A DNA stretch of 64,000 bases from a bacterium (GTDB lineage: Bacteria > Elusimicrobiota > Elusimicrobia > UBA1565 > UBA9628): NCBI GenBank assembly GCA_021822495.1, contig JAKAQO010000009.1, positions 15,663-79,662 of the forward strand, read 5' to 3'. Shown piece by piece: positions 1-64,000 of this stretch. Both the position numbers and the translations under genes were made by a program. The notes under the pieces were generated by a model, which ran no database searches, had not been told where the DNA came from, and saw only the letters and a list, made by a program, of their open reading frames with translations. Each line of letters begins with the position of its first letter. Positions within the stretch are counted from its first letter, which is position 1.

Positions 1-60
1 TCACTTAATTCCCGCGTCCTGGAGCTTGCAGAGTTCAGGGCTAATTAAGTGATGTGTCCC
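1..60. repeat. REP-like palindrome, 3' side of the transposase
   Basis: This 60-base element is the inverted counterpart, with one mismatch, of the element at 761-844. It is itself a hairpin: TCACTTAATT near its left end pairs with AATTAAGTGA near its right end, with a smaller stem inside. It is cut by the window start, so its outer arm is missing. The pair flanks a RAYT gene, the usual arrangement for a REP unit carrying its own transposase. Confidence 0.85.
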
Positions 61-65
61 TCGAA

Positions 66-725
66 TTACGAAGGCGGTTTTGGCCCTGATTTTTTCTTGC
101 GCAGGATGCGTCCTGTGAGTTGCTCTAATTTTGAGATAAAAACTTCGTCCCCTAGAGGTCTTCCAGTATGAATATGCCTATGCAAAAGGCTCCGCTCAGT
201 TTCATTTTCGGCTTGCCGCAAAAAATCCCTCCAGCCGGCAATCCTGCTAAGCAAAGGAGCGACTGTCACGATTTCATCATCTTGGCCGCGCAGATGCGCG
301 ACGGCGCTGCTCCAGGGATAGGCCGCAGGGTCCGCGACCAGTCCCGCTCGCACCGGATTAAGTTCCACGTAACGCGCGGCGGTCAATAAGTGGCGTTCAT
401 CCATGGGAAAGGAGGCAAAACGCCCCTGCCAGAGATAACCTCGCCAACCTTCCCGAAGGTTTATGACCCGGGTATACTCGCGATGAATATGTGATAGGGC
501 ATGTCCCAGGGTATCGGGCGCATGGGGGAGCAAAATCAAGTGGACATGATTGGTCATAAGACAATAGGCCCAGATTTCTACGTCATAAAGCCTGCAATAC
601 CGCTTTAAGAGGAAAAGATAAAATTTATAGTCCTCCATCTTAAAAAAAGTTCGCTGTTTGCGATTTCCGCGTTGTGTGACATGATGTGGAATATCTGGAA
701 CAACAATTCTAGCGAAGCGTGCCAT
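66..725 (-). CDS. REP-associated tyrosine transposase (RAYT, Y1_Tnp family)
   Basis: A single-strand DNA transposase-like HUH nuclease of the IS200/IS605-related RAYT group, which acts on REP hairpins. The N-terminus (ARFARIVVPDIPHHVTQRGN) is typical. The metal-binding HUH motif is visible as NHVHLIL near residues 59-65, and the nucleophilic Tyr is in AARYVELNPVRAG near residue 118, followed by PWSS. At 219 aa the length is normal and the frame is intact. It lies between two inverted palindromes that match each other but nothing else in the window. The family is known to be usually single-copy and chromosomally domesticated. Whether this copy is active cannot be told from sequence. Confidence 0.93.
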   Translation of the reverse strand: MARFARIVVPDIPHHVTQRGNRKQRTFFKMEDYKFYLFLLKRYCRLYDVEIWAYCLMTNHVHLILLPHAPDTLGHALSHIHREYTRVINLREGWRGYLWQGRFASFPMDERHLLTAARYVELNPVRAGLVADPAAYPWSSAVAHLRGQDDEIVTVAPLLSRIAGWRDFLRQAENETERSLLHRHIHTGRPLGDEVFISKLEQLTGRILRKKKSGPKPPS

Positions 726-760
726 ACTCTACTTACGACAAAAGGGTAAAAAAGTTCCCT

Positions 761-844
761 TAATTCTGGGGACACATCACTTAATTAGCCCTGAACTCTG
801 CAAGCTCCAGGGCGCGGGAATTAAGTGATGTGTCCCCAGAATTA
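761..844. repeat. 84-bp REP-like palindrome upstream of the RAYT gene
   Basis: Bases 761-786 and 819-844 are perfect 26-base inverted arms. The 32 bases between them contain a second stem (CCCTG with CAGGG). The whole is therefore a long two-part hairpin. It repeats, inverted, the element at 1-60. It ends 23 bases before yajQ and may have displaced that gene's original promoter. Confidence 0.9.
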
Positions 845-867
845 CCAGAATTAAGTAAAATAAGCGC

Positions 868-1365
868 ATGGCACAAGATTATTCTTTCGATGTCGTCAGC
901 GAAGTCGACCTCAATCTCGTCTCCGAATCCATTCAGGTCGCGCTGAAGGAAATCGCAAACCGCTTTGATTTTAAGGACGCCCAGGCCTCCATCGAACTTG
1001 ATTCCAAAACGAAAAAACTGATTCTTCGCGCCAAGGACGAGAGCCGCGTGGAAGCGGCCTTGGACGTTCTTTTTATGCGAATGGCTAAACGGGAATTACC
1101 GCTTAAAAATTTTAAAAAAGAAAAAATTGAATCGGCTTTAGGCCAAACCGCGAAAATGGAAGTCGCCATTCAAAACGGCATTCCCACCGAAAAAGCCAAG
1201 GAGATGAGCGCCTCCCTTAAGGCCGCAAAGCTAAAAGTGAACGCCTCCATTCAAAGCGAGCAATTGCGGGTTTCCGGAAAATCCAAAGACGATCTTCAGG
1301 CCGCCATCGCCCATTTGAAAAACGGAAATTTTGGGCTTGATCTCCAGTTTAAAAATTTCCGCTGA
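868..1365 (+). CDS. yajQ: YajQ-family nucleotide/cyclic-di-GMP-binding protein
   Basis: A 165-aa cytoplasmic protein of the YajQ/DUF520 family, two ferredoxin-like folds that bind nucleic acid and, in some species, cyclic di-GMP. The start (AQDYSFDVVSEVDLNLV) and the end (NFGLDLQFKNFR) are family signatures, and the length is standard. No Shine-Dalgarno is visible. Instead a TAAAAT hexamer at 856-861 ends six bases before the ATG, which would give a leaderless mRNA, although no -35 box is evident next to the REP palindrome. Its TGA shares an A with the ATG of the next gene, so the two are probably translationally coupled. A GGDEF cyclase lies at 61.3 kb, but any link is speculative. Confidence 0.95.
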   Translation: MAQDYSFDVVSEVDLNLVSESIQVALKEIANRFDFKDAQASIELDSKTKKLILRAKDESRVEAALDVLFMRMAKRELPLKNFKKEKIESALGQTAKMEVAIQNGIPTEKAKEMSASLKAAKLKVNASIQSEQLRVSGKSKDDLQAAIAHLKNGNFGLDLQFKNFR

Positions 1366-3467
1366 TGAAATTAAAAGTTAGATTTTTAACCGCCCTGTGT
1401 CTTTTCACGGTCCAGGCCCGCGCGCTGACGCAAGGCCCCGGCGCTTCTCCCGATCCTTTTGTATGGCTTGAGCCCACTCATTCGCCCAAGGCTCTTAAAT
1501 GGGTTAAAAAGCAAGACCAAGAAACCTACTCCGCCTTGTCCCAAGACCCGCGCTTTTCCAAAACTCGCGCGCAAATTCTTAAAATTCTCGAAGCCCCCGA
1601 CAAAATTCCCATGCCCTCCCTGCGCGGAAAATGGGTTTTTAATTTTTGGCGGGATCAAAAACACATCCACGGCCTTTGGAGGCGAACGCTCCTAAGCGAT
1701 TACAAAACCCCTCGTCCTCATTGGCAAACCCTTCTTGATCTCGACCTTCTCTCCCAGAAAGAAAAAAAGAATTGGGTCTGGCAGGGAGCTTCTTGCCTGC
1801 CCCCCAGTTACGACCGCTGCCTGGTCTATCTATCCGACGGCGGAACGGATGCGAGAGTCACCAGGGAGTTTGACATCCCTTCCCTCTCCTTTGTCAAAGA
1901 CGGCTTCAATCTCCCCCAGGCGAAATCGGAAACCGCCTGGGTCAACCGCGATGAAATTTTAGCCGCAACCGACTTTGGCCCCCATTCCATGACTACCTCG
2001 GGCTACCCCCGGATCGTCAAACTTTGGAAGCGGCATACCCCCTTATCTCAAGCCCCAACCCTCCTCAAGGGAAAGAAAACGGATATGGAGGTTTACGGCT
2101 TCACCAGCTTTCGCCCCTCCGGCCCTATTTCCATCATCGTCCGAAGCCCCGCCTTTTTCCGTTCGGTCAATTACTGGATAAGCCCCAGTTTTAAACTCAA
2201 GCGCATTCCTCTTCCCGAAGACGCCGATCTGGACGGGTTTTTTAAGGGTTTGGCCCTCGCCGTTTTAAGAAGCGACTGGAAAACCCCGGCGGGAGAATTT
2301 AAGAGAGGAGACCTCATCTCCTGGCCCATGTCTGCGATCAATCAAAAAGTTCCGGAGAAATTTGTCTCTCTCGTTTACCGGCCCAGGGCCCGCGAAACGA
2401 TCGAGGACGTCTTTCCCGCCAAAAGCGTTCTCTATCTCGGCATTCTCAAAAACGTGCGCGGACGAATTCTTAAAGGGCGCCTCAAAAATTCCCAGTGGGC
2501 CTGGGATACCCTTTCGCTTCCCCAAAACGGGGAAACGCGTCTGGTCTCTGGAAATAATCTTTCAGATGATCTTTTCGCCAGCTATCAGGATTTTTTGACG
2601 CCGACCACGCTTTATTTTAAAGATCATCAGGGTCTTCAAATCGTCAAAAAACTCCCGGCGAGATTTGACACTCAGAATCTCGTCTCAGAACAGCGCTGGA
2701 CTCAAAGCAAAGACGGAACTCAAATCCCCTACTTTCTCATTCACCGAAAGGACATGCCCTTAAACGGCAAAAACCCCACCCTTCTCTACGGCTACGGCGG
2801 CTTTGAAATTTCTATGACTCCGTTTTATTCCGGCATCATCGGAAAAGTTTGGCTCGATCACGGCGGGGTTTATGCCCTGGCCAATATCCGCGGAGGGGGA
2901 GAGTTTGGGCCGGCCTGGCATGAAGCGGCTTTAAAAACGCATCGCCAAAAAGCCTATGACGATTTTTTATCCGTCGCTCAAAATCTCATCCAGAGTCAAA
3001 TCACCGACTCAAGACATCTGGGCATTATGGGCGGGTCTAATGGCGGCCTTTTAGTGGGAGTGGCTCTCACTGAAAAACCGCAGCTTTTTCGCGCGGTGGT
3101 TTGCCAGGTACCCCTTTTGGATATGCTCAACTACACCCACATTGGGGCCGGCGCTTCCTGGATTGCGGAATATGGAGACCCCCAGAATCCTCAAATGGCC
3201 AAAGCCATCGCGAAATACTCCCCCTATCAAAACGTGCGCCCCGGCGTTCGTTATCCCAAGGTTTTTTTCGTCAGCTCCAAGGATGACGATCGCGTCGCTC
3301 CCGCGCACGCGAGAAAAATGGCCGCCAAAATGGAATCTTACGGCGATCCCGTCTTTTATTATGAAACCTCCGACGGCGGACACTCTTCCGCGGCCAATCT
3401 CAAGAAAGCGGCCAAGGAAGACGCTTTAGAGTACGTCTATCTCATGGAAAGGCTGTTCCCCAAATAA
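1365..3467 (+). CDS. Prolyl oligopeptidase family serine peptidase (S9A), exported
   Basis: A 700-aa serine peptidase that cleaves short peptides after proline. A hydrophobic N-terminus (LKVRFLTALCLFTVQARA) looks like a signal peptide, so it probably acts in the periplasm. The middle is the beta-propeller region. The C-terminal alpha/beta-hydrolase domain carries the triad: Ser in GGSNGGLL (about residue 558), Asp in KDDDRV (about 641) and His in DGGHSS (about 673). NIRGGGEFG before the nucleophile is the standard S9A motif. It overlaps the yajQ stop by one base and is followed by a palindrome acting as a possible terminator. Confidence 0.9.
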   Translation: MKLKVRFLTALCLFTVQARALTQGPGASPDPFVWLEPTHSPKALKWVKKQDQETYSALSQDPRFSKTRAQILKILEAPDKIPMPSLRGKWVFNFWRDQKHIHGLWRRTLLSDYKTPRPHWQTLLDLDLLSQKEKKNWVWQGASCLPPSYDRCLVYLSDGGTDARVTREFDIPSLSFVKDGFNLPQAKSETAWVNRDEILAATDFGPHSMTTSGYPRIVKLWKRHTPLSQAPTLLKGKKTDMEVYGFTSFRPSGPISIIVRSPAFFRSVNYWISPSFKLKRIPLPEDADLDGFFKGLALAVLRSDWKTPAGEFKRGDLISWPMSAINQKVPEKFVSLVYRPRARETIEDVFPAKSVLYLGILKNVRGRILKGRLKNSQWAWDTLSLPQNGETRLVSGNNLSDDLFASYQDFLTPTTLYFKDHQGLQIVKKLPARFDTQNLVSEQRWTQSKDGTQIPYFLIHRKDMPLNGKNPTLLYGYGGFEISMTPFYSGIIGKVWLDHGGVYALANIRGGGEFGPAWHEAALKTHRQKAYDDFLSVAQNLIQSQITDSRHLGIMGGSNGGLLVGVALTEKPQLFRAVVCQVPLLDMLNYTHIGAGASWIAEYGDPQNPQMAKAIAKYSPYQNVRPGVRYPKVFFVSSKDDDRVAPAHARKMAAKMESYGDPVFYYETSDGGHSSAANLKKAAKEDALEYVYLMERLFPK

Positions 3468-3490
3468 AAAGGGGACAGTCCCCTTTTTTT
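3466..3490. repeat. GGGGACAGTCCCC palindrome with A/T flanks
   Basis: Five A's, GGGGACAGTCCCC and seven T's fill the gap between the peptidase stop and the next ATG. A G+C stem followed by a T run would work as an intrinsic terminator. The same core occurs twice, inverted, inside a coding region at 10821-10870, so this is a mobile or dispersed element and not only a terminator. Confidence 0.75.
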
Positions 3491-3491
3491 C

Positions 3492-4121
3492 ATGAAAATC
3501 ATTTTTGAAGACGCGCGCTTGATCGTTGTGGATAAGGCTTGCGGAGAAATTGTCGTTGTCGGGCGCAATTCTAAAGAAAAGCCGCTCATTAAAATTCTCT
3601 GGGAGAAATTCGGTCAACCCGTTTATCCGGTTCACCGCCTGGACAAGGAAACCAGCGGCATTGTCGTTTTTGCCAGGGACCCTGAAACGCAGCGCCGCCT
3701 CTCGCGCCTTTTTGAAACCCGCCAAATTAAAAAAACCTATCTCGCGCTGGTAGACGGGAAAGTCAAGGGCGAAGGCAGGATAGAGACCCCGCTTAAATTA
3801 TTTGGCTCGGGGCGCACCGGAGTCGCTAAAGCTAAAGAAGGAAAACCGTCTCTCACCCGCTACCGCGTTTTAAAAAGCGGAGAACGCGCCTCTTTTCTCG
3901 AAATCTCGCCTGAGACCGGGCGGCGTCATCAAATTCGCGCGCATCTCTATTCCATCGGACACCCAATTCTGGGAGATTCTCTGTATGGGCATTCTTTAAT
4001 GACCGCGCCGCGGCTAATGCTTCACGCTTTTAGAATCTCAATTCCGAAAGAAAGTTGGCCCGATTTTGAAGCTCCCCTGCCCCAGGATTTTGAGGATTTT
4101 AATCTGGATTTTTTAAGCTAG
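3492..4121 (+). CDS. RluA-family pseudouridine synthase
   Basis: A 209-aa RNA pseudouridine synthase that isomerises uridine in rRNA or tRNA. The catalytic Asp lies in HRLDKETSG (near residue 51), and LARLF-type, GRRHQIRAHL and HPILGDSLYG motifs follow in the RluA order. There is no N-terminal S4 domain, as in short RluA/RluC relatives. The RNA target cannot be told from sequence. The gene starts two bases after the palindrome at 3466-3490 and no Shine-Dalgarno is visible. Confidence 0.9.
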   Translation: MKIIFEDARLIVVDKACGEIVVVGRNSKEKPLIKILWEKFGQPVYPVHRLDKETSGIVVFARDPETQRRLSRLFETRQIKKTYLALVDGKVKGEGRIETPLKLFGSGRTGVAKAKEGKPSLTRYRVLKSGERASFLEISPETGRRHQIRAHLYSIGHPILGDSLYGHSLMTAPRLMLHAFRISIPKESWPDFEAPLPQDFEDFNLDFLS

Positions 4122-4187
4122 ATTTTCATTCTTCCCACCACTCAGGGAGTTAACCTCTTTCTAGCGAATTGTAAATCCTCTTACATT

Positions 4188-4260
4188 CGTCACCCTGACG
4201 GAAGTCAGGGTCCAGGCTCTATGATGTTCTAGATTCCGGCTTCCGCCGGAATGACGGTGA
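4188..4260. repeat. Two-hairpin intergenic repeat
   Basis: Two perfect hairpins lie in the gap between converging genes. CCCTGAC / GTCAGGG closes a GGAA tetraloop (4193-4210). ATTCCGGC / GCCGGAAT closes a TTCC loop (4233-4252). The outer ends, CGTCACC and GGTGA, are also complementary in part, so the element has dyad symmetry overall. Such GGAATGACG elements are widely dispersed in bacterial genomes. A diverged partial copy lies at 16609-16634. Confidence 0.75.
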
Positions 4261-4292
4261 GCCCAAGGTAAAAAAGTTATGGGTGCGTTAAA

Positions 4293-4850
4293 CTAACTTT
4301 CCCAAACGAAATTATTATCGGCCTGAGACAACGGCGGGAGAACTGCGTCCTTGGGAGAGAGCCGCGGGTTTTTAATCGGCCAGGAAATATTGACTTTGGG
4401 ATCGTTCCAGATAATTCCGCGCTCATGTTCCGGGGACCAATAGCCTGTGGTTCGGTAAAGAACGGAAGCTTCCGCGCTTAAGGCGCAAAAACCGTGGGCA
4501 AAACCTTCCGGAACCCACAACATCCGGTTAACATCATCGGAAAGTTCTACCCCCGCCCATTGCCCATAAGTCGGAGAGCCTTTGCGAATATCCACCGCCA
4601 CATCCCAAATTTTTCCGTAAACGCAGCGCACCAGCTTCCCAATTCCCGCCGGGCGCTTTTGATAATGAAGGCCTCTTAAAACTCCCTGGCGCGATTTGGA
4701 CAGATTATCCTGAACAAAGCGAACGCCGGAAAGAGAAGAAAAATTTTCTTCCCGCCAGCTTTCCATGAAAGAACCGCGCTCATCCGGAAAAATTTTTCCT
4801 TCGACGAGCAAAAGCCCTGGAATTTGATAGGGTGAAAGCTGAGCGGACAT
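4293..4850 (-). CDS. rfbC: dTDP-4-dehydrorhamnose 3,5-epimerase
   Basis: A 185-aa cupin epimerase of dTDP-L-rhamnose synthesis, which converts dTDP-4-keto-6-deoxyglucose to dTDP-4-keto-rhamnose in the cytoplasm for surface polysaccharides. Signature motifs are present: FPDERGSFMESW at the start, QDNLSKSRQGVLRGLHYQ with the catalytic His, and WVPEGFAHGFCAL. Length is normal. It begins five bases after the stop of the KamA-like gene and is probably co-transcribed with it. No other rfb genes are in the window, so the rest of the pathway must lie elsewhere. Confidence 0.93.
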   Translation of the reverse strand: MSAQLSPYQIPGLLLVEGKIFPDERGSFMESWREENFSSLSGVRFVQDNLSKSRQGVLRGLHYQKRPAGIGKLVRCVYGKIWDVAVDIRKGSPTYGQWAGVELSDDVNRMLWVPEGFAHGFCALSAEASVLYRTTGYWSPEHERGIIWNDPKVNISWPIKNPRLSPKDAVLPPLSQADNNFVWES

Positions 4851-4855
4851 TGAGT

Positions 4856-6205
4856 TTAGGCGGGAACGATCTGTTTTTTCCAGTATTCCTGACCGGCCTT
4901 GGACAAGGTATAGACCGGGTCGTAATACTCGTAACGCCTGGTCAAGGCCTCGGGATCATTGGCTTCAATGGAGGTGCGGTAATTTTTCGTCCAATAGGAA
5001 ATTCCCTTTTCGCGGTCATAGGAATCAACCTGATGGACCCATCTTTTTCCGACCAAAGGCACGTCGCAAACAATCCTCGGAGTGGCAAAACCCGGAAGAT
5101 ATCCCATGATATCATGCTGGAGTTTTTGCGCCTCGTCAATAGAAACCCGCCAGTGCTCGGAATTGGGAATCATATCGCAAACGTAAAAGTAATAAGGCAT
5201 GATTTTGGCGTGATCCAAAAGCGTAAAACAAAGTTCCAAAAGGTCTTTGGAGGTCGCGTTCACCCCCCGCAAAATCACGCCCTGATTGCGAACGTCTCTA
5301 AAACCCAATTCCAAGATTTTCTTGGCGGCCTTGGCGACCAAGGGAGTTACTTGAGCGGCGTTGTTGACATGGGTATGCAAAGCCAAGTCAACCTCTCTTT
5401 CCCAGGCTTTTTTGGCCAAGCGCTCGAAAGCCCGCAAGACCTCGTCTTGCAAAAAGTGCTGGGGAAGCCCTTGAAGCCCTTTGGAAGCCAGACGGATATC
5501 CCGAATATTGGGGATATCCATTAAAGACGAGACAAAGGCTTCCAACTGCGCAATAGGAACATTCGCGATATCCCCGCCGGAGACGACCACGTCCCGCACC
5601 GCCGGAGTTTTTCTCAAATATTCAAGAATCAAGTCCAATCTTTTTTGCGGCGGAAGCTCAAATTTTCTTTTTTGAATTTGCGGCGTGGAATTTCCGACTA
5701 AATCCATCCGCGTGCAGTGTCCGCAATATTGGGGGCAAGTGGAAATAAGCTCCGCCAAAACCTTGGTCGGATAGCGGTGGGTCAAACCCTCCACCGCCCA
5801 CATCTCGCTTTCATGGAGACTATCTCTTTGGGCCTTGGGGTGGTTCGGCCAATCGGGATGGCGATCCGAGGCGAAAGGAATCATATAACGCCGAACGGGG
5901 TCATGCCGTAAATCTTTTTCATTCATCGTGTTGAGCATCTGCGGCGGAATCAACATCGACATCATCGAAAATTCTTTTTGATCGCGCTCGATATCGGCAA
6001 TTAAATCATCGGTCAGATAAGGGCCGAAGACGCGTTTGAGCTCCTTAATATTTTTAACAGCGTTCTGGCGCTGCCATAAGGCGCTCTCCCAATCCGCGCA
6101 AGAGACGTCTTTAAAGCCGGGCAAGCGCTTCCAATCCGGCTCGACAAACGGACGCGTCAGCGGATAAACAAAGGGCTGCGAATTTTTTTGCGCTAAGCTT
6201 TCCAT
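4856..6205 (-). CDS. KamA-family radical SAM protein (lysine 2,3-aminomutase-like)
   Basis: A radical SAM/PLP enzyme of the lysine 2,3-aminomutase family, which moves an amino group between adjacent carbons. The cluster motif CxxxCxxC is CPQYCGHC (near residue 160), followed by VVSGGD, LALHTHVNN and NQGVILRGVN, all family signatures. The loop that in KamA reads GGGGK is here PLVGKRW; a lysine is kept, so PLP binding is possible. At about 450 aa it is far longer than EpmB. I chose the second ATG: TATAAT at 6213-6218 overlaps the first one (6214) and leaves seven bases to the ATG at 6205. The substrate could be lysine, glutamate or another amino acid. Confidence 0.82.
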   Translation of the reverse strand: MESLAQKNSQPFVYPLTRPFVEPDWKRLPGFKDVSCADWESALWQRQNAVKNIKELKRVFGPYLTDDLIADIERDQKEFSMMSMLIPPQMLNTMNEKDLRHDPVRRYMIPFASDRHPDWPNHPKAQRDSLHESEMWAVEGLTHRYPTKVLAELISTCPQYCGHCTRMDLVGNSTPQIQKRKFELPPQKRLDLILEYLRKTPAVRDVVVSGGDIANVPIAQLEAFVSSLMDIPNIRDIRLASKGLQGLPQHFLQDEVLRAFERLAKKAWEREVDLALHTHVNNAAQVTPLVAKAAKKILELGFRDVRNQGVILRGVNATSKDLLELCFTLLDHAKIMPYYFYVCDMIPNSEHWRVSIDEAQKLQHDIMGYLPGFATPRIVCDVPLVGKRWVHQVDSYDREKGISYWTKNYRTSIEANDPEALTRRYEYYDPVYTLSKAGQEYWKKQIVPA

Positions 6206-6212
6206 CCCTTGC

Positions 6213-6241
6213 ATTATAGCTCAGTATCCCATGGGATTGAA
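6213..6241 (-). promoter_or_regulatory. Candidate promoter of the KamA-like gene
   Basis: On the minus strand TTCAAT (6236-6241), a 17-base spacer and a perfect TATAAT (6213-6218) lie within the end of the upstream gene. The hexamer ends seven bases before the chosen ATG, giving a leaderless message. The -35 box is weak. Confidence 0.45.
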
Positions 6242-6778
6242 AGAGCGCAGAAACTCAATAAAGGTATCGCGGTAATCTAAATAAACCGAGCGCGTGCTCG
6301 ACAAGGTGATAATCCAATAGCTTTTTCCGCGCGGCAAAATCGCCACATAAGAATGAAGGTGCTTTTTTATTGACGGCAGGCGTTCGCTGGGAAGCCAGCG
6401 GTTTTCATTAATCTCAAACATTCGCGCGAAAGTATCGGCTCCTCTCACAACCCGAAGAAGCGTCGAAGACCTTCCGGTCAGGGAATTGGAAGCCCGCATT
6501 CCCTCAACGGCTTTTGTGAGCGGCACAAACCCGGGCCTACTCGAATCAAACCAGTGAACATCAATTCCGGTGCGGTAAACCCCGGTCGGATCATCAGGCC
6601 CCAGAATATGAACCACGTATCCCATCTGGTCTTTTTCGCTAAACGCCACCCAGCCCTTTGGAAGGGTGCAGGAAAAATCCCGCCACGGAGAAACGTAATC
6701 CGTGGAGTCCCCTGAATCCGCGAAAGCGGATATTGAGATGAGTAACGCCGCCATCAAAACTCCGAATTTACGGGACAT
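6221..6778 (-). CDS. Exported protein of unknown function, paralogue of 48872-49558
   Basis: A 185-aa protein with a clear signal peptide (KFGVLMAALLISISAFA). I do not recognise a named family. Its mature part shares a pattern with the lipoprotein at 48872-49558: an (H/W)RDFxCxxPxGW opening, then a LGP(D/F)D turn, then a V(H/R)W(F/Y) strand, and a late strand in which the protein is described as (S)YxxxLPRGxxxWIITLSS. The two look like distant members of one periplasmic family. It overlaps the start of this gene with the end of the upstream gene by 11 bases, so the two are probably co-expressed. Confidence 0.7.
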   Translation of the reverse strand: MSRKFGVLMAALLISISAFADSGDSTDYVSPWRDFSCTLPKGWVAFSEKDQMGYVVHILGPDDPTGVYRTGIDVHWFDSSRPGFVPLTKAVEGMRASNSLTGRSSTLLRVVRGADTFARMFEINENRWLPSERLPSIKKHLHSYVAILPRGKSYWIITLSSTRSVYLDYRDTFIEFLRSFNPMGY

Positions 6779-9053
6779 AAGGCGCTCCTATTTTCTCGCG
6801 GAAATCTTTCTCGGCCGATCTTGCTTCATCCATCAAATCATTGAGGATGTTAGAGCCCATGAATTCTTTCTGCCAATAAGCCAGGCAATCGTCCATTGAG
6901 GAAACCTTCTGATGGGATTCAATTCCCGCCGCCTGAAAGTCAAGACTGTTGAGCGCTTTTTCAAAATCAGATTCCGTCGTAAAATGAGCTTTCGCCAAAG
7001 ACATCGCCTCTTTCTTGATCGAATCCAGATTCTGCGACTTTTCAAGAGTCTCCTCCTTGACCAAAGATTTCGGGCAAGCCACGTAGGATTTTCGGATAAA
7101 ATAATCGCGGCGGGAAGTCTCAATATGGCGCAAATCCCACAAGGCATTTTGCCCCGAGGCCAGTGAATGAATAAGAAAATCGTGGAAACGAGCGGGATGG
7201 TTCAACCAATCCTCAAAAAGGGCCCGCATCTGGGGATCCAGAAAGTCTTCTGTTTTGGCTCCGTCTTTGATTTGAGCGTAAAGAAGCATCTGAGCGGAAT
7301 AAGCGTAGGACTCTTCTTGATACGGGAATGCCGACCAACCCTCGATTTGAGCTTCCACATCCAAAAGCCCATGGATTAAAAATCCCGCCATCTCGAAAGA
7401 AGAATAATCGCCGCGCTCGCTCCCGTCGGAATAAATCTGGGTTTTGATTCCCCAAGCGCTGGGCTTAACCTTATCGGGGCGAGCCGAAAAATCCAGAGCC
7501 TCAACCTTAGGCTCGGGAAGCCCCATCGCCTGATAGGCGGAAGACGATACCGGGAGCATGGCCTTCCAATCTTCAAAGATAAACTCTTTTTTTGACCCTA
7601 GGATCGCCCCAGAGTTAAGCGCTACTGTCGCCTCAAAATGCCCGTCGGCTTTCTGGCTGACAAACGCCTTTTGATGGGCTTCCATCTCCATCCGATCGGG
7701 ATCAATGACAATAGCCGGCGTCAAATTCATCACGATATTAAGGGCCCTTGAGCGAAACGGCTCCTGGCCGTAGGTGTCAATAATTCTTAACAGGCCTTTC
7801 GGGTCTCCGGAATAGGGAGCGTTGAGAAGAAATTTCTCGAAATCCGCGCTGGGCACCACGCTCAAGGAAGGCAAGGAATAACTTTTTAGAGGCGGAAGGG
7901 TTTTCGGGCCTTTGGGTTTTTTGACTATTCCGTAAGTGCGATCCCCAATCACGCTCGAACCCGATAAAGCCTGGCGAATGGAATCCACCGTCATCCCGGC
8001 GACGACGGCGGAAGATTTTGACACGCTCGGCGCCGCTTTGACCGCGGAAGAGACCGCAACAGATGGAACAGGGGTTACAACCGCAGCCGGAGAAGCGACG
8101 CGATTTATTCCTGAAAGAGCGGTAGAAGCCGTCGCCGCAGCGGCCAAAGAAGCCGCCGCGACAGAAGCCCCAGGAATATGAGAGAGAACTTGAGCGGAAG
8201 AAGAAACAGCGGCTAAAGAAGGCGCCGCCTTCATAACCGCCGGAGGGGCTGAAACCGCCACGCTTGGAGGTTGAACGGAAGCGGGAGCCATAACCGCTGG
8301 GGTCATGGGCGTCTGAGCGGGAGGGTTGGAAACTGCCACGGGGGCAGGCGGCAGGACAGGAGTCTGACTCCGAGAAGGAACAGGAGTGGGAATCAATGCC
8401 TGGGATTGCGGCAAAAACGAAGCGGATGGAGAAATTAAGGGCGCGTTTTGGATAATCTGGGAAGAAGCCGCGACCGGCGATGCAGCCAAGCTTTGCGGAG
8501 CGGCTTCCAGTTGAGACATAAAACCAGCCGGAAGAGGCGGAGGCGGCGGAGCGCCTAAAGGCTCTTGAGACAAAAGATCGGGATCGGAATCCTCATCCGG
8601 CGGAGTTAAATTGAGGGAATACAACTCTTCTCTGGAAAAGTAGCGCGAGAAATGTTTGCGGTTATCCATCGTAAAAAATGGCCAGGCTTTTTTCAATATC
8701 TGGCGGACTTTTTTCAGCTCACCTGGAGTTAAGTGACCGCTTCCATTTTGAGAGAGAATCAAATCAATTCTTAATAGCGCCTTCAAGCGTTCCGTGCTTT
8801 TAAGCCGCCGAATCAGAACCCGCATTTGGGATTTGCGTATTTCCTGGCCGCGTCCCGGAGACCAAATCGAACCGTCGGAGTGGACGAAGTAATGGTTGTC
8901 CATCAAGAGATGTAAAATAGTCTTCGGCAGGGGATTGAGCTTCACATTATAAAAAGGATCGACAGGATTGTTTAGGCGAGCATCCATTGGCAAAGCCGCG
9001 AACCCGGCTTGATTCCAGAGGAAAATGAACGCCAAAAAAAGCCGCCTTATCAC
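6768..9053 (-). CDS. Large exported protein with Ala/Pro/Val-rich central region
   Basis: A 761-aa protein of no family known to me. A signal peptide (RRLFLAFIFLWNQAGFA) is followed by a globular N-terminal domain, a low-complexity stretch rich in Ala, Val, Pro and Ser (about residues 170-370) with PPPPP runs, and a C-terminal globular domain of about 370 residues containing most of the charged and aromatic residues. The composition suggests two periplasmic domains joined by a long flexible linker. It overlaps the next gene by 11 bases. No catalytic motif is visible. Confidence 0.7.
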   Translation of the reverse strand: MIRRLFLAFIFLWNQAGFAALPMDARLNNPVDPFYNVKLNPLPKTILHLLMDNHYFVHSDGSIWSPGRGQEIRKSQMRVLIRRLKSTERLKALLRIDLILSQNGSGHLTPGELKKVRQILKKAWPFFTMDNRKHFSRYFSREELYSLNLTPPDEDSDPDLLSQEPLGAPPPPPLPAGFMSQLEAAPQSLAASPVAASSQIIQNAPLISPSASFLPQSQALIPTPVPSRSQTPVLPPAPVAVSNPPAQTPMTPAVMAPASVQPPSVAVSAPPAVMKAAPSLAAVSSSAQVLSHIPGASVAAASLAAAATASTALSGINRVASPAAVVTPVPSVAVSSAVKAAPSVSKSSAVVAGMTVDSIRQALSGSSVIGDRTYGIVKKPKGPKTLPPLKSYSLPSLSVVPSADFEKFLLNAPYSGDPKGLLRIIDTYGQEPFRSRALNIVMNLTPAIVIDPDRMEMEAHQKAFVSQKADGHFEATVALNSGAILGSKKEFIFEDWKAMLPVSSSAYQAMGLPEPKVEALDFSARPDKVKPSAWGIKTQIYSDGSERGDYSSFEMAGFLIHGLLDVEAQIEGWSAFPYQEESYAYSAQMLLYAQIKDGAKTEDFLDPQMRALFEDWLNHPARFHDFLIHSLASGQNALWDLRHIETSRRDYFIRKSYVACPKSLVKEETLEKSQNLDSIKKEAMSLAKAHFTTESDFEKALNSLDFQAAGIESHQKVSSMDDCLAYWQKEFMGSNILNDLMDEARSAEKDFREKIGAPYVP

Positions 9054-9117
9054 CTTCTTATTTTAACCCTTAGACATTACCCAAATATTTCAAATTTGGG
9101 GGCGACCTCGGGATTGA

Positions 9118-11280
9118 TTAGGGGCGCAACAAGAGGGCTTTAGCCAGAATGGAGTTGGCGTATTTAGGGAAATAGATTTGAGCCAGAATCATAGTGGACA
9201 TCAAAATCGAGACGATGTTGGGCAAAATCCAATAAAAATTTCCCTGGGCCGCGGCGACCGCAAGGCTTAAAGCGCTCCCGGCGACGACCAGAACCGAAAG
9301 AAGAGGGCTTAAGCCCTCGGGGGATTTTTGTGTCGCGTGATAGAGCTTAAAATTCGCCGCGATTTGGGGAATGTTTAAGACCGTTAAAAGAGCCATCGAA
9401 GTCCAAAAAAGAAACCCTGGAAAAGCGATTCCGCCGAGGATCGCAACGCTGGTGGCTCCAAGCGCCGACAAAGCGCTTACCCCCCCCCGACCGCCTCTCG
9501 GAGAATAAAGAAGGATTTGAGAGACTAGAACCGAACTCTCCAAAAGTCCCGCGAGATTGGAAGAAATCCAGAAAGGACTTCCATGTTGAATCAAGGACAG
9601 CGCTAAAAATAGCGAGGAAACCGCTGACCAGATAAGACCGCCCATCAGGGACAAATCTTTCGTCGCCGCGTCCTTCAACTTAAAATTTTTGACGATCTGT
9701 GGAATTCCGATAGAGCTTAAAAGAACCGTTCCCGTCGTTCCCAGGGCCGTCATCGGGTGATGGAGAAAATGCGTCCACGCGGGTTGCAATAATATTCCGC
9801 CAAGGCCGCCCGCGGCAAGAGACGCGACTGCAAGATTTCTGGCTTTTCGGCTTAAAACCCCTTCTCGTTTTGGCGCTGAAATTTTTAACAGCTCCTGCAT
9901 CACCAAATTAGTTCCTGAAGTGCGTCCGCCCAGCCACAAAACGCTCGGCGGCAGGGTTCCGCGCAAATCCTTACCCACGGTAATGGCTAGGGATTTTGGG
10001 AACGCCAGGGCCATTTTTGCGTCTCCCCCCATCGTTCCGTTTGGAAACATATGAAATTCGTCTCCCACAAACAGAAGATTATCCTCTAAAACGGGGAAAC
10101 CCTTTTGCCGCATCGCTGAATAAATCAGAGCCGCGCCCATTCCCTTGTCGAATTTATTGAAATAGACGAAATCCCCACCGTGAATGACGGGAAAAAGAAG
10201 GCCGCGCTCCTTGAGTTTCCGGTCCAAAAGTTCGGCAAAAGCGGTCGAACGCGGGTCACCGTGAGTGTTAAAGCGCACTAGCATCTGAGACGGCAGGTCG
10301 CGACTAATATTGACCTCTTCAGGAGAGATTTTAAGTTCCGACAAAGACTCATCCACGATGGAGGCGATTTTCGCCTTTTCTTCCTCGCTCCAGTCCCGAT
10401 CCAGATAACGAACGGGTTTCCCGTTTTTAAACGCGATGAATTCGCTTCCCGCGCCGCCGACAAAGAAAAGATGCTCTCTCAACGATTCCGGAATTTGACT
10501 GAGCAAGGGTTCGATAGTGTTGGCAAAATTGGCGCTTAAGGGCTGGCGGTCGAAAGTGCGGCTGGTAATAATTGCAACCGGCCAACCCCTTTTAAGAAGA
10601 GTCTTAATTCCTTCCACCAAATTTTTCGCGGGCGGAAAGCTGATGCCTTGCTCATTAACCTCGGTTAGAGTTTTGTCGTAATCGAAGAAGATGGCGGAAG
10701 GCGGACGAGCGCGAAGCTCGCTTAGAACCCGCTCCGGGTCCAGGGGCGCGGTCAAGGCCGAAGGCCGAGCGTCCTCGTCGCGCTTTGGGGAAAGCGTCAG
10801 CGATGAGGGCGCGGAAGAAGAAAAAAGGGACTGTCCCCTTTTTGAAAAAAAGGGGACAGTCCCTTTTTTTCGGCGACCGGAAACAATATCCCAAATTCGT
10901 CGTCCCGCGGAAAAAGCGGAATCATCGGAAGAATCTGTTCCCAGATTTTTGGTCTCCAAAGAAACGCTTTTTTGCGCGCGAGTCAGAGTCTTCGCCCAGA
11001 CGGTTTTACGAGCGGCAAGCTCTGATTTTTTTTCGGCTGAAACAGTGGGAACCAAAGAGTTTGTCTTTTTAGGCGCGGCAAGAACGTCTAAGCCCTCGGC
11101 GGAAGCGGAAATTTCCGGGATGGATAAATTTTGATTAAACGGCGAAGGGGCCAAGGAAGCGTTTATCTCCAAGGCGGGGTTGACCAATATCGGTTCAGCG
11201 GGGCGCTCAACCCCGAAAGACGCGGAAACAGAAATAAAGGACGCGAGGACCGAAAGAGTCGCAAGGGGTCTTATTTTCAT
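9118..11280 (-). CDS. Exported HAD-like phosphatase fused to PQ-loop membrane domain
   Basis: A 720-aa fusion. Residues 1-24 form a signal peptide or anchor, followed by about 170 residues of low-complexity linker. A HAD domain then begins with FFDYDKTLTE (DxDxT nucleophile motif, near residue 200), continues with IITSRT and ends with VGDEFHMF and GGDAKMAL. From about residue 480 there are around seven hydrophobic helices with two PQ-loop motifs, IGIPQIVKNFK and LNIPQIAANFK, as in SWEET/semiSWEET-like transporters. The linker includes KKGTVPFFSKRGQSLFSS (about residues 137-154), the translation of the palindromic repeat at 10821-10870. The substrate is unknown. The two domains are individually clear; their joint role is open. 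Confidence 0.78.
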   Translation of the reverse strand: MKIRPLATLSVLASFISVSASFGVERPAEPILVNPALEINASLAPSPFNQNLSIPEISASAEGLDVLAAPKKTNSLVPTVSAEKKSELAARKTVWAKTLTRAQKSVSLETKNLGTDSSDDSAFSAGRRIWDIVSGRRKKGTVPFFSKRGQSLFSSSAPSSLTLSPKRDEDARPSALTAPLDPERVLSELRARPPSAIFFDYDKTLTEVNEQGISFPPAKNLVEGIKTLLKRGWPVAIITSRTFDRQPLSANFANTIEPLLSQIPESLREHLFFVGGAGSEFIAFKNGKPVRYLDRDWSEEEKAKIASIVDESLSELKISPEEVNISRDLPSQMLVRFNTHGDPRSTAFAELLDRKLKERGLLFPVIHGGDFVYFNKFDKGMGAALIYSAMRQKGFPVLEDNLLFVGDEFHMFPNGTMGGDAKMALAFPKSLAITVGKDLRGTLPPSVLWLGGRTSGTNLVMQELLKISAPKREGVLSRKARNLAVASLAAGGLGGILLQPAWTHFLHHPMTALGTTGTVLLSSIGIPQIVKNFKLKDAATKDLSLMGGLIWSAVSSLFLALSLIQHGSPFWISSNLAGLLESSVLVSQILLYSPRGGRGGVSALSALGATSVAILGGIAFPGFLFWTSMALLTVLNIPQIAANFKLYHATQKSPEGLSPLLSVLVVAGSALSLAVAAAQGNFYWILPNIVSILMSTMILAQIYFPKYANSILAKALLLRP
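10821..10870. repeat. Inverted pair of GGGACAGTCCC palindromes inside a coding region
   Basis: Two copies of the element seen at 3466-3490 stand head to head around one G: A-rich, GGGACTGTCCCC and T's (10821-10843), then the inverse (10845-10870). Each core is palindromic and the pair forms a larger palindrome. It is read in frame, without a stop, in the linker of the HAD/PQ-loop protein. Confidence 0.85.
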
Positions 11281-11323
11281 AAATCTATTTTATCAGCCTC
11301 TCACAAATTTTTCTTGGGTCCTT

Positions 11324-11407
11324 AGACCCAGAATCATTCCGGCAAAAGACCTAGACCCTTTCTAGGACCAAAGGCCCTTATATTAGGAAGATCAATAAAG
11401 CGATAAT
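11324..11407 (+). promoter_or_regulatory. Shared upstream motif and -10 box of the metalloprotease gene
   Basis: AGACCCAGAA (11324-11333), CTAGGAC (11362-11368), three bases and AGGCCCT (11372-11378) precede GATAAT (11402-11407), which ends six bases before the ATG. The same pieces, with CTAGGAC-N3-AGGCCCT at nearly the same distance from the -10 (23 versus 22 bases), precede the GGDEF gene at 61330. CCTAGA / TCTAGG also forms a hairpin here. No -35 box is evident, which would fit an activator site. Confidence 0.5.
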
Positions 11408-11413
11408 CTTTTC

Positions 11414-12340
11414 ATGTCCGCTTCAAAGCCTTGGACTTTTGTTTGTCTTTCGCTCATCGCGTTAGGTTTTTTTTCAAAAGCCGCCGCCGAAATTGATATT
11501 TCGCATGAAGTCTCTAATCCTCTTTCGGCGCCGACAATTTTAGAACCAGGCAATCTAAATTTAGGCTTGGATGATTCTTCTCTCCCTGAAAATTGGGCGG
11601 GACTCGATTCGAAAGCATTATCTCCCGAACAAAAAACGCGGCTTAAAGAAGTTCTTTCTCTCGCGAGAACCATCCCGACCGGACGAACGACCCTAAGGAA
11701 AATGGAGGAACTGGCCCGCAAGAAAGGGAATTACCCCGTCAGTTTTGCCTCGCTTGGAAAAAATCTAGGGCAATATGATTACGCCACGGGAACGCTTCAA
11801 CTTAACCATCAATTTCTCCATGAAGACTTGCGACTCTCAGTCTCGACTCTGATTCACGAGATGACGCACATCCTCCAGCATTCGCAAAACATTCCAGCGG
11901 AAGCCCTTGAAATGGAGCTTGAGGCCTACGCCCTTCATATGAAAGCCCTTAAAGAACTCAAGACTCCAGTAGAAAAATGGGACCCTTTTTCGCGGGACGC
12001 TGTTAAACTTCTCAAACGAAATCCCCAGGAATATATTGATTGGATGGCCGAACAGCATCCGGGAAAATTTCTTATCGAAAAAAATAACGGCGATGAAATC
12101 GCGGAATTCCAGGAAGAAGAACTGGAAAGGCAAGACAAGCAAATTGAGCGTCTCCGCGAAAAAATTGAAGAAAGCCCCAAAAACCCAGCTCTCAAGAGAA
12201 GAATGAAGCGCGCCCAAATGATTTCCCACTGGATTGAACGGGATATCTCGCTTTTAAGGTCTCCCAAGGCCTTGGCCCGCTACCACCGGTTTTCAAAGCG
12301 CGTCCATTCATTCCTCAACCGCATCGGGCATGCGCTATAA
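11414..12340 (+). CDS. Exported HExxH metalloprotease-like protein
   Basis: A 308-aa protein with a signal peptide (WTFVCLSLIALGFFSKAAA). The zinc motif STLIHEMTHILQHS (His at about residues 150 and 154) is followed by EMELEAYALH, whose glutamate could be the third ligand, as in gluzincin-type peptidases. The C-terminal third is a charged, probably helical region with many Glu, Lys and Arg (EEELERQDKQIERLREK). I do not recognise a named family beyond this zinc motif. It is divergent from the HAD/PQ-loop gene and sits 13 bases before dusB. A GATAAT hexamer six bases upstream suggests a leaderless transcript. Confidence 0.75.
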   Translation: MSASKPWTFVCLSLIALGFFSKAAAEIDISHEVSNPLSAPTILEPGNLNLGLDDSSLPENWAGLDSKALSPEQKTRLKEVLSLARTIPTGRTTLRKMEELARKKGNYPVSFASLGKNLGQYDYATGTLQLNHQFLHEDLRLSVSTLIHEMTHILQHSQNIPAEALEMELEAYALHMKALKELKTPVEKWDPFSRDAVKLLKRNPQEYIDWMAEQHPGKFLIEKNNGDEIAEFQEEELERQDKQIERLREKIEESPKNPALKRRMKRAQMISHWIERDISLLRSPKALARYHRFSKRVHSFLNRIGHAL

Positions 12341-12353
12341 TTTTTAAAGACCT

Positions 12354-13373
12354 ATGAATTTATCTCTTGGAAATTTAAAGCTTGCGTCCTCAATCATCCA
12401 GTCTCCCATGGCGGCCTGCACCGATTTGCCGTTTCGCCTCATCGCGCGGGAAAAAGGCCTTGGGTTTTCTTTTTTGGAGATGGTTTCCGCCCAAGCTCTC
12501 GTCCGAGACAACGCGAAAACCCGGGAACTTCTTCAGAGCTCTCCGGAGGATAAGCCCCTTGGAGCTCAACTCTTGGGTTGCGACCCCGGGATTATGGCGG
12601 AAGCGGCCCGCATCATCGAAGATATGAATTTTGATCTTTTGGATTTAAATCTCGGGTGCCCGGTCCGGAAAGTTGTTTCAAATGGGGAAGGCGCAGCTCT
12701 CCTTAAGGAACCGGACAAGGCTGAAGCCGTGTTCAAGGCGGTTAAGCGCGCGGTCAGAAAAATTCCCTTGACTGTCAAGATGAGAATAGGTTTTGAAGAT
12801 CCCTCGGGCCGTGAAGCGGTTGAAATCGCCCAAAGAGCAGAGGCCTGCGGCTTTGACGCCGTCACCGTCCATGGAAGAACCCAGAAACAAGGCTATTCAG
12901 GAACGGCCGATTACGCGGCCATTGGCCGGGTTAAACAAGCGGTCAAAATCCCGGTCATTGGAAACGGAGACGTGGTCAACGCGAAATCAGCCAGAGAAAT
13001 TCGCGCTCTAAGCCAATGCGACGGCATTATGATTGGACGCGGCGGGCTGGGAAACCCCTGGATTTACCGCAATCTGGACGGAGCTTTTGAAAAGGAAAAC
13101 CTCCATTACGTTCCCTCGATTCAAGAAAGACGAGACACTCTCCTCAAACATTTAAACCTTGAGCGCTCCTTGCTTGGAGACCGGCAAGCCGCCTTAAACA
13201 CCCGCCGAATCGTCGTCTGGTATACGGCGGGCCTGCCCAATTCAAAAACCTTGCGCGTCTCCGTTTGCCGCACGACCGACATGGATGAAATTATCTCGAT
13301 GGTCGGCGATTTTTTTAGCGCCCTTCCCGAAAACGCGCCTCCGCCCGTGGCCCCGCTTCTCCTCGCGGAATAG
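12354..13373 (+). CDS. dusB: tRNA-dihydrouridine synthase (DusB type)
   Basis: A 339-aa FMN-dependent enzyme that reduces uridine in the tRNA D-loop. The TIM-barrel signatures are all present: QSPMAACTDLPFR at the start, FSFLEMVSA, LDLNLGCPVRKV with the catalytic Cys (near residue 103), VKMRIGF, VTVHGRT, IPVIGNGDV and GIMIGRGGLGNPW. Length is typical. It lies just downstream of the metalloprotease-like gene. A TATAAT at the very end of that gene, 12 bases before this ATG, could provide its own promoter, but no good -35 is seen. Confidence 0.95.
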   Translation: MNLSLGNLKLASSIIQSPMAACTDLPFRLIAREKGLGFSFLEMVSAQALVRDNAKTRELLQSSPEDKPLGAQLLGCDPGIMAEAARIIEDMNFDLLDLNLGCPVRKVVSNGEGAALLKEPDKAEAVFKAVKRAVRKIPLTVKMRIGFEDPSGREAVEIAQRAEACGFDAVTVHGRTQKQGYSGTADYAAIGRVKQAVKIPVIGNGDVVNAKSAREIRALSQCDGIMIGRGGLGNPWIYRNLDGAFEKENLHYVPSIQERRDTLLKHLNLERSLLGDRQAALNTRRIVVWYTAGLPNSKTLRVSVCRTTDMDEIISMVGDFFSALPENAPPPVAPLLLAE

Positions 13374-13397
13374 TTTCAAACGAAGAAAGCTAAACGC

Positions 13398-14552
13398 CTA
13401 AAGCCCAATGGCTTTAAAAGCCTCTCGCCAAGGCAACGCCCATACGTCCTCGATTTTTTGAGCGAGAGTAATCCTGGAAGCGCAAATGAGATCGGATTTG
13501 GGAAAATCGGCGGCGAAGGATTTAAGACCGCGGACATGGCGCTCGTCTATTCGCTCGGCGGATTTAATCTCTATCAGCGCGGGATTTCGGCCCGGACGCT
13601 CCACGATGAGATCGATTTCAAGACCGTCCTTCGTTCTCAAATAAGAAAAAGTGAAATCCGTCCTTCGGTAGGAGTTGAGGCGATGACATTCATTGATGAA
13701 CCAGGTTTCAAAGGCGTCGCCGTATTCCGAAGTCCCCGCGAGCATGGGAGCCGTCAACGTTTTTTGGAGGGCTCTTTTGACGCCGTTGTCGAAGAAATAA
13801 AACTTCGGGCTTTGTCTCTGCGCTTTCCGGACGGAACGCCCGTAGGGATTTAAAAAAAATCCAAGATGGGTATCCGCCAATATTTCGAAATAGGTTTGGA
13901 TGGTCTTATGATCCACCCCTGAATCCTGGGCGATATTGGACAAATTCAAAATCTGAGCATTCATTTGGGCGGCGATAGGCAAAAAAAGGCGGAAGGGGTC
14001 CAGCCGGCGAACCAGCTGTTCGGCTACGATCTCTTCCTTAACATAGTTTTGCGCATAAGCGCGCAGGAAATCCGCCTTGTCCTCGGATTTCGAAAGAGAA
14101 ACTATCCTCGGCAAGTTGCCCCATTCCAGCGCATTTTGTAAATCAAAATCGTCTTCCATTTCCGCGAAACTTAGGGGAAACAACTGGTAGGTGAAAGCTC
14201 GTCCCGCGAGCAAATTGGCCCCCCCTCTTTTTAATTTCCGGGCGCTGGAACCTGTCAAGGCGAATTTCTGCCCGCGCTCTTCTATGAGCAGATGCGCGAG
14301 ATTTAAGAGTTTGGGCGCTTTTTGAATTTCATCCACCACCACCCATTGCTCGGCGTCCAACGCCCGAACCTGCCGCTCGAATAGCTGGGGATGAAGGGAA
14401 TACTGCTCCTCCACGTCGGGTTTCAAAAGATCGATATAAAGGCTGTCCTTCAAAAAACGCGACTGCCGCAAAAGCGTGGATTTCCCCGTTCCCCTTGCGC
14501 CAAAGAGAAAGAAACTCTGCGTTTCGGAGGGTCGGCACAATCGCGGGAACAT
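13398..14552 (-). CDS. AAA ATPase with DUF4143 domain
   Basis: A 384-aa protein with an N-terminal AAA_14 domain and a C-terminal DUF4143 domain. Walker A is GARGTGKST (near residues 18-26), Walker B is WVVVDEIQKAP, and FALTGSSARKL is the sensor-1 region. The C-terminal part holds the DUF4143 features, including FETWFINE and LEIDLIVE with IEIKSAE, a nuclease-like pattern of E, D and ExK. Members are common, mobile and scattered in bacteria; their function is unknown, and a toxin-antitoxin-like role has been suggested. The start codon overlaps a perfect inverted repeat that also covers the promoter, which argues for autoregulation. Confidence 0.9.
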   Translation of the reverse strand: MFPRLCRPSETQSFFLFGARGTGKSTLLRQSRFLKDSLYIDLLKPDVEEQYSLHPQLFERQVRALDAEQWVVVDEIQKAPKLLNLAHLLIEERGQKFALTGSSARKLKRGGANLLAGRAFTYQLFPLSFAEMEDDFDLQNALEWGNLPRIVSLSKSEDKADFLRAYAQNYVKEEIVAEQLVRRLDPFRLFLPIAAQMNAQILNLSNIAQDSGVDHKTIQTYFEILADTHLGFFLNPYGRSVRKAQRQSPKFYFFDNGVKRALQKTLTAPMLAGTSEYGDAFETWFINECHRLNSYRRTDFTFSYLRTKDGLEIDLIVERPGRNPALIEIKSAERIDERHVRGLKSFAADFPKSDLICASRITLAQKIEDVWALPWREAFKAIGL

Positions 14553-14589
14553 ACTCCCAATATTAACGCTAAATTGGGAGTATTGTCAA
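14551..14589 (-). promoter_or_regulatory. Promoter and 11-bp inverted-repeat operator of the ATPase gene
   Basis: Perfect 11-base arms, ATACTCCCAAT (14551-14561) and ATTGGGAGTAT (14573-14583), flank an 11-base spacer. On the minus strand TTGACA (14584-14589), 18 bases and TAATAT (14560-14565) form a promoter within this dyad, and seven bases then lead to the ATG. A dimeric regulator bound here would block RNA polymerase. The product of the gene is a candidate, but this is inference. Confidence 0.75.
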
Positions 14590-14607
14590 ATAAAACAACA
14601 AGGAGAT

Positions 14608-15414
14608 TTAAACAAAGAAAGCTAAAAAGGCGTTGAGACGGCGAGTCAAAGACATCAGAAGCCCGGAATATTCGACGGATTTAGGATAAGGCCGCGTCTT
14701 ACGGCGGGTTTCGCTGGCGGAAATAGGAATAGTAAAGTAAAAAGTCGCGCCCAAACCCGGCCAGCTTTCCGCCCAGATGCGCCCGCCGTGGAGTTCCACC
14801 ATCATCCGGGCCAGGCTTAAGCCCAAACCCGTTCCCTGTCCGGCGTCGGTATGGCTGGCTTGAACAAAGGGCTTAAAAATTTTTTCGAGCTCGTCTTGTG
14901 GGATACCCTTTCCGGTATCCTTGACCTTAAACACAACCGTTCCCTCATGCTCAAAGCGGCCCATGTCGGCTGAAACCGTCACGACTCCACGGGGAGGGGT
15001 AAATTTAACGGCATTGGAAATCAAATTGGTCAAGACTTGGACGATGCGCCGGGAATCAGCTTCGATCCTAGGAAGAGGAATCGGGCATTCGCGGCTCAGG
15101 CGCACTCCATGGGCTAAGGCAAAAGACTGAAGACCTTGAACCGCTTCTCCAATAAGGAAACGAGCGTCGCACAACTGCCAGTCGAGCTTGATTCCGCTAT
15201 GAGAAGCCTTGGAATAGTCCATGACGTCATCCACAAGATTTTCAAGCCGTCCGGCGCTCCGAATAGCTAAATCCAGCATCTGCCTTTCTTGATCGCTCAA
15301 GCGATTTTTCGCCTGTTCATTTAAAAGTTGAAGGCCCAACCTTAAAGAGGTGACCGGCGCGCGAAGCTCGTGAGTCAAGCAGGCCGGATCGAGGGCTTGG
15401 CTTTGTCTCTCCAT
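14608..15414 (-). CDS. Histidine kinase lacking a sensor domain
   Basis: A 268-aa kinase core. The H-box LTHELRAPVTSLR is only about 13 residues from the N-terminus, followed by the N-box QVLTNLISNAVKFT, the G1 box VKDTGKGIP, the F region and the G2 box GTGLGLSLARMMVELHGG. No transmembrane segment, PAS or GAF domain is present, so it must be soluble and rely on a partner for signal input, or it is the remnant of a longer gene. No response regulator is adjacent. TATCCT six bases before the ATG is a possible -10 for a leaderless message, but the -35 is poor. Confidence 0.88.
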   Translation of the reverse strand: MERQSQALDPACLTHELRAPVTSLRLGLQLLNEQAKNRLSDQERQMLDLAIRSAGRLENLVDDVMDYSKASHSGIKLDWQLCDARFLIGEAVQGLQSFALAHGVRLSRECPIPLPRIEADSRRIVQVLTNLISNAVKFTPPRGVVTVSADMGRFEHEGTVVFKVKDTGKGIPQDELEKIFKPFVQASHTDAGQGTGLGLSLARMMVELHGGRIWAESWPGLGATFYFTIPISASETRRKTRPYPKSVEYSGLLMSLTRRLNAFLAFFV

Positions 15415-15445
15415 GCCCCTAGGATAGAATAACGGTGTTACGGGT

Positions 15446-15892
15446 TTATTGCGGCTTTGAGCGCACCATCAAGGACCAGACCCCGCCCTGAACAATATCC
15501 CCTCGTTGATTGGAAAGCTCGGCGTTTAAAAGGACAAAACCCTGCCCCTGTCCGACGCGGCGAAGTTTTGACACTTCCATTTTTAAGGAAACCGAATCTC
15601 CGATAAAAATCGGCTTTTTAAATTTCCACTCGCCGCCGGTAAAAGCGATGATGGTTTCCCGAATGATTCCCGTGTCGTGCAAAAGACCGCTGGCGACCGA
15701 AAGGCCCAAAAGCCCATGCGCGATTTTTTGTCCAAACGGGCTTTTCTTGGCGAAATCCTTGTCAAAATGAAGCGGATTCATGTCTCCCGAGACCTGGCCG
15801 TATTTTTCAATCATCTCTTCCGTGACTATTCTCGGGCGCGGACTGGTGAAGACCTGCCCAATCGCAAAATCTTCAAAATAAAGGCTTTTCAT
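15446..15892 (-). CDS. MaoC-family (R)-specific enoyl-CoA hydratase-like protein
   Basis: A 148-aa hot-dog-fold hydratase that adds water to enoyl-CoA or removes it. The family core is clear: LYFEDFAIGQVFTS at the start, then YGQVSGDMNPLHFD with the catalytic Asp and His, then IAHGLLGLSVASGL. The frame is open further upstream, but the ATG at 15892 is preceded by AGGAAA at good spacing and gives the usual MaoC N-terminus. It is separated from the acyl-CoA genes upstream (17.3-21.6 kb) by two toxin-antitoxin pairs. I infer that it once belonged to the same operon. Confidence 0.9.
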   Translation of the reverse strand: MKSLYFEDFAIGQVFTSPRPRIVTEEMIEKYGQVSGDMNPLHFDKDFAKKSPFGQKIAHGLLGLSVASGLLHDTGIIRETIIAFTGGEWKFKKPIFIGDSVSLKMEVSKLRRVGQGQGFVLLNAELSNQRGDIVQGGVWSLMVRSKPQ

Positions 15893-16049
15893 GGTTTCCT
15901 TTCGTACGGACTCTGGCCGTTCTCCAACGAATCTGGAAACGGCGCTTCCTCGCCTATGCTCGGTTGGAGCCAACCATTTCTGACCGAATATAAATGAGGG
16001 AATGCCGCTTCCAAATTCTGTTTAAGAGAGCAGCTTCGCTTAGGCTCAG

Positions 16050-16298
16050 TCATATTTTCCCTCGGCGGCAATCGCGAACATAGGATATCTCAATTCGTCC
16101 CGACTCCGCAATTCGATAAATAATGTGAAACATTCCAACAACCGTTGAACGAAACCCGGAGAACGGCCCGGTCATCTCTGGCCCGATTTCGGGAAACTCC
16201 TCCATAATCTCAAACCGAGCGATAATTTTTGAAAAAAGCGATTCCGCAGTGCCGTCTAAATCCTCCCGCGCCGGGGGAGAGAGAAAAATTTTATTTAT
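16050..16298 (-). CDS. RelE/ParE-family toxin with ATA in the start position
   Basis: An 82-residue frame free of stops that reads as a RelE/ParE mRNA interferase or gyrase-poisoning toxin: INKIFLSPPAREDLDG at the start, GFRSTVVGMFHIIYRIAESG in the middle and ISYVRDCRRGKI at the end. No ATG, GTG or TTG lies in frame between the upstream stop and a Met at about residue 32, well inside the fold. The codon where the family normally has Met is ATA (16296-16298), eight bases after an AGAGG-like sequence and overlapping the antitoxin end by eight bases. Either ATA is used as a rare weak start, or the start codon has mutated and the toxin is silenced. Confidence 0.72.
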   Translation of the reverse strand: MNKIFLSPPAREDLDGTAESLFSKIIARFEIMEEFPEIGPEMTGPFSGFRSTVVGMFHIIYRIAESGRIEISYVRDCRRGKI

Positions 16299-16566
16299 GA
16301 GAGGCCCTCTTTTTCAAATAAGCGCCCAAGGAAATCATTCGCCCTTCCCGCGCCTCGGTTTTTGCTCGCTTGAGACGGGATTTCCAATCGGGATAAGCCA
16401 TTTCTTCCACAGTCGCCTTAAGACCCTCAAACATCTCGCAACTCACCAAAACCGCAGCCGCACGGCCGCGCTGGGTGACAAAAACCGGTTCTTCCGTCTT
16501 TTTAACCTGTTCAACGTAGCGCTTAGCCTTTGATTGAAGGTCGCTGATGGGTATAATGTGTTCCAT
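16291..16566 (-). CDS. Phd/YefM-family antitoxin
   Basis: A 91-aa antitoxin that binds DNA and neutralises the overlapping toxin. The N-terminal Phd/YefM pattern is clear: HIIPISDLQSKAKRYVEQVKKTEEPVFVTQRGRAAAVLVS. The C-terminal tail is basic and probably folds on the toxin. The reading frame is open to 16602, but the first in-frame codons lie inside the promoter, so the ATG at 16566 is the likely start. The -10 ends seven bases before it. Confidence 0.88.
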   Translation of the reverse strand: MEHIIPISDLQSKAKRYVEQVKKTEEPVFVTQRGRAAAVLVSCEMFEGLKATVEEMAYPDWKSRLKRAKTEAREGRMISLGAYLKKRASHK

Positions 16567-16573
16567 ATATTTA

Positions 16574-16602
16574 AGCATAGGTCTAAAGATATATATTGTC
16601 AA
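16574..16602 (-). promoter_or_regulatory. Promoter of the first toxin-antitoxin pair
   Basis: TTGACA (16597-16602), a 17-base spacer and TATGCT (16574-16579) on the minus strand, then seven bases to the ATG. The spacer is AT-rich (ATATATATC). A leaderless transcript is implied. Confidence 0.75.
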
Positions 16603-16608
16603 GGCCTC

Positions 16609-16634
16609 TCGTCATTCCCCGCGGTGAAAGCCGG
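16609..16634. repeat. Diverged partial copy of the GGAATGACG intergenic repeat
   Basis: CGTCATTCC, a short GC-rich core and AAAGCCGGGAA resemble one half of the element at 4188-4260 read in reverse. The stem is imperfect, so this is probably a decayed copy. Confidence 0.4.
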
Positions 16635-16715
16635 GAAATATTGCGACTATGTTGCAACCGGCGCCCCAATTCAGCGCGCAGTTTTGTTTGGGGTCGCACT
16701 ATAAGGCCCTAGAAT

Positions 16716-16970
16716 TCAAACCCGATAAACGTCTCTCCGGTGGCCAATCCGGTAAATCAGGATCATCCGAATCTCGGTCTCCACTTTATAGACGAGGCGA
16801 TAATCTCCCACCCGATAAGAACGCAACCCATGGTAAGGACCTTGAAGAGGCTTGCCGAGGACAGGGTCCTCCACCAAACGCTCAAAAGCCTTGACGATCC
16901 GGGAGCTAATGATTCCCTCAAGAGCATGAAAGTCCTTGGCCGCGGAAGGAACAAATTCAATGCGAAACAC
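16716..16970 (-). CDS. RelE-family toxin
   Basis: An 84-aa mRNA interferase-like toxin. RIEFVPSAAKDFHALEG at the start and the C-terminal GLRSYRVGDYRLVYKVE ... RIGHRRDVYR are standard RelE/ParE features, with Arg, Tyr and His residues in the positions used for RNA cleavage in RelE relatives. It overlaps the end of its antitoxin by 14 bases, the usual arrangement for translational coupling. It has an ordinary ATG, in contrast to the neighbouring toxin at 16050. Confidence 0.92.
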   Translation of the reverse strand: MFRIEFVPSAAKDFHALEGIISSRIVKAFERLVEDPVLGKPLQGPYHGLRSYRVGDYRLVYKVETEIRMILIYRIGHRRDVYRV

Positions 16971-17235
16971 GCTTTCTGCCGACTACATCCTCATAACTCA
17001 AACGCCGCCCTGATCTATCCTCGCGCCGAGCCTTGGCCAAGGCTTTCTTCCAAGAAGGAGATTGGACGATTTCCAAGGTCTCAAGCCAACCCTCGAACTC
17101 ATCAAAACCCATCATGACGGCCTCGGGCTTTCCATGATGAGTGATCACGTAGCGCGAAAAAGTCTCGCCCGCGTCTTTAACGAGGGACAGAAAACGGCTT
17201 CGCGCTTCCGTCGTCGGCAATGTATAAGAGGCCAT
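16957..17235 (-). CDS. Phd/YefM-family antitoxin
   Basis: A 92-aa antitoxin with a Phd/YefM N-terminus (TLPTTEARSRFLSLVKDAGETFSRYVITHHGKPEAVMMG) and an acidic-basic C-terminal tail for toxin binding. The frame extends two codons further to a TTG at 17241, but that codon overlaps the -10 box, so the ATG at 17235 is preferred. It precedes and overlaps the RelE toxin. A perfect palindrome lies in its promoter. Confidence 0.9.
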   Translation of the reverse strand: MASYTLPTTEARSRFLSLVKDAGETFSRYVITHHGKPEAVMMGFDEFEGWLETLEIVQSPSWKKALAKARREDRSGRRLSYEDVVGRKRVSH

Positions 17236-17241
17236 AAACAA

Positions 17242-17270
17242 AGGTTAGCAGAAAAATGTACATTTTTCAA
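17242..17270 (-). promoter_or_regulatory. Promoter and palindromic operator of the second toxin-antitoxin pair
   Basis: On the minus strand TTGAAA (17265-17270), 17 bases and TAACCT (17242-17247), then six bases to the ATG. The perfect 18-base palindrome GAAAAATGTACATTTTTC (17251-17268) overlaps the -35 and spacer, as expected for an autoregulated antitoxin operator. Confidence 0.75.
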
Positions 17271-17288
17271 TAGCCCCAAGATTTAAAT

Positions 17289-17768
17289 TTACGCCGCTTC
17301 AAAATGGAGGATATCGGAAAGTTTGCCTTGGCGGTTTTCCGCGAAGACAGGCTTAACCCGAATGCCGATGGTCGGCGGCCAGTCAGGATCGACTTTGAGG
17401 AAATGCTGAAACTGGGTCGAGGCTCCGTCTAAAAGAATAAAAGCGTATCCGTACGGCACGGGTTTTTTCTCCCCGGTCTCGGGATCAATAAAAGGAAAGC
17501 GTAAGATTGTAAAAGCCGACAAAGTCCCCATGGGGCCAACCTCGACCCATTCTTCCATCGTCTTAAAGCAGGGTCCGCAAACTTTTCGGGGCGGAACATA
17601 GACCTTCTTACAAGACGGACACTTGAGCCCAAAAAACTTTTTATGGTCCCGGAGTTCGGTGAAAAAACGGCTTCCCTCTTTTCCCACTGAATACTGAAAA
17701 GGCTGGAAGGCTTCTCCGCTTTCGATGAAAATAAAATCCGATCGCTTAAGACGGTTTTTCTGAACCAT
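17289..17768 (-). CDS. DUF35 zinc-ribbon/OB-fold acyl-CoA-binding protein, copy 2
   Basis: A 159-aa DUF35 protein. The N-terminal rubredoxin-like zinc ribbon has two Cys pairs, CPSC and CGPC, 14 residues apart (near residues 50-68). The C-terminal OB-fold follows (GTLSAFTILRFPF ... YGYAFILLDGAS). Known DUF35 proteins hold acyl-CoA and bridge or complete thiolase, HMG-CoA synthase or steroid retro-aldolase complexes. It overlaps the thiolase-like gene upstream by 23 bases. It is homologous to the DUF35 protein at 19991-20434, with a shared SRFF(T/K)xLRD opening. Confidence 0.9.
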   Translation of the reverse strand: MVQKNRLKRSDFIFIESGEAFQPFQYSVGKEGSRFFTELRDHKKFFGLKCPSCKKVYVPPRKVCGPCFKTMEEWVEVGPMGTLSAFTILRFPFIDPETGEKKPVPYGYAFILLDGASTQFQHFLKVDPDWPPTIGIRVKPVFAENRQGKLSDILHFEAA

Positions 17769-18900
17769 AGATTAAAATGTCAGACCAAAAACATCCTCCA
17801 AAGCCGGTAGAAAGAGCTTTTTTTACGCCTTCCGCCTGGCGCTCGCCCGCCCGGCCCATAATCTGATGCGCGCATTCAGCCGCACGAATAAGCCCGGTCG
17901 CGCCAATGGGATTGGTGGACAAAACCCCGCCGGAAAGGTTGATCGGAAGAGCCCCGCCCGCATCAGTCACCCCGTCCCAGATTAATTTTGCGCCTTCCCC
18001 CGGTTTGGCGAGCCCCAAGGCCTCAATCCAGGATAAATTGGCGAAAGAGTAGGGAGTATAGAGTTCCATCAGATTGATTTCCTTTAAAGGCTCTTTAATG
18101 CCTAATTTCGCGTAAAGCTCTTTCGCGGCAAGGTCCAAAGATTTGAGCGGATACCATTCGACGTCGCCCAAGTAAGCATAGGGATGACGATTGGCCGCCC
18201 CCAAAACCCAGGCAGGCTTGGGACAAATTTTTTCGGCGTAATCTTCGTTAGCGAAAATGACCGCGCAGGCGCCGTCAGTGCGGGGACAAATATCCAGGGC
18301 CTTAATGGGGTCCGACAAAAGCGGAGCGCGCAAAACCTCGTCCAAGGTCACTTCTCTTCTTAAATGCGCGTGAGGATTTTTGACCGCATGCTTGCGGTCC
18401 CGAACTACCGCCCGAGCCGCGTCTTTTTCGGTGACTCCAAACTTTCTCATATAGGCGGAAGCCTCAACCGCAAGCCCCGAAATCGCTCCCGCAAACACCA
18501 GGCGGTCCCAAACCGGATCAAAGGCAGTCGTAATCGCCCCCGTCGTATCCGATTCGGAATTTTTTTCCCAGCCGATGACCAAAAGCTTATTGAAAAGCCC
18601 CGAGGCGGTGAGATGATAGCCGCCAATCGCCAAGGTGCTCCCTGTGGTGCCGCCGGTGGTAAGTTTGATCGTCGGCTTTAAAATGCCGCCGTTTCCGGAA
18701 ATAGACCAAAGCTCAACCCCGTTAATTCCCTCAAAATGGTCCATGTTGCCGATGACGACTCCGTCAATGTCGTCAAGAGTCAGCTCCGCGTCCTGAAGGG
18801 CGCGGGAAACGGCTTCTTGAATGAGTTCAACTCCCGTCACGTCAAAACGATTTCCGTTATGATCAGTCTGTCCGCAGCCGACAATCGCGGTCCTTTTCAT
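17746..18900 (-). CDS. Thiolase-like protein lacking the nucleophilic Cys, copy 2
   Basis: A 384-aa protein of the thiolase/SCP2-thiolase fold (lipid-transfer-protein group). The N-terminal KRTAIVGCGQTDH and DIDGVVIGN motifs and the C-terminal GFGGCFWSDIL, which keeps the second catalytic Cys, are clear. In the place of the loop with the acyl-accepting Cys stands TTGGTTGSTLAIGG. The GHPxGATG His is Asn (STNPIGATG). It is therefore unlikely to be a classic thiolase; a retro-aldolase or a structural partner is more likely. I chose ATG 18900, which shares an A with the upstream stop, over an extended start at 18939. Confidence 0.88.
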   Translation of the reverse strand: MKRTAIVGCGQTDHNGNRFDVTGVELIQEAVSRALQDAELTLDDIDGVVIGNMDHFEGINGVELWSISGNGGILKPTIKLTTGGTTGSTLAIGGYHLTASGLFNKLLVIGWEKNSESDTTGAITTAFDPVWDRLVFAGAISGLAVEASAYMRKFGVTEKDAARAVVRDRKHAVKNPHAHLRREVTLDEVLRAPLLSDPIKALDICPRTDGACAVIFANEDYAEKICPKPAWVLGAANRHPYAYLGDVEWYPLKSLDLAAKELYAKLGIKEPLKEINLMELYTPYSFANLSWIEALGLAKPGEGAKLIWDGVTDAGGALPINLSGGVLSTNPIGATGLIRAAECAHQIMGRAGERQAEGVKKALSTGFGGCFWSDILIYGSEKPS

Positions 18901-19991
18901 CAGTTCTCCAAAACCCAGACCGAATGCGATTGCCCGCAAAGCCCGTATTGACCATGGGCCAAAGCACGCTTAACGTTTGCCGCTTGATTTGAGGCCTGGC
19001 CTCTGAGTTGAAGAGATGCCTCAATCATTCGCGCAAGGCCCGAAACAATCCACGCATGGGCCGATAAACAACCGCCGGAAAGATTGACGCGGCTTGAATT
19101 TTGATAATTGAGTTCTTCCATCCATAAAAGTTCCTGGTAAGAAAATTGCTCGGAAAGCTCCACAACATCAATTTGTTTAGTTGGCTGATCAATGCCCGCC
19201 ATTTGATAGGCTTTTTGAGCGGCCAGCCTCAAGGCCTTGGACTCCGCAAGATTTCTTTCCCCAAAAGGAGCGTCGGCACAAAGCCCCATCCCTCGAATCC
19301 AGATGGGGTGAGGACTTTTTTTCCTGGCAAAGCTCTCTTTCGCCAAAATTAGGGCGGCGGCTCCATCTGAAGACGGACAGACATCGGTTTCTTTGAGCGG
19401 CGCGGATAAAAGGGGAGAACGCAAAGCCTCGTCAATCGTCAAAGGTTTTCTAACGTGCGCCTTGGGGTTTTTCGCGCCGGAGGCGCGGTTTTTAACGACC
19501 ACGTTTCCGCACTGGATATTGCTGATATTTTTCTCTTTTAAAAACACTCGCGCCTGAAGAGCCGCAGCGGAAACCCAATCCAAGCCTAAACTTCTCTCGG
19601 TCAAGGGATCAAAGAAAGCGTTGGTCAGAAGCCTCAAGTCTCCTTCGGAAGATTTAGAATGGGCGATGACCAAGGTCGTCTCATAACTCCCGGACAGAAT
19701 GCGGCTGAACCCGTATAAAGCGGCAAAAGAACCGTCTCCCTCAACTGTAGAAATGCTTTTCCCATTTCCAAAAGCCGCCCCGCAAGCGTCTCCCACGGCC
19801 ATGCTCGAAATAGTTCGCCCGTCAAAGAAATCATTGGAGGCGGTGACGATGTTGTCAATATGGTCAATCGTCAGCTCGGCGTCCGCCAAAGCCGCTGTCG
19901 TCGCTTCATAAACTAAATCAGCATAAGTCTGGTCTTTCCGATTGGACCCGAAGACCGTTTGGCCGACGCCGATAATCGCGACCGGTTCCAT
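18900..19991 (-). CDS. Thiolase-like protein lacking the nucleophilic Cys, copy 1
   Basis: A 363-aa thiolase-fold protein, paralogous to the next gene: EPVAIIGVGQTVFG, DNIVTASNDF, an AFFDPLTER/AFDPVWDR segment in both, and LSGGCLSAHAW near the end. The loop that normally carries the nucleophile reads STVEGDGSFAALYG, without Cys. The GHP-type His is kept (SAHAW), as is a late Cys (YGLCGQSH). The two paralogues therefore lack different residues and could form a heterodimer with complementary sites. It lies directly between a DUF35 gene and its paralogue. Confidence 0.87.
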   Translation of the reverse strand: MEPVAIIGVGQTVFGSNRKDQTYADLVYEATTAALADAELTIDHIDNIVTASNDFFDGRTISSMAVGDACGAAFGNGKSISTVEGDGSFAALYGFSRILSGSYETTLVIAHSKSSEGDLRLLTNAFFDPLTERSLGLDWVSAAALQARVFLKEKNISNIQCGNVVVKNRASGAKNPKAHVRKPLTIDEALRSPLLSAPLKETDVCPSSDGAAALILAKESFARKKSPHPIWIRGMGLCADAPFGERNLAESKALRLAAQKAYQMAGIDQPTKQIDVVELSEQFSYQELLWMEELNYQNSSRVNLSGGCLSAHAWIVSGLARMIEASLQLRGQASNQAANVKRALAHGQYGLCGQSHSVWVLEN

Positions 19992-20434
19992 TAGTTCGCC
20001 GCCCTAAAATACAAGATATCCAAAATTGAACCCGTCCGCTTTTCCGCAAAAACCGGAGAAACCTTTATCCCGATTTTGAGACTTTGCAAATTGGTCTCGC
20101 CCAAGAGATGAAAGAATGCGGTATCGGCCCCGTCCAATCGAATTAATCCAAAAAAAGGTTTTGAGGAGCGGTGCGCGGGGCTGACATAAGAGGCTTGCGT
20201 AAAACTAAGAAGCGTTCCGCTCGGCCCCACTTCCAGCCATTCCGAACATTCGACAAAGCAGGTCCCGCAAGTTTTTTTAGGCGGCGCATAAACTTTTTGG
20301 CATCTCGGGCAACGGATTCCTAAGATTTTTTGCTCGTCCCGCAAGGCTTTAAAAAAACGGCTTAAGGTTTCCCCCGCCGACCAGGTATAAGGAACCTTAA
20401 TCCGGCTCGGGTGAGTCAAAATTTCAGTCGTCAT
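19991..20434 (-). CDS. DUF35 zinc-ribbon/OB-fold acyl-CoA-binding protein, copy 1
   Basis: A 147-aa DUF35 protein with a zinc ribbon (CPRC ... CGTC, near residues 39-56) and an OB-fold (GTLLSFTQASYVSP, FGLIRLDGADTAFFH). The C-terminus SPVFAEKRTGSILDILYF matches that of copy 2 closely (KPVFAENRQGKLSDILHF). It overlaps the acyl-CoA dehydrogenase gene by four bases and abuts the thiolase-like gene, so the three are translationally coupled. The probable role is acyl-CoA delivery to the thiolase-like partner. Confidence 0.9.
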   Translation of the reverse strand: MTTEILTHPSRIKVPYTWSAGETLSRFFKALRDEQKILGIRCPRCQKVYAPPKKTCGTCFVECSEWLEVGPSGTLLSFTQASYVSPAHRSSKPFFGLIRLDGADTAFFHLLGETNLQSLKIGIKVSPVFAEKRTGSILDILYFRAAN

Positions 20435-21591
20435 TGGTCTGCCATCCGAGCTTCCCTGAGAATTTCCCGCGCGATAATCAGTTGCTGAATTTGCGAAGTT
20501 CCTCCGCCAATTCCAATGAGCACTGCGTCTCGCAAATAACGCTCGACGGGAAATTCCTTGGTGAAACCATATCCACCTAAAATCTGAACCGCCGCTTGAG
20601 TCGCCCTCAAGACCATCTGCGCGCCAAAGAGTTTAGCAAAAGAAGCGTATTTAGAAACAGACAGGCCCTCATCCAAGCGCCAGGCCGCCTGATAAGTTAA
20701 AAGACGGGACGCCTCGATTTCGGTCGCGGTTTGAGCCAACATTTCCTGAATCATCTCAAACCCGGAAATGCTTTGTCCAAATTGCTTTCGCGCTAAAGCA
20801 TAGCGGGAAGCGTAATCAAAAGCCGATTGGGCAATACCCACTGGCATGCCTGAAAAAACGGCGCGCTCCATGTCTAAGCCCTTAAGCATATAAGACAAAC
20901 CTTTCCCTTCTTCGCCCGCCAGATTTTCCTGGGGAACGCGGCAATCTTGAAAAACCAATTCCGAAAGCGGAGAGCCCCGCGTCCCTAATTTAGGAATGTC
21001 TTTTGAAACAGAAAAACCGGAAAAACCTTTTTCGATGATAAAAGCGGAAAGCAAGGTTTTTCCGCTCCCGCGGCGAACCCGGGCGAGCAAAAACACGACA
21101 TCGGCAACCGAACCATTGGTGATGAAAATCTTCGTCCCATTGAGGACGTATTCGTTTCCTTTCAAGATGGCGGTCGTTTGAAGCGAAGCGGCATCGGAGC
21201 CCGAACCGGGCTCGGTCAAAGCAAAAGCGCCAATCCATTCTCCCGAACAAAGTTTCGGCAAATATTTTTTCCGCTGCTCATGACTAGACGCGGAATAAAG
21301 ATTATGCGCGCAGAGAAAAGAATGCGCCCCGTAGGAAAGAGTCAGCCCCGCCGAGGCGTAAGACAATTCTTCCATGACAAGGGCGGAGGCCAAAAAGCCA
21401 GCCTCCGTTCCGCCGTATTCCCTGGGAATCGCCACCCCCAAAAGTCCCAACCTCCCCATTTCCGCCCACAAGTCCCTGGGAACCGCTTTCGACTCCTCAA
21501 TTTCCAAAGCTCTCGGCAAAACTGTTCTTCGCGCAAAATCGCGAGCGGTTTCCTGAACCAGTTTTTGATCTTCGTTTAAATTCAAGTCCAT
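20431..21591 (-). CDS. Acyl-CoA dehydrogenase (isovaleryl-CoA dehydrogenase-like)
   Basis: A 386-aa flavoenzyme that introduces a double bond at the alpha-beta position of acyl-CoA. ALTEPGSGSDAASLQT, IFITNGSVADV and ARKQFGQ ... QILGGYGFTKEFPVERYLRDA are family signatures. The usual catalytic Glu position (YEGT in medium-chain enzymes) is GGGT. A Glu in LDMERAVFSG matches the position used by isovaleryl-CoA dehydrogenase, so a branched substrate is plausible. First gene of the acyl-CoA set. A TATACT at 21604-21609 lies only three bases before the first ATG (21600), so I prefer the second at 21591. Confidence 0.92.
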   Translation of the reverse strand: MDLNLNEDQKLVQETARDFARRTVLPRALEIEESKAVPRDLWAEMGRLGLLGVAIPREYGGTEAGFLASALVMEELSYASAGLTLSYGAHSFLCAHNLYSASSHEQRKKYLPKLCSGEWIGAFALTEPGSGSDAASLQTTAILKGNEYVLNGTKIFITNGSVADVVFLLARVRRGSGKTLLSAFIIEKGFSGFSVSKDIPKLGTRGSPLSELVFQDCRVPQENLAGEEGKGLSYMLKGLDMERAVFSGMPVGIAQSAFDYASRYALARKQFGQSISGFEMIQEMLAQTATEIEASRLLTYQAAWRLDEGLSVSKYASFAKLFGAQMVLRATQAAVQILGGYGFTKEFPVERYLRDAVLIGIGGGTSQIQQLIIAREILREARMADQ

Positions 21592-21655
21592 TAAAATCAT
21601 TGTAGTATATGTTTATGGAACCCGCGCAATCACGCATAAAGCTAGAGATAAACCA

Positions 21656-21669
21656 GGAAGATATCTTCC
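21656..21669. promoter_or_regulatory. Perfect palindrome in a divergent intergenic region
   Basis: GGAAGATATCTTCC lies between the divergent acyl-CoA dehydrogenase and DUF2723 genes, 17 bases before the latter's ATG. It could bind a dimeric regulator, but no regulator gene is adjacent. Confidence 0.35.
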
Positions 21670-21686
21670 CGCAGCTTTGAAATTTC

Positions 21687-23306
21687 ATGATGATCATTTT
21701 AGTTTTTCTCTCTTCGTTGATCACGTATCTTTATTGCGCCTATCCGGCCTTGGCCCCGCGAGACGGAGCCGATCTTCTTAAAAGCGCCTTGACCCTTTAT
21801 CCGGCACACCCGCCGGGATATCCGCTTTACGCTCTTTCAGGACATCTCTTTTCACTCATTTTTCCTTTCGGTAACTTTGCCTATCGCCTCAATCTCTTGT
21901 CCGCTATTTGGGGAGCGGCTTCAAGCGTTTTTCTCTATCTTTGGGCGCGCAGAAAGACAGATGATATCTCCGCCGCCTTCATAGGTCTGAGTTTCGCTTT
22001 CAGCCGTTCTTTGTGGAAATTCAGCCTTCTTCCAGAAATGTATTCCACCCAAGCCTTTTTTCTGTCTCTTCTTCTCTACCTTTTGGAAGGACACCCTCAA
22101 AGCCGCCCCCGGCGATTAATCTTATCGGCTCTCGCCATTGGAGTTGGGATCGTCAATCATCAAAGCCTGATTTTTTCTCTTCCCGCCTTCGCTTATTTGT
22201 GGTTTAAAAACTCTCAACCCGAAGCCCCTCATTCCCACGACTTAAAATGGGCCGGACTCTTCTTCTTGTTTGGGATTTGTCTCTACGCCTATATGCCTAT
22301 TGAACTTCAATCAATCCCCATCGCCTTTCAGGCCATCACGCGCGCGCAATACGGAACGCTCGAACTCTTTGCGGGTTTGGCCCAGCCGGCGAGTTTTCAT
22401 CTATTTTTCAAGCAATCTCTCTATCTCGCCCAACAGCTATGGAAATCCTCTTCCCCGCTTTTAATTCCGCTTTCTCTCATTGGATTCTGCCTGGCCTGGA
22501 AAAACCCGCGAGAGAAAAACTCGGCGGTCGCGCTTTTAATCGGGCTTTTGATTTCAGGCCCCGGCTTTCTATTCTTATCGCGAATGGACGCGTCCAATTG
22601 GATCGCCAAAAGCGCCCTGGAACCAGTTTTTATTCCCGCCACTTTTTTTCTGTGCGCCTTAGCCGTCCTTGGGCTGTCCGCCATTGCCTCAAAACCTCTC
22701 CGCATTTTTTTCGCGGCGGGCCTGGCTTTATGGGCTTTTGAGTCGCATTTCCCGCGCTTGTCCCATCGGGATGATTTCACGGCCGAAGACTATGTCGAGG
22801 ACCTGTTTCGCCTTTTGCCGCCCTCTAGCGCGGTTCTAGCCCGGGGAGATACCGCTGTTTTCGGTCTTAAATATGAAGAAGCTTTATATCCCGCGCTTTC
22901 TTCGCGTCTCATTCACTCAGACGTTGATCTAAATCCCGCTCAATGGCTTTCCCAGGCATCCCAAGACCATCCCGCCTTTGTTCTCGGAATCTCTTTTCCG
23001 GAACTCACCTCTCTTGGAATTCCCACAGGCCCCAACGCTCTCACCCCTTGCGCTCTGGTTCAAAAGATAAGCTCTAGCGCCGGCGCCAAAATCCCCGAGA
23101 GAAACTTTTGGGCTTTGACAGTCTTAAGACCCAGCCCTCAACTCGAATATCCCGACAGCTACGCCCATGACATTCGCAAGTCCTTCGCCCTCGCTCACGC
23201 CCAGGATTCAATTTTAGACGCGCAAGAATATCCCGCTCTTTCTGATTGGAACGCCCGCTGGGCGGCGGCTTTAGACCCCGAGGATTATCATTTAGTTCTG
23301 AAATAA
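21687..23306 (+). CDS. DUF2723 family integral membrane protein (GT-C-like)
   Basis: A 539-aa protein with about ten hydrophobic helices in its first 360 residues and a soluble C-terminal domain. The first loop has APRDGADLLKSALTLYPAHPPGYPLY, with the HPPGYPLY motif of DUF2723, a family related to O-mannosyltransferase-like GT-C glycosyltransferases. The Asp in the first loop is where GT-C enzymes place their catalytic acid. It probably transfers a sugar from a lipid carrier to a protein or lipid on the outer face of the inner membrane. The next gene, a PorV-like barrel, starts 33 bases downstream. Confidence 0.85.
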   Translation: MMIILVFLSSLITYLYCAYPALAPRDGADLLKSALTLYPAHPPGYPLYALSGHLFSLIFPFGNFAYRLNLLSAIWGAASSVFLYLWARRKTDDISAAFIGLSFAFSRSLWKFSLLPEMYSTQAFFLSLLLYLLEGHPQSRPRRLILSALAIGVGIVNHQSLIFSLPAFAYLWFKNSQPEAPHSHDLKWAGLFFLFGICLYAYMPIELQSIPIAFQAITRAQYGTLELFAGLAQPASFHLFFKQSLYLAQQLWKSSSPLLIPLSLIGFCLAWKNPREKNSAVALLIGLLISGPGFLFLSRMDASNWIAKSALEPVFIPATFFLCALAVLGLSAIASKPLRIFFAAGLALWAFESHFPRLSHRDDFTAEDYVEDLFRLLPPSSAVLARGDTAVFGLKYEEALYPALSSRLIHSDVDLNPAQWLSQASQDHPAFVLGISFPELTSLGIPTGPNALTPCALVQKISSSAGAKIPERNFWALTVLRPSPQLEYPDSYAHDIRKSFALAHAQDSILDAQEYPALSDWNARWAAALDPEDYHLVLK

Positions 23307-23339
23307 TATCCTAATACTTTTCAGTCATAGTGCTAGGGA

Positions 23340-24713
23340 ATGAAGCGAAGAACTTTAAACGCCCTATGCGGCGCGGTTTGCCTGTTTTTGCCCGCTACTC
23401 CCGCTTTTTCCGCTTTTGAAGACATCTTTTATGATGCAAGATCAGCCGCCATGGGCGGCGCCATGACCGCGATTCCCGATGACCCCGCGGCCCTTTTTTA
23501 CAACCCCTCGGCCTTGGGACAAACCCGCATTCCGGAAGTCGAAGCCAGCGACCTGAGTCTTAAAAACGCTCCCTCGGGAGCGGGCAATCAGCAAATAGGA
23601 GACGCCTCGGCCATTCTTCCGGCCCCCGAAGGCCTCAACGGCTCTTTTGGGTTCGCGGGCCTCTACGATCAGAACTCAAGTCTCCCTGAAACAGACCGGG
23701 AAATCAAAATGGGATACGGTAGCCGCGGGCTTTTCGACACGGGAAGCGGAACCTTGGATTTAGGAGGGTCTTTGGATTACCTAAACGGAAGCGTGGAAGG
23801 AGGCTCTCCGGTCGGCCGCGCCGCCGCTGATTTAGGAGCTCTTTATAAATGGGGCGATCGCTATTCTGTCGGGGCCTCGATTCTCAATCTCGGAGAACCT
23901 CAATTCCCCGCGCCGCAAGGGCTTATCGACATGGCCCCCACCACCTTGCGCGCGGGTTTTGCGGAATCCTTGTCCGGCTACACAATTGATATTGACGGCG
24001 TTCACCAAAACGCAACTGCTCTTATTCCCGCCCTCAACTACGCCGCTCTCGGCATGGAGCGCTGGTTTCCCACCGCTGAATACGGCTCTATCGCCGCGCG
24101 AGCAGGGCTCAACATGGGGAACTTAAATAAAAGTTTTAGCGCTGGAATTGGCTGGCGAATCATGGGCGCGGAAGTGGACTACGCGCTTTTACTCCCGATG
24201 TCCGGCGCCACTGGAACCAGCGACGCCGTCTCTTTAAGTTTCCGCTTTGGCGCTTCCGACCCCCAGGCAGAATTTGAACGCATTCTAAGAGAAGAAATCG
24301 CCTATCGCAAGAAACTCTCTACCGCCCTTCAGTCTAGCCAGATTCATCAATGGGAATTAGACGATGAGCTTAAAAATCTTAAAGATCAGCTTGACTCGCT
24401 CAAATCCCAGCTGGCCAATAAAACTCTTTCTGAAGAGGAAGCGAAATCAAAGTTAAAAGCTCTTCAAGACCGCCTTGAAGGAGAGGCGAAAAAAGCGGCG
24501 CTGTTAAAAGAAGCCCGCGCCCGCGCGTCCAAGATGAGTGAACAAGAAAAATTCACCAGAGACTGGAACGCCTATGAAAAGCTTAAAATAAACGGCGCCC
24601 CCAATACCCTTCTCATCCATTCCGTCAAGGAAATCTTGCGCGCCTATAAAAATAAGCCCGTCGATCTCGCGCCCGCCAACCGGGAGCTTTTGCGACTCAT
24701 CAACGGAAAATAA
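23340..24713 (+). CDS. PorV/PorQ-type outer membrane barrel with C-terminal coiled coil
   Basis: A 457-aa protein with a signal peptide (ALCGAVCLFLPATPAFS). The mature N-terminus DARSAAMGGAMTAIPDDPAALFYNPSALG is the PorV/PorQ/UPF0164 signature, followed by alternating beta strands to about residue 320. A long charged coiled coil follows (DDELKNLKDQLDSLKSQLANK), then a short globular tail. The coiled coil is not part of ordinary PorV proteins and may reach into the periplasm to a partner. It resembles the barrel at 26454-27593. A bidirectional terminator follows. Confidence 0.8.
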   Translation: MKRRTLNALCGAVCLFLPATPAFSAFEDIFYDARSAAMGGAMTAIPDDPAALFYNPSALGQTRIPEVEASDLSLKNAPSGAGNQQIGDASAILPAPEGLNGSFGFAGLYDQNSSLPETDREIKMGYGSRGLFDTGSGTLDLGGSLDYLNGSVEGGSPVGRAAADLGALYKWGDRYSVGASILNLGEPQFPAPQGLIDMAPTTLRAGFAESLSGYTIDIDGVHQNATALIPALNYAALGMERWFPTAEYGSIAARAGLNMGNLNKSFSAGIGWRIMGAEVDYALLLPMSGATGTSDAVSLSFRFGASDPQAEFERILREEIAYRKKLSTALQSSQIHQWELDDELKNLKDQLDSLKSQLANKTLSEEEAKSKLKALQDRLEGEAKKAALLKEARARASKMSEQEKFTRDWNAYEKLKINGAPNTLLIHSVKEILRAYKNKPVDLAPANRELLRLINGK

Positions 24714-24715
24714 AA

Positions 24716-24737
24716 GGGGCCGCCTTAAAGCGGCCCC
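24716..24737. terminator. Bidirectional intrinsic terminator
   Basis: GGGGCCGC (24716-24723) and GCGGCCCC (24730-24737) form a perfect 8-bp stem around CTTAAA, with AAAA before it and TT after it. It lies between the converging PorV-like and SWIB genes and probably serves both. Confidence 0.8.
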
Positions 24738-24756
24738 TTGAGCGACTCGCCCGGTC

Positions 24757-25014
24757 TTAGCTTAAGTGTTTGCTGACAAGCTTGGTCATCTCGAACATAT
24801 TAACGGAAGATTTCCCGCCGAAAACGGCTTTCAGCTTATCGTCCGCGTTGATCTGACGCCTGTTTTTCTTGTCTTGAAGGTCCTGCTTTTTGATATACGC
24901 CCACAATTTCTTAACCACCTCGGTCCGGGGAAGGGCCTTGGAGCCGACGATTTGGGCCAACTCGGAACTCGGGGTCAATTCTTTCATGAAGGCGGCATTC
25001 GCTTTTTTAGCCAT
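24757..25014 (-). CDS. SWIB/MDM2-domain protein
   Basis: An 85-aa protein made almost wholly of a SWIB domain: TPSSELAQIVGSKALPRTEVVKKLWAYIKKQDLQDKKNRRQINADDKLKAVF-like order, of which LPRTEVVKKLWAYIK and NRRQINADDKL are the diagnostic parts. SWIB folds are typical of eukaryotic chromatin remodelling proteins; short bacterial versions occur in Chlamydiae and some other groups and are thought to act on DNA or transcription. The start at 25014 is decided by AAGGAG eight bases upstream; the frame is open further, to 25086. Confidence 0.92.
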   Translation of the reverse strand: MAKKANAAFMKELTPSSELAQIVGSKALPRTEVVKKLWAYIKKQDLQDKKNRRQINADDKLKAVFGGKSSVNMFEMTKLVSKHLS

Positions 25015-25170
25015 ATTTTTCTCCTTACTGCGTGAATTCAAATAAGTCCAGAGCTTTATTGTGACTGTTTTCCCGCCCCGCGTCAAGCCCCCGTCCGACT
25101 ATTTGACATCGCAAAGCGATATATGCAAGTCTTGCGGTAAGGGAGTTTTTGTCCCCTTAAGGAGAGAGTC

Positions 25171-26457
25171 ATGTCTAAGAAAATATTATTCATTGTCCTT
25201 ACCGGCCTCATCGGAATTTCATTCCCCAATCGTTCGGCTTTCGCGAGTTCAGTCCAGGCCGGATACACGCGAATGATTCTCACCTTCCGCCAAAATGCGA
25301 CTCCGGAAGAAAAGCGACAACTCATTTCCTCTATTAAAGGCGCCGTTCTGGTCCAGAATCTTGAGGCCTTCAATATCGCAATTATTGAGATTCCAAAGAC
25401 CCGTTCTCTCTCGGTCATGGAAGAAACCAAAAGCTCCCCTGCTTTGAAAGCCGCGGAAAAAGATTTCCGCATCAACTGGATTAAGGACGTGGACGGCGAA
25501 CCCTCGCTGAGCGACTCGTTTCAGCAAGCGCAAGGGATGATTCAAAATGCGAGTTTTCACTGGCCCTGGGGAAAGAGCCAACCCTCAACGCCAGGGATTC
25601 ACTGGAATATCCGCCGCCTCAAAGCCCCTCAAGCCTGGGTCAAAACCCAAGGGAACGGCGTTCGCGTCGCCATTATCGACACCGGCGTTGATTGCTCGCA
25701 CCCCGATCTTAAATGCAGTTTAACAGACGGCGCCAACATGACCAACGCCAAAACCCCTCCCATGGATGATAACGGGCACGGCACCCATGTGGCCGGCATC
25801 ATCGCCGGACAAGGAAAAGACGGAGGCGTTTTCGGCGTGGCCCCTCAAGTCACTCTCATGCCGGTGAAAGTGCTCAGCGCCGACGGTTCCGGAAACCTGT
25901 CGGACGTCGTCAGCGGAATTTATTGGGCCATGACCCATGGAGCCCAGGTCATCAACATGTCTTTGGGAGCCCCCACTCCCGCGACCGCCCTTGAAGAAGC
26001 CGTTCACAAGGCCTATCAAGCCGGAGTCGTCATTGTCGCCGCCGCTGGAAATGACGGACAGAACGCCTCCCGAAGCGGGGGAACCAGCACCGTAGACTAC
26101 CCAGGAGCTTATCCCTGGGTCATTGCGGTCGCAGCCTCCGACCGAAAGGATCACATCGCCTCTTTCTCCAGCTTCGGCCCGGCCGTGGATATCGCCGCTC
26201 CCGGAGACAAAATTTTATCCACCGTCCCCAACGGCTATGAGAAAATGTCGGGAACTTCGATGGCCAGCCCCCATATCGCCGGAATCGCGGCGTTGGCGGT
26301 CGCTTCCGGAGCTTCGGGGCCCGATTCAGTTAAAGCGGCTCTCAACAACTCCGCCTCTCTCTTGTGCCCGAAAAGCGTCTTTCGAGGCCGACAATGCGCC
26401 CCCGCCACTGATGAGGGGCACGGACTTCCGAACGCCTCCAAAATTGTCGGACTTTAA
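25171..26457 (+). CDS. Subtilisin-like serine protease (S8), exported
   Basis: A 428-aa secreted protease. A signal peptide (KILFIVLTGLIGISFPNRSAFA) is followed by an I9-type propeptide (MILTFRQNATPEEKRQLIS) and the catalytic domain. The triad is Asp in VAIIDTGVDCSHPD (near residue 171), His in NGHGTHVAGIIAG (near 203) and Ser in MSGTSMASPHIAG (near 363), with the oxyanion Asn in AAAGNDG. A strong AAGGAGAGAG precedes the ATG. Its stop overlaps that of the converging PorV-like gene. It is probably cell-surface or extracellular. Confidence 0.95.
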   Translation: MSKKILFIVLTGLIGISFPNRSAFASSVQAGYTRMILTFRQNATPEEKRQLISSIKGAVLVQNLEAFNIAIIEIPKTRSLSVMEETKSSPALKAAEKDFRINWIKDVDGEPSLSDSFQQAQGMIQNASFHWPWGKSQPSTPGIHWNIRRLKAPQAWVKTQGNGVRVAIIDTGVDCSHPDLKCSLTDGANMTNAKTPPMDDNGHGTHVAGIIAGQGKDGGVFGVAPQVTLMPVKVLSADGSGNLSDVVSGIYWAMTHGAQVINMSLGAPTPATALEEAVHKAYQAGVVIVAAAGNDGQNASRSGGTSTVDYPGAYPWVIAVAASDRKDHIASFSSFGPAVDIAAPGDKILSTVPNGYEKMSGTSMASPHIAGIAALAVASGASGPDSVKAALNNSASLLCPKSVFRGRQCAPATDEGHGLPNASKIVGL

Positions 26458-27593
26458 TAAATCATCCAACCGGGAAGAACATTTGGTTTAGAGTTTTGAG
26501 GAACAGCACCGGGATTAGTAATAATGGGCTGTTCTTCTAAATTTTGAAGAGGAGAGACGTTGCCGCCGGCATTTGGGTTGAGCTTCTTTTTATTGCTTTC
26601 GCCTGGGCGAATTTCTCCGCCAAAGCGGTAGCTTAAAGTCACGCGCTGAAGATCGTTAAAGCCGTTGGTCGCCATAGCCCAGGCATAGTCGAGATAAATG
26701 CGGGACTTCCAATGAAGGCCAAACCCTGCGGTAACACCCATTGAAGTTTGGATAAATTGATATCCTGCTCTAAATGCGACGATGTCCATCAAATCATACT
26801 CCGCTCCGGCATCAACGCTATACATTCTTTCTTGGGCGACATAGATGGAATCCATGGACAACGTATAGTTATCTCCATCAGGGACATTTCCTTGATAAGC
26901 AAGGCCCGCCCTTAGGATGGTCGGAATAGGATCGGCATAGCCCCCGTAATTGAGACTGCCCCCGATATTGTTGGCGGAAAAGCCCAAAGAAACTCCTTCG
27001 TCGGGAATATCGGCCAAGTATCCAAATGAACCGGAAAAAGTTTGGGCGGAATAAGCCTGAACAAGACTTGAATGAATGTATTCCCCCTCCACTCCAATAA
27101 ATTGATTGACGCGATGTTCGTAATCGCCCAAATCCAAGGAACTCTTGGCCAAGCGCTCGGAATATCCAACTCGCGCTACGATATCAGAACCGGCATTAAG
27201 AGACTGGGACGACTGAAACGCTCCGTTAGAATTGGTGTTATTAACGTCGATAGTCCCATTTTGAGAAACAACCAAACTCGCCCCAATGCTCGCGTCTCCA
27301 TTTCCAAAAATACCCCTAAAGGAAATAGGAGCCGCATAATCAAAATCCTCGTAGTTGTTATCGACCAAGCCTCCCATGAAGGTCGCGTCTACTTCTTGAG
27401 TGTTTAAACGGCTCAGCCCCGCGGGGTTATAATAGAGAGCGGAAGCGTCATTGGCAATAGCCGTAAAAGCTCCGCCCATGCCGAGAGCGCGGCTTCCCAA
27501 GGGCTCCTGTAAAATAGGGGCGGCCGTCACTCCAGGCCCATACTGAGCCTGGGCGAAAGAAGCAAAACCGAGAAGTAGCCCTAGAAGAAACAT
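26454..27593 (-). CDS. PorV/PorQ-type outer membrane barrel
   Basis: A 379-aa barrel protein with a signal peptide (LLGLLLGFASFAQA) and the PorV/PorQ signature EPLGSRALGMGGAFTAIANDASALYYNPAGL. Repeated amphipathic strands end with the typical barrel segment QRVTLSYRFGGEI, followed by a Pro/Asn-rich tail. In type IX secretion, PorV carries cargo proteins at the cell surface. Here it lies 17 bases downstream of a large metalloprotease with a FlgD-like C-terminal domain, which is a suggestive but unproven pairing. Confidence 0.82.
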   Translation of the reverse strand: MFLLGLLLGFASFAQAQYGPGVTAAPILQEPLGSRALGMGGAFTAIANDASALYYNPAGLSRLNTQEVDATFMGGLVDNNYEDFDYAAPISFRGIFGNGDASIGASLVVSQNGTIDVNNTNSNGAFQSSQSLNAGSDIVARVGYSERLAKSSLDLGDYEHRVNQFIGVEGEYIHSSLVQAYSAQTFSGSFGYLADIPDEGVSLGFSANNIGGSLNYGGYADPIPTILRAGLAYQGNVPDGDNYTLSMDSIYVAQERMYSVDAGAEYDLMDIVAFRAGYQFIQTSMGVTAGFGLHWKSRIYLDYAWAMATNGFNDLQRVTLSYRFGGEIRPGESNKKKLNPNAGGNVSPLQNLEEQPIITNPGAVPQNSKPNVLPGWMIY

Positions 27594-27610
27594 GATTTGC
27601 TCTTAACCTT

Positions 27611-30600
27611 TTATTTCACGACCGCCACCTTTAAAATTTTGGATAACCCAGGTCCCGTGACCCGAACCAAATAAATCCCGCTGGCCACCGTATAACTCCG
27701 CAAATTTTTGCCATTCCAATTAACTGAACCGCTTCCGGCGGCGACGTTTCCCTCAAACAAGGTCGCAACTTCCTCGCCATTCATTGTATAGGCCTTAATG
27801 CTCACATGCCCCGCTTGTTGAATTTGATATTTAATCGTCGCTTCCTGACCTTTCAGGGGATTGAAAATATTATTCCAGGCCGAAGCGTCAGTCTGGGAAG
27901 CTCCTAAATTCAAGGGTCCCGACAATCCCATGCTGACGGTGCTGCCATAAACATCATATCCAAAGACTTCCAAATAAACTGTGCCGACTGCGGGAAACCT
28001 CGCGGAAAAATTATTTTGAATTTGCACGGAACCGGAAATTTGTCCATTGGCGTTCGTTGAGGAAATCAAGGTCAAATAATTAGAAGGCGAGACTGGAGAG
28101 GTCTGCGTTCCAGCAAGAACGTTTTGAGACTGGTCCCGAAGCTGGGCATAGGCAAAGAAATATTGCGGAGTTTGTAAATGCACTTCTGAACCCAATTGCG
28201 AAGCGCTAACATTGGAAGCAATGGTAACTTGAAAGCTAATCAGGTCTTGATTGACGGCCGCGCTGACGACATTGGCGGACAAGGCGTTAATTTGTGGAAA
28301 GCTAAAATCCAAGGTATAGGGATTTAAGGAGCTTGCCCCGCTGACAGAATCAGAACCGTCGTTTCCCCCGGTTACATCCAAGAAGAATCTTCCACCAGAA
28401 GAAGTGTAACTTAACTGAACGCTTGAAGCCGTCACCTCGCAGTCGCTAACCATGCAATACCCGTTGAGCGTATTCAGGCCATTGAAACTCGGGGCCACGG
28501 TCGTAATAATGTCATGGTTAGAGTCCAAAAGAGTCATTTGATAACCCTTATAATAGCCAGAATAAGCCGTGGAAGAAGAAAGATAAAGAGTGATATTAAT
28601 CGGCCCCGGGGCAGCTGCGAAAGTATAAAAATCCTGTTCGCCGGCGGGATAAAGAGTGGCTGTCACCGTCGACATCGTGCTAACATCTAAAGCCGTCCCA
28701 AAACCGCTATTGCAATAAGGATCGTTAGAGTTAATCTGGGGGTAAGAGCAGAGATTAATTCCATGATCTTGAAAAGAAGTGATAATGTCGGAAGCAATAT
28801 TAGAAGAAGACGTGAAACTACACGCCGGAGCGAGTCCCATGGAATTGACGTCCAAAAGAGCTTGTTCCATCTCCTCGAAACTCTCCGGGAAAAAGAGAAG
28901 CGCATTCATTTCTAATTGACTGATGCAGTTGATGGCCGGGCAGTTGAGCTGATTGGAGGGGCTTGAGGGTGGGGTCGAGAGTTCCGCGGCCGTACAAGCG
29001 CCGTCCCTGGCAATTTCATCGCCTCGAATTTCCCACATGGACTGGCTGAAAAATTCTCCGTCGCAATGGATTTCTCCCGCCCAGGTGGCGCTGGAATAAA
29101 CCGCCGGCTGAATATTGCGGCAACTATCCACCATACCGCCATAAGTCGAACACCCGTTGTTCGGATCCGTGCTTGACCCGCATAAATTTCTCACTGGACC
29201 GTTGGCAGGAGTTTCCCCGTTGACGTAATAGCCGATACCCGGATCATTAAGCGAATTAGCGGACCAAAAGTCGGCATTTCCTTCCGAAATCGCGCCTGAT
29301 TGGCCAAAATTGGTAATAGGCCAAATTTTTTGGACCAGATAATGCGTGAGCTCATGATGGGGAACGGTGGCGTCATCGGTCATGATGTCAATGGGGGAAT
29401 TTCCACCCAAGCTCACCGGGCTTTGACCGCCGTCTCCAAACCACACGTTGTCATCCTGGGGATCATAAAAAGCGTTGGTCATATTGGGCCCGAAAAAAGC
29501 CAAGGCCGAAGCCCTGCCGCTCAAAAACTCTGAGCTTAAAGTTGGACCCAAAACCTGGCTAAAGAAATCATGTTGGAGATTTAAATGATAGTAGAGACTC
29601 AATTCCCCCTCCATCCCGGACGGCGTCATGGTAGAAGCCCAGATGACATTGTTGTTGGCTCCAGTCATGGTGGGATTAGACAAGACCAAGTAACTGGAAG
29701 AAACAATGGAGTAAGAATCTCCGCCGGGACTTGCGGGTTGCTCGGCCAGCAAAATATTCTCGGAATTGCCGACTGCGATCGTACCCTCGAAGGAAGTAAC
29801 CCCCGAAGGAGTTAAATTTCCCACGTAGCTGGCGATCAAATTTCCGTTAGAATCTAAAATCAAAAGCTCATCATCCGTTGTAATTCCAAAATTTTCTCCA
29901 GAAGCGCTAAAATTTACGCCCACGTTTAGATTTGAAAAAACCGGAAGAACGCCTACCGCACCCAAGGGCAGCGGAACACTCAGCGTTTGGCTTGAGACAA
30001 TGCCTCCGGGGGTCGAGGCCGGGGAAGGGCCATAAGAGATACTCTCTGGAATGGCATCCCAAGCTCCGCCCTCGTTCACATACCAGGCATTGGCCCCAAA
30101 ATAACTTGCGACATTAATATTTTGACCCTGGAGCATCGTAAAAACTTCTCCATTTTGGGCGGAAGAATAATTACCGCTTTGATCAGTGGAAGTCCGATAA
30201 GAAGGCCCTCCCACATAAACCCATTCGTTTTCAAAAGGCCGCGCCACAAAACAAGGCGGAACGACGCCGGAACAAGCCGGGGTTTGAAGCTGTTGTTGTG
30301 GATCGATGTCAAAAACCATCCCTTGAATATTTCCAGAAAAACCGGCGGACTCAAAAACATCATAGCGGAAAAGAATCTGTCCGGTTTTGGCGTCCACATA
30401 ATACCGCCACAAATGTTGGGGCTTTCTCACCAAAAAACGCCAGGCCAAATGAGGAGCCCCAGTCGTCAAATCAGGAAATATGACCAAGGTCGGAGTGACC
30501 GGAGTCCCGCCGGAATCCTGGGCCACCGTCTGCGCGGCTTGAGACGAAGGAATGCTGGGAATAGCGTTTATTTGGATATTGGGCAAAAAATTAGAATCGA

Positions 30601-31042
30601 GTCTTAAAACCGCGCCGGTCGAATCCATATGGATTTTGACTCGGCTAAATTCGACTGGAAGCCCCTGATAGGTTTGTTGATAAAGAACGTGCATATGCCC
30701 CGGAGCGGAATTTTCGTTTAAAAACTGAAGCTCGGCGGGATTAAGACTTAGATTTTTCCCGACTGCCGCGAGAAAAGCGTCCGCCGCAGCCTTAGGGCGC
30801 ACTCTTGAAAAACTTGGAGAGACCATCCGTACTCCCACGGCATGACTCGGAAAATGAGAGTGGTTGTAGGAGTAAATATAAGGCGAGGAAGCGTCCGCCG
30901 AAAAAAGCGGCGGTTTTGGAAGAACTTTATTAAGACTAAAGCGCTGAATGTCAGTTTGAGATTTAGAGGAAGCCTTAAAAGCCAAGAGGGGGCTTAAAAA
31001 CAAAAGAAATGCGAAAAAGGCGAGAAAAAAATTTTTTCTCAC
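27611..31042 (-). CDS. Large secreted M4-like metalloprotease with C-terminal FlgD-type Ig domain
   Basis: An 1143-aa secreted zinc protease. In order: signal peptide (FFLAFFAFLLFLSPLLAFKA), an FTP propeptide region (GHMHVLYQQTYQGLPVEFSRV), a PepSY-like part with WRYYVDAKTG, then the catalytic domain with VPHHELTHYLVQ (near residue 565) and SGAISEGNADFWS, which fit the HExxH and third-ligand Glu of thermolysin relatives. A PPC-like beta domain (PAGEQDFYTFAAAPG) follows, then a C-terminal FlgD-like domain ending VASGIYLVRVTGPGLSKILK. That tail resembles type IX sorting domains. It overlaps the HEAT-repeat gene by four bases. Confidence 0.88.
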   Translation of the reverse strand: MRKNFFLAFFAFLLFLSPLLAFKASSKSQTDIQRFSLNKVLPKPPLFSADASSPYIYSYNHSHFPSHAVGVRMVSPSFSRVRPKAAADAFLAAVGKNLSLNPAELQFLNENSAPGHMHVLYQQTYQGLPVEFSRVKIHMDSTGAVLRLDSNFLPNIQINAIPSIPSSQAAQTVAQDSGGTPVTPTLVIFPDLTTGAPHLAWRFLVRKPQHLWRYYVDAKTGQILFRYDVFESAGFSGNIQGMVFDIDPQQQLQTPACSGVVPPCFVARPFENEWVYVGGPSYRTSTDQSGNYSSAQNGEVFTMLQGQNINVASYFGANAWYVNEGGAWDAIPESISYGPSPASTPGGIVSSQTLSVPLPLGAVGVLPVFSNLNVGVNFSASGENFGITTDDELLILDSNGNLIASYVGNLTPSGVTSFEGTIAVGNSENILLAEQPASPGGDSYSIVSSSYLVLSNPTMTGANNNVIWASTMTPSGMEGELSLYYHLNLQHDFFSQVLGPTLSSEFLSGRASALAFFGPNMTNAFYDPQDDNVWFGDGGQSPVSLGGNSPIDIMTDDATVPHHELTHYLVQKIWPITNFGQSGAISEGNADFWSANSLNDPGIGYYVNGETPANGPVRNLCGSSTDPNNGCSTYGGMVDSCRNIQPAVYSSATWAGEIHCDGEFFSQSMWEIRGDEIARDGACTAAELSTPPSSPSNQLNCPAINCISQLEMNALLFFPESFEEMEQALLDVNSMGLAPACSFTSSSNIASDIITSFQDHGINLCSYPQINSNDPYCNSGFGTALDVSTMSTVTATLYPAGEQDFYTFAAAPGPINITLYLSSSTAYSGYYKGYQMTLLDSNHDIITTVAPSFNGLNTLNGYCMVSDCEVTASSVQLSYTSSGGRFFLDVTGGNDGSDSVSGASSLNPYTLDFSFPQINALSANVVSAAVNQDLISFQVTIASNVSASQLGSEVHLQTPQYFFAYAQLRDQSQNVLAGTQTSPVSPSNYLTLISSTNANGQISGSVQIQNNFSARFPAVGTVYLEVFGYDVYGSTVSMGLSGPLNLGASQTDASAWNNIFNPLKGQEATIKYQIQQAGHVSIKAYTMNGEEVATLFEGNVAAGSGSVNWNGKNLRSYTVASGIYLVRVTGPGLSKILKVAVVK

Positions 31043-32139
31043 GAACCCTTCCCCAACGTTAAATGTTCCAGAAGAAACGTCGCCGCCTCGATACGCAAGC
31101 GCAAATCAGCGTTGGATTTCATCGTCTCGACCAGTAAATGATCCGAACGCAGAGAATCATCGGCGCCTAAAACGTTTAACGCCAGATTTTTCAAATCTGG
31201 ATCTGGGGCATTAAGAATGCGTTTGGCCAGATCAAGATTAATTTTTTGTCCGCGCCGGGCTAGTCCCGCGTCTGCCTCCAGCCGAGTGTCGGAATTAAGC
31301 GAATCTTCCGCTATTTTTTTAAGCACGGAAACCGAAGCCGCATCCGACAAAAGAGACAATCCCGAAAGAGCCTGAGCTCGAACGCGTGGGTCTTCGTCTT
31401 TTAAGGCCGCGGTCAAAAGCGGCGCGCTTTGAAGCGCGGGAAATTGCGGCAAAACCCGCATTGTTTCCTCTCGAACATCCACCGCAGGGTCTGTGGCCGC
31501 GCGAGTTAGTTCCTTCAGCGCCTCCGGGGTTCCGATGTCTCCCAAATCCCGGACCGCCGCGACCCGAACCGACACCTCGGGGCTGTCCAAGGCGGAATCA
31601 AACTCGGCTTCAAAATCGGCAATCCCCATTCTTGCCAAACCCGCCGCCGCCGCGTCCCTGACTTCTCCGGAAGGATCATTTAAAAGGCTTCTTAACAAAG
31701 ATTCTGATTTCTTTCCCTCGATTTCAAATAATTTCCGAATCGCCAGAACTCGCATTTTATCATGGGCGATGCGCCGAAGTTCTTCCACAGGAGAAGAGTC
31801 AGAAGAGCTTTGGGGAGACTTGCGAATAATGAATTTCAAGACAGGAACGCCCGCAAGACTGTGGAGCTCAAAAAGACTGTAGGCCGCCGCAATGCGAACA
31901 GAGTCATCCTGATCAAGCAGGGCTTGTTTTAAGACAGGGATGGCGGCGGGATTTCCAATAGTTCCCCAGGCTCTGGCCGCTTGAGCGCGAACGCGCGAAT
32001 CCGAATTCGACAAGGAAGCAGACAGAATCTTCAAAGCGTCTTTCCCAGCCGCTTGCAAATCCTTAGGCAAGGGAGTCAAGGCAAAAACAGAGGCTGTTCC
32101 AAACATTAAAAGCGCTAAAGTCAGGTTTAGTTCTTTCAT
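31039..32139 (-). CDS. Exported HEAT-repeat protein
   Basis: A 366-aa protein with a signal peptide (ELNLTLALLMFGTASVFA) and about nine HEAT/PBS-lyase-type repeats of around 31 residues, for example SRVRAQAARAWGTIGNPAAIPVLKQALLDQ and its successors. Such solenoids are protein-binding scaffolds; here it would be periplasmic or surface-exposed. It is the first gene of a set with the metalloprotease (four-base overlap) and the PorV-like barrel, so it may assist their folding or export. I prefer the ATG at 32139, with AAAGGGA upstream, over the ATG at 32163. Confidence 0.85.
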   Translation of the reverse strand: MKELNLTLALLMFGTASVFALTPLPKDLQAAGKDALKILSASLSNSDSRVRAQAARAWGTIGNPAAIPVLKQALLDQDDSVRIAAAYSLFELHSLAGVPVLKFIIRKSPQSSSDSSPVEELRRIAHDKMRVLAIRKLFEIEGKKSESLLRSLLNDPSGEVRDAAAAGLARMGIADFEAEFDSALDSPEVSVRVAAVRDLGDIGTPEALKELTRAATDPAVDVREETMRVLPQFPALQSAPLLTAALKDEDPRVRAQALSGLSLLSDAASVSVLKKIAEDSLNSDTRLEADAGLARRGQKINLDLAKRILNAPDPDLKNLALNVLGADDSLRSDHLLVETMKSNADLRLRIEAATFLLEHLTLGKGS

Positions 32140-32162
32140 TTTTCTAGTCCCTTTCTTCAACA

Positions 32163-32202
32163 TTCATAAAGTTGGGACAATGCCGTCCCCAAGATTCATA
32201 AG
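32163..32202. repeat. CATAA / GGGAC-N6-GTCCC imperfect palindrome, copy 1
   Basis: TTCATAAAGTTGGGAC, six bases and GTCCCCAAGATTCATAA form an imperfect hairpin upstream of the HEAT-repeat gene. A second member of the family with the same outer CATAA and inner GGAC/GTCC lies at 47255-47298. It makes up much of the 170-base gap before pilT. Confidence 0.65.
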
Positions 32203-32333
32203 GCAAAGGCATAGCCTATAAAAGTATGACGGAAAAAACCAGTTTTTCGGTTTCCAGAATATTACAGAAAATAATTTATCCCAAACGCTTAATTTCTTGC
32301 TCTTTTTGTATACTTTGAAAAATAGGGGGATTT

Positions 32334-33434
32334 ATGGCGGAACTGACCGAAATTTTAGCGATGGCCGTTCAGCAAAAAGCCAGCGATATTCTTTTAGCTC
32401 CTCATCAACCGGCCAATGCCCGCATTCATGGAGTCATTCGCCCCTTGCCTGGCATTAACCCTCCTGACGCCGCTGAATGCAAAAGATGGGTTTTTTCCGC
32501 CTTGACCCCGACCCAGCAAAAAGATTTCGAGCGCGAGCACGAACTTGATTTTGCTTTTAGCGTCAAGGGCGTTGGACGCTTTAGAACCAACGTTTTTCTT
32601 CAGGCTTATGGCGTCGCTGCGGCATTTCGCTATATTCCCAGCGTCATTCCAACGCCGGAACAAATAGGCCTCAATCAAACAATTTTAAATCTCTGCAATC
32701 TTCCCCGCGGACTTGTCCTCGTCACCGGCCCTACCGGCTCCGGAAAAACAAGCACCTTGGCCGCGATGATCGAACGCATCAACGCCAATCAACACAAACA
32801 TATTCTCACTATCGAAGACCCGATTGAATTTCTTTATCAAAGCAAAAGCTCCCTTGTAAACCAACGGGAAGTGGGCGTCCACACCGGCTCTTTTAGCCGA
32901 GCCCTCAAATACGCACTCCGACAAAACCCGGATGTCATTTTAGTGGGAGAGATGAGAGACCGCGAAACCATGGCCCTGGCCTTGGCGGCGGCAGAAACAG
33001 GACATCTTTGTTTTTCTACCCTCCACACCCGCGACGCGGCCTCAACGGTCAACCGCATCATCGAGGAATTTCCCAGCGATCAGCAAAACAGTCTCCGCAT
33101 CATTCTTTGCTCGGTCTTGGCCGGAGTCATCTGTCAAACCCTTCTTCCCCGCAAAGGCGGAGGCATGGCTTGCGCCAGAGAAGTCATGGTTATGAACTCG
33201 GGCATCTCAAAACTCATTCAAGACAACAAACTCAGCCAAATTAACGGCGCCATTGAAACGGGAGCGGCTTCCGGGATGTTTTCTCTCAATCAGGATTTGG
33301 CTAAACTCGTCAATTCCGGCCAGGTCACCATGGAAGAGGCCATGCTCAAATCCATGGACCCCCAGATGCTCCATAAGCTAATCGCCACGACCGGAGATGG
33401 AAGTTTCGGTTCGTTTCAGAGTTTAGCCCGCTAA
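32334..33434 (+). CDS. pilT: Type IV pilus retraction ATPase PilT
   Basis: A 366-aa hexameric ATPase that powers pilus retraction at the inner membrane. Motifs in order: N-terminal SDILLAPHQPANARIHG, Walker A GPTGSGKTS (near residues 133-141), Asp box TIEDPIEFLY, Walker B DVILVGEMRDRETM and His box GHLCFSTLHTRDAASTVNRII. The C-terminal domain keeps the PilT order and ends with a Gly/Ser-rich tail. A GGGGGA sequence precedes the ATG by four bases. It stands alone here; pilin and assembly genes are not in the window. Confidence 0.94.
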   Translation: MAELTEILAMAVQQKASDILLAPHQPANARIHGVIRPLPGINPPDAAECKRWVFSALTPTQQKDFEREHELDFAFSVKGVGRFRTNVFLQAYGVAAAFRYIPSVIPTPEQIGLNQTILNLCNLPRGLVLVTGPTGSGKTSTLAAMIERINANQHKHILTIEDPIEFLYQSKSSLVNQREVGVHTGSFSRALKYALRQNPDVILVGEMRDRETMALALAAAETGHLCFSTLHTRDAASTVNRIIEEFPSDQQNSLRIILCSVLAGVICQTLLPRKGGGMACAREVMVMNSGISKLIQDNKLSQINGAIETGAASGMFSLNQDLAKLVNSGQVTMEEAMLKSMDPQMLHKLIATTGDGSFGSFQSLAR

Positions 33435-33437
33435 AAA

Positions 33438-35606
33438 TTAGTGGCGGAAATGCCGAATGCCGGTTAAGATCATCGCGAGATTATGCCGGTCCGCCGCGGC
33501 GACAACTTCTGAATCCCTGACTGAACCCCCAGGCTGGATAATCGCGGAAATGCCCAAGGTAGCGGCAGCCTCAATTCCATCGGCAAAGGGGAAAAAAGCG
33601 TCCGAGGCTAAAACCAAGGGACTCGGCTCGGCGTGGTTTTTAAGCCACATTTTATATTTCACTCCCGCTAAATGGACGGAATCAACCCTCGACATTTGAC
33701 CAGCGCCAAGCCCCACCGTAAACCCCGCTCCGGCAAGAGCGATGGCGTTTGATTTCACGTGCTTTGAAACCACCCAAGCAAAACGCAAGGCTTTTTCTTC
33801 CTGGGCATTCGGCCTGCGCTTAGAGACCACCTTCCAGTCTTTTCCCAAAATCACCGTGTCCGGGTCTCCGGCCAAAATTTCCGTTCCCAAGGAGCGCCAC
33901 TGAATTTTCAAATCCCGCTTGAGTTTTCGGCGGAGTATTCTGAGATTTGGTTTTTTCATGAGAAGCGTCAGAGCCCCTGAATCGAAATCAACAGCCTCGA
34001 TGACCTCGACAAAACGGTTGGCGAGTTTTTCCGCGATCTCAACTCCCACGACCTGGTTAAACGCCAAGACCGATCCAAAAGCCGAGAGTGGATCGGCTTC
34101 CCAAGCGCGATCAAAAGACTCAAGCAGCGTCTTTTGGACAGCCACGCCGCTAGGGGTTGCGTGCTTAAAAATCGCGCAAGCGGGACCGTCAAAATCCAAC
34201 ACGCAATCCCACGCGGCATGAGCGTCTAAAAGATTGTTATAGGAGAGTTCCTTTCCCGCGAGTTGTTCAAAGCTGGGTTCGTCTCCCAATCTTCGGTAAA
34301 GAGCGGCTCTTTGATGCGGATTTTCCCCGTAGCGAAGGCTTTGAATTTTGGAAAGCCTTAGAGTGGTCATCTGCGAGAAATCCTCTTTGTCGGGTTGAAA
34401 AGCCTCGGCAATGGATGAATCGTAAGAAGCGGTATGCTCAAAGGCTTGCTGCGATAAAGCCTTTCGCCGAGACAAACTGAGCTTTCCCTCTCCCTTTTCT
34501 AGTTCCTTGAGAACCTCCGGATAATCCTTTGGAGACACAATAACCGCGAGAGATTCAAAGTTTTTCGCGGCCGCGCGAATCAAAGCCGCTCCCCCAATAT
34601 CAATTTGTTCCACTACTTCCGGCTCAAAAGCCGAGGCCGCTTTTTGAGCGGCCTCCGAAAAGGGATAGAGATTGACGCACACCAGATCAAAAGGCGTAAT
34701 GGAAAATTTTTTCGCCTCAGACATATCTTTTTGATTTTTACGCCGCATTAAAATTCCGCCGAAAATCAAGGGGTGAAGGGTTTTAACTCGCCCGGAGAAT
34801 ATCTCTGGGAACCCCGTCACTTCTTCCACCGTCACAACCGGAATCCCATTATTTTTAAGAACCTCGGCCGTGCCAGAGGAGGAAACAATCTCAAAACCAA
34901 GGCTCACCAGGCCCTGGGCAAAAGCGACAATTCCTCTTTTATCCGAGACCGAAATCAAGGCGCGTTTTTTAGGGCCCGAATCTTCCGCCGGTCTAATCCG
35001 AGCGCCTGTTTTAAGCAGTTCTATTCTTCCTTCGCAAAAGAGGCGAACGGCCTTGGGGTACAAGCGATGTTCAACCTCCCGCACTCTTTCCGAAAGACTT
35101 TTGACGTCGTCAGAATCAAAAACCGGAATCGCCTCCTGAAGAATAATTTTTCCGCGATCATATTCCTCATCAATTAAATGCGCGGTGCAACCGGAGACCC
35201 GAACCCCGGCCTTGATAACTTCCTCATGCACCCGGGCACCATAAAGCCCCTTGCCTCCAAAAGCCGGCAAAAGAGACGGATGGATATTGAGAATTCTCCA
35301 GGGAAAGGCTTTGAGCATCTTCGGGCCGATTTGGGTCATAAACCCGGCCAGACAAACTAAGTCAATATTTCGTTTTTTACACTCATCAACCAATTTCTGA
35401 TCGTAGTCCGCGGGATTTTTAAAATCTGCGGGTTTTAAAACCAAGGATTCAACCCCACACACAGCGGCGCGCTTAAGAACCCCGGCTTTTTCGGAACTGG
35501 AAATTAGCAAAACAATCTCGCCGCCTAAAAGTCCTGCCTTGGAAGCGTCCGCCAAGGCCTGGAAATTAGTTCCTTCTCCTGAGGCGAAAACCGCGATTTT
35601 TTTCAT
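33438..35606 (-). CDS. PurN-PurH fusion: GAR transformylase plus AICAR transformylase/IMP cyclohydrolase
   Basis: A 722-aa protein joining three activities of de novo purine synthesis. Residues 1 to about 200 are PurN: FASGEGTNFQAL, the formyl-transfer site ILNIHPSLLPAF with Asn and His, and CTAHLIDEEYDRG. A short linker leads to PurH from about residue 215: the MGS-like IMP cyclohydrolase part (ALISVSDKRGIVAFAQ, SGRVKTLHP) and the AICAR transformylase part (RYGENPHQRA, FKHATPSGVA, VGAGQMSRVDSV). Usual PurN and PurH are separate, about 200 and 520 aa, so neither is truncated. It overlaps purM by four bases and closes the operon. Confidence 0.95.
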   Translation of the reverse strand: MKKIAVFASGEGTNFQALADASKAGLLGGEIVLLISSSEKAGVLKRAAVCGVESLVLKPADFKNPADYDQKLVDECKKRNIDLVCLAGFMTQIGPKMLKAFPWRILNIHPSLLPAFGGKGLYGARVHEEVIKAGVRVSGCTAHLIDEEYDRGKIILQEAIPVFDSDDVKSLSERVREVEHRLYPKAVRLFCEGRIELLKTGARIRPAEDSGPKKRALISVSDKRGIVAFAQGLVSLGFEIVSSSGTAEVLKNNGIPVVTVEEVTGFPEIFSGRVKTLHPLIFGGILMRRKNQKDMSEAKKFSITPFDLVCVNLYPFSEAAQKAASAFEPEVVEQIDIGGAALIRAAAKNFESLAVIVSPKDYPEVLKELEKGEGKLSLSRRKALSQQAFEHTASYDSSIAEAFQPDKEDFSQMTTLRLSKIQSLRYGENPHQRAALYRRLGDEPSFEQLAGKELSYNNLLDAHAAWDCVLDFDGPACAIFKHATPSGVAVQKTLLESFDRAWEADPLSAFGSVLAFNQVVGVEIAEKLANRFVEVIEAVDFDSGALTLLMKKPNLRILRRKLKRDLKIQWRSLGTEILAGDPDTVILGKDWKVVSKRRPNAQEEKALRFAWVVSKHVKSNAIALAGAGFTVGLGAGQMSRVDSVHLAGVKYKMWLKNHAEPSPLVLASDAFFPFADGIEAAATLGISAIIQPGGSVRDSEVVAAADRHNLAMILTGIRHFRH

Positions 35607-36583
35607 AGGATTTCAGCTCCCGTCTCTCCGCGGCGAATTTCGCCAGAGACAAAGGCGCCCGGCAAGATTTTAAGCGCGGATGAAACCGCCTCGGGCCTTA
35701 AAACCACTGCCATCCCGATTCCCATGTTAAAAGTTCTCCACATATCGGAATCGGAAATTTTTCCACGCTCTTGAATCTCGCGAAAGATGGGCGGAATATT
35801 CCACAAACGGCGATCAAAAAAAGCCCGGCAGTTTTTCGGCAATATCCTCGGCACGTTCTCAATCAAGCCTCCGCCGGTAATATGGGCCAGCCCCAAAATC
35901 TGATGCCGCCTTTTTTTAAGACCGTTTGCGAGTTTTTCGACGTCGGAGACGTAAATCTTCGTTGGAGTCAAAAGTTTTTGAGCATAGGCCTTTAAAAGAG
36001 AACCGGTAAAAATTTTTCTCACCAAGGAAAATCCGTTTGAGTGAACGCCGGATGAAGGAAGCGCCACGATCACATCCCCCGGGCGGATTTTTCTTCCATC
36101 AATGATGTTTTTTTTCTCGACAATCCCCACCGCAAAACCCGCGAGATCATATTCCCCGGGCCGGTAAAACCCCGGCATTTCAGCGGTTTCTCCTCCGAGA
36201 AGAGTCATTTTTCCCTGGCGGCAGCCTTCCAGAATGCCGGACAAAACTTTTTTTGATTTCTGGAGGTCAAGACTTCCCACCGCATAATAATCCAGGAAAA
36301 AAAGAGGTTTGGCCCCGCAGGTAATGAGATCGTTGACGCACATGGCGACCAAGTCAATTCCCACGGTCTCATGCCGGTTGACTTCAAAAGCAATCTTGAG
36401 TTTGGTTCCGACCCCGTCGGTTGAGGCAACTAATTGATACGGTCCAGAGCCGCCGAACTTTAAATCAAAAAGCCCGGAGAACCCGCCGATGGCCGGCGCG
36501 CGCTTTTGAATGAAATCAACGAGGCGATCGGCCTTATCCATGTCGACTCCGGATTTTTTGTAGCTCAGCGCGTTCTGACTCAT
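35603..36583 (-). CDS. purM: Phosphoribosylformylglycinamidine cyclo-ligase (AIR synthetase)
   Basis: A 326-aa ATP-dependent cyclase, fifth step of purine synthesis, making AIR from FGAM. SGVDMDKADRLVDFI at the start, VASTDGVGTKLKIA, DLVAMCVNDLITCGAKPLFFLDYYA and LLGGETAEMPGFY are the standard PurM blocks, and AHITGGGLIENVPRI marks the C-terminal domain. It is slightly shorter than the common 345 aa but complete. Four-base overlaps with pyrE upstream and purNH downstream indicate translational coupling. Confidence 0.96.
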   Translation of the reverse strand: MSQNALSYKKSGVDMDKADRLVDFIQKRAPAIGGFSGLFDLKFGGSGPYQLVASTDGVGTKLKIAFEVNRHETVGIDLVAMCVNDLITCGAKPLFFLDYYAVGSLDLQKSKKVLSGILEGCRQGKMTLLGGETAEMPGFYRPGEYDLAGFAVGIVEKKNIIDGRKIRPGDVIVALPSSGVHSNGFSLVRKIFTGSLLKAYAQKLLTPTKIYVSDVEKLANGLKKRRHQILGLAHITGGGLIENVPRILPKNCRAFFDRRLWNIPPIFREIQERGKISDSDMWRTFNMGIGMAVVLRPEAVSSALKILPGAFVSGEIRRGETGAEIL

Positions 36584-37152
36584 TTTTGAACTCGGCTACC
36601 GGGTTTAATCGCCGGAGTTCCCTCGCGGCAAAGCGGGCAAACCTTGGGATCAAACGTTTGGATTTCAATTTTCAGGAGACTGTTGAGCGGCGCAGAAAGC
36701 TTATGCTTTCCGGCGCTGCGATCGGCAATGGACAAAACCGATAAGGTCTCAACTCCCTGGGCCTTAGCCATCTCAAGAACTTCCTGCGAGGAGCCGCCAG
36801 TCGTCACCACATCCTCAACCACGACGCATTTTTCTCCAAAAGACAAAGAAAATCCGCGCCGCAAAACCATCTTTCCGTTTTCACGTTCCGCGAAAAAATG
36901 ACGAACGCCCAAGGCTCTTGCGACCTCTTGCCCAATGACAATCCCGCCCATGGCCGGAGAAAGAACCACATCCGGCTTTTCGTTGAGCTTTTCCGCCAGG
37001 GCGCGCCCTAGTTTTTCCGAGATTACCGGATCCGCCAAAAGAAGCGCGCATTGAAGGTATTCCGCGCTGTGAAGTCCGGAAGACAAAAGAAAATGGCCCT
37101 TAAGCAGGGCTTGTTTCTCAATAAAAAGTTCTCTTAATTTTTCCGGGTTCAT
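36580..37152 (-). CDS. pyrE: Orotate phosphoribosyltransferase
   Basis: A 190-aa PRPP-dependent transferase that makes OMP from orotate. GHFLLSSGLHSAEYLQ at the N-terminus and the PRPP loop CVVVEDVVTTGGSSQEV (near residues 103-119) are diagnostic; the catalytic-loop FFAERENGKMVLRRGF is also present. The C-terminus carries CPLCREG, a feature of the longer archaeal and thermophile-like PyrE group. It stands 60 bases after pyrF and overlaps purM by four bases. Confidence 0.95.
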   Translation of the reverse strand: MNPEKLRELFIEKQALLKGHFLLSSGLHSAEYLQCALLLADPVISEKLGRALAEKLNEKPDVVLSPAMGGIVIGQEVARALGVRHFFAERENGKMVLRRGFSLSFGEKCVVVEDVVTTGGSSQEVLEMAKAQGVETLSVLSIADRSAGKHKLSAPLNSLLKIEIQTFDPKVCPLCREGTPAIKPGSRVQK

Positions 37153-37212
37153 GGCATGCCAATCATCAAGGCATTGTCTCTAGGGTAATTTGAAAACTAC
37201 TAATCTTCTGAT

Positions 37213-37899
37213 TCATTTTATAAACTTTATGGCGCCGAGGATTTTCTCCGCCGCCGCCTTGGGGTCTTTCGCCTCGATAATGGGACGCCCCACCACAATA
37301 AAATCAATATCTAACGCCTTAGCCTCTTCCGGCGTCATAACCCGTTTTTGATCATGAACTTTTTCTCCCGCGGGGCGAATGCCCGGGACGACGAATTTAG
37401 GGGAAAAATTATTCAGGGCCCGGCGCAAAAATTCTACTTCGTGGCCGGAACAAATAATCGCATCCGCCCCGTTTTTAACGCCCAGATGCGCCCAATTTTT
37501 GACCAAAGAAGGAAGGCTCGCGCGTTCATGAAAAATGCGAACGTCTTCTTTACTAAAACTCGTCAAGACGGAAACCCCCCACAGTTTAGGCCTCGAGCTA
37601 ATAGCCGCCGCCGCCCGGAGCATTTCCGGGCCTCCGGACAAATGAACGGAAATGGATTCAACTCCCAATTTTCCGGCTTCTTTGACAGCGCCCGCCACCG
37701 TTTGGGGAATATCCAAGAGCTTTAAATCCAAAAATACCTTTCCACCATAATGATGAACCATCTCGACGGCTTTTTTGCCCTCGGAAATAAATAGTTTGAG
37801 CCCGATTTTATAGAAATGAACAGTCCCTTTCAAATTTTTAAGGAGAGTTTCTTCTTTCTTAAGGTCTCCCACATCCAGAGCCACAATGAGTTGCGTCAT
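37213..37899 (-). CDS. pyrF: Orotidine 5'-phosphate decarboxylase
   Basis: A 228-aa TIM-barrel decarboxylase, last step of UMP synthesis. The catalytic DxKxxD stands in VFLDLKLLDIPQTV (near residues 57-70), and the phosphate-binding C-terminal part reads DFIVVGRPI. Length is typical for the bacterial type I enzyme. It overlaps the pyrD end by four bases. Confidence 0.95.
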   Translation of the reverse strand: MTQLIVALDVGDLKKEETLLKNLKGTVHFYKIGLKLFISEGKKAVEMVHHYGGKVFLDLKLLDIPQTVAGAVKEAGKLGVESISVHLSGGPEMLRAAAAISSRPKLWGVSVLTSFSKEDVRIFHERASLPSLVKNWAHLGVKNGADAIICSGHEVEFLRRALNNFSPKFVVPGIRPAGEKVHDQKRVMTPEEAKALDIDFIVVGRPIIEAKDPKAAAEKILGAIKFIK

Positions 37900-38969
37900 G
37901 CAGCTGTTCCTATAGCGGAAGAGAGATTTTCAAAGCCGTTGGACTTAAGAAGTTCTTCGAGATCGCTTAATATCTCCCGCACCACTCCCGGCCCTCGGTA
38001 GACAAGAGCCGTGTAAATTTGAACCAGACTCGCTCCAGCCCGAATTTTCTCAAAAGCGTCCGCGCCAGAGAAAACGCCGCCGACTCCGATAATGGGAAGT
38101 TGTCCTTGGGTCATTCTGTAGATTTTAGCGATTATTTGAGTCGAAATACACCTCAAAGGCGCGCCGCTCAGCCCCCCGGACAGTTCCGGAACCTCCGGCG
38201 GAAGGCCCGGCCTTTGAAGAGTGGTGTTGGTCGCGATAACGCCGGAAGCCAGTTTTAGAGCGACTTCGCAAAGAGGTTCAAGGCTTTTCTCCTCCAAATC
38301 CGGAGAAATTTTAATTAGGATCGGCTTTTTATTTTTATTCTCGGCCTGAAGGGCGATGAGAATTTTTTCAAGGCTCCGCCTCTCCTGCAAATCACGCAAA
38401 CCCGTCGTGTTGGGAGAGCTGACGTTGACAGCAAAGTAATTCCCATAAGGTTCTAAAATCTTAAATGTCTCCGCATAGCGAGAGGGAGCTTCTTCCGGCG
38501 AGGTTCCGGCGTTGATTCCCAAATTAATTCCGCGCGGAATGGATGAGGCTTGAACCTTCGCAAGCCGCCTGGCAACTCTTTCAGCGCCTTCTCCGTTAAA
38601 ACCCATACGGTTGACCAAAGCCTCAAATTCAGGAATCCGAAAAAGCCGGGGTTTGGGATTGCCTGACTGGGGTTTGAGCGTGACCGTCCCCGCTTCGATA
38701 AAACCAAAACCCAAATGCGGCAAAAAATTGAGAAGCCGGGCATTCTTATCAAAACCGGCGGCAAGCCCTATTGGATTTTCAAAATTCATTCCCAGAACAT
38801 GGGAGCCCAAAATTGCGGATTTTCGTTTCCCCCATACTAAGGATGCCGCTAACGAAAAAAAAGGAACATGGGCCACCCTTTCCGCCGTAGAAGAAACCCA
38901 GTCATGCGCTTTTTCAGGGTCGAGGCGAGAGAGACCTGGGAAGACAAAGCGTTCGTAAAAATTAGGCAT
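37896..38969 (-). CDS. pyrD: Dihydroorotate dehydrogenase, class 2 (quinone-dependent)
   Basis: A 357-aa flavoprotein that oxidises dihydroorotate using membrane quinone. An N-terminal extension before the barrel (FVFPGLSRLDPEKAHDWV) marks class 2. GLAAGFDKNARL, GTVTLKPQSGNPKPRLFR, NRMGFNGEG, VNVSSPNTTGLRDLQ with the catalytic Ser region, and PIIGVGGVFSGADA are signatures. I use the ATG at 38969, which overlaps the pyrC stop by eight bases, because the longer frame to 39062 would add 31 residues read from inside pyrC. Confidence 0.94.
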   Translation of the reverse strand: MPNFYERFVFPGLSRLDPEKAHDWVSSTAERVAHVPFFSLAASLVWGKRKSAILGSHVLGMNFENPIGLAAGFDKNARLLNFLPHLGFGFIEAGTVTLKPQSGNPKPRLFRIPEFEALVNRMGFNGEGAERVARRLAKVQASSIPRGINLGINAGTSPEEAPSRYAETFKILEPYGNYFAVNVSSPNTTGLRDLQERRSLEKILIALQAENKNKKPILIKISPDLEEKSLEPLCEVALKLASGVIATNTTLQRPGLPPEVPELSGGLSGAPLRCISTQIIAKIYRMTQGQLPIIGVGGVFSGADAFEKIRAGASLVQIYTALVYRGPGVVREILSDLEELLKSNGFENLSSAIGTAA

Positions 38970-40260
38970 TGTGAAAAACGACTTTCCCACCAACCAAGGT
39001 CGCGCGCGCGCGACCTTTAAGCCGCATTCCGACAAAAGGGCTATTTGAACTTTTAGAAGCAAACGGAGGCATCACCTGCCACGCGCAATTTGGATCAAGA
39101 ATCGTCACATCGGCGTCCGAACCCACCTTGAGACTTCCCTTTTTTCTCAAGCCCAATATCCTGGCCGGAGCGCCGCTCATCCGTTCGACTAATTGTTTTG
39201 GAGTTAGAATTTTTCGGTGAACCAAATGGGTTAGGGCCAGTCCCAATGAGGTCTCAAGCCCAATGACGCCAAAAGGGGCACGGAAAATCCCTTTTGCTTT
39301 TTTCGATTTTCGGTGCGGCGCGTGATCAGTGGCGATGACGTCTAAAGTCCCATCTTTAAGCCCTTCTTGAACGGCCGCGACATCTTCTTGAGATCTGAGC
39401 GGGGGATTCATCTTGAAATTGGGATCGCAACCAGGAATATCCTTTTCAGAAAGCGAAAAATGATGCGGGGAAGCTTCCGCTGTCACCCAAACTCCGCGCG
39501 CTTTCGCCTCGCGAATCATCTGAACGCTAATTTTTGAACTGACATGGGCGATATGAACATGGGCGCCGGTTAATTCCGCCAGCAATAAATCGCGAGAGAC
39601 CATAACCGCTTCGGAAGCCGCAGGAGCGCCCTCAATTTTTTTTCTTCGGGCGGCATCGCCTTCGTTCAAGGGACGGCCTTGGCTGAGATTTAAATCTTCG
39701 CAATGAGAGATAATGAAAGAACCAACCTCCTTTGATTTTTCCAAAGCCTTCCGCATGAGCCCTGAATCCATCACAGGACGGCCATCGTCGGTAAAAGCCA
39801 GAACCCCGCAATCCTTGAGCGCCTTAAAATCACTCAAAGCCTGCCCTCCCAATTTCTTCGTGATCGCAGCGGCGAAAAAGATATGTGGGCCGGGAATTTG
39901 CTTTGATTTTTTTTGGAGCGAACGCAAAATTCTGGAATTATCCAGCGCGGGGCTTGTATTGGGCATCGCCAAAACCGTCGTCACTCCGCCAACCAAGGCA
40001 GAACGGGCGCCAGTCTCCAACGTCTCATCCTCCTCGCCTCCCGGCTCGCGAAAGTGAACGTGCATATCAACCAAACCCGGGAAAACCCACAGACCCTCGG
40101 CGTTAAAAATTTCGGCATTGGGACGTTTGGATGGGATCTGATTAGGCTTCAGGATAGATTTAACCCGACCGTCTTCGATGAGAATATCCTTTTTCCCTTC
40201 AAAATTCTGGGAAGGATCAATCAAATATCCGCCGGTAATCAGTAGCCGATTTGAGTTCAC
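38962..40260 (-). CDS. pyrC: Dihydroorotase
   Basis: A 432-aa zinc amidohydrolase (type I) that closes carbamoyl-aspartate to dihydroorotate. Metal ligands are visible in DMHVHFREPG, IISHCEDL, HIAHVSS and VIATDHAPH, in family order. The start is GTG. It is the first gene of a six-gene nucleotide operon. A 13-base palindrome, TTGATTCAATCAA (40265-40277), lies four bases before the start and could be an operator. The remaining genes of UMP synthesis, pyrB and carAB, are not here. Confidence 0.95.
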   Translation of the reverse strand: MNSNRLLITGGYLIDPSQNFEGKKDILIEDGRVKSILKPNQIPSKRPNAEIFNAEGLWVFPGLVDMHVHFREPGGEEDETLETGARSALVGGVTTVLAMPNTSPALDNSRILRSLQKKSKQIPGPHIFFAAAITKKLGGQALSDFKALKDCGVLAFTDDGRPVMDSGLMRKALEKSKEVGSFIISHCEDLNLSQGRPLNEGDAARRKKIEGAPAASEAVMVSRDLLLAELTGAHVHIAHVSSKISVQMIREAKARGVWVTAEASPHHFSLSEKDIPGCDPNFKMNPPLRSQEDVAAVQEGLKDGTLDVIATDHAPHRKSKKAKGIFRAPFGVIGLETSLGLALTHLVHRKILTPKQLVERMSGAPARILGLRKKGSLKVGSDADVTILDPNCAWQVMPPFASKSSNSPFVGMRLKGRARATLVGGKVVFHNA

Positions 40261-40356
40261 GCTCTTGATTCAATCAATTGTTTAAGACATTCTTCAAGGT
40301 GAAATGGCCATAAAACGGAAATTTTCCATCCGCCATTCTGTGTTAGAATAATTTTA

Positions 40357-41178
40357 ATGCGTTTATCCCCACCAATTTTATGCGTCCTTTTAATCGGAAG
40401 CCCCATAATCTCCGCACGCGCATCCGACATAAAAGAAATGATGGGTTATTTGATGGCGTCTTCTCTTCCGACGCGCCCGCTGGAATCAAAAGCGCTTGAT
40501 GTTCAAGTCTCTCCCGGTTACGATGAATATTCACTCAATAACACTTGCCCCCAATGCCCAAATTCCATCAACTCTCAATGGAACATGAAAGGATACGGCG
40601 CTTCCGCTTCCGCAGTCTATGCCTTGAGCGACCATTGGGGAATTGGAGTCATGGGCGGATATGGACATCTCTCTGGAGTTGATTTTAGCGGTAAAAACGC
40701 TTATGCGAACGGAACTATCGCAAGCGCCAATATTATTTATGACCCATTTTCAGGCGATAATTTTAGAATGCCTATTATTGGCGGATTAGGATATCGCAAT
40801 CTCATCGAGAATGACGCCAGTTCAACCCTTTATAATGCGCAGGGTTTTTCTTATAGCGCTGGAATCGCGCCTCAATTTAATACGGGATTTTTAAGGTGGA
40901 CTGTTTTCGGATATATCATCAGCGGAGCTCCCACTGTTGAAACTTTACAAGTAACCAATCAAGGAACCACTGCGCTTCTTAAAGCCCCATCGGTCAATAC
41001 GGCTTCGGGCGGAGGGATATCAGTCATCTATCGCCCCTTGCGTTTTATCAGCTTTACCTACATCCCGGCATGGGCCACCCAACTCGGATCGAACGAGAGC
41101 GGCAGTATTTACGTGTTTACTTTCTCCCATCGATTTAAAATGAAGAGCAAAACCAAGAAAAAAGACAGCGAAAACTAA
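40357..41178 (+). CDS. Putative outer membrane beta-barrel protein
   Basis: A 273-aa protein with a signal peptide (PPILCVLLIGSPIISARA). The mature part alternates Gly, Tyr, Ser and aromatic residues in strands (WGIGVMGGYGHLSG, FSYSAGIAPQFN, GSIYVFTFSHRFKMK) and ends in an aromatic-Arg-Phe strand like many barrels. It has a single CPQC pair near residue 63. No named family is recognised. TAGAAT seven bases before the ATG is a likely -10 for a leaderless transcript. It diverges from the nucleotide operon. Confidence 0.7.
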   Translation: MRLSPPILCVLLIGSPIISARASDIKEMMGYLMASSLPTRPLESKALDVQVSPGYDEYSLNNTCPQCPNSINSQWNMKGYGASASAVYALSDHWGIGVMGGYGHLSGVDFSGKNAYANGTIASANIIYDPFSGDNFRMPIIGGLGYRNLIENDASSTLYNAQGFSYSAGIAPQFNTGFLRWTVFGYIISGAPTVETLQVTNQGTTALLKAPSVNTASGGGISVIYRPLRFISFTYIPAWATQLGSNESGSIYVFTFSHRFKMKSKTKKKDSEN

Positions 41179-41222
41179 ATCGCCGCGCGGTCCAGGCCAA
41201 AGGCCGAGTGTCGCAAACGCCC

Positions 41223-43475
41223 TTAGGAAATACTTTGCCGTGAGGCGGCGCGTATCTTAGCCAGATCCTCGATGAGTTTCCCCGCCCAAGCGTAAACGTT
41301 TTGTTCTTTGAGAACTTGCCGCATCATTTTCATGCGCCTTTCCTGCTCGTCTTTAGGCATTTCCAAGGCGTAGCGAATGGAATCGGCCAACTGCTCCGCG
41401 TCATAGGGGTTGACTAAAAGAGCGTCGCGAAGTTCCCGCGCAGCTCCGGTAAAGCGGCTGAGAATAAGAACCCCCGCTTCGTCGTCGCGGGAAGCGACAA
41501 ATTCCTTGGCGACCAAATTCATGCCATCGTGAAGGGAAGTGACCAGACAAATATCCGCGGCGCGGTAAAAGGGCGCAATCTCCTCATGGCTGTGATGCTT
41601 TTCGATAAAAACGATCGGCTTCCAGGTCTTTTCTTCTTTCGTCTTAAACTTCCAGTTAATTCGTTCTGCTTCCGCTTCAAGCTCCATGGCAAGATCATGA
41701 TAGCGCTTGATATGGGTCCGGCTGGGAGCCCCAATCTCAACCAAGGTAAACTTTCCCACGTAGCGGGGATATTTCTCCAAAAATCTCTCCACCCCGCGAA
41801 AACGCTCGGCAATTCCCTTGGTGTAATCAATGCGGTCAACTCCCACCGCAAAAAAATCTCCCGCGATTCCCATTTCCTTAAGCAAGGTTTCCTTAGAAGG
41901 GAGTTCCACCGGATGCGGATTATGCGGCAAGGGAAAAGCGATGCTGATGGGATAAGGTTTAACTTGAGTCAAATGACCATCTCTCTGGACGGCAAAACGC
42001 TCCCAATCAATGCGGGATTCAAGACTGACGTCCACGGTCTCCAAAAAATTATTGCAGTGAAACTGCGTATGAAAGCCTATGAGGTCGGCCCCTAACATTC
42101 CATGCAAAATATCTCTTTGCCAGGGACATATTCCAAAAGCCTCGGGGTTGGGCCAGGGAATATGCCAAAAGATGGCGATACGGGCGTCCGGCCGGGCTTC
42201 TTTAATCATCCTCGGAAGGAGGGCAAAATGATAATCCTGAATCAAAACAACGGGCTCTGAAGAAGACTCCATTTCCGTCAAAAGAGATTGAGCGAATTTC
42301 TCATTGACGTCTTTGTATTGCTTCCAATCTTCCGCGCGAAAAATAGGGCGGGTATGGGCGATATGACACAAGGGCCAAAGGCCCTCGTTTGAAAACCCGT
42401 AATAATATCCCTCCTCCTCTTCCTTGCTCAGCCAAAGCCTTTTAAGGGTATATTGCGGAGATTCAGGTGGAACGGAAACCTTTCCCTGCTCGTCAGAAGT
42501 TTCCTTGTCCGCATCTCCGGAGGATTGGGCGAGCCACAAACCGCCGCAGGCAAGCAAAATCGGCTCGATTCCTGTCACCAAACCGCTGGCCGGAGTAACG
42601 ACTTCTATTTTTCGCCCACGCCGAACATGCATATACGGCTCACGGTTAGCAACCACAAAAAGAGGTTTAGATCCGAGTTTATTTTTAACATGCTCCCGCA
42701 AGAGTTCCGGAGTCCAAATCGATTCCGCATTTTGCCGAAGTTTTGCTTCTGTTTCCGCCGCTTTCCGAGCGGAGATAAGGCTCCGCGCTAAGCTCTCAGC
42801 TTCGGAAGCTAATGGCTTAAAAAGGCTTGAGGGAACCTGTGGAGGTTCTGAGGAATCTTCTGTTCGCAAACGCTTCATCCATTCCGCCATTTGAGTGATG
42901 GGAGCTTTTAAGTTCCAACGGATAATCCACAAGCTTATAAGCGAAATCAAAAAAGCGTTAAACAAGAGCCTAAAAAACGTATGCCGCCACATATCCAGCA
43001 ACTTGTCCTTAATAAAAGAAGCATCATGGACCAGAATCAAACTTCCCAACGTGGAATTATGAAAGACGATGGGAGCGGCGTAAACATGGCGCAACTTTCC
43101 GTCCACCGAAATCACCAAGGTTTTGGCTACAGCGAGAGCGGGAACATCAACCTGCCCTAAGAGAAATTGGACTGAATTCTTGAGACGCGGGGTATAGGCC
43201 AAGGGTACGTCGTTTTCATTGAGGACAATGATGCCAATCAGGCGTTTTCGATTGCCAAATTTTCGCACCATCGCCTCAAGGCGCCTTTTATTATTTTTTT
43301 CAAGCGCCGGAGCCGAAATTTCCTGAAGAGTTTCGGAGAGTATTTCCGCGCGGCTGTTGAGTTCCCGCAAGAGACGATTTTTTTCCTGATGGGTTTGAAG
43401 ATAGGTCGAACCGGCGGTCACCAGGGTCGCCGCCAAAACCAAGGCTGAAACGAGCTTAAAAGTAATCCGAATCAC
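41223..43475 (-). CDS. Membrane-anchored trehalose-6-phosphate synthase with sensor-like N-terminus
   Basis: A 750-aa protein whose C-terminal 480 residues are a GT20 glycosyltransferase: [70 protein letters not shown] and [12 protein letters not shown] are OtsA blocks. The N-terminal 250 residues look like a chemoreceptor or kinase sensor: one helix (about 5-24), a periplasmic domain of about 145 residues, a second helix (about 172-190) and a HAMP-like linker. The expected product is trehalose 6-phosphate from UDP-glucose and glucose-6-phosphate. No otsB phosphatase is adjacent. The start is GTG with TAAGGA upstream. Confidence 0.9.
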
Positions 43476-43509
43476 AAAATAGAAGTCCTTAAATTAAAAA
43501 AACTTTGGG

Positions 43510-44676
43510 CTACAAGCGATGGCGATAATGATGGGGTCTATGGCGCGAACGCCTGACCCAAGCATAATAGCGCCGACGGGAACGCCTTGAAGGGGCCAAG
43601 CCGCCATAATAGCGATAGGTCAGGCGTCCAATATTGATGATAAATTGTTTCGCTGGGCGATAAGCGCGATTCTTCCCCGTCAAAACCGCAAGGATAAAAT
43701 CCCCTTTAGGAGTCAGAATAATGGCGGAATCATGACACGCACGTCTTTCAAGACCGGTCTTGTGGGCAATCTCCCATCCCGCCGGAAGGGCTTTGGCCAA
43801 GCGGGAACGCACCGGTTTTCTTAAAAGCAAATAATCCATCATCAACCGGCTCGAGGTGGTGTCGATCATCTGACCCTTATAAATTTTGCGGAGAATCATC
43901 GCCATCTCGGAAACCGTCGTATAATTTTCCTTGGCGACATAACCGCTTCTCAGACTCATGCCTTGCCGGTGAATTTGAGTATAGACAAGACCCACCCGAG
44001 GAAGCTGGCTTTGAATATAGGGAATTCCCCCCACCGCTTCAATGAGCATATTAGCGGCGGTATTATCGGACTCTCGAATCAGGTGGTCTAAAAGTTGCGA
44101 AATCGTAAACCTTGTTCCATCCGGCTGCCATTTGAGAGTGCCGGAGCCGCCGACCCGGTTATGCCGGTGAAGCGCCATCGTCTGACTGAGGGACAATTCC
44201 CCGGAGTGAATTCTACTAAACACGGCAATCATGATCGGAAGTTTGATGAGACTCGCCGCCGGAAAAAGCTCGTTGGGATGATAAGTCCAAGTCTGCCCGG
44301 TTTTAAGGTCTTGAAGATAAATCGCGACATTTCCCCGGTGATGGGAAACCATTTTTTTCAAGCGTTCCGTCAGTTGCGTCCACGCCTCGGGCGTTATCGC
44401 AGACAGCGAATATCCCGGAACCCGGACGCTGGAAGACGCGGGCAAAGTCGACGATGAATTGGGAGCGACCGCATCCCGGAGCGGGAAGTTATTCGGAGAA
44501 TAAGACGCGCTTGAATCCCCCCAAGAGACGTTTTGTCCAAGGAAATATCCCGCCGCCGTGAGACAACAAGCGAACACAATCAACGTTCGGCGGATATTCC
44601 AAGAAGGACGCGCGAGTGAACTCATTCCAGTCTTAAGGATAACAGACAAACTATTCTTGCGCAAGGCTTTTCTCAT
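43510..44676 (-). CDS. Class A beta-lactamase-like serine hydrolase
   Basis: A 388-aa protein anchored by one N-terminal helix (TLIVFACCLTAAGYFLG). The three penicillin-recognising motifs are present: SLIK in FPAASLIKLP (near residue 146), SDN in RESDNTAANM (near 205) and KTG in AHKTGLERRAC (near 303). The Beta-lactamase2 family includes true beta-lactamases and cell-wall enzymes; there is no clear Omega-loop ExxLN, so resistance cannot be claimed. The Arg/His/Tyr-rich C-terminus is unusual. An alternative start is ATG 44625. It begins two bases after the clpC stop. Confidence 0.85.
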   Translation of the reverse strand: MRKALRKNSLSVILKTGMSSLARPSWNIRRTLIVFACCLTAAGYFLGQNVSWGDSSASYSPNNFPLRDAVAPNSSSTLPASSSVRVPGYSLSAITPEAWTQLTERLKKMVSHHRGNVAIYLQDLKTGQTWTYHPNELFPAASLIKLPIMIAVFSRIHSGELSLSQTMALHRHNRVGGSGTLKWQPDGTRFTISQLLDHLIRESDNTAANMLIEAVGGIPYIQSQLPRVGLVYTQIHRQGMSLRSGYVAKENYTTVSEMAMILRKIYKGQMIDTTSSRLMMDYLLLRKPVRSRLAKALPAGWEIAHKTGLERRACHDSAIILTPKGDFILAVLTGKNRAYRPAKQFIINIGRLTYRYYGGLAPSRRSRRRYYAWVRRSRHRPHHYRHRL

Positions 44677-44678
44677 GA

Positions 44679-47159
44679 CTAAACTTGAGCGGAACGTTGG
44701 TCCGAGAAAGACAGTTTATCGCCCGCCGAATCGACTTCGACATAAATCGTCGAACCCGCCTTGAATTTCTTGCGAAGAATGTCTTCCGCCAAAACGTCCT
44801 CCACCATCCGCTGAATGGTTCGGTGAAGGGGCCTGGCGCCGGAATTGGCGTCAAAACCGTTTTTGACGAGGAACCTTTCGCTTTCCGGCGTGAACTCAAT
44901 CTTAAACCCTTGAGTCTCGATTTTAGAGCGCACCTGCCCGAGCATCAGCTTCAAAATCTCGGTCATCTCATCTTCTCCAAGCGGATGAAACACGATAATC
45001 TCGTTCACGCGATTAATGAATTCCGGATTAAAAGTTTGTTTGACCTCATCCATCACGGTATCGCGCATTTTCTGGTAATCTTTGGCCTCGGCGTCATTAG
45101 CCGCGACAAAACCAAGGGATTTCCCGCGGGTAATCAAGCGCGCGCCGACGTTTGAGGTCATAATCAAAACCGTATTTTTAAAGCTCACCTTGTGCCCCAG
45201 GTTATCGCTCAGAATTCCGTCATCCATGACCTGAAGCAAAATATTAAAAATATCGGAATGGGCCTTTTCGATTTCATCGAGCAAAACCACGGAATAGGGC
45301 TTGCGCCGAACTGCCTCGGTCAACTGCCCCCCTTCTTCATAACCGACGTATCCCGGAGGAGCTCCGATGAGTCTTGAGACGGCGAATTTTTCCATATATT
45401 CCGACATATCAATACGAATCATGGCCTCTTCGTTTCCAAACATGAATTCCGCCAGGGTGCGGGCAAGTTCGGTTTTTCCAACTCCCGTCGGCCCCAAAAA
45501 TAAGAACGAACCGATGGGTCTTTTTGCGTCTTTAAGCCCCGCGCGAGCTCGGCGAATGGCTTGCGAAATAACCTTAATGGCTTCTTCTTGCCCGACAACG
45601 CGCTTGTGCAGAGCCTCTTCCATGTGGACCAATTTCTCGGTTTCGGACTCCGTCAAGTTCGTCACGGGAACGCCGGTCCAACGAGAGACGACAGTGGCGA
45701 TATCTTCCGCGCTAATGGTTGGAACCATCTCTTCCCGTTTTTCCCGCCATTTTTTCTTTGAATCCTCCAAGGCTTTACGAAGTTCTTTCTCTTTATCGCG
45801 AAGCCGCGCGGCTTTTTCATATTCTTGATTCGATATCGCGCCCGATTTATCCCGGACAACCGCTTCAATTTCAGCTTCCCGTTCTTTAAACTCCGGCGGC
45901 ATCTGAGTCGTCTTAAGCCGCGCTCGGGATCCCGCTTCGTCGATCAAATCAATGGCTTTATCAGGGAGAAATCTCTCGGAGATATACCTATCCGCCAACT
46001 CCGCGGCCGCCTTGAGAGCCTCATCGGAGTATTTAATTTTGTGATGGGACTCGTATTTATCCTTAAGTCCCTGGAGGATTAAAATCGTATCGTCTACCGA
46101 TGGCGGCTCAACGACCACCGGCTGAAAGCGCCTCTCCAAAGCCGCGTCATGCTCGATGTATTTTCGGTATTCGTCCAAGGTTGTCGCGCCAATACATTGA
46201 AGCTCTCCTCTCGACAACGCGGGTTTGATCATGTTGGAGGCGTCAATGGCCCCCTCGGCGGCGCCGGCGCCAATAACCGTATGGAGCTCATCAATAAACA
46301 AAACGACGGAATTTTTCGAGCGGCGAATTTCCTCGATAATGTTTTTGAGCCGTTGCTCAAATTCTCCCCGATATTTGGTCCCGGCCACGACCAAGGCCAA
46401 ATCCAATGTCAGGACGCGCTTTCCGGCTAAAATTTCAGGAATATCGCCGGAAGCGATTTTCTGAGCTAAGCCTTCGACAATCGCGGTCTTTCCCACGCCG
46501 GGGTCTCCAATCAAAACGGGATTGTTTTTCGTGCGGCGAGCGAGAATCTGAATCATCCGCTCAATTTCATCCGCCCGTCCAATGACCGGGTCCAACTTCC
46601 CTTCTCGCGCCATGATGGTTAAATCTCGGCCGAACTCATCTAAGGTCGGGGTTTTTGATTTCGCCTTGGGGCCGCCCGGAGACGGAGCCGAACCCGCGCC
46701 GGAGCTCGATTGGGATCCTTGTCCCTCGCCCAACAAGTTCAAAACCTCTTCGCGAACCACTTCCAGCCGAAGGCCTAAATTTTCTAAAACGCGGGCCGCC
46801 ACACCTTCTTCTTCCCGGATGAGCCCTAATAACAGATGCTCGGTGCCGACGTAGGAATGTCCCATGTGTTGGGCCTCTTCAACGGCGTATTCCAAAACTT
46901 TTTTAGCCCTCGGCGTAAAAGGGATTTCGCCTAAAAGCATGACATTGTCCCCGGTGCCGACGATTTTTTCAATCTCGCTTCTGACCCGCCTTAAGTCTAC
47001 GCCTAAATTCGCGAGCACCTGAGCGGCGACGCCTTCGCCCAAAGCGATGAGCCCCAGCAAAATATGTTCGGTCCCGACATAATCATGATTGAGGCGTTTG
47101 GCTTCTTCCTGAGCGATGAGAATGACTCGTTGCGCTCTTTCCGTGAAACGATTAGACAT
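44679..47159 (-). CDS. clpC: ATP-dependent Clp protease ATP-binding subunit ClpC
   Basis: An 826-aa Hsp100 unfoldase that feeds proteins to ClpP. Two Clp-N repeats (residues 1-145) lead to AAA-1 with Walker A GDPGVGKTA (near 218), a middle domain with a UVR motif (NQEYEKAARLRDKEKEL), and AAA-2 with GPTGVGKTE (near 555) and the ClpC-type pore. It ends soon after the D2 small domain. A possible promoter and the palindrome at 47255 lie upstream; CGGAG precedes the ATG by seven bases. Confidence 0.96.
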   Translation of the reverse strand: MSNRFTERAQRVILIAQEEAKRLNHDYVGTEHILLGLIALGEGVAAQVLANLGVDLRRVRSEIEKIVGTGDNVMLLGEIPFTPRAKKVLEYAVEEAQHMGHSYVGTEHLLLGLIREEEGVAARVLENLGLRLEVVREEVLNLLGEGQGSQSSSGAGSAPSPGGPKAKSKTPTLDEFGRDLTIMAREGKLDPVIGRADEIERMIQILARRTKNNPVLIGDPGVGKTAIVEGLAQKIASGDIPEILAGKRVLTLDLALVVAGTKYRGEFEQRLKNIIEEIRRSKNSVVLFIDELHTVIGAGAAEGAIDASNMIKPALSRGELQCIGATTLDEYRKYIEHDAALERRFQPVVVEPPSVDDTILILQGLKDKYESHHKIKYSDEALKAAAELADRYISERFLPDKAIDLIDEAGSRARLKTTQMPPEFKEREAEIEAVVRDKSGAISNQEYEKAARLRDKEKELRKALEDSKKKWREKREEMVPTISAEDIATVVSRWTGVPVTNLTESETEKLVHMEEALHKRVVGQEEAIKVISQAIRRARAGLKDAKRPIGSFLFLGPTGVGKTELARTLAEFMFGNEEAMIRIDMSEYMEKFAVSRLIGAPPGYVGYEEGGQLTEAVRRKPYSVVLLDEIEKAHSDIFNILLQVMDDGILSDNLGHKVSFKNTVLIMTSNVGARLITRGKSLGFVAANDAEAKDYQKMRDTVMDEVKQTFNPEFINRVNEIIVFHPLGEDEMTEILKLMLGQVRSKIETQGFKIEFTPESERFLVKNGFDANSGARPLHRTIQRMVEDVLAEDILRKKFKAGSTIYVEVDSAGDKLSFSDQRSAQV

Positions 47160-47212
47160 AGATCAAGCTCCGTGTTTTTAGATTGACGATCCAGCTCGCC
47201 CCGAACTTCTAG

Positions 47213-47240
47213 GTTATATTATAAGGAATCCTCATTGCAA
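47213..47240 (-). promoter_or_regulatory. Candidate clpC promoter
   Basis: On the minus strand TTGCAA (47235-47240), 16 bases and TATAAC (47213-47218), with an overlapping TATAAT at 47218-47223. The leader is then about 50 bases and contains a Shine-Dalgarno, unlike the leaderless genes. Confidence 0.45.
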
Positions 47241-47254
47241 ATCTGTGTCTCTTC

Positions 47255-47298
47255 TTCATAATTCTTGCGGACAGCGCTGTCCCGACCTTAAGATTATG
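47255..47298. repeat. CATAA / GGAC-N6-GTCC imperfect palindrome, copy 2
   Basis: TTCATAATTCTTGCGGAC, a six-base centre and GTCCCGACCTTAAGATTATG make a hairpin like that at 32163-32202. The centre GGACAGCGCTGTCC (47269-47282) is a perfect 14-base palindrome. It lies between clpC and the kinase gene. Confidence 0.65.
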
Positions 47299-47311
47299 CG
47301 GAAAGGAACTA

Positions 47312-48868
47312 TTAAACTTTTGGCGACAAAGAGACGATCTGCGCCCAGAGCTCCCCCACGCCATGATAGCGTTTTTCCGGATCAGGGTCGAGGGCTTTAT
47401 CGAGGATTTCATCCAATCCCGGCGGAAGACCCGCAATTCCAAAAGAAGACAGTTTCAAACGCTTTCCCTGAACCTTGTGGACCAAAAAAGCGTTCCCCTC
47501 TCCCTCGAAAGGTAATCGCCCGCTGAGCATCTCAAAAAAGCAAATCCCCAGGGAAAAAATATCGGACTCGCGGCGAACTTGTTCCCCATCGGCTTCGGGG
47601 GCCATGTAGAGGGGAGTGCCAGCCAAGGCATTCACCTGGGTCTTGACCAGGGTGCTTTTGGCTTGGCCCGCGACCCCAAAATCCATGACCTTAACCGCGT
47701 TCCCTTCCCCCAACATGATATTGGAAGGCTTGATGTCTCGGTGAACGACCCCTTGTCTGTGCGCATAATCGACGGCTCGGCAAACCGAATGAAAAATCCG
47801 ACTGGCCGTCGAAAAATCAAGCCGCCCTCTTTCTTTAATAGCTTGCTCAAGCGTTTTTCCCTTCACAAACTCAAACACGAGATAAAGATCCATTCCCTCT
47901 TCGACGATAGAGTAAATCTCGACAATATTCTCATGGCGCAACCTCGCGACCAGGCGAGCCTCGGTAATAAAACGCTTTCTTTCTTCCGTATCTTCCTTGA
48001 TTTCATCCCGCAATTTTTTGACCGCGACTTTTCTTTCCAAGAACCGGTCGCGAGCCTCATAAACCACCCCCATTCCCCCCTCACCGACGCGGGCGATTTT
48101 TTCATAACGAGACCAGAAATCCCCCGCGCGAACAAGTTTAGAAGACGGCTTTTTCGAAACCTCCGATCGATAAAAGATAATATGCAAAACTCCCAACGCG
48201 ACAAGGATGCCGCCAATCAGCGACAAAACAAAAAGACTGAGAAATGTTTTTTCCTTCCACCAACCGGATAAGGCATGATTAGAAACTCCCGCGCCCGGGT
48301 CCATAAATAGAGGCAAGAGACCCGATGGCCCGGCCTTCAAGGCGTCGGCGTAAATGCCTTTAAAGCGGGAATCTAACGACGACGCCTGAGATAAGGCGCT
48401 CAAGGACCCATTGGCGTCTCCCAAACCCGCCAGCGCAAAAGCGCGATTCTCATAACCGAAGGCGTCGGACGGATTTTTGGAAAGAACAAAACCGGAATCC
48501 GAGAGGCCTTCCCGATATTTTCTAAGCTTGTTAAAAGCCCAGGCGCGCGTATCCAGGGCGACCGGGTTTCCCGGCGCAAGCCCTAAAGCGAAACTAGAAT
48601 CATAGATGGCATCCGCGTATTTCCGAAGGCGAATTTCCGCGATCGCCCGATCGTTCCACGCCTCGGCCGAGGCGGGATTTAAGTGGATGGCCTGGCTTAA
48701 GATTTGAATGGCCTGCTGGTCGCGATCTTGGGCCATAAGGTCTTTCGATTCCCGGATGAGTTCAAAAGAGCGCTGAAGCTCATCCGGAGTAGGCGCGCTC
48801 GTCGAGGGAGAAGCGGCCTGGGAAAACAGCGCCAAAAATAAAGCTGTTGGAATAAAAAAGAGCCCCAT
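47312..48868 (-). CDS. Membrane Ser/Thr protein kinase with N-terminal TPR domain
   Basis: A 518-aa protein. A signal-like helix (GLFFIPTALFLALFSQAASP) is followed by four or so TPRs (AIQILSQAIHLNPASAEAWNDRAIAEIRLRKY and successors), a transmembrane helix (FLSLFVLSLIGGILVALGVL, about 218-240) and a Hanks-type kinase: GEGGMGVVYEARD, VAVKKL, VVHRDIKPSNIML and VMDFGVAG, all catalytic residues intact. This domain order is opposite to PknB. The predicted topology puts the TPRs outside and the kinase in the cytoplasm. It begins three bases after the lipoprotein upstream, so the two are probably co-expressed. Confidence 0.92.
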   Translation of the reverse strand: MGLFFIPTALFLALFSQAASPSTSAPTPDELQRSFELIRESKDLMAQDRDQQAIQILSQAIHLNPASAEAWNDRAIAEIRLRKYADAIYDSSFALGLAPGNPVALDTRAWAFNKLRKYREGLSDSGFVLSKNPSDAFGYENRAFALAGLGDANGSLSALSQASSLDSRFKGIYADALKAGPSGLLPLFMDPGAGVSNHALSGWWKEKTFLSLFVLSLIGGILVALGVLHIIFYRSEVSKKPSSKLVRAGDFWSRYEKIARVGEGGMGVVYEARDRFLERKVAVKKLRDEIKEDTEERKRFITEARLVARLRHENIVEIYSIVEEGMDLYLVFEFVKGKTLEQAIKERGRLDFSTASRIFHSVCRAVDYAHRQGVVHRDIKPSNIMLGEGNAVKVMDFGVAGQAKSTLVKTQVNALAGTPLYMAPEADGEQVRRESDIFSLGICFFEMLSGRLPFEGEGNAFLVHKVQGKRLKLSSFGIAGLPPGLDEILDKALDPDPEKRYHGVGELWAQIVSLSPKV

Positions 48869-48871
48869 GAT

Positions 48872-49558
48872 TTAGCGGGACGTTGAGACTGCGGGCCCTC
48901 CCGGTCCGTCGGTTAAAGGCACGAAGGTATTGACCAAAGCGTCAAAAACCGGGCGATAGGCGCGGTATCCCGCATGGGTCGCGGGGTAAATCAAGACAAA
49001 AAATCCTGAAGGCATGGGGACTACGACATAGGCGTGTTCTCTGAGATTGACCAGCTTCCCCGTCTGGGCGTCTTTAGACGCTCCCCAGGGCGTATTTTGC
49101 GGAACCGGGGTCGGAGACAAAACTCGAAAATACTTCGCTTTTCGGTTTCCCGAAAGCAAAATATCCTCAACCGGATCCATCATGATGGGTTTGGGTCCGT
49201 AAACGTCTTTGAGCATTTGATGGATGAAATCATCCGCGTCCGCGTAAATTTCTATTTCGCCATTTCTGAGAAGATGCGGAGCGTAATCAGAATACCAGCG
49301 AACGCTGAAGCTGGGAATTCCCAAATAAAAGCGCCCGTCAAAAGGTCCGAGAAAATCAGTATTCTCGTAATGATTGCCTTCCTGATCGGTAATCACATTC
49401 CAGCCCCAGGGGACCAAACACTTGAAATCCCGGTGAATGCCGGTGTAGGAAACATATTTCGGAGGACCGCAAGAAATCAGCAAGGCCAAGACCGAAAGAG
49501 CGAAGAGATTAAATTTATTTAATTTACGCACCCATGAAATATAACAGGAAGACTTCAT
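48872..49558 (-). CDS. Lipoprotein of unknown function, paralogue of 6221-6778
   Basis: A 228-aa protein with a lipobox (ALLISCGPP, Cys near residue 31), so it is probably a membrane-anchored lipoprotein. The sequence after it (GIHRDFKCLVPWGWNV, NTDFLGPFDGRFYLGI, SFSVRWYSDY) follows the same pattern as the exported protein at 6221-6778. Function unknown. It precedes the TPR kinase by three bases and could be its extracytoplasmic partner; that is inference from position only. Confidence 0.75.
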   Translation of the reverse strand: MKSSCYISWVRKLNKFNLFALSVLALLISCGPPKYVSYTGIHRDFKCLVPWGWNVITDQEGNHYENTDFLGPFDGRFYLGIPSFSVRWYSDYAPHLLRNGEIEIYADADDFIHQMLKDVYGPKPIMMDPVEDILLSGNRKAKYFRVLSPTPVPQNTPWGASKDAQTGKLVNLREHAYVVVPMPSGFFVLIYPATHAGYRAYRPVFDALVNTFVPLTDGPGGPAVSTSR

Positions 49559-49578
49559 TTTGTCGAGACCCCGCGCGT

Positions 49579-50544
49579 TTAATCTTCCTGACCGCGATAT
49601 CCTTTCCGGCCCAGGAAGTTGACGGTGACCGTCGCCATGGGGGAATAAGTTTTTGGATAATTGGCCTGCTCAATCGGCCAAGTCATCCCGGCGCCCCAGG
49701 TCACCGCATAGGAATCATTATTAGGCCAAGTCATCTCAAGGCCCGCGTCTCCCCACAAATAAGACCACGACGGGGCGTTGGCGTTTCCATAGAATAAACT
49801 CTGTCCTGATTGAGACTGTCCCGAGATTTCAAGAATATATCCCAATCCCCATTGATCGTTAAAAACCTGTTCCAAAGACAAACTGTAATTGAGTAAATTT
49901 CCATTGACAACTTGCATCGGATGAAGGGCTGACTGAATTCCGTTGTTAAAACCAAACCCGGTTTCAACCGAGGTTGGATTTTCCACAAAGTCCCCGACCT
50001 GGGCATAAAGAGAAAAGGGTTTAAACCGCTTGCGCATGACCAGTTGAACGGACTCATCAAAGGTCCCCGAACCAGTCTGATCGGCCCCGTTCAAGCTCGC
50101 GTTGAGATTCTGGTATTGCCCCGTCGGCAAGACAAACAAAGCCTCCAGGGAAACGGCGGGACGCGCCCAAAAATGATAGGTATCGGCGTCTTCCATGATT
50201 TCCCGCTTAAACCAAATTGTCGTATCTCCAACTCCGGAAGCATTGATTCCAGGAAGTTGATTTTCAACCAAAGGAACAGACATTGAAAAATCCCAACCCT
50301 GGCCGACCCCCAAGTCTAATCTTTGCGGCATGAACAAAGTCGTCATATGCTGGTTAGGTCTTTGTTCGTCATAGACCCAAGGCTCGACAAAATCAGAACC
50401 CATGGGTTCGGCTTCCGCAGTTCCAGTATAAAATGGTCCGCTGGTTGCCGGACCCCAACGATTATCTCCTCCATCATCGGCCCAAACAGAAGAAGTAAAA
50501 CAAAGAAGAAAAAGGCTTAAAATCAAGAATGGTGTCATTTTCAT
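49579..50544 (-). CDS. Putative outer membrane beta-barrel protein
   Basis: A 321-aa protein with a signal peptide (FLILSLFLLCFTSSVWA) and mature strands rich in Trp, Tyr and Gly (QGWDFSMSVPLVEN, VQLVMRKRFKPFSLYAQVG, LNYSLSLEQVF, YAVTWGAGMTWPI). The layout, with an early PQRLDLGVGQGWDFSMSVPLV, resembles barrels of the Phenol_MetA_deg type, but I cannot confirm the family. TAAAAT seven bases before the first ATG, and GGAGA six before the second (50538), make either start possible. Confidence 0.7.
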   Translation of the reverse strand: MKMTPFLILSLFLLCFTSSVWADDGGDNRWGPATSGPFYTGTAEAEPMGSDFVEPWVYDEQRPNQHMTTLFMPQRLDLGVGQGWDFSMSVPLVENQLPGINASGVGDTTIWFKREIMEDADTYHFWARPAVSLEALFVLPTGQYQNLNASLNGADQTGSGTFDESVQLVMRKRFKPFSLYAQVGDFVENPTSVETGFGFNNGIQSALHPMQVVNGNLLNYSLSLEQVFNDQWGLGYILEISGQSQSGQSLFYGNANAPSWSYLWGDAGLEMTWPNNDSYAVTWGAGMTWPIEQANYPKTYSPMATVTVNFLGRKGYRGQED

Positions 50545-50575
50545 TCTCCGTATTTTAGCAGTTTAGATAAAAAAT

Positions 50576-50605
50576 TTGATTTTCGCCCTTTAAGACCGCT
50601 ATCAT
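50576..50605 (+). promoter_or_regulatory. Promoter of the patatin-like gene
   Basis: TTGATT (50576-50581), 18 bases and TATCAT (50600-50605), ending nine bases before the ATG. The leader would be no more than a few bases, and no Shine-Dalgarno is present. Confidence 0.6.
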
Positions 50606-50614
50606 TTAGCTTCG

Positions 50615-51493
50615 ATGACTGAAACCCAAGCGCAAAACCATGGTTTTCGCAGGCCTTTGGGACTGGCTCTTTCCGGCGGCGGGGCCTTGGGAAGCTGGCA
50701 AGCCGGGGCCTTGGCCGAGCTTGAAAAAAAATTCGAGCTTTCTTTTGATTCCATTGTTTGCTTTAGCGCCGGCGCCTTGAACGGCGCCGCCTTCGCCCTA
50801 GGAATAATTGACACTGCTCTTGAGCGCTGGAGAAAGACCGCCGATAACAAAATCCTTAAATTTGAGCCTCATCTTTTTCCCCCATCCATTTTTTCAAACG
50901 CTCCAATTTTTTCCAATGCCGATTACGCCCAAGATGAAGAAAGAGCGCGCAAAACCTTGCGCTCAAAATTAACTGTTTTAAGTCTTTCAAGAGATCGGCA
51001 AACAAGGGTTGAGAGAATTTTTGAGCCCAACGGCGGTCGCTGGGACGGCCCCCTAGCCTCCTGGCTAGTCGCCAGTTCTTCAATCCCCGTCATCTTTCCG
51101 CCCGTCAAACTCTCCCATCAAGGTCAAGAAGGTTTTTTTATCGACGCCGGAGTGTCTTCTCCCAAGCCGATGAGCTTTAAAGCCCTTGCCGGGTGCCAGG
51201 ACGTGATTGTTCTGGAAATGATCCGCGCAGATGAAGCGGCGCGCAACCCCAAAGGATTTTTTAGGAAAATGGACCACAATAATCGCCTGGAAGTACGCGG
51301 TTTTATAGATGAGGGTGTTCGCTCTCTTCAAGAAATCTCTCCGCGGCCAAGAATTTTTCGCCTCGCCCCTTCCGAGACCTTGGAATTTGGGATGCTTGAG
51401 TTTGGGTCGCCCAAAATATTAGAAGCCATTCGCCTCGGCCAAAAAGACGCGGAAACCCTCATTCAAAAGGCCGAAAGCTTTCTCGTCCCTTAA
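50615..51493 (+). CDS. Patatin-like phospholipase
   Basis: A 292-aa cytoplasmic or membrane-associated lipid acyl hydrolase. The oxyanion loop is LSGGGALGSWQAGAL (near residue 18). The nucleophile motif is CFSAGALNG (Ser near residue 50), where the usual GTSAGA has Cys-Phe before Ser. The catalytic Asp lies in FFIDAGVSSPKPM (near 178), a variant of DGG/DGA. Bacterial relatives remodel membrane lipids or act as effectors; there is no export signal here. The frame is complete. Confidence 0.87.
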   Translation: MTETQAQNHGFRRPLGLALSGGGALGSWQAGALAELEKKFELSFDSIVCFSAGALNGAAFALGIIDTALERWRKTADNKILKFEPHLFPPSIFSNAPIFSNADYAQDEERARKTLRSKLTVLSLSRDRQTRVERIFEPNGGRWDGPLASWLVASSSIPVIFPPVKLSHQGQEGFFIDAGVSSPKPMSFKALAGCQDVIVLEMIRADEAARNPKGFFRKMDHNNRLEVRGFIDEGVRSLQEISPRPRIFRLAPSETLEFGMLEFGSPKILEAIRLGQKDAETLIQKAESFLVP

Positions 51494-51579
51494 ATAACTT
51501 ATCTTTCCTCCTAAATTATTGCCGGAATTTCAGATATCATCGAATGAGCGCCCATTTCCTATAATAACCTTAATACCCC

Positions 51580-52434
51580 ATGACTGAACACAAAAAGATA
51601 GGGCTCATTGCCGGATCGGGGAAATTTCCCATTCTCTTTGCCCAAGAGGCCAAGCGCCTGGGCGTTTCGGTGATCGCCATTGCCATGCCCGGAATTACCG
51701 ATCCCAAGCTTGAGACTCTCGTATCGCGTCTCTATTACTTCAAACTCGGCCAAATTTCAAAACCGATTGAAACCTTTAAAAAGGAAGGAATCTCTCAAGC
51801 CGTCATGGCAGGGAAGGTCCAGCACGCCTCTCTTTTTGGAGGCATTTCCCCCGATTTACGCGCGGCCAAGATATTATGGAGAGCCAAGGACCGAAGAACC
51901 GACACGCTTCTTGGCGAGATTGCTTCCGAACTTCAAAGCGAAGGGATTGAACTTTTGCCCTCCACCACTTTTCTGTCTCACCTTCTTGTTCCGGAAGGAA
52001 CTTTCAGCCAGCGAAAACCGACCAGGGAAGAATGGGCGGATATTCTCATCGGTTGGAAGGCGGCCAAAGCCGTTGCCGCTTTTGACATCGGCCAAACCGT
52101 CGTGGCCAAGGAGAAAGCGATCGTCGCAGTTGAAGCGATGGAAGGGACCGATGCCTGCATTCTGCGCGCCAAGGAAATTGTCCAGGCGCGCGGACAAAAA
52201 CCTTCTCTGGTCGTGGTTAAAGTCGCAAAACCCAGGCAAGACCTGCGTTTTGATATTCCGATTATCGGGCTTGAAACCCTCAAGGTTTTTTCTCAAGCCT
52301 CCGTTTCAGCCTTGGCTCTGGAAGCGAAATCCGCTATGATTTTTGATAAAGACCAATTTATTGAAGAAGCTAATCGGCAAAAAATAGCCCTCGTTTCTTT
52401 TCCTCCCGAAGGGCCTTCGGGGAAACCGCTATGA
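51580..52434 (+). CDS. lpxI: UDP-2,3-diacylglucosamine diphosphatase LpxI
   Basis: A 284-aa enzyme that makes lipid X in lipid A synthesis, taking the place of LpxH in many bacteria. KIGLIAGSGKFPILFA at the start, QAVMAGKVQHASLF, RRTDTLLGEIASELQSEGIELLPST, FDIGQTVVAKEKAIVAVEAMEGTDA and PRQDLRFDIPIIGLETLK are the LpxI (DUF1009) blocks. A TATAAT lies 14 bases before the ATG without a clear -35. It overlaps the next gene by four bases. It supports an LPS-type outer membrane. Confidence 0.95.
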   Translation: MTEHKKIGLIAGSGKFPILFAQEAKRLGVSVIAIAMPGITDPKLETLVSRLYYFKLGQISKPIETFKKEGISQAVMAGKVQHASLFGGISPDLRAAKILWRAKDRRTDTLLGEIASELQSEGIELLPSTTFLSHLLVPEGTFSQRKPTREEWADILIGWKAAKAVAAFDIGQTVVAKEKAIVAVEAMEGTDACILRAKEIVQARGQKPSLVVVKVAKPRQDLRFDIPIIGLETLKVFSQASVSALALEAKSAMIFDKDQFIEEANRQKIALVSFPPEGPSGKPL

Positions 52435-53468
52435 ACTCAAATAAACTCAAAGTCGCCGTTATCGGCGCGGGCTCCATGGGCAGCCATCACGCCCGGGTCT
52501 TAAGCAAAATCCCGGAAGTAGATCTCGTCGCTATATCGGATATCAACCTCTGGCGCGCGCAACTAGCCGCCTGGAAGGCCAACACCACCCCAGTCCGTGA
52601 TTATCACGATGTTTTTTCCCGCGCGGAAGCGGTCGTCATCTCCGTTCCTACTCCGCTTCATTATCAAGTGGGAAAAGAAGCCCTGGAACGCGGGCTTCAC
52701 TGCCTCATCGAAAAGCCTCTGGCTTCATCCTTGGATGAAGCTCGAAAACTTTTAGCTTTGTCTCAAGAAAAAAATCTCGTTCTTCAGGTGGGGCATATCG
52801 AGCGCTTTAACCCTGCCGTTCTTGAAGCGGTCAAACATATTGACCACCCGCGTTTTATCACGGTCGAGCGCTTGGGGCCTTATGACCCTCGTATGTCTCA
52901 TATCGGAGTCGTTTTAGATTTGATGATTCACGATTTGGACATCTTGCTGACCCTGGTGGGTTCCGAAGTTGAGTCCATTGAAGCCCTGGGCGCCCATATT
53001 TTGTCTGATTACGAGGACATCGCAAACGTCCGCGTGCGCTTTAAGACCGGTTGCGTCGCCAATCTCACCGCCAGCCGCATTTCTCTGGCCAAGAGCCGCA
53101 AACTCCGCCTCTTTCAAAAAGACGGATATATCTCTTTAGACTACGGAAACTCTGACCTAAAAATTTACAAGAAAAAATCCGCGACGATTAAAAGCCTCAA
53201 GGACATCGAGATTTTAAGACCCAAATTGTCTTCGGTCGAGCCGCTCAAAAGCGAACACCTTCATTGGATTGACTGCATTCGCAATAACCTTAAACCCTGG
53301 CCCTCGGCAGAACGGGGAATAGAAGCCCTCAAACTCGCTTTTCAGATTTCAGAACAACTGGAAAGATATCGGGATAACCCTCAGGATTCCCGCAGCTTCA
53401 TCCCCGACTGGGCCAAGGATATTGGCCGCATCGCCGGCGCCATCGGAAAAACCGTCATCAAGGAATAA
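52431..53468 (+). CDS. Gfo/Idh/MocA-family oxidoreductase
   Basis: A 345-aa NAD(P)-dependent dehydrogenase. The Rossmann motif is VAVIGAGSMGSHHARVL (near residue 10), with the conserved EKPLA (near 99) and GHIERFNPAVLEAV. It overlaps lpxI by four bases and is translationally coupled to it. Such genes next to lpxI probably modify a nucleotide sugar used for LPS, such as oxidising the 3-OH of UDP-GlcNAc before amination (GnnA-like), but the substrate is not shown by the sequence and no aminotransferase partner is adjacent. Confidence 0.88.
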   Translation: MNSNKLKVAVIGAGSMGSHHARVLSKIPEVDLVAISDINLWRAQLAAWKANTTPVRDYHDVFSRAEAVVISVPTPLHYQVGKEALERGLHCLIEKPLASSLDEARKLLALSQEKNLVLQVGHIERFNPAVLEAVKHIDHPRFITVERLGPYDPRMSHIGVVLDLMIHDLDILLTLVGSEVESIEALGAHILSDYEDIANVRVRFKTGCVANLTASRISLAKSRKLRLFQKDGYISLDYGNSDLKIYKKKSATIKSLKDIEILRPKLSSVEPLKSEHLHWIDCIRNNLKPWPSAERGIEALKLAFQISEQLERYRDNPQDSRSFIPDWAKDIGRIAGAIGKTVIKE

Positions 53469-53472
53469 GACC

Positions 53473-54909
53473 ATGAACTTTTCTTCCTTTAAACACTATG
53501 CCGGCATCAGAAAGGCGCTCGCCCGCAGACTTCCAGACGGACTCATCCTTTTAAAAGGCGGAGATCCCATTGTTCGGAATGGGGACGTTGAATATGTCTT
53601 CCGTCAAAAATCCAATTTTCTGTATCTCAGCGGTTTTGAAGAGCCGGGAGCCTGGATTCTCATAGACCCGAAGCGCAAAAAAGACGTTCTTTTTATTCCC
53701 AAAGCCGACGACCATCACCTGGTTTGGATTGGGACGCTCCCGACCCTCGAAGAATCCCGCAAACGCTACGGATTTTCAAGGGTTTGTTATCAATCCGATT
53801 TCAGGGCCGAGCTCAAAAAAGCCCTTTCCGGTTACCGAAAAATTTACGCCGAAGAAGAAGCCCTCCCTCATTTAAAACCTCTGGGAAAAAGCAAGGTCTT
53901 TGCCCAAGATCTGCGCGAGGCCTTAGATGAACTTCGCGCCGTCAAAACCCCGGGAGAAATAGATCTTTTAAAAACCGCAAACCGCATTTCCGGAAGCGCC
54001 CATCAAGAGGTCATGCGCCAAACGCGTCCCGGTCAATATGAATATCAAGCGCAGGCGATTTTTGAATCGGAATGTCTGAAATCAGGTCTTCGCTCTTTAG
54101 GGTATCCCTCCATTGTCGCTTCTGGAACCAATGCGGCAGTTTTACACTATAACAAGAACTCAAAAACAATCAAAGACGGCGAGCTTGTTCTCATTGACGC
54201 GGGAGCGGAATTAAGAGGCTATTCCGCCGATATCACCCGCACCTTTCCGGCCAACGGACGCTTCACCCAAAAGCAGAGAGACATTTACGCAATCGTGCTA
54301 GAGGCCCAAAAAAAATCCATCGAAAAATCGCGTCCGGGGGCTCTCTCGGCGGAACTCCATGTTTTTTCCATGCGCGTGATCGCCGAGGGGCTTAAATCGT
54401 TGGGAATACTTAAAGGAGACACCGACGGACTGATTGAAAACGGGGCCGTTCGCGTCTTCTACCCTCACGGCCTCACCCATATGCTGGGCTTGGATGTCCA
54501 TGACTCAACCGGCGGGAAAAAAAGATGCGTCCCCAACCCGACCAAGATTCCGGTGCGGTTTTCGGCCAAACTTGAGGCGGGGTTTATCATCACCATGGAA
54601 CCCGGAATTTATTTCATTCGCTTTCTTTTGGAAAGCCCAAAAATTCGGGAAAAGATGAAAGACCAAATCAACTTCAAAATGATTCAGCATTTTCTTGATT
54701 TCGGGGGCATCCGCATCGAAGACGATATCCTGATCAGCCCGCATGGCGCGCCCATGAACCTGACTCATGTCCCCAAGGAAGTTGAAGATATCGAAAGGCT
54801 CTGCGCTGAAGGCCGCGCGCGCCCAAGCGGGAACTGGGAGAATTTTTGGGTTTCGAAAGGCGTCAAATCCGGCGGAGAGGGAGGGATTCGAACCCTCGGT
54901 ACCAGTTGA
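53473..54909 (+). CDS. pepP: Xaa-Pro aminopeptidase (M24B), end read from an antisense tRNA gene
   Basis: A 478-aa metalloaminopeptidase that removes an N-terminal residue ahead of proline. An N-terminal AMP-N domain (FLYLSGFEEPGAW) is followed by the pita-bread catalytic domain with ligands in LIDAGAELRGYSADITRTFP, HGLTHMLGLDVHD and ITMEPGIYF, and Glu in GGIRIEDDI. The ATG at 53473 has AAGGA upstream. The last dozen residues (GGEGGIRTLGTS) are simply the antisense reading of the tRNA-Ser gene, and the stop lies inside it. The original stop has apparently been lost, or the overlap is tolerated. Confidence 0.93.
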   Translation: MNFSSFKHYAGIRKALARRLPDGLILLKGGDPIVRNGDVEYVFRQKSNFLYLSGFEEPGAWILIDPKRKKDVLFIPKADDHHLVWIGTLPTLEESRKRYGFSRVCYQSDFRAELKKALSGYRKIYAEEEALPHLKPLGKSKVFAQDLREALDELRAVKTPGEIDLLKTANRISGSAHQEVMRQTRPGQYEYQAQAIFESECLKSGLRSLGYPSIVASGTNAAVLHYNKNSKTIKDGELVLIDAGAELRGYSADITRTFPANGRFTQKQRDIYAIVLEAQKKSIEKSRPGALSAELHVFSMRVIAEGLKSLGILKGDTDGLIENGAVRVFYPHGLTHMLGLDVHDSTGGKKRCVPNPTKIPVRFSAKLEAGFIITMEPGIYFIRFLLESPKIREKMKDQINFKMIQHFLDFGGIRIEDDILISPHGAPMNLTHVPKEVEDIERLCAEGRARPSGNWENFWVSKGVKSGGEGGIRTLGTS

Positions 54910-54962
54910 CCCGATACAACGGTTTAGCAAACCGTCGGTTTCAGCCGCTCACCCACCTCTCC
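54873..54962 (-). tRNA. tRNA-Ser, anticodon GCT
   Basis: The minus strand folds as a class II tRNA: acceptor stem GGAGAGG paired with CCTCTCC, D-arm, anticodon stem ACGGTTT-GCT-AAACCGT, a long variable arm (GTATCGGGTCAACTGGTAC), T-arm with GGTTCGAATCC and discriminator G. The CCA end is not encoded. It reads AGC/AGT codons. Its 3' part overlaps the end of pepP on the other strand. Confidence 0.97.
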
Positions 54963-55009
54963 AAAACCTGAAAACGCTAGCGACAGAATGCCTTTCCATT
55001 GTACTAAAA

Positions 55010-55039
55010 TTGAAATTTGTAAATCTCTTTTGCTAAACT
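55010..55039 (+). promoter_or_regulatory. Promoter of the cyclophilin lipoprotein gene
   Basis: TTGAAA (55010-55015), 18 bases and TAAACT (55034-55039), then six bases to the ATG. A leaderless mRNA is implied. Confidence 0.65.
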
Positions 55040-55045
55040 TTCCTC

Positions 55046-55753
55046 ATGAGAAAATATATTCTTCCCTTAGTGATGTTAGGTTCTTTTGTCGCCATTTTGG
55101 CCGCTTGCCATGAGCAAGCAAACAACGCCTCGCCCAAACCGGCGGCGTCTCAAACGCCCGCCGCGACGGCCGCTTCAAATGACCCTCTTCTTAACCCCGA
55201 CATGGATAATCTAAAAGCTCCGGAAACCTATCACGTCTTATTCACGACGACGAAAGGGGACTTCACCCTTGAAATCCACCGCGACTGGGCGCCGAGCGGA
55301 GCCGACCGGTTCTACAACCTCGTCAAAATCGGATTTTACAACGGAGACGCTTTTTTTCGCGTCGTCAAGGGGTTCATGGTTCAATTTGGAATCAACGGAA
55401 ATCCCCAGGTCAACGCCAAATGGTTTAACGCAAAAATTCCCGATGACTTAGCGACCAATCACTCCAACTTGCGCGGAACCATTTCTTTCGCCACGGCCGG
55501 CCCCAATACCCGCACAACTCAAGTTTTTATTAACTACGCCAACAATACTTTTCTTGACTCGATGGGTTTTACCCCGTTTGGGAAAGTTTCCCAGGGAATG
55601 GATGTCGTGACCTCGCTTTTTAATGGTTACGGCGACGGCCCACCTTCGGGACCGGGGCCTGATCAAAACCAAGTCCAGCAACAGGGAAATGCCTATCTCA
55701 AAACAGATTTCCCGCACCTGGATTACATCAAAACTGCGGTCATTCAGCCCTAA
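55046..55753 (+). CDS. Cyclophilin-type peptidyl-prolyl isomerase, lipoprotein
   Basis: A 235-aa prolyl isomerase that assists folding outside the cytoplasm. A signal with lipobox AILAACHE (Cys near residue 21) and an Ala/Pro/Ser-rich tether precede the cyclophilin domain: GDFTLEIHRDWAPSGADRFYNLVKIGFYNG, FFRVVKGFMVQFG, NLRGTISFATAGPNTRTTQVFINYANN and FGKVSQGMDVV. The active-site Arg and Phe-x-x-Gln-Phe-Gly positions are kept (FMVQFG). It faces the LysM/FecR gene across a six-base gap. Confidence 0.95.
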   Translation: MRKYILPLVMLGSFVAILAACHEQANNASPKPAASQTPAATAASNDPLLNPDMDNLKAPETYHVLFTTTKGDFTLEIHRDWAPSGADRFYNLVKIGFYNGDAFFRVVKGFMVQFGINGNPQVNAKWFNAKIPDDLATNHSNLRGTISFATAGPNTRTTQVFINYANNTFLDSMGFTPFGKVSQGMDVVTSLFNGYGDGPPSGPGPDQNQVQQQGNAYLKTDFPHLDYIKTAVIQP

Positions 55754-55758
55754 CTCCG

Positions 55759-56958
55759 TTATTGAGAAACCGTATAATTTCGGGGGCTGGTAAAAGGGCT
55801 CTGTTCGCCAAGGAGATCCACAGTCGCCAGACGAAACCAATAACTTCCGGGTTTAAGACCTAAATCCTGAATATCCACCTTCTCATCGGAATCAAAAACC
55901 TTATCTAAAATAGGGGATGAAAAGTCTCGCCCGATAGAAACCTGAAGCCGGTAGCCGGAAATCGGGTTTCCAATGGACAAATCCGAAATTTCTTTTTGAA
56001 GACTGGCCGAAGGCGCGGAGCTGGCCGCCGAGGCGTTTCCAATACCCGCGCTTGGACCCTTGCGCATAGAAAGAGCTCCTCTTTGAGCGGCCACAGACGC
56101 GGAATTTCCTTGGGCTCCCGGTTCCGAGAAATTCGACAGATTTTCCGCCTCCCCGTTTTTTCCCGCCGCGCCTTTGGATTTCCCTCCGGAAACATTCATC
56201 GCCATTTCAGCCTGAGATTTAAATTCCTTCCAGTCGGGAATTTTTTGAGGAACCCCGGCGGAAAGCCCCGGGGGAACCGTCGTCTCCATGCCGGCGGGAA
56301 CATCCACGTTCTGGCCTTCGGCGCTCACCGTCGCGATTCCAGAATAAACCCGGACCAGGGTGCTGGCGTCTTCCCGAATTTTGGCTGAATAAACCGTATG
56401 GGGAACCTTGGGAGTGATGATGGCGCTCGGAGTCATAACCTTGGCATGTCCAATAAAAACGCTTCCCTTTTTAAGCGAGACCGAATCTTCTTTCTTGCGT
56501 CCAGGCGGAATCAAGATCACCGCCATCGAATCCGGCTCCAAATCTAAAATCTGGGAATCAATAAAACGAACCTTCGCTTTTGACTCATCCAATGTCCGCA
56601 AGGTGTCTTTGGAATAAAGGACCTCTCCTGTATGCGTTTTTTTCCACTGCGCCGTTTCTTTTCGCCGAAGCAAAACCTGGTTGACCAAAGACACCACGCT
56701 TCCCGCCCGAAAAATCTCTTTCATAATTTTTTTGGGAACCTCAAGAACCATGCCGGGGAGAGCGACCGTGGGATCCGATGAAGGAAGATGGTTGTATTTG
56801 AGTATCTGATTCCAATCCTCGGGATTTTTAAGATAGGTTTGGGCGATGCCCCACAACGTATCTCCGGATTTTACTTTCACTTTCTCAAACTGAATGGATG
56901 AAACCGTCTCCGAAAAAGAGGCGAGGGCCAGCAGCGCGATCAAAGAGAATAGGTTCAT
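55759..56958 (-). CDS. Exported LysM and FecR-domain protein
   Basis: A 399-aa protein with a signal peptide (LFSLIALLALASFSETVSS), a LysM repeat for peptidoglycan binding (KVKSGDTLWGIAQTYLKNPEDWNQILKYNHL-like order, with VKSGDTLWGIA diagnostic), a FecR domain (DTLRTLDESKAKVRFIDSQILDLEPDS in part) and a C-terminal fibronectin-like domain (LKPGSYWFRLATVDLLGEQSPF). This layout is common in envelope proteins of uncharacterised role. The ATG at 56958 overlaps the stop of the sensor kinase by four bases; the longer frame to 57057 would be read from inside that gene. Confidence 0.87.
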   Translation of the reverse strand: MNLFSLIALLALASFSETVSSIQFEKVKVKSGDTLWGIAQTYLKNPEDWNQILKYNHLPSSDPTVALPGMVLEVPKKIMKEIFRAGSVVSLVNQVLLRRKETAQWKKTHTGEVLYSKDTLRTLDESKAKVRFIDSQILDLEPDSMAVILIPPGRKKEDSVSLKKGSVFIGHAKVMTPSAIITPKVPHTVYSAKIREDASTLVRVYSGIATVSAEGQNVDVPAGMETTVPPGLSAGVPQKIPDWKEFKSQAEMAMNVSGGKSKGAAGKNGEAENLSNFSEPGAQGNSASVAAQRGALSMRKGPSAGIGNASAASSAPSASLQKEISDLSIGNPISGYRLQVSIGRDFSSPILDKVFDSDEKVDIQDLGLKPGSYWFRLATVDLLGEQSPFTSPRNYTVSQ

Positions 56959-59087
56959 GTCTTTGAGATTAAAAGACTTCCCGCCGCATTGAGCGTCAAG
57001 TTCTTCGGAACCGTGAAATAAAAAGAAGAGCCTTTTCCTAATTCCGATTCGACCCATATTTTTCCCAAATGAGACTCGACAAAAAAGCGCGAGATGGTCA
57101 ACCCCAGCCCCGTGCCGCCTCTCGCTTTTCCCTCCACCTGCTCGAATTTCAAAAACACTCTTTCCAAATATTCCTTGGGAATGCCTTCTCCCGTATCGGT
57201 GACTCCCGCCTTGAAATGGTCCCCCATATCCTCGACAGAAAGAGTAATGCCTCCATTCTGGGGCGTATATTTGATCGCGTTTCCAAGAAGATTGATGAAA
57301 ACACGCTCAATTAAATCTCCATCAGCCATTGTCTCGCAATCCCCCTGAGCATCCACCTTAACCGTAATTTTCTTGGCCTTGGACAGAGAGTCCAAGGTAT
57401 CGGCCGCGTGAAGGGCTATTTCTTGGAGCGAAACTTTTTTCAAATTAAGCGTCAATTTTCCTGACTCCATTTTAGCGATATCAAGAATATTGTTAATCAT
57501 TCCCATCAGTCTGCGGGAAGAGCGTTGAATGGAACTCAAAATCGACCTTTGATCTTCCGTTAGATTTCCCGGTATTCCACTCAGCATAATTTCCAGAAAC
57601 CCCATAATGGACCCCAAGGGATTTCTCAAATCATGGGTCACGTAATGGAGAAAGTCCTCCTTCATCTTATCCAACTCCCGTTGGAGAGTGATGTCTCTCA
57701 ATGCTAAAAGAAGCCCGGGTTCTTGCCCCTCGGGTCTGAGAACTTTTCTTGAGATAATCTGAAGAATAATTTTGTTGATGTCCTGGGTCAATTCCACTTC
57801 CTTGATTTCCGCCCTGTCTTCCGTGGGACTTTTGACCTCAAGCAAGGCTTTTTTTAAGGTTCCCTCATCCAGCGCTTCTGCCAATGGCTTCCCCAAAACT
57901 TCTCCATCCTTCGGCAAATTTAAAAATTCAACAGCCCGGCGATTCATCAAATCTATTTGCTTTTCTTGATCTAAAAGAATAATCCCCTCATCAATTGAAT
58001 AGAGAATAGCCTCTGTTTTTCTCCGCTCCGCAATCAAACGGTCAACCTGAAGATCGGCATAGGCTTTAAGCCTTTCCGCCATACGATTAAAAGTGTCCGC
58101 CAGTTCCTGCAATTCGTCCCGCGATTCTAAATGGACTCGAACAGAAAAATCCCCTCCCGAAACGGAATGGGCGGCCTGAGTTAGAGATAAAAGAGGCCGC
58201 GTCAGTCTCTGAGCCAAAACCATTGCGACTAAAACGGCTAGGAAAGCGACGGCCAGGATTAAAGTAAGCGCCGTTTTTCTCATTCGCACTTCCGAACTAT
58301 AAGCCTCAGAACGTTTTTGAAGAATAAGAACCGCTCCCCCCAAAGAAGAGACCGGGGCATAGGCCCCGACAAAAGAGACTCCGCGCGACTTAAACTCTCC
58401 CGCGCCGATGCTTAAGGCCTTAACCGCGGAGCGAACAATGGGCCAGGAAGAAAAATGTTTAAGTTCCGCCTTTGATAATTTCTGCGGATAAATGAGAGGC
58501 TCGCCCTCCGCCCCCGCCAAAACCGAAAATCCGGTCCCGCCAACGCGCTCATCTTCAATTTTCTGGGCTAAATTTTGAAGGCTAATCTCCACGCGAGCGA
58601 CCACCGTTGGGGCCAATGGAATATAAAGGACGGCGGCGGGAATTTGGGACACCCAGGCAAAAGAAACCTGATTTTTCCCGGAAGAAAAGGCCTCCCCAAG
58701 CCCCTGTTCCTTTTTATGATTAGATAAATGCGGTTTTAAAATTAATCGGGGATTATAGGCCTTCAAAAGCTCTTCGCCTTTTCGATTAATTAAAGCAACC
58801 TCAATTAAATCGGAACCTTGCTCCAGGAGTTTTCTAAGGGATTTTTCCTTTTCAGGCCAGGAGCTTTGTCCCCTCAGGGAAATAAGCCCAAAGTTAATTT
58901 CTTCTTCTTTGGATTGGACGTATTGGTCTATTTCTCCCGCCAAGCTTTCGGCGAGTTTGGTATGGAGTTCCAAAACCGCGGCCTGAATGCCGCGATGACT
59001 GATTCCAATCAGGCGATATCCCAAAAATCCGGCGGGAATTAAACTCACAGCCGCTAAAATCAAGGCGAACTTTCTAAAGAGATTCAT
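56955..59087 (-). CDS. Membrane sensor histidine kinase (HAMP-PAS-HisKA-HATPase)
   Basis: A 710-aa kinase. In order: a transmembrane helix (FALILAAVSLIPAGFLGYRL), a periplasmic sensor of about 245 residues, a second helix (ALTLILAVAFLAVLVAMVLA), HAMP, a coiled coil, PAS (AILYSIDEGIILLDQEKQIDLMNRRAVEFL), the H-box FLHYVTHDLRNPLGSI, the N-box RVFINLLGNAIKYTP, and G1 and G2 boxes (TDTGEGIP, GTGLGLTISRFF). The ATG at 59087 is chosen because a good promoter lies over the upstream ATG at 59120. It is coupled to the LysM/FecR gene, which may be its envelope partner. No response regulator is adjacent. Confidence 0.93.
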   Translation of the reverse strand: MNLFRKFALILAAVSLIPAGFLGYRLIGISHRGIQAAVLELHTKLAESLAGEIDQYVQSKEEEINFGLISLRGQSSWPEKEKSLRKLLEQGSDLIEVALINRKGEELLKAYNPRLILKPHLSNHKKEQGLGEAFSSGKNQVSFAWVSQIPAAVLYIPLAPTVVARVEISLQNLAQKIEDERVGGTGFSVLAGAEGEPLIYPQKLSKAELKHFSSWPIVRSAVKALSIGAGEFKSRGVSFVGAYAPVSSLGGAVLILQKRSEAYSSEVRMRKTALTLILAVAFLAVLVAMVLAQRLTRPLLSLTQAAHSVSGGDFSVRVHLESRDELQELADTFNRMAERLKAYADLQVDRLIAERRKTEAILYSIDEGIILLDQEKQIDLMNRRAVEFLNLPKDGEVLGKPLAEALDEGTLKKALLEVKSPTEDRAEIKEVELTQDINKIILQIISRKVLRPEGQEPGLLLALRDITLQRELDKMKEDFLHYVTHDLRNPLGSIMGFLEIMLSGIPGNLTEDQRSILSSIQRSSRRLMGMINNILDIAKMESGKLTLNLKKVSLQEIALHAADTLDSLSKAKKITVKVDAQGDCETMADGDLIERVFINLLGNAIKYTPQNGGITLSVEDMGDHFKAGVTDTGEGIPKEYLERVFLKFEQVEGKARGGTGLGLTISRFFVESHLGKIWVESELGKGSSFYFTVPKNLTLNAAGSLLISKT

Positions 59088-59106
59088 TCTAAACGGACCC
59101 AGAATA

Positions 59107-59135
59107 AGGATACGCGCCATCCATCACATTGTCAA
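59107..59135 (-). promoter_or_regulatory. Promoter of the sensor kinase gene
   Basis: TTGACA (59130-59135), 17 bases and TATCCT (59107-59112) on the minus strand. Transcription would start near 59100, downstream of the first in-frame ATG, so translation must begin at 59087. Confidence 0.8.
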
Positions 59136-59198
59136 GAGCATTTTTCCCGCCAAGATACACATCCCCAATTCTTCAGTCCTGGACCCGCCAAGAAGGGA

Positions 59199-59227
59199 TT
59201 GACAAGAATCAAAACGCCTGTTATACT
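59199..59227 (+). promoter_or_regulatory. Near-consensus sigma-70 promoter of the small basic protein gene
   Basis: TTGACA (59199-59204), exactly 17 bases and TATACT (59222-59227), 29 bases before the ATG. With GAGGGGG at 59244-59250 it is the clearest expression signal in the window and is divergent from the kinase promoter. Confidence 0.85.
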
Positions 59228-59256
59228 TCAAAAGAATAGAATTGAGGGGGCTTATC

Positions 59257-59409
59257 ATGAACCTGCGCAGAAAAAGTAAGGGGCTGTTGTCACATTTACG
59301 CCACAACTTAAAAGTTCATCGCCACCACGCCAAAAAACATCTCCATCGCCGTTTTGAGCCGTCTTCTGCCTCCTTTCGCGACATCAATGTCGCACAATGG
59401 GGATTCTAA
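59257..59409 (+). CDS. Small basic His/Arg-rich protein
   Basis: A 50-residue frame beginning MNLRRKSKGLLSHLRHNL and ending RDINVAQWGF. The first 32 residues contain about 18 Lys, Arg or His, so it should bind nucleic acid, a membrane surface or metal. I know no family. Support comes from a near-consensus promoter, a GAGGGGG Shine-Dalgarno six bases before the ATG, and a fit between two annotated genes, with its stop touching the end of the aminotransferase gene. An alternative is that the promoter drives a small RNA across the same stretch. Confidence 0.6.
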   Translation: MNLRRKSKGLLSHLRHNLKVHRHHAKKHLHRRFEPSSASFRDINVAQWGF

Positions 59410-59410
59410 A

Positions 59411-60658
59411 TCAATATTGAGGGTGAAGGCCGCGCAAGACCTCCTCGAATCTCCCTTTAAATCGCGGATCCAAAACATCCGCGCAAACGGCATAGCGAAT
59501 CAGGGGTTCGGGACGGCCCTGTTCATCTTGTCCCGTAAAATGAACCCCCGTAAGCCCTGTTTTTGAGATCACGGTTCGGTTAAAAGCTTCCGCCAAATTG
59601 AAATGTCCGCGCTCAGCTTCTTCGGAGATATCAACCCCTAAAACTTGTCGTGGGACTTTCCATAAGGTGAAAAACCCCGCTTCCGTCTCGCAAGCGGGCA
59701 TAAGCCCGAATTTTTTAAAGAGGGGAATTACGTATTCCAAACGTCTTTGATACAGACCTCTCAGCTGAGATAGGACTCTCTGGGCATTCGCTTGATCCTT
59801 AAAAAATTGACCATAAGCGGCCATGAGAAACGGAACCGGGCCGGAATCAGTATTTCCTTTAACCATCAGATAATCTCTGATAAAATCCCGGGAGCCGACA
59901 ATCGCGCCTAAACGCGCCCCCGGATCATTAAAAGATTTGCTCACCGAATACATCTCAACCCATTCCAGTTCCGGATAATCCTTGGCCACCACAGCTAACG
60001 GGACATGATTGTCTCCCGCCAATCCTGCATAAGCCCCATCATTAGCCAGCCGAACTCGATGTTCAAGACAAAAGCAGATCAGTTCCCGCCAGTCTTCAAC
60101 TGAAGCTCCAACCGCCGCGGGGTTTCCTGGCCTGACCGTAAAAATAAGATCTAAATGAGAATTTCCGGAACGGGCCAGCGCCTCTTTGAGGCGATCAAGA
60201 TTAAGCCGCATATTATCCGCGCTGATGAGCGGCCAAACGATGCGCCGAGATTTTAAATATTTTTCGCCCCATACTCCCACGATATCGTACGCCGGAAGGT
60301 TCGAGGCATAAACGGCGGCCCCGCAGGCCAAAAGTAAAAGAGCGCTGGTCGTCTTAATTCCCGCAATGGGAAACGCCTCCAGATGTCCATATCTTGAAAG
60401 TTCCACCCCTGAGTGAAGAAAAACCATTTGTTCGGCAAAACCTAGAAGATTCTTATCCTCGGCATAGGTATGGCAATCGTAGGAGGAATCTTGGGCGAAA
60501 CGGGACTCAAGTTCAAGGATATCCGCCGGAGGAACTCCATCCGGGTTTCCCAGGGAAAGGTTAAGCGGTTCTTTTCCCGAATGTTCTCTGTATTGTCCCA
60601 GTAAAACGTAAATCTGCTGAAAAAGATTAATGCCAGAATCCGGAATTCGGCGAGTCAT
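59411..60658 (-). CDS. Pyridoxal-phosphate aminotransferase (class I/II)
   Basis: A 415-aa fold type I aminotransferase. The PLP Lys lies in YSVSKSFNDPGARLGAIVGS (near residue 240). Upstream are the conserved LSLGNPDGVPP, ASNLPAYDIV, FTVRPGNPAAVGASVEDW and LANDGAYAGL. It resembles LL-diaminopimelate or aspartate-type enzymes, but the substrate is not shown. I chose the ATG at 60658 over an extended frame to 60736, which would run into the divergent gene's promoter region. It converges with the small basic protein gene. Confidence 0.88.
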   Translation of the reverse strand: MTRRIPDSGINLFQQIYVLLGQYREHSGKEPLNLSLGNPDGVPPADILELESRFAQDSSYDCHTYAEDKNLLGFAEQMVFLHSGVELSRYGHLEAFPIAGIKTTSALLLLACGAAVYASNLPAYDIVGVWGEKYLKSRRIVWPLISADNMRLNLDRLKEALARSGNSHLDLIFTVRPGNPAAVGASVEDWRELICFCLEHRVRLANDGAYAGLAGDNHVPLAVVAKDYPELEWVEMYSVSKSFNDPGARLGAIVGSRDFIRDYLMVKGNTDSGPVPFLMAAYGQFFKDQANAQRVLSQLRGLYQRRLEYVIPLFKKFGLMPACETEAGFFTLWKVPRQVLGVDISEEAERGHFNLAEAFNRTVISKTGLTGVHFTGQDEQGRPEPLIRYAVCADVLDPRFKGRFEEVLRGLHPQY

Positions 60659-60703
60659 CAAAAGTGATATTACTAAATTGCTAAAATCAAAACGGAAAAT
60701 CTT

Positions 60704-61243
60704 ATGATCACCCGCGCAATGCTCCTCATTTCCCATCCCGATGTCTCATTGGAGAAAGTGGGACGCGACACGGTCTTGGAAAGGCAAATCAAAACCGCCC
60801 AGGAAGCCGGTATCGAAGAACTTTGGCTGGGCGGCCACAAACCCTCGAATTTCCCCTCAAAACCCCTTCCTCAAGGTATCGCCCTCTACTGGATTTCTTC
60901 AAACAACGTGTCCCATAAAAGTTGTTTGACCCCTTACGCCACCCTCTCCGATCAACATCTCATCGCCGCAGAGGCCTTAAGACGAATCATCTGCCAAGAC
61001 TATGCCGATCCGACTTCTTTTACGGATGAAGCCGGGCGAATGGTCATTCAAATCATGGCTCCGCCTCAACAGGAATTTCGCCTGCCCGAGACGCGCCCTC
61101 TTCCATTAGGAAGCTGTATTCTTTTAGAGCGCCCATTCTCAAGCAAGGGAATTTTTAAATGGGTTAAAGACCACGCCCTGGAGAATGAAACAAGTTCGGG
61201 GATTTTGAAGAAAATATTCGGCTTTCTAAAACGCTCTCTTTGA
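60704..61243 (+). CDS. Hypothetical protein, possibly a reduced nucleotidyltransferase-like domain
   Basis: A 179-aa cytoplasmic protein that I cannot place firmly. Its opening, RAMLLISHPDVSLEKVG ... LERQIKTAQEAGIEELWLGG, resembles the start of sugar nucleotidyltransferase-like domains fused to CDP-alcohol phosphatidyltransferases, and LSDQHLIAAEALRRII resembles their later DHL block. The Gly-rich GxGxR nucleotide loop is absent. It could be a non-catalytic remnant or an unrelated fold. It diverges from the aminotransferase gene and precedes the GGDEF gene. Confidence 0.55.
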   Translation: MITRAMLLISHPDVSLEKVGRDTVLERQIKTAQEAGIEELWLGGHKPSNFPSKPLPQGIALYWISSNNVSHKSCLTPYATLSDQHLIAAEALRRIICQDYADPTSFTDEAGRMVIQIMAPPQQEFRLPETRPLPLGSCILLERPFSSKGIFKWVKDHALENETSSGILKKIFGFLKRSL

Positions 61244-61263
61244 TAACTATTTCGGTTCTCCGA

Positions 61264-61323
61264 AGACCCAGAAAAGGCCTAGGACTTTAGGCCCTCCCCA
61301 AATAGGCGAAAGAAGCCTATACT
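61264..61323 (+). promoter_or_regulatory. Shared upstream motif and -10 box of the GGDEF gene
   Basis: AGACCCAGAA (61264-61273), CTAGGAC (61279-61285), TTT and AGGCCCT (61289-61295) match the pieces upstream of the gene at 11414. TATACT (61318-61323) ends six bases before the ATG. GGCCTA / TAGGCC and ATAGGC / GCCTAT each form a perfect 6-bp hairpin. Confidence 0.5.
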
Positions 61324-61329
61324 CAAAGT

Positions 61330-62202
61330 ATGGATTCATCCATTGACTTTCCGCTCATTCATCTCTCTTCTGATTTTATCAGGGCCAAAGAATACCTTGA
61401 GGCGATTGTTTCATCGAGTCCCGACGCCATTTGCACGACCGATATGTCGGGAAAATTCATTTATTTCAGCCCCGGGGCGGAAGAAATGCTGGGACTTAAA
61501 GCCCAGGGCATGGGAAACCGCTATGCTTATGAGATATACCAAGGCGGAATCGTTGAAGCCAAGAAAATTATGCGGCTTTTAACCGAGAACGAACAGATTA
61601 AGAATCATGAAACAATTGTCAAAGGGAAAAACGGCCGCTTCATTTATGCCAGTCTCGCCGCCTCCCTTCTAAAAGACAGACAAGGAAACCTAATCGGCAC
61701 CCTTGGAATCTTTAAAGACATCAGCGCCCGCGTTCATCTCGAGAAAAAACTTGAAGAGTTGTGCCGCACCGATAACTTGACTGGTCTTTTCAACCGCCGT
61801 CATTTCGACCAGTCTCTTAAGCAGGAATGGGCTCGCGCAAAAAGGCAGAATTACCCCCTTTCCCTAGTCTTAATGGACCTCAACGATTTCAAACTCATCA
61901 ATGACTCTAAGGGACACAAGGCCGGAGACCGCATTCTCAAATCTTTTTCCGCCCTTTTGCGGGATTCCCTCAGACGGGAAGAGGATATGGTTTTTCGATT
62001 TGGAGGGGATGAGTTTACCGCCATTTTACCGGGGCTTAACCCTCATCAAGCCGATCAGGTCATGAAAAAGATTTTACATCGCGCCAAAAAATTCCGAATT
62101 CATTTTAGCTACGGAATTTCAGGAACCCCGCCCGCCCTCAACATCGCCCGATTGCTTCAAACCGCGGACGCCGCCATGTACCGCATGAAAAAAACCTCCT
62201 AA
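61330..62202 (+). CDS. PAS-GGDEF diguanylate cyclase
   Basis: A 290-aa enzyme making cyclic di-GMP from two GTP. A PAS domain (IVSSSPDAICTTDMSGKFIYFSPGAEEMLG, then LGIFKDISARVHLE) is followed by a GGDEF domain with DNLTGLFNRRHFD, LMDLNDFKLINDSKGH and the intact active site FRFGGDEFTAI (near residue 227). An RxxD I-site (REED) lies five residues before it, so product inhibition is expected. There is no EAL domain and no membrane helix. Its promoter region shares a motif with another gene in the window. Confidence 0.94.
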   Translation: MDSSIDFPLIHLSSDFIRAKEYLEAIVSSSPDAICTTDMSGKFIYFSPGAEEMLGLKAQGMGNRYAYEIYQGGIVEAKKIMRLLTENEQIKNHETIVKGKNGRFIYASLAASLLKDRQGNLIGTLGIFKDISARVHLEKKLEELCRTDNLTGLFNRRHFDQSLKQEWARAKRQNYPLSLVLMDLNDFKLINDSKGHKAGDRILKSFSALLRDSLRREEDMVFRFGGDEFTAILPGLNPHQADQVMKKILHRAKKFRIHFSYGISGTPPALNIARLLQTADAAMYRMKKTS

Positions 62203-64000
62203 TGGATGACTCCGATTTTCTGAATCTGAGTCGAAGAGCCTAAGGGCCCCTTAACCTGAATGCGGGCGATATAACCTCCCATCGCGACGTAGCGACCGGA
62301 AGAGGCTTTCCCGTCCCACATCGCGCAGTTCTGTCCCGCCGCGCCGCCTTGAGCGCCCGAGGAATAACTGAGAGTCCGAACCACATATCCCAACAGGTCA
62401 TAGAGCGTAATCGTCACATCGGAATTAGCGCCCAGGATGTAAGAGATGCAGGTCTGTTCTCCCTTTCTCGTGTCAAAAGGATTGGGATAATTGCTGACTC
62501 CGGCGATGGGAGTCGTAATCGCGCTTGTTTGAACGCTGGTAGATAGAGCCGAGAAGGGAGAGAAAACTCCCGAACCCGAGAAGGAACGAATTTGATACGT
62601 AAAGAAATCTCCCACAGGCCGCGGAGTTTCTCCCGGATATTCCGGATCTCCGACAAAATAGGTCGGAACCCGCGCGGAGATAAAATTAATCGTTTTCCAA
62701 ATGACGTTGGCCGCCAAATCATTGGGGGCCCCGCCGCGCTGTTGAATTTCATAGCCCAAAACTCCGGAGTTAGGATCGGTTGATGCGGTCCAATTAAGCG
62801 GATAACTGGTTTGGCCGGTCTCAGAAACCTGGACATTCGTCGGCGCCGCGGGAGTAGCGGGATCCGGCCTAAAGACCTGAACCGCTCTGGGTTGAGAAAT
62901 GACCCCGGTGGAAGTGACATACCGGGCAAAGAGAATCGCGGCTCCATCAGAAACCGGCTCTCCAGATAAATGGAGAATGGGAGAGCTGCCTTGAAGACCC
63001 CGGCCTGTTCCAGGAGCGGGATCTCCCGCTTGACTGATGACATTAATGACATTGCTTCCGGCATTCTGTCCACGCAATATTTCACTTCCAACATAGAGAA
63101 GCCCGGGAAGTTGGAGAGAAGACGCGTTATCCACCGTAAAGCTGGTCGTGTTGGGAGTCATGGCGCTGGTCAAATGCGTAATATGAGGAGAAGACAAAGT
63201 CAAATTTTGAATGAGGCCGGTCGTCAAGGTTCCGTTCACAACCGTCGTTGAGACGCTGGTGACCGTCAAGGAAGACCAGACGACGCTGTAGCCCGTTGGA
63301 TTATTGTAATAAGGACCGACAGCCACCTGATAGCTTCCCGGAATCGGAATATTAGGAAGAGCGACAGGCAATTGATTGGTGCGTCCGGTCCAAGCCGACG
63401 GCACAAAACCCTGATCGGGAACGGGAACAGCGGCAGCGCTATTTCCCTGTTGAGCGATATTATTTCCCAGTAGGATTTGGATTCCGCCAAAGCCGTTCGG
63501 AAACACCATATCCACGATTCCGTCCTTGTTGAGGTCAAAATCCAACACTCCGGTTCCGGTCAAATCCGTGGTTGGGATTCCGTCACAAGTCAAAGACACT
63601 TGATTAGGAATGGTACTCGCTCCCCAGACAAAATTATCCGGCACCCCATCGCCATTAATATCAATGAGTGGGGGCTGCGTAGGACAATTGGTCGCCCACG
63701 GAGTTCCATTAGCGCAAATCCACTTGGATTGATCGGGAATCGGATCCCCGTTTTGATCGCGGCAAATATTATTTCTTGGATTGCTCGGGGTTTGTCCATT
63801 GTTACAACCCGAGGAATTGACCACGGCAAACGCCGGTTGTCCCACCGCGATCCCGGGAACCCCCGCTTGGGCGCGAACCACGATCACCGGCGGAGCGGAA
63901 GTGCTCAAACACACCGATGGAACCGTTAAGGGAGCAATCGTCGTCAAAGCCGATTGAATCGGCGGCGCGGCCGAGGGATTTGATTCTACTGGCAAGGGGC
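62199..64000 (-). CDS. Secreted multidomain protein with FlgD-type C-terminal domain (partial)
   Basis: At least 599 residues, open to the window edge, so its N-terminus is missing; the TTG at 63995 is not a credible start. Visible parts, in order: a low-complexity Ala/Pro/Thr segment, a region with DINGDGVPD and DLNKDGIVD that resembles calcium-binding FG-GAP/VCBS repeats, several beta-rich segments, a fibronectin III-like domain (PTNVQVSETGQTSYPLNW) and a C-terminal FlgD-like domain (NSDVTITLYDLLGYVVRTL ... MGGYIARIQVKG). It is probably a large surface or secreted protein. It converges with the GGDEF gene. Confidence 0.82.
   Translation of the reverse strand, partial: PLPVESNPSAAPPIQSALTTIAPLTVPSVCLSTSAPPVIVVRAQAGVPGIAVGQPAFAVVNSSGCNNGQTPSNPRNNICRDQNGDPIPDQSKWICANGTPWATNCPTQPPLIDINGDGVPDNFVWGASTIPNQVSLTCDGIPTTDLTGTGVLDFDLNKDGIVDMVFPNGFGGIQILLGNNIAQQGNSAAAVPVPDQGFVPSAWTGRTNQLPVALPNIPIPGSYQVAVGPYYNNPTGYSVVWSSLTVTSVSTTVVNGTLTTGLIQNLTLSSPHITHLTSAMTPNTTSFTVDNASSLQLPGLLYVGSEILRGQNAGSNVINVISQAGDPAPGTGRGLQGSSPILHLSGEPVSDGAAILFARYVTSTGVISQPRAVQVFRPDPATPAAPTNVQVSETGQTSYPLNWTASTDPNSGVLGYEIQQRGGAPNDLAANVIWKTINFISARVPTYFVGDPEYPGETPRPVGDFFTYQIRSFSGSGVFSPFSALSTSVQTSAITTPIAGVSNYPNPFDTRKGEQTCISYILGANSDVTITLYDLLGYVVRTLSYSSGAQGGAAGQNCAMWDGKASSGRYVAMGGYIARIQVKGPLGSSTQIQKIGVIH

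What the first reader, a model, noticed from the sequence alone, without database searches (positions are those of the whole stretch)
15446..21591. Duplicated thiolase-like/DUF35 set with lost nucleophiles
Order of transcription: IVD-like dehydrogenase, DUF35, thiolase-like, thiolase-like, DUF35, (toxin-antitoxin), MaoC. Both thiolase-like proteins lack the acyl-accepting Cys; one also lacks the His, while the other keeps it. Known Cys-less relatives (Ltp2 with DUF35) are retro-aldolases acting on acyl-CoAs hydrated by MaoC partners. The set could form a hetero-oligomeric aldolase that shortens a branched or cyclic acyl-CoA by dehydrogenation, hydration and cleavage.
Basis: partly seen in the sequence, partly recalled or inferred. 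Interest (0 to 1): 0.75.

Follow-up and report, generated by a model that had tools for sequence, protein, structure and literature searches.

The report
Ltp3/Ltp4-like paired acyl-CoA aldolase operon
A small operon in an uncultured Elusimicrobiota bacterium encodes two thiolase-shaped proteins that have lost thiolase chemistry, two zinc-ribbon partner proteins, a dehydrogenase and a hydratase; it is a cousin of the Ltp3/Ltp4 aldolase pair that actinobacteria use to trim branched sterol side chains, and probably cuts branched acyl-CoA molecules whose branch blocks ordinary beta-oxidation.

Summary
The operon reads dehydrogenase, DUF35, thiolase-like TLA, thiolase-like TLB, DUF35, MaoC; a toxin-antitoxin block is a later insertion. 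Both thiolase-like proteins have Gly where thiolases carry the acyl-accepting Cys; TLA keeps the GHP-type His, TLB has Asn. The block DUF35-TLA-TLB-DUF35 recurs in Desulfobacterota, Spirochaetota, Clostridia and other Elusimicrobiota.

TLA and TLB form two partner clades with actinobacterial Ltp4 and Ltp3, whose locus carries the two DUF35 domains fused (Rv3521 type). Ltp3/Ltp4 is reported as a heteromeric aldol-lyase for C24-branched sterol side chains.

TLB has an invariant Tyr (88/88) where Ltp2 and Sal carry their catalytic Tyr. TLA has this Tyr in 70/82 relatives but Ser in the window's genus, so TLA here is probably a degenerate partner. The dehydrogenase is isovaleryl-CoA-dehydrogenase type and the MaoC keeps its catalytic Asp/His.

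Best explanation: a heteromeric retro-aldolase for 3-hydroxyacyl-CoAs branched at C3. Substrate, activity and stoichiometry are untested. A new variant of a known kind, apparently unstudied in anaerobes.

The parts
20431..21600 (-). ACD: isovaleryl-CoA-dehydrogenase-type acyl-CoA dehydrogenase, 389 aa; base Glu at position 245 (20866-20868), canonical C-terminal Glu replaced by Gly366
   Evidence: Pfam Acyl-CoA_dh domains; best PDB hits are IVDs 4o5m, 1ivh, 4kto; residues by alignment
19991..20434 (-). DUFa: DUF35 protein (zinc ribbon C-x2-C-x10-C-x2-C plus OB fold), 147 aa
   Evidence: PF12172 over its cut-off; PF01796 24.7 bits, just under the 27.1 cut-off; zinc Cys pattern
18900..19991 (-). 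TLA: short thiolase-like protein, 363 aa, Ltp4-side paralogue; nucleophile Cys -> Gly87 (preceded by Glu84 and Asp86), HDAF His -> Ser280, GHP His kept (His312)
   Evidence: AlphaFold model pLDDT 89.8, thiolase fold Z 48.8 to 6et9
17746..18900 (-). TLB: thiolase-like protein, 384 aa, Ltp3-side paralogue; nucleophile Cys -> Gly84, HDAF His -> Tyr281 (proposed catalytic base), GHP His -> Asn330; near-invariant Cys370 in the C-terminal loop
   Evidence: AlphaFold model pLDDT 87.5, Z 44.1 to Ltp2 6ok1 and 43.3 to Sal 9myr
17289..17768 (-). DUFb: second DUF35 protein, 159 aa, zinc ribbon intact, overlaps the end of TLB by 23 bases
   Evidence: PF01796 and PF12172 over cut-off; zinc Cys pattern; coordinates
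15446..15892 (-). MaoC: hydratase-2 type enoyl-CoA hydratase, 148 aa, catalytic Asp37 and His42 (D-M-N-P-L-H)
   Evidence: PF01575 1.4e-25; motif; about 60-70 bp behind DUFb in three sister genomes
16056..17241 (-). Not part of the system: block of two Phd/YefM-ParE-like toxin-antitoxin pairs inserted between DUFb and MaoC
   Evidence: PF02604, PF05016; second toxin-like frame 16053-16313 read by eye; absent at this site in L033, L034, L036

Best explanation
TLA, TLB, DUFa and DUFb form one heteromeric complex, most simply DUF35-TLA-TLB-DUF35 by analogy with the alpha-beta-beta-alpha arrangement solved for Sal. It is a retro-aldolase in the Ltp3/Ltp4 line, not a thiolase. Proposed path: the IVD-type dehydrogenase oxidises a C3-branched acyl-CoA at C2-C3, passing electrons to the genome's ETF; MaoC hydrates the double bond to a tertiary 3-hydroxyacyl-CoA, which cannot be oxidised to a 3-ketoacyl-CoA and so cannot go through thiolysis; TLB Tyr281 takes the proton from the 3-hydroxyl, the C2-C3 bond breaks, and a ketone plus acetyl-CoA (or propionyl-CoA) is released without free CoA or an acyl-enzyme. 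In the window's genus TLA has lost its own Tyr and probably serves as a structural or substrate-binding partner, so only TLB's site would be active. Shown here: gene content, conservation, residues, phylogeny, predicted fold. Inferred: complex formation, stoichiometry, catalysis, C3-branching of the substrate.
For: Tree: TLA with Ltp4 and TLB with Ltp3 are two groups each needing one change (support 98/98), apart from Ltp2, BbsB, SCP2-thiolase and the archaeal-type thiolase. The Nocardia locus used is the Rv3520c-Rv3521-ltp4-ltp3 locus: TIGR03559 F420_Rv3520c 508 bits next to a protein with two PF01796 stretches, a PRK07937 protein (596 bits) and a PRK08313 protein (750 bits); gene order of M. 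tuberculosis in PMC6429209. Ltp3-Ltp4 is called a heteromeric aldol-lyase in PMC6678751 and aldol lyases for C24-branched chains in PMC6593523. Tyr of the YDHF/YDCY motif is catalytic in Ltp2 and Sal: Sal Y302F abolishes activity (PMC12329534); TLB has Tyr there in 88/88. The natural fusion of two DUF35 domains in the actinobacterial sets argues for both acting in one complex. The same partner organisms group together in both halves of the tree. The window's dehydrogenase has the IVD-type base and is the only one of four in the genome that does; the dehydrogenase nearest the block has the same type of base in many other single-dehydrogenase loci. ETF is present. MaoC keeps Asp/His.
Against: Only the Tyr base is matched: the Ltp2 His of YDHF and its second Tyr, and Sal's Cys304, have no counterpart (Pro283; Pro or Cys at the Tyr344 column), so the proton donor is unknown. 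TLB keeps a near-invariant Cys370 (85/88) in the C-terminal loop, so Cys chemistry of another kind is not excluded. NCBIfam cut-offs for the Ltp3/Ltp4 subfamilies are not reached. No complex was modelled. The host also has a carboxyltransferase-crotonase-HMG-CoA lyase cluster of the usual leucine-route type, so a branched acyl-CoA route may already exist there. In long syntroph clusters two dehydrogenases of other types stand nearby, one with the canonical Glu, and 13 of 37 well-flanked loci have no dehydrogenase within reach. The review's proposed sterol route includes a carboxylation before the aldol step.
Confidence: 0.62

Rival explanations
1. TLA and TLB are two separate homodimeric aldolases, each with its own DUF35 partner, acting on successive or different substrates.
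For: Ltp2 and Sal are homodimers with two DUF35 domains (PMC12329534); most relatives keep Tyr in both TLA and TLB.
Against: The two are found together in 77 of 80 loci, their trees pair the same organisms, actinobacteria fuse the two DUF35 domains, and the window's TLA lacks the Tyr yet stays under purifying selection, dN/dS 0.065-0.075.
Confidence: 0.2
2. [quoted passage not shown]
For: Closest predicted-fold matches are 6esq/6et9, the archaeal thiolase/HMG-CoA synthase complex; PhlC and MucABC also match; aldol reactions are reversible.
Against: The acyl-carrying Cys is absent from both subunits; no HMG-CoA-synthase partner lies in the block; the neighbours are degradative (dehydrogenase, hydratase, acyl-CoA ligase, TetR).
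Confidence: 0.08
3. TLA and TLB are non-catalytic acyl-CoA or lipid binding proteins (the old 'lipid-transfer protein' label).
For: NCBIfam names relatives of TLA 'lipid-transfer protein'; both lack the thiolase nucleophile.
Against: Active-site positions are invariant, including Tyr281, Gly84 and Asn330 in TLB; Ltp2 carries the same label and is an aldolase (PMC12329534).
Confidence: 0.07

Closest known systems
Ltp3/Ltp4 with Rv3521 (actinobacterial C24-branched sterol side-chain aldol-lyase)
   Same: Same two paralogous thiolase-like partners (TLB with Ltp3, TLA with Ltp4), same pair of DUF35 domains, Cys absent in both, Tyr and Asn in the Ltp3/TLB subunit, V-E-x-D at the Cys site of the Ltp4/TLA subunit
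   Different: DUF35 domains are two separate genes; flanked by an IVD-type dehydrogenase and a single MaoC instead of a KstR sterol regulon; the organisms are from lineages that are mostly anaerobic (general knowledge); TLA of the window's genus has Ser instead of Tyr (most relatives) or His (Ltp4); scores stay below the NCBIfam cut-offs
Ltp2-ChsH2(DUF35) aldolase (PDB 6ok1)
   Same: Thiolase fold plus DUF35, Cys lost, Tyr at the HDAF-His position
   Different: One thiolase-like protein forming a homodimer; DUF35 fused to the hydratase; second Tyr and the His of YDHF not matched in TLB
Sal-Shy(DUF35) aldolase (PDB 9myr)
   Same: [quoted passage not shown] essential Tyr at the same position
   Different: Homodimer; uses Cys304 as second residue, which is Pro283 in TLB; C3H1 zinc site in the DUF35 domain versus C4 here
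[quoted passage not shown]
   Same: Thiolase-DUF35 complex, same fold
   Different: Both retain the nucleophilic Cys (seen in the BbsB alignment; archaeal case by family knowledge) and are true thiolases

Membership tests
Thiolase (Cys-dependent acyl-CoA thiolase) | Nucleophilic Cys at the N-terminal active-site position | tested here: not met
   Gly in TLB 88/88 and in TLA 81/82 relatives
Thiolase (Cys-dependent acyl-CoA thiolase) | HDAF/NEAF His and GHP His | tested here: not met
   TLB has Tyr and Asn; TLA has Ser and a retained GHP His
Ltp3/Ltp4 paired aldol-lyase | Two paralogous thiolase-like subunits of the Ltp3 and Ltp4 clades | tested here: met
   Maximum-likelihood tree, each group one change, support 98/98
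Ltp3/Ltp4 paired aldol-lyase | Companion carrying two DUF35 domains | tested here: inconclusive
   Two DUF35 domains are present but in two separate genes, against one fused protein in actinobacteria
Ltp3/Ltp4 paired aldol-lyase | NCBIfam cut-offs PRK08313 (514) and PRK07937 (419) | tested here: not met
   341 bits for TLB and 197 bits for TLA; Nocardia Ltp3/Ltp4 pass with 750 and 596
Ltp3/Ltp4 paired aldol-lyase | Sterol/KstR gene neighbourhood | tested here: not met
   No steroid genes seen around the operon on reading the ORF lists of the window
Ltp3/Ltp4 paired aldol-lyase | Retro-aldol activity on a tertiary 3-hydroxyacyl-CoA | not testable with these tools
   Needs an enzyme assay
Ltp2/Sal steroid aldolase | Catalytic Tyr in the Y-D-[HC]-[FY] motif | tested here: met
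   Tyr281 of TLB aligns with it, invariant in 88 relatives, but the motif reads Y-x-P-Y
Ltp2/Sal steroid aldolase | Second catalytic residue (Tyr344 in Ltp2 or Cys304 in Sal) | tested here: not met
   Pro or Cys at the Tyr344 column, Pro283 at the Cys304 position
Isovaleryl-CoA dehydrogenase | Base Glu on helix G and no Glu at the canonical C-terminal site | tested here: met
   Glu245 and Gly366 aligned to 1ivh and 4o5m
Isovaleryl-CoA dehydrogenase | Activity on isovaleryl-CoA | not testable with these tools
   Needs an assay; long-chain acyl-CoA dehydrogenases also place the base there (family knowledge)

The most novel reading that the evidence does not exclude
In these bacteria the operon is a biotin-free route for C3-methyl-branched acyl-CoAs: for example isovaleryl-CoA to 3-methylcrotonyl-CoA to 3-hydroxy-3-methylbutyryl-CoA, cleaved to acetone and acetyl-CoA (or, run backwards, a carboxylation-free way to take up acetone or methyl ketones). 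The catalytic core is asymmetric: TLB works and TLA is a degenerate partner.
Probability: 0.17. Interest if true: 0.75.

Novelty: new variant of a known kind. Interest (0 to 1): 0.45.

Why it matters
Beta-oxidation stalls on acyl-CoAs branched at C3, and the textbook way round is ATP- and biotin-dependent carboxylation. A thiolase-fold aldolase pair that simply splits the tertiary alcohol would be an energy-saving way round in energy-limited anaerobes, and the gene block is widespread in such organisms (Syntrophaceae, Smithella, Desulfosarcina, Desulfatibacillum, Spirochaetota, Syntrophomonadaceae, Elusimicrobiota). It also gives a genetically clean set for testing how Ltp3/Ltp4 works, for which a sequence search of the PDB with TLA and TLB found only distant thiolase-family chains, and the window's genus offers a natural case of one subunit losing its catalytic Tyr.

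Tried and rejected
Ltp2/ChsH2 and the archaeal thiolase-HMGCS-DUF35 set as nearest kin: rejected by the tree, although the archaeal complex is the best predicted-fold match (rows differ by little and a shared fold shows no function). Toxin-antitoxin genes as part of the system: rejected, absent in three sister operons. IpdAB identity for the CoA-transferase pair in the long syntroph clusters: glutaconate CoA-transferase 1poi scores higher (137 and 156 bits against 66 and 45), so left open. A leucine-only role: weakened because the host has a carboxyltransferase-crotonase-HMG-CoA lyase cluster. The primary Ltp3/Ltp4 paper (doi 10.1099/mic.0.059501-0) is not held, so statements about it rest on later papers. 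Paper searches for this module in syntrophs or for an isovalerate link found nothing relevant. Two family scans failed on coordinates and the first structure requests on a full queue; all were repeated.
Full report
What is there. The window lies in a 2.2 Mb Elusimicrobiota-type genome (94.7% complete; near relatives are named Elusimicrobia). On the - strand from 21600 to 15446 runs an operon: acyl-CoA dehydrogenase (ACD), DUF35 (DUFa), short thiolase-like protein (TLA, 363 aa), thiolase-like protein (TLB, 384 aa), DUF35 (DUFb) and MaoC. The junctions ACD/DUFa (ATGA), DUFa/TLA (TAATG) and TLA/TLB (TGATG) overlap, and TLB overlaps DUFb by 23 bases. A block with two Phd-ParE-like pairs separates DUFb from MaoC in the window, but in sister genomes L033, L034 and L036 MaoC follows DUFb after about 60-70 bp, so MaoC belongs to the operon and the block is a later insertion.

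Residues. Aligned with thiolases of known structure, TLA and TLB both have Gly at the acyl-accepting Cys. TLB has Tyr281 at the His of the HDAF motif and Asn330 at the His of the GHP motif; all three are invariant in 88 sequences. TLA carries V-E-G-D-G at the Cys site and keeps the GHP His (81 of 82). At the HDAF His, TLA is Tyr in 70 of 82 sequences, but Ser in all nine members of the window's genus; L079, L084 and L063 have Cys, His and Ser. In Ltp2 this Tyr (Tyr294 of YDHF) is the catalytic base, and in Sal the equivalent Tyr302 is essential (Y302F abolishes activity; PMC12329534). The second residue of either enzyme is not matched in TLB. A Cys in the C-terminal loop of TLB (Cys370) is nearly invariant and should be tested.

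Relatives. A scan of GTDB genomes with TLB gave 80 loci, nearly all with the block DUFa-TLA-TLB-DUFb in the same order, from Desulfobacterota (Smithella, Syntrophaceae, Desulfosarcina, Desulfatibacillum), Spirochaetota, Syntrophomonadaceae, an Anaerolineae bin and Elusimicrobiota. In a sample of 294 genomes of the phylum, a match at E <= 1e-60 was found in nine: all five of the window's genus, three others with full-strength matches (708 bits or more) and one with a weaker match of 274 bits, a patchy pattern that suggests transfer or loss. Of 37 loci with at least 4.5 kb on both sides, all 37 have DUFa, TLA and DUFb, 26 an acyl-CoA ligase motif, 24 a dehydrogenase, 20 a MaoC and 14 a CoA-transferase pair. 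Some neighbours there are duplicated dehydrogenases and MaoC halves, which recalls the heteromeric ChsE/ChsH enzymes of steroid degraders.

Phylogeny. In a 62-sequence tree (LG+C20+F+G4), all TLB and all actinobacterial Ltp3-type proteins fall in one group and all TLA and Ltp4-type proteins in another, each with support 98/98; Ltp2, BbsB, SCP2-thiolase and the archaeal-type thiolase lie outside. Some rows have long branches (A_L115a, B_L119b, Ltp2). That the Nocardia locus is the Ltp3/Ltp4 locus rests on its neighbour scoring 508 bits with the Rv3520c family model and on the order Rv3520c, Rv3521, ltp4 (Rv3522), ltp3 (Rv3523) in M. tuberculosis. Its companion, like that of L113, has two DUF35 stretches in one protein. 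This fusion is the best sequence argument that DUFa and DUFb act in one complex with TLA and TLB.

Structure. AlphaFold models of TLB (pLDDT 87.5, pTM 0.90) and TLA (89.8, 0.92) are thiolase folds. Against solved structures, TLB scores Z 51.7 to 6esq (rmsd 2.2 over 373 residues), 44.1 to Ltp2 6ok1 (3.0 over 366) and 43.3 to Sal 9myr (3.1 over 371); TLA scores 48.8, 41.2 and 40.4 to 6et9, 6ok1 and 9myr. The stretches of lowest confidence (TLB 128-136, TLA 130-134) lie near the loop that is disordered in the Ltp2 and Sal crystals. The folds fit several functions and do not decide between them.

Partners. The dehydrogenase's best PDB matches are isovaleryl-CoA dehydrogenases. It has Glu245 at the helix-G base position and Gly366 at the canonical site; the genome's other three dehydrogenases have the canonical Glu. 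The dehydrogenase nearest the block in many single-dehydrogenase loci (for example L038, L099, L100, L103, L105, L106, L110) also has the helix-G Glu and no canonical Glu. An ETF pair is in the genome. MaoC has the hydratase-2 motif. Together this points to a C3-branched substrate, because a tertiary 3-hydroxyacyl-CoA cannot be oxidised to a 3-ketoacyl-CoA; that chemical argument is general knowledge, not a result here.

How it compares with what is known. Ltp3 and Ltp4 are described as aldol lyases for C24-branched sterol side chains (PMC6593523; PMC4761994) and as a heteromeric aldol-lyase (PMC6678751), all citing Wilbrink et al. 2012, which I could not read. The review puts a carboxylation before the hydration and cleavage. 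The window's set is therefore a relative of a known kind, not a new kind. It differs in host, gene neighbourhood, separate DUF35 genes and TLA's lost Tyr, and it falls below the NCBIfam cut-offs, so I do not call it Ltp3/Ltp4 proper.

Substrate. Open. A leucine role is possible because this dehydrogenase is the only IVD-type one of four, but the genome also has a carboxyltransferase, a crotonase and an HMG-CoA lyase side by side, the usual leucine-route set. The aldolase may serve a longer branched acyl-CoA, or both routes may share the dehydrogenase.

Verdict. Observation confirmed; interpretation right in kind but anchored to the wrong nearest relative and not demonstrated. Interest 0.45.

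Noticed in passing
16056-17241: Two adjacent Phd/YefM-ParE-like pairs sit inside the operon, between DUFb and MaoC; the second toxin-like frame (16053-16313) was read by eye and not confirmed by a family search. In sister genome L035 about 1.8 kb of other sequence separates the same two genes, so the spot may be an insertion hot spot.
   Followed up: partly
L072:837-2261, similar proteins in L043, L074, L080: DUF35 fused to a beta-keto acid cleavage enzyme (BKACE, PF05853) a few kb upstream of the aldolase block in Syntrophaceae-type genomes; a DUF35 domain on a non-thiolase enzyme. The domain call was made on L072 only.
   Followed up: partly
L078:669-12406 and about 15 similar loci: Long cluster around the aldolase block: acyl-CoA ligase, glutaconate CoA-transferase-like pair, protein of unknown family (302 aa, no Pfam hit), TetR, two dehydrogenases (one without the canonical Glu), two MaoC halves; looks like an uncharacterised catabolic regulon.
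   Followed up: partly
L100:8810-12200: A Clostridia genome carries a second, more divergent TLA/TLB/DUF35/DUF35 set close behind the first, so the family has radiated.
   Followed up: no
L162:4848-8106 (own genome, contig C1): Carboxyltransferase, crotonase and HMG-CoA lyase side by side: a leucine-type route in the same genome.
   Followed up: partly
L040:8766-11064: Beside the aldolase block of a Thermodesulfobacteriota genome, on the opposite strand, stand a dehydrogenase (helix-G Glu), a MaoC and a further DUF35 protein.
   Followed up: no
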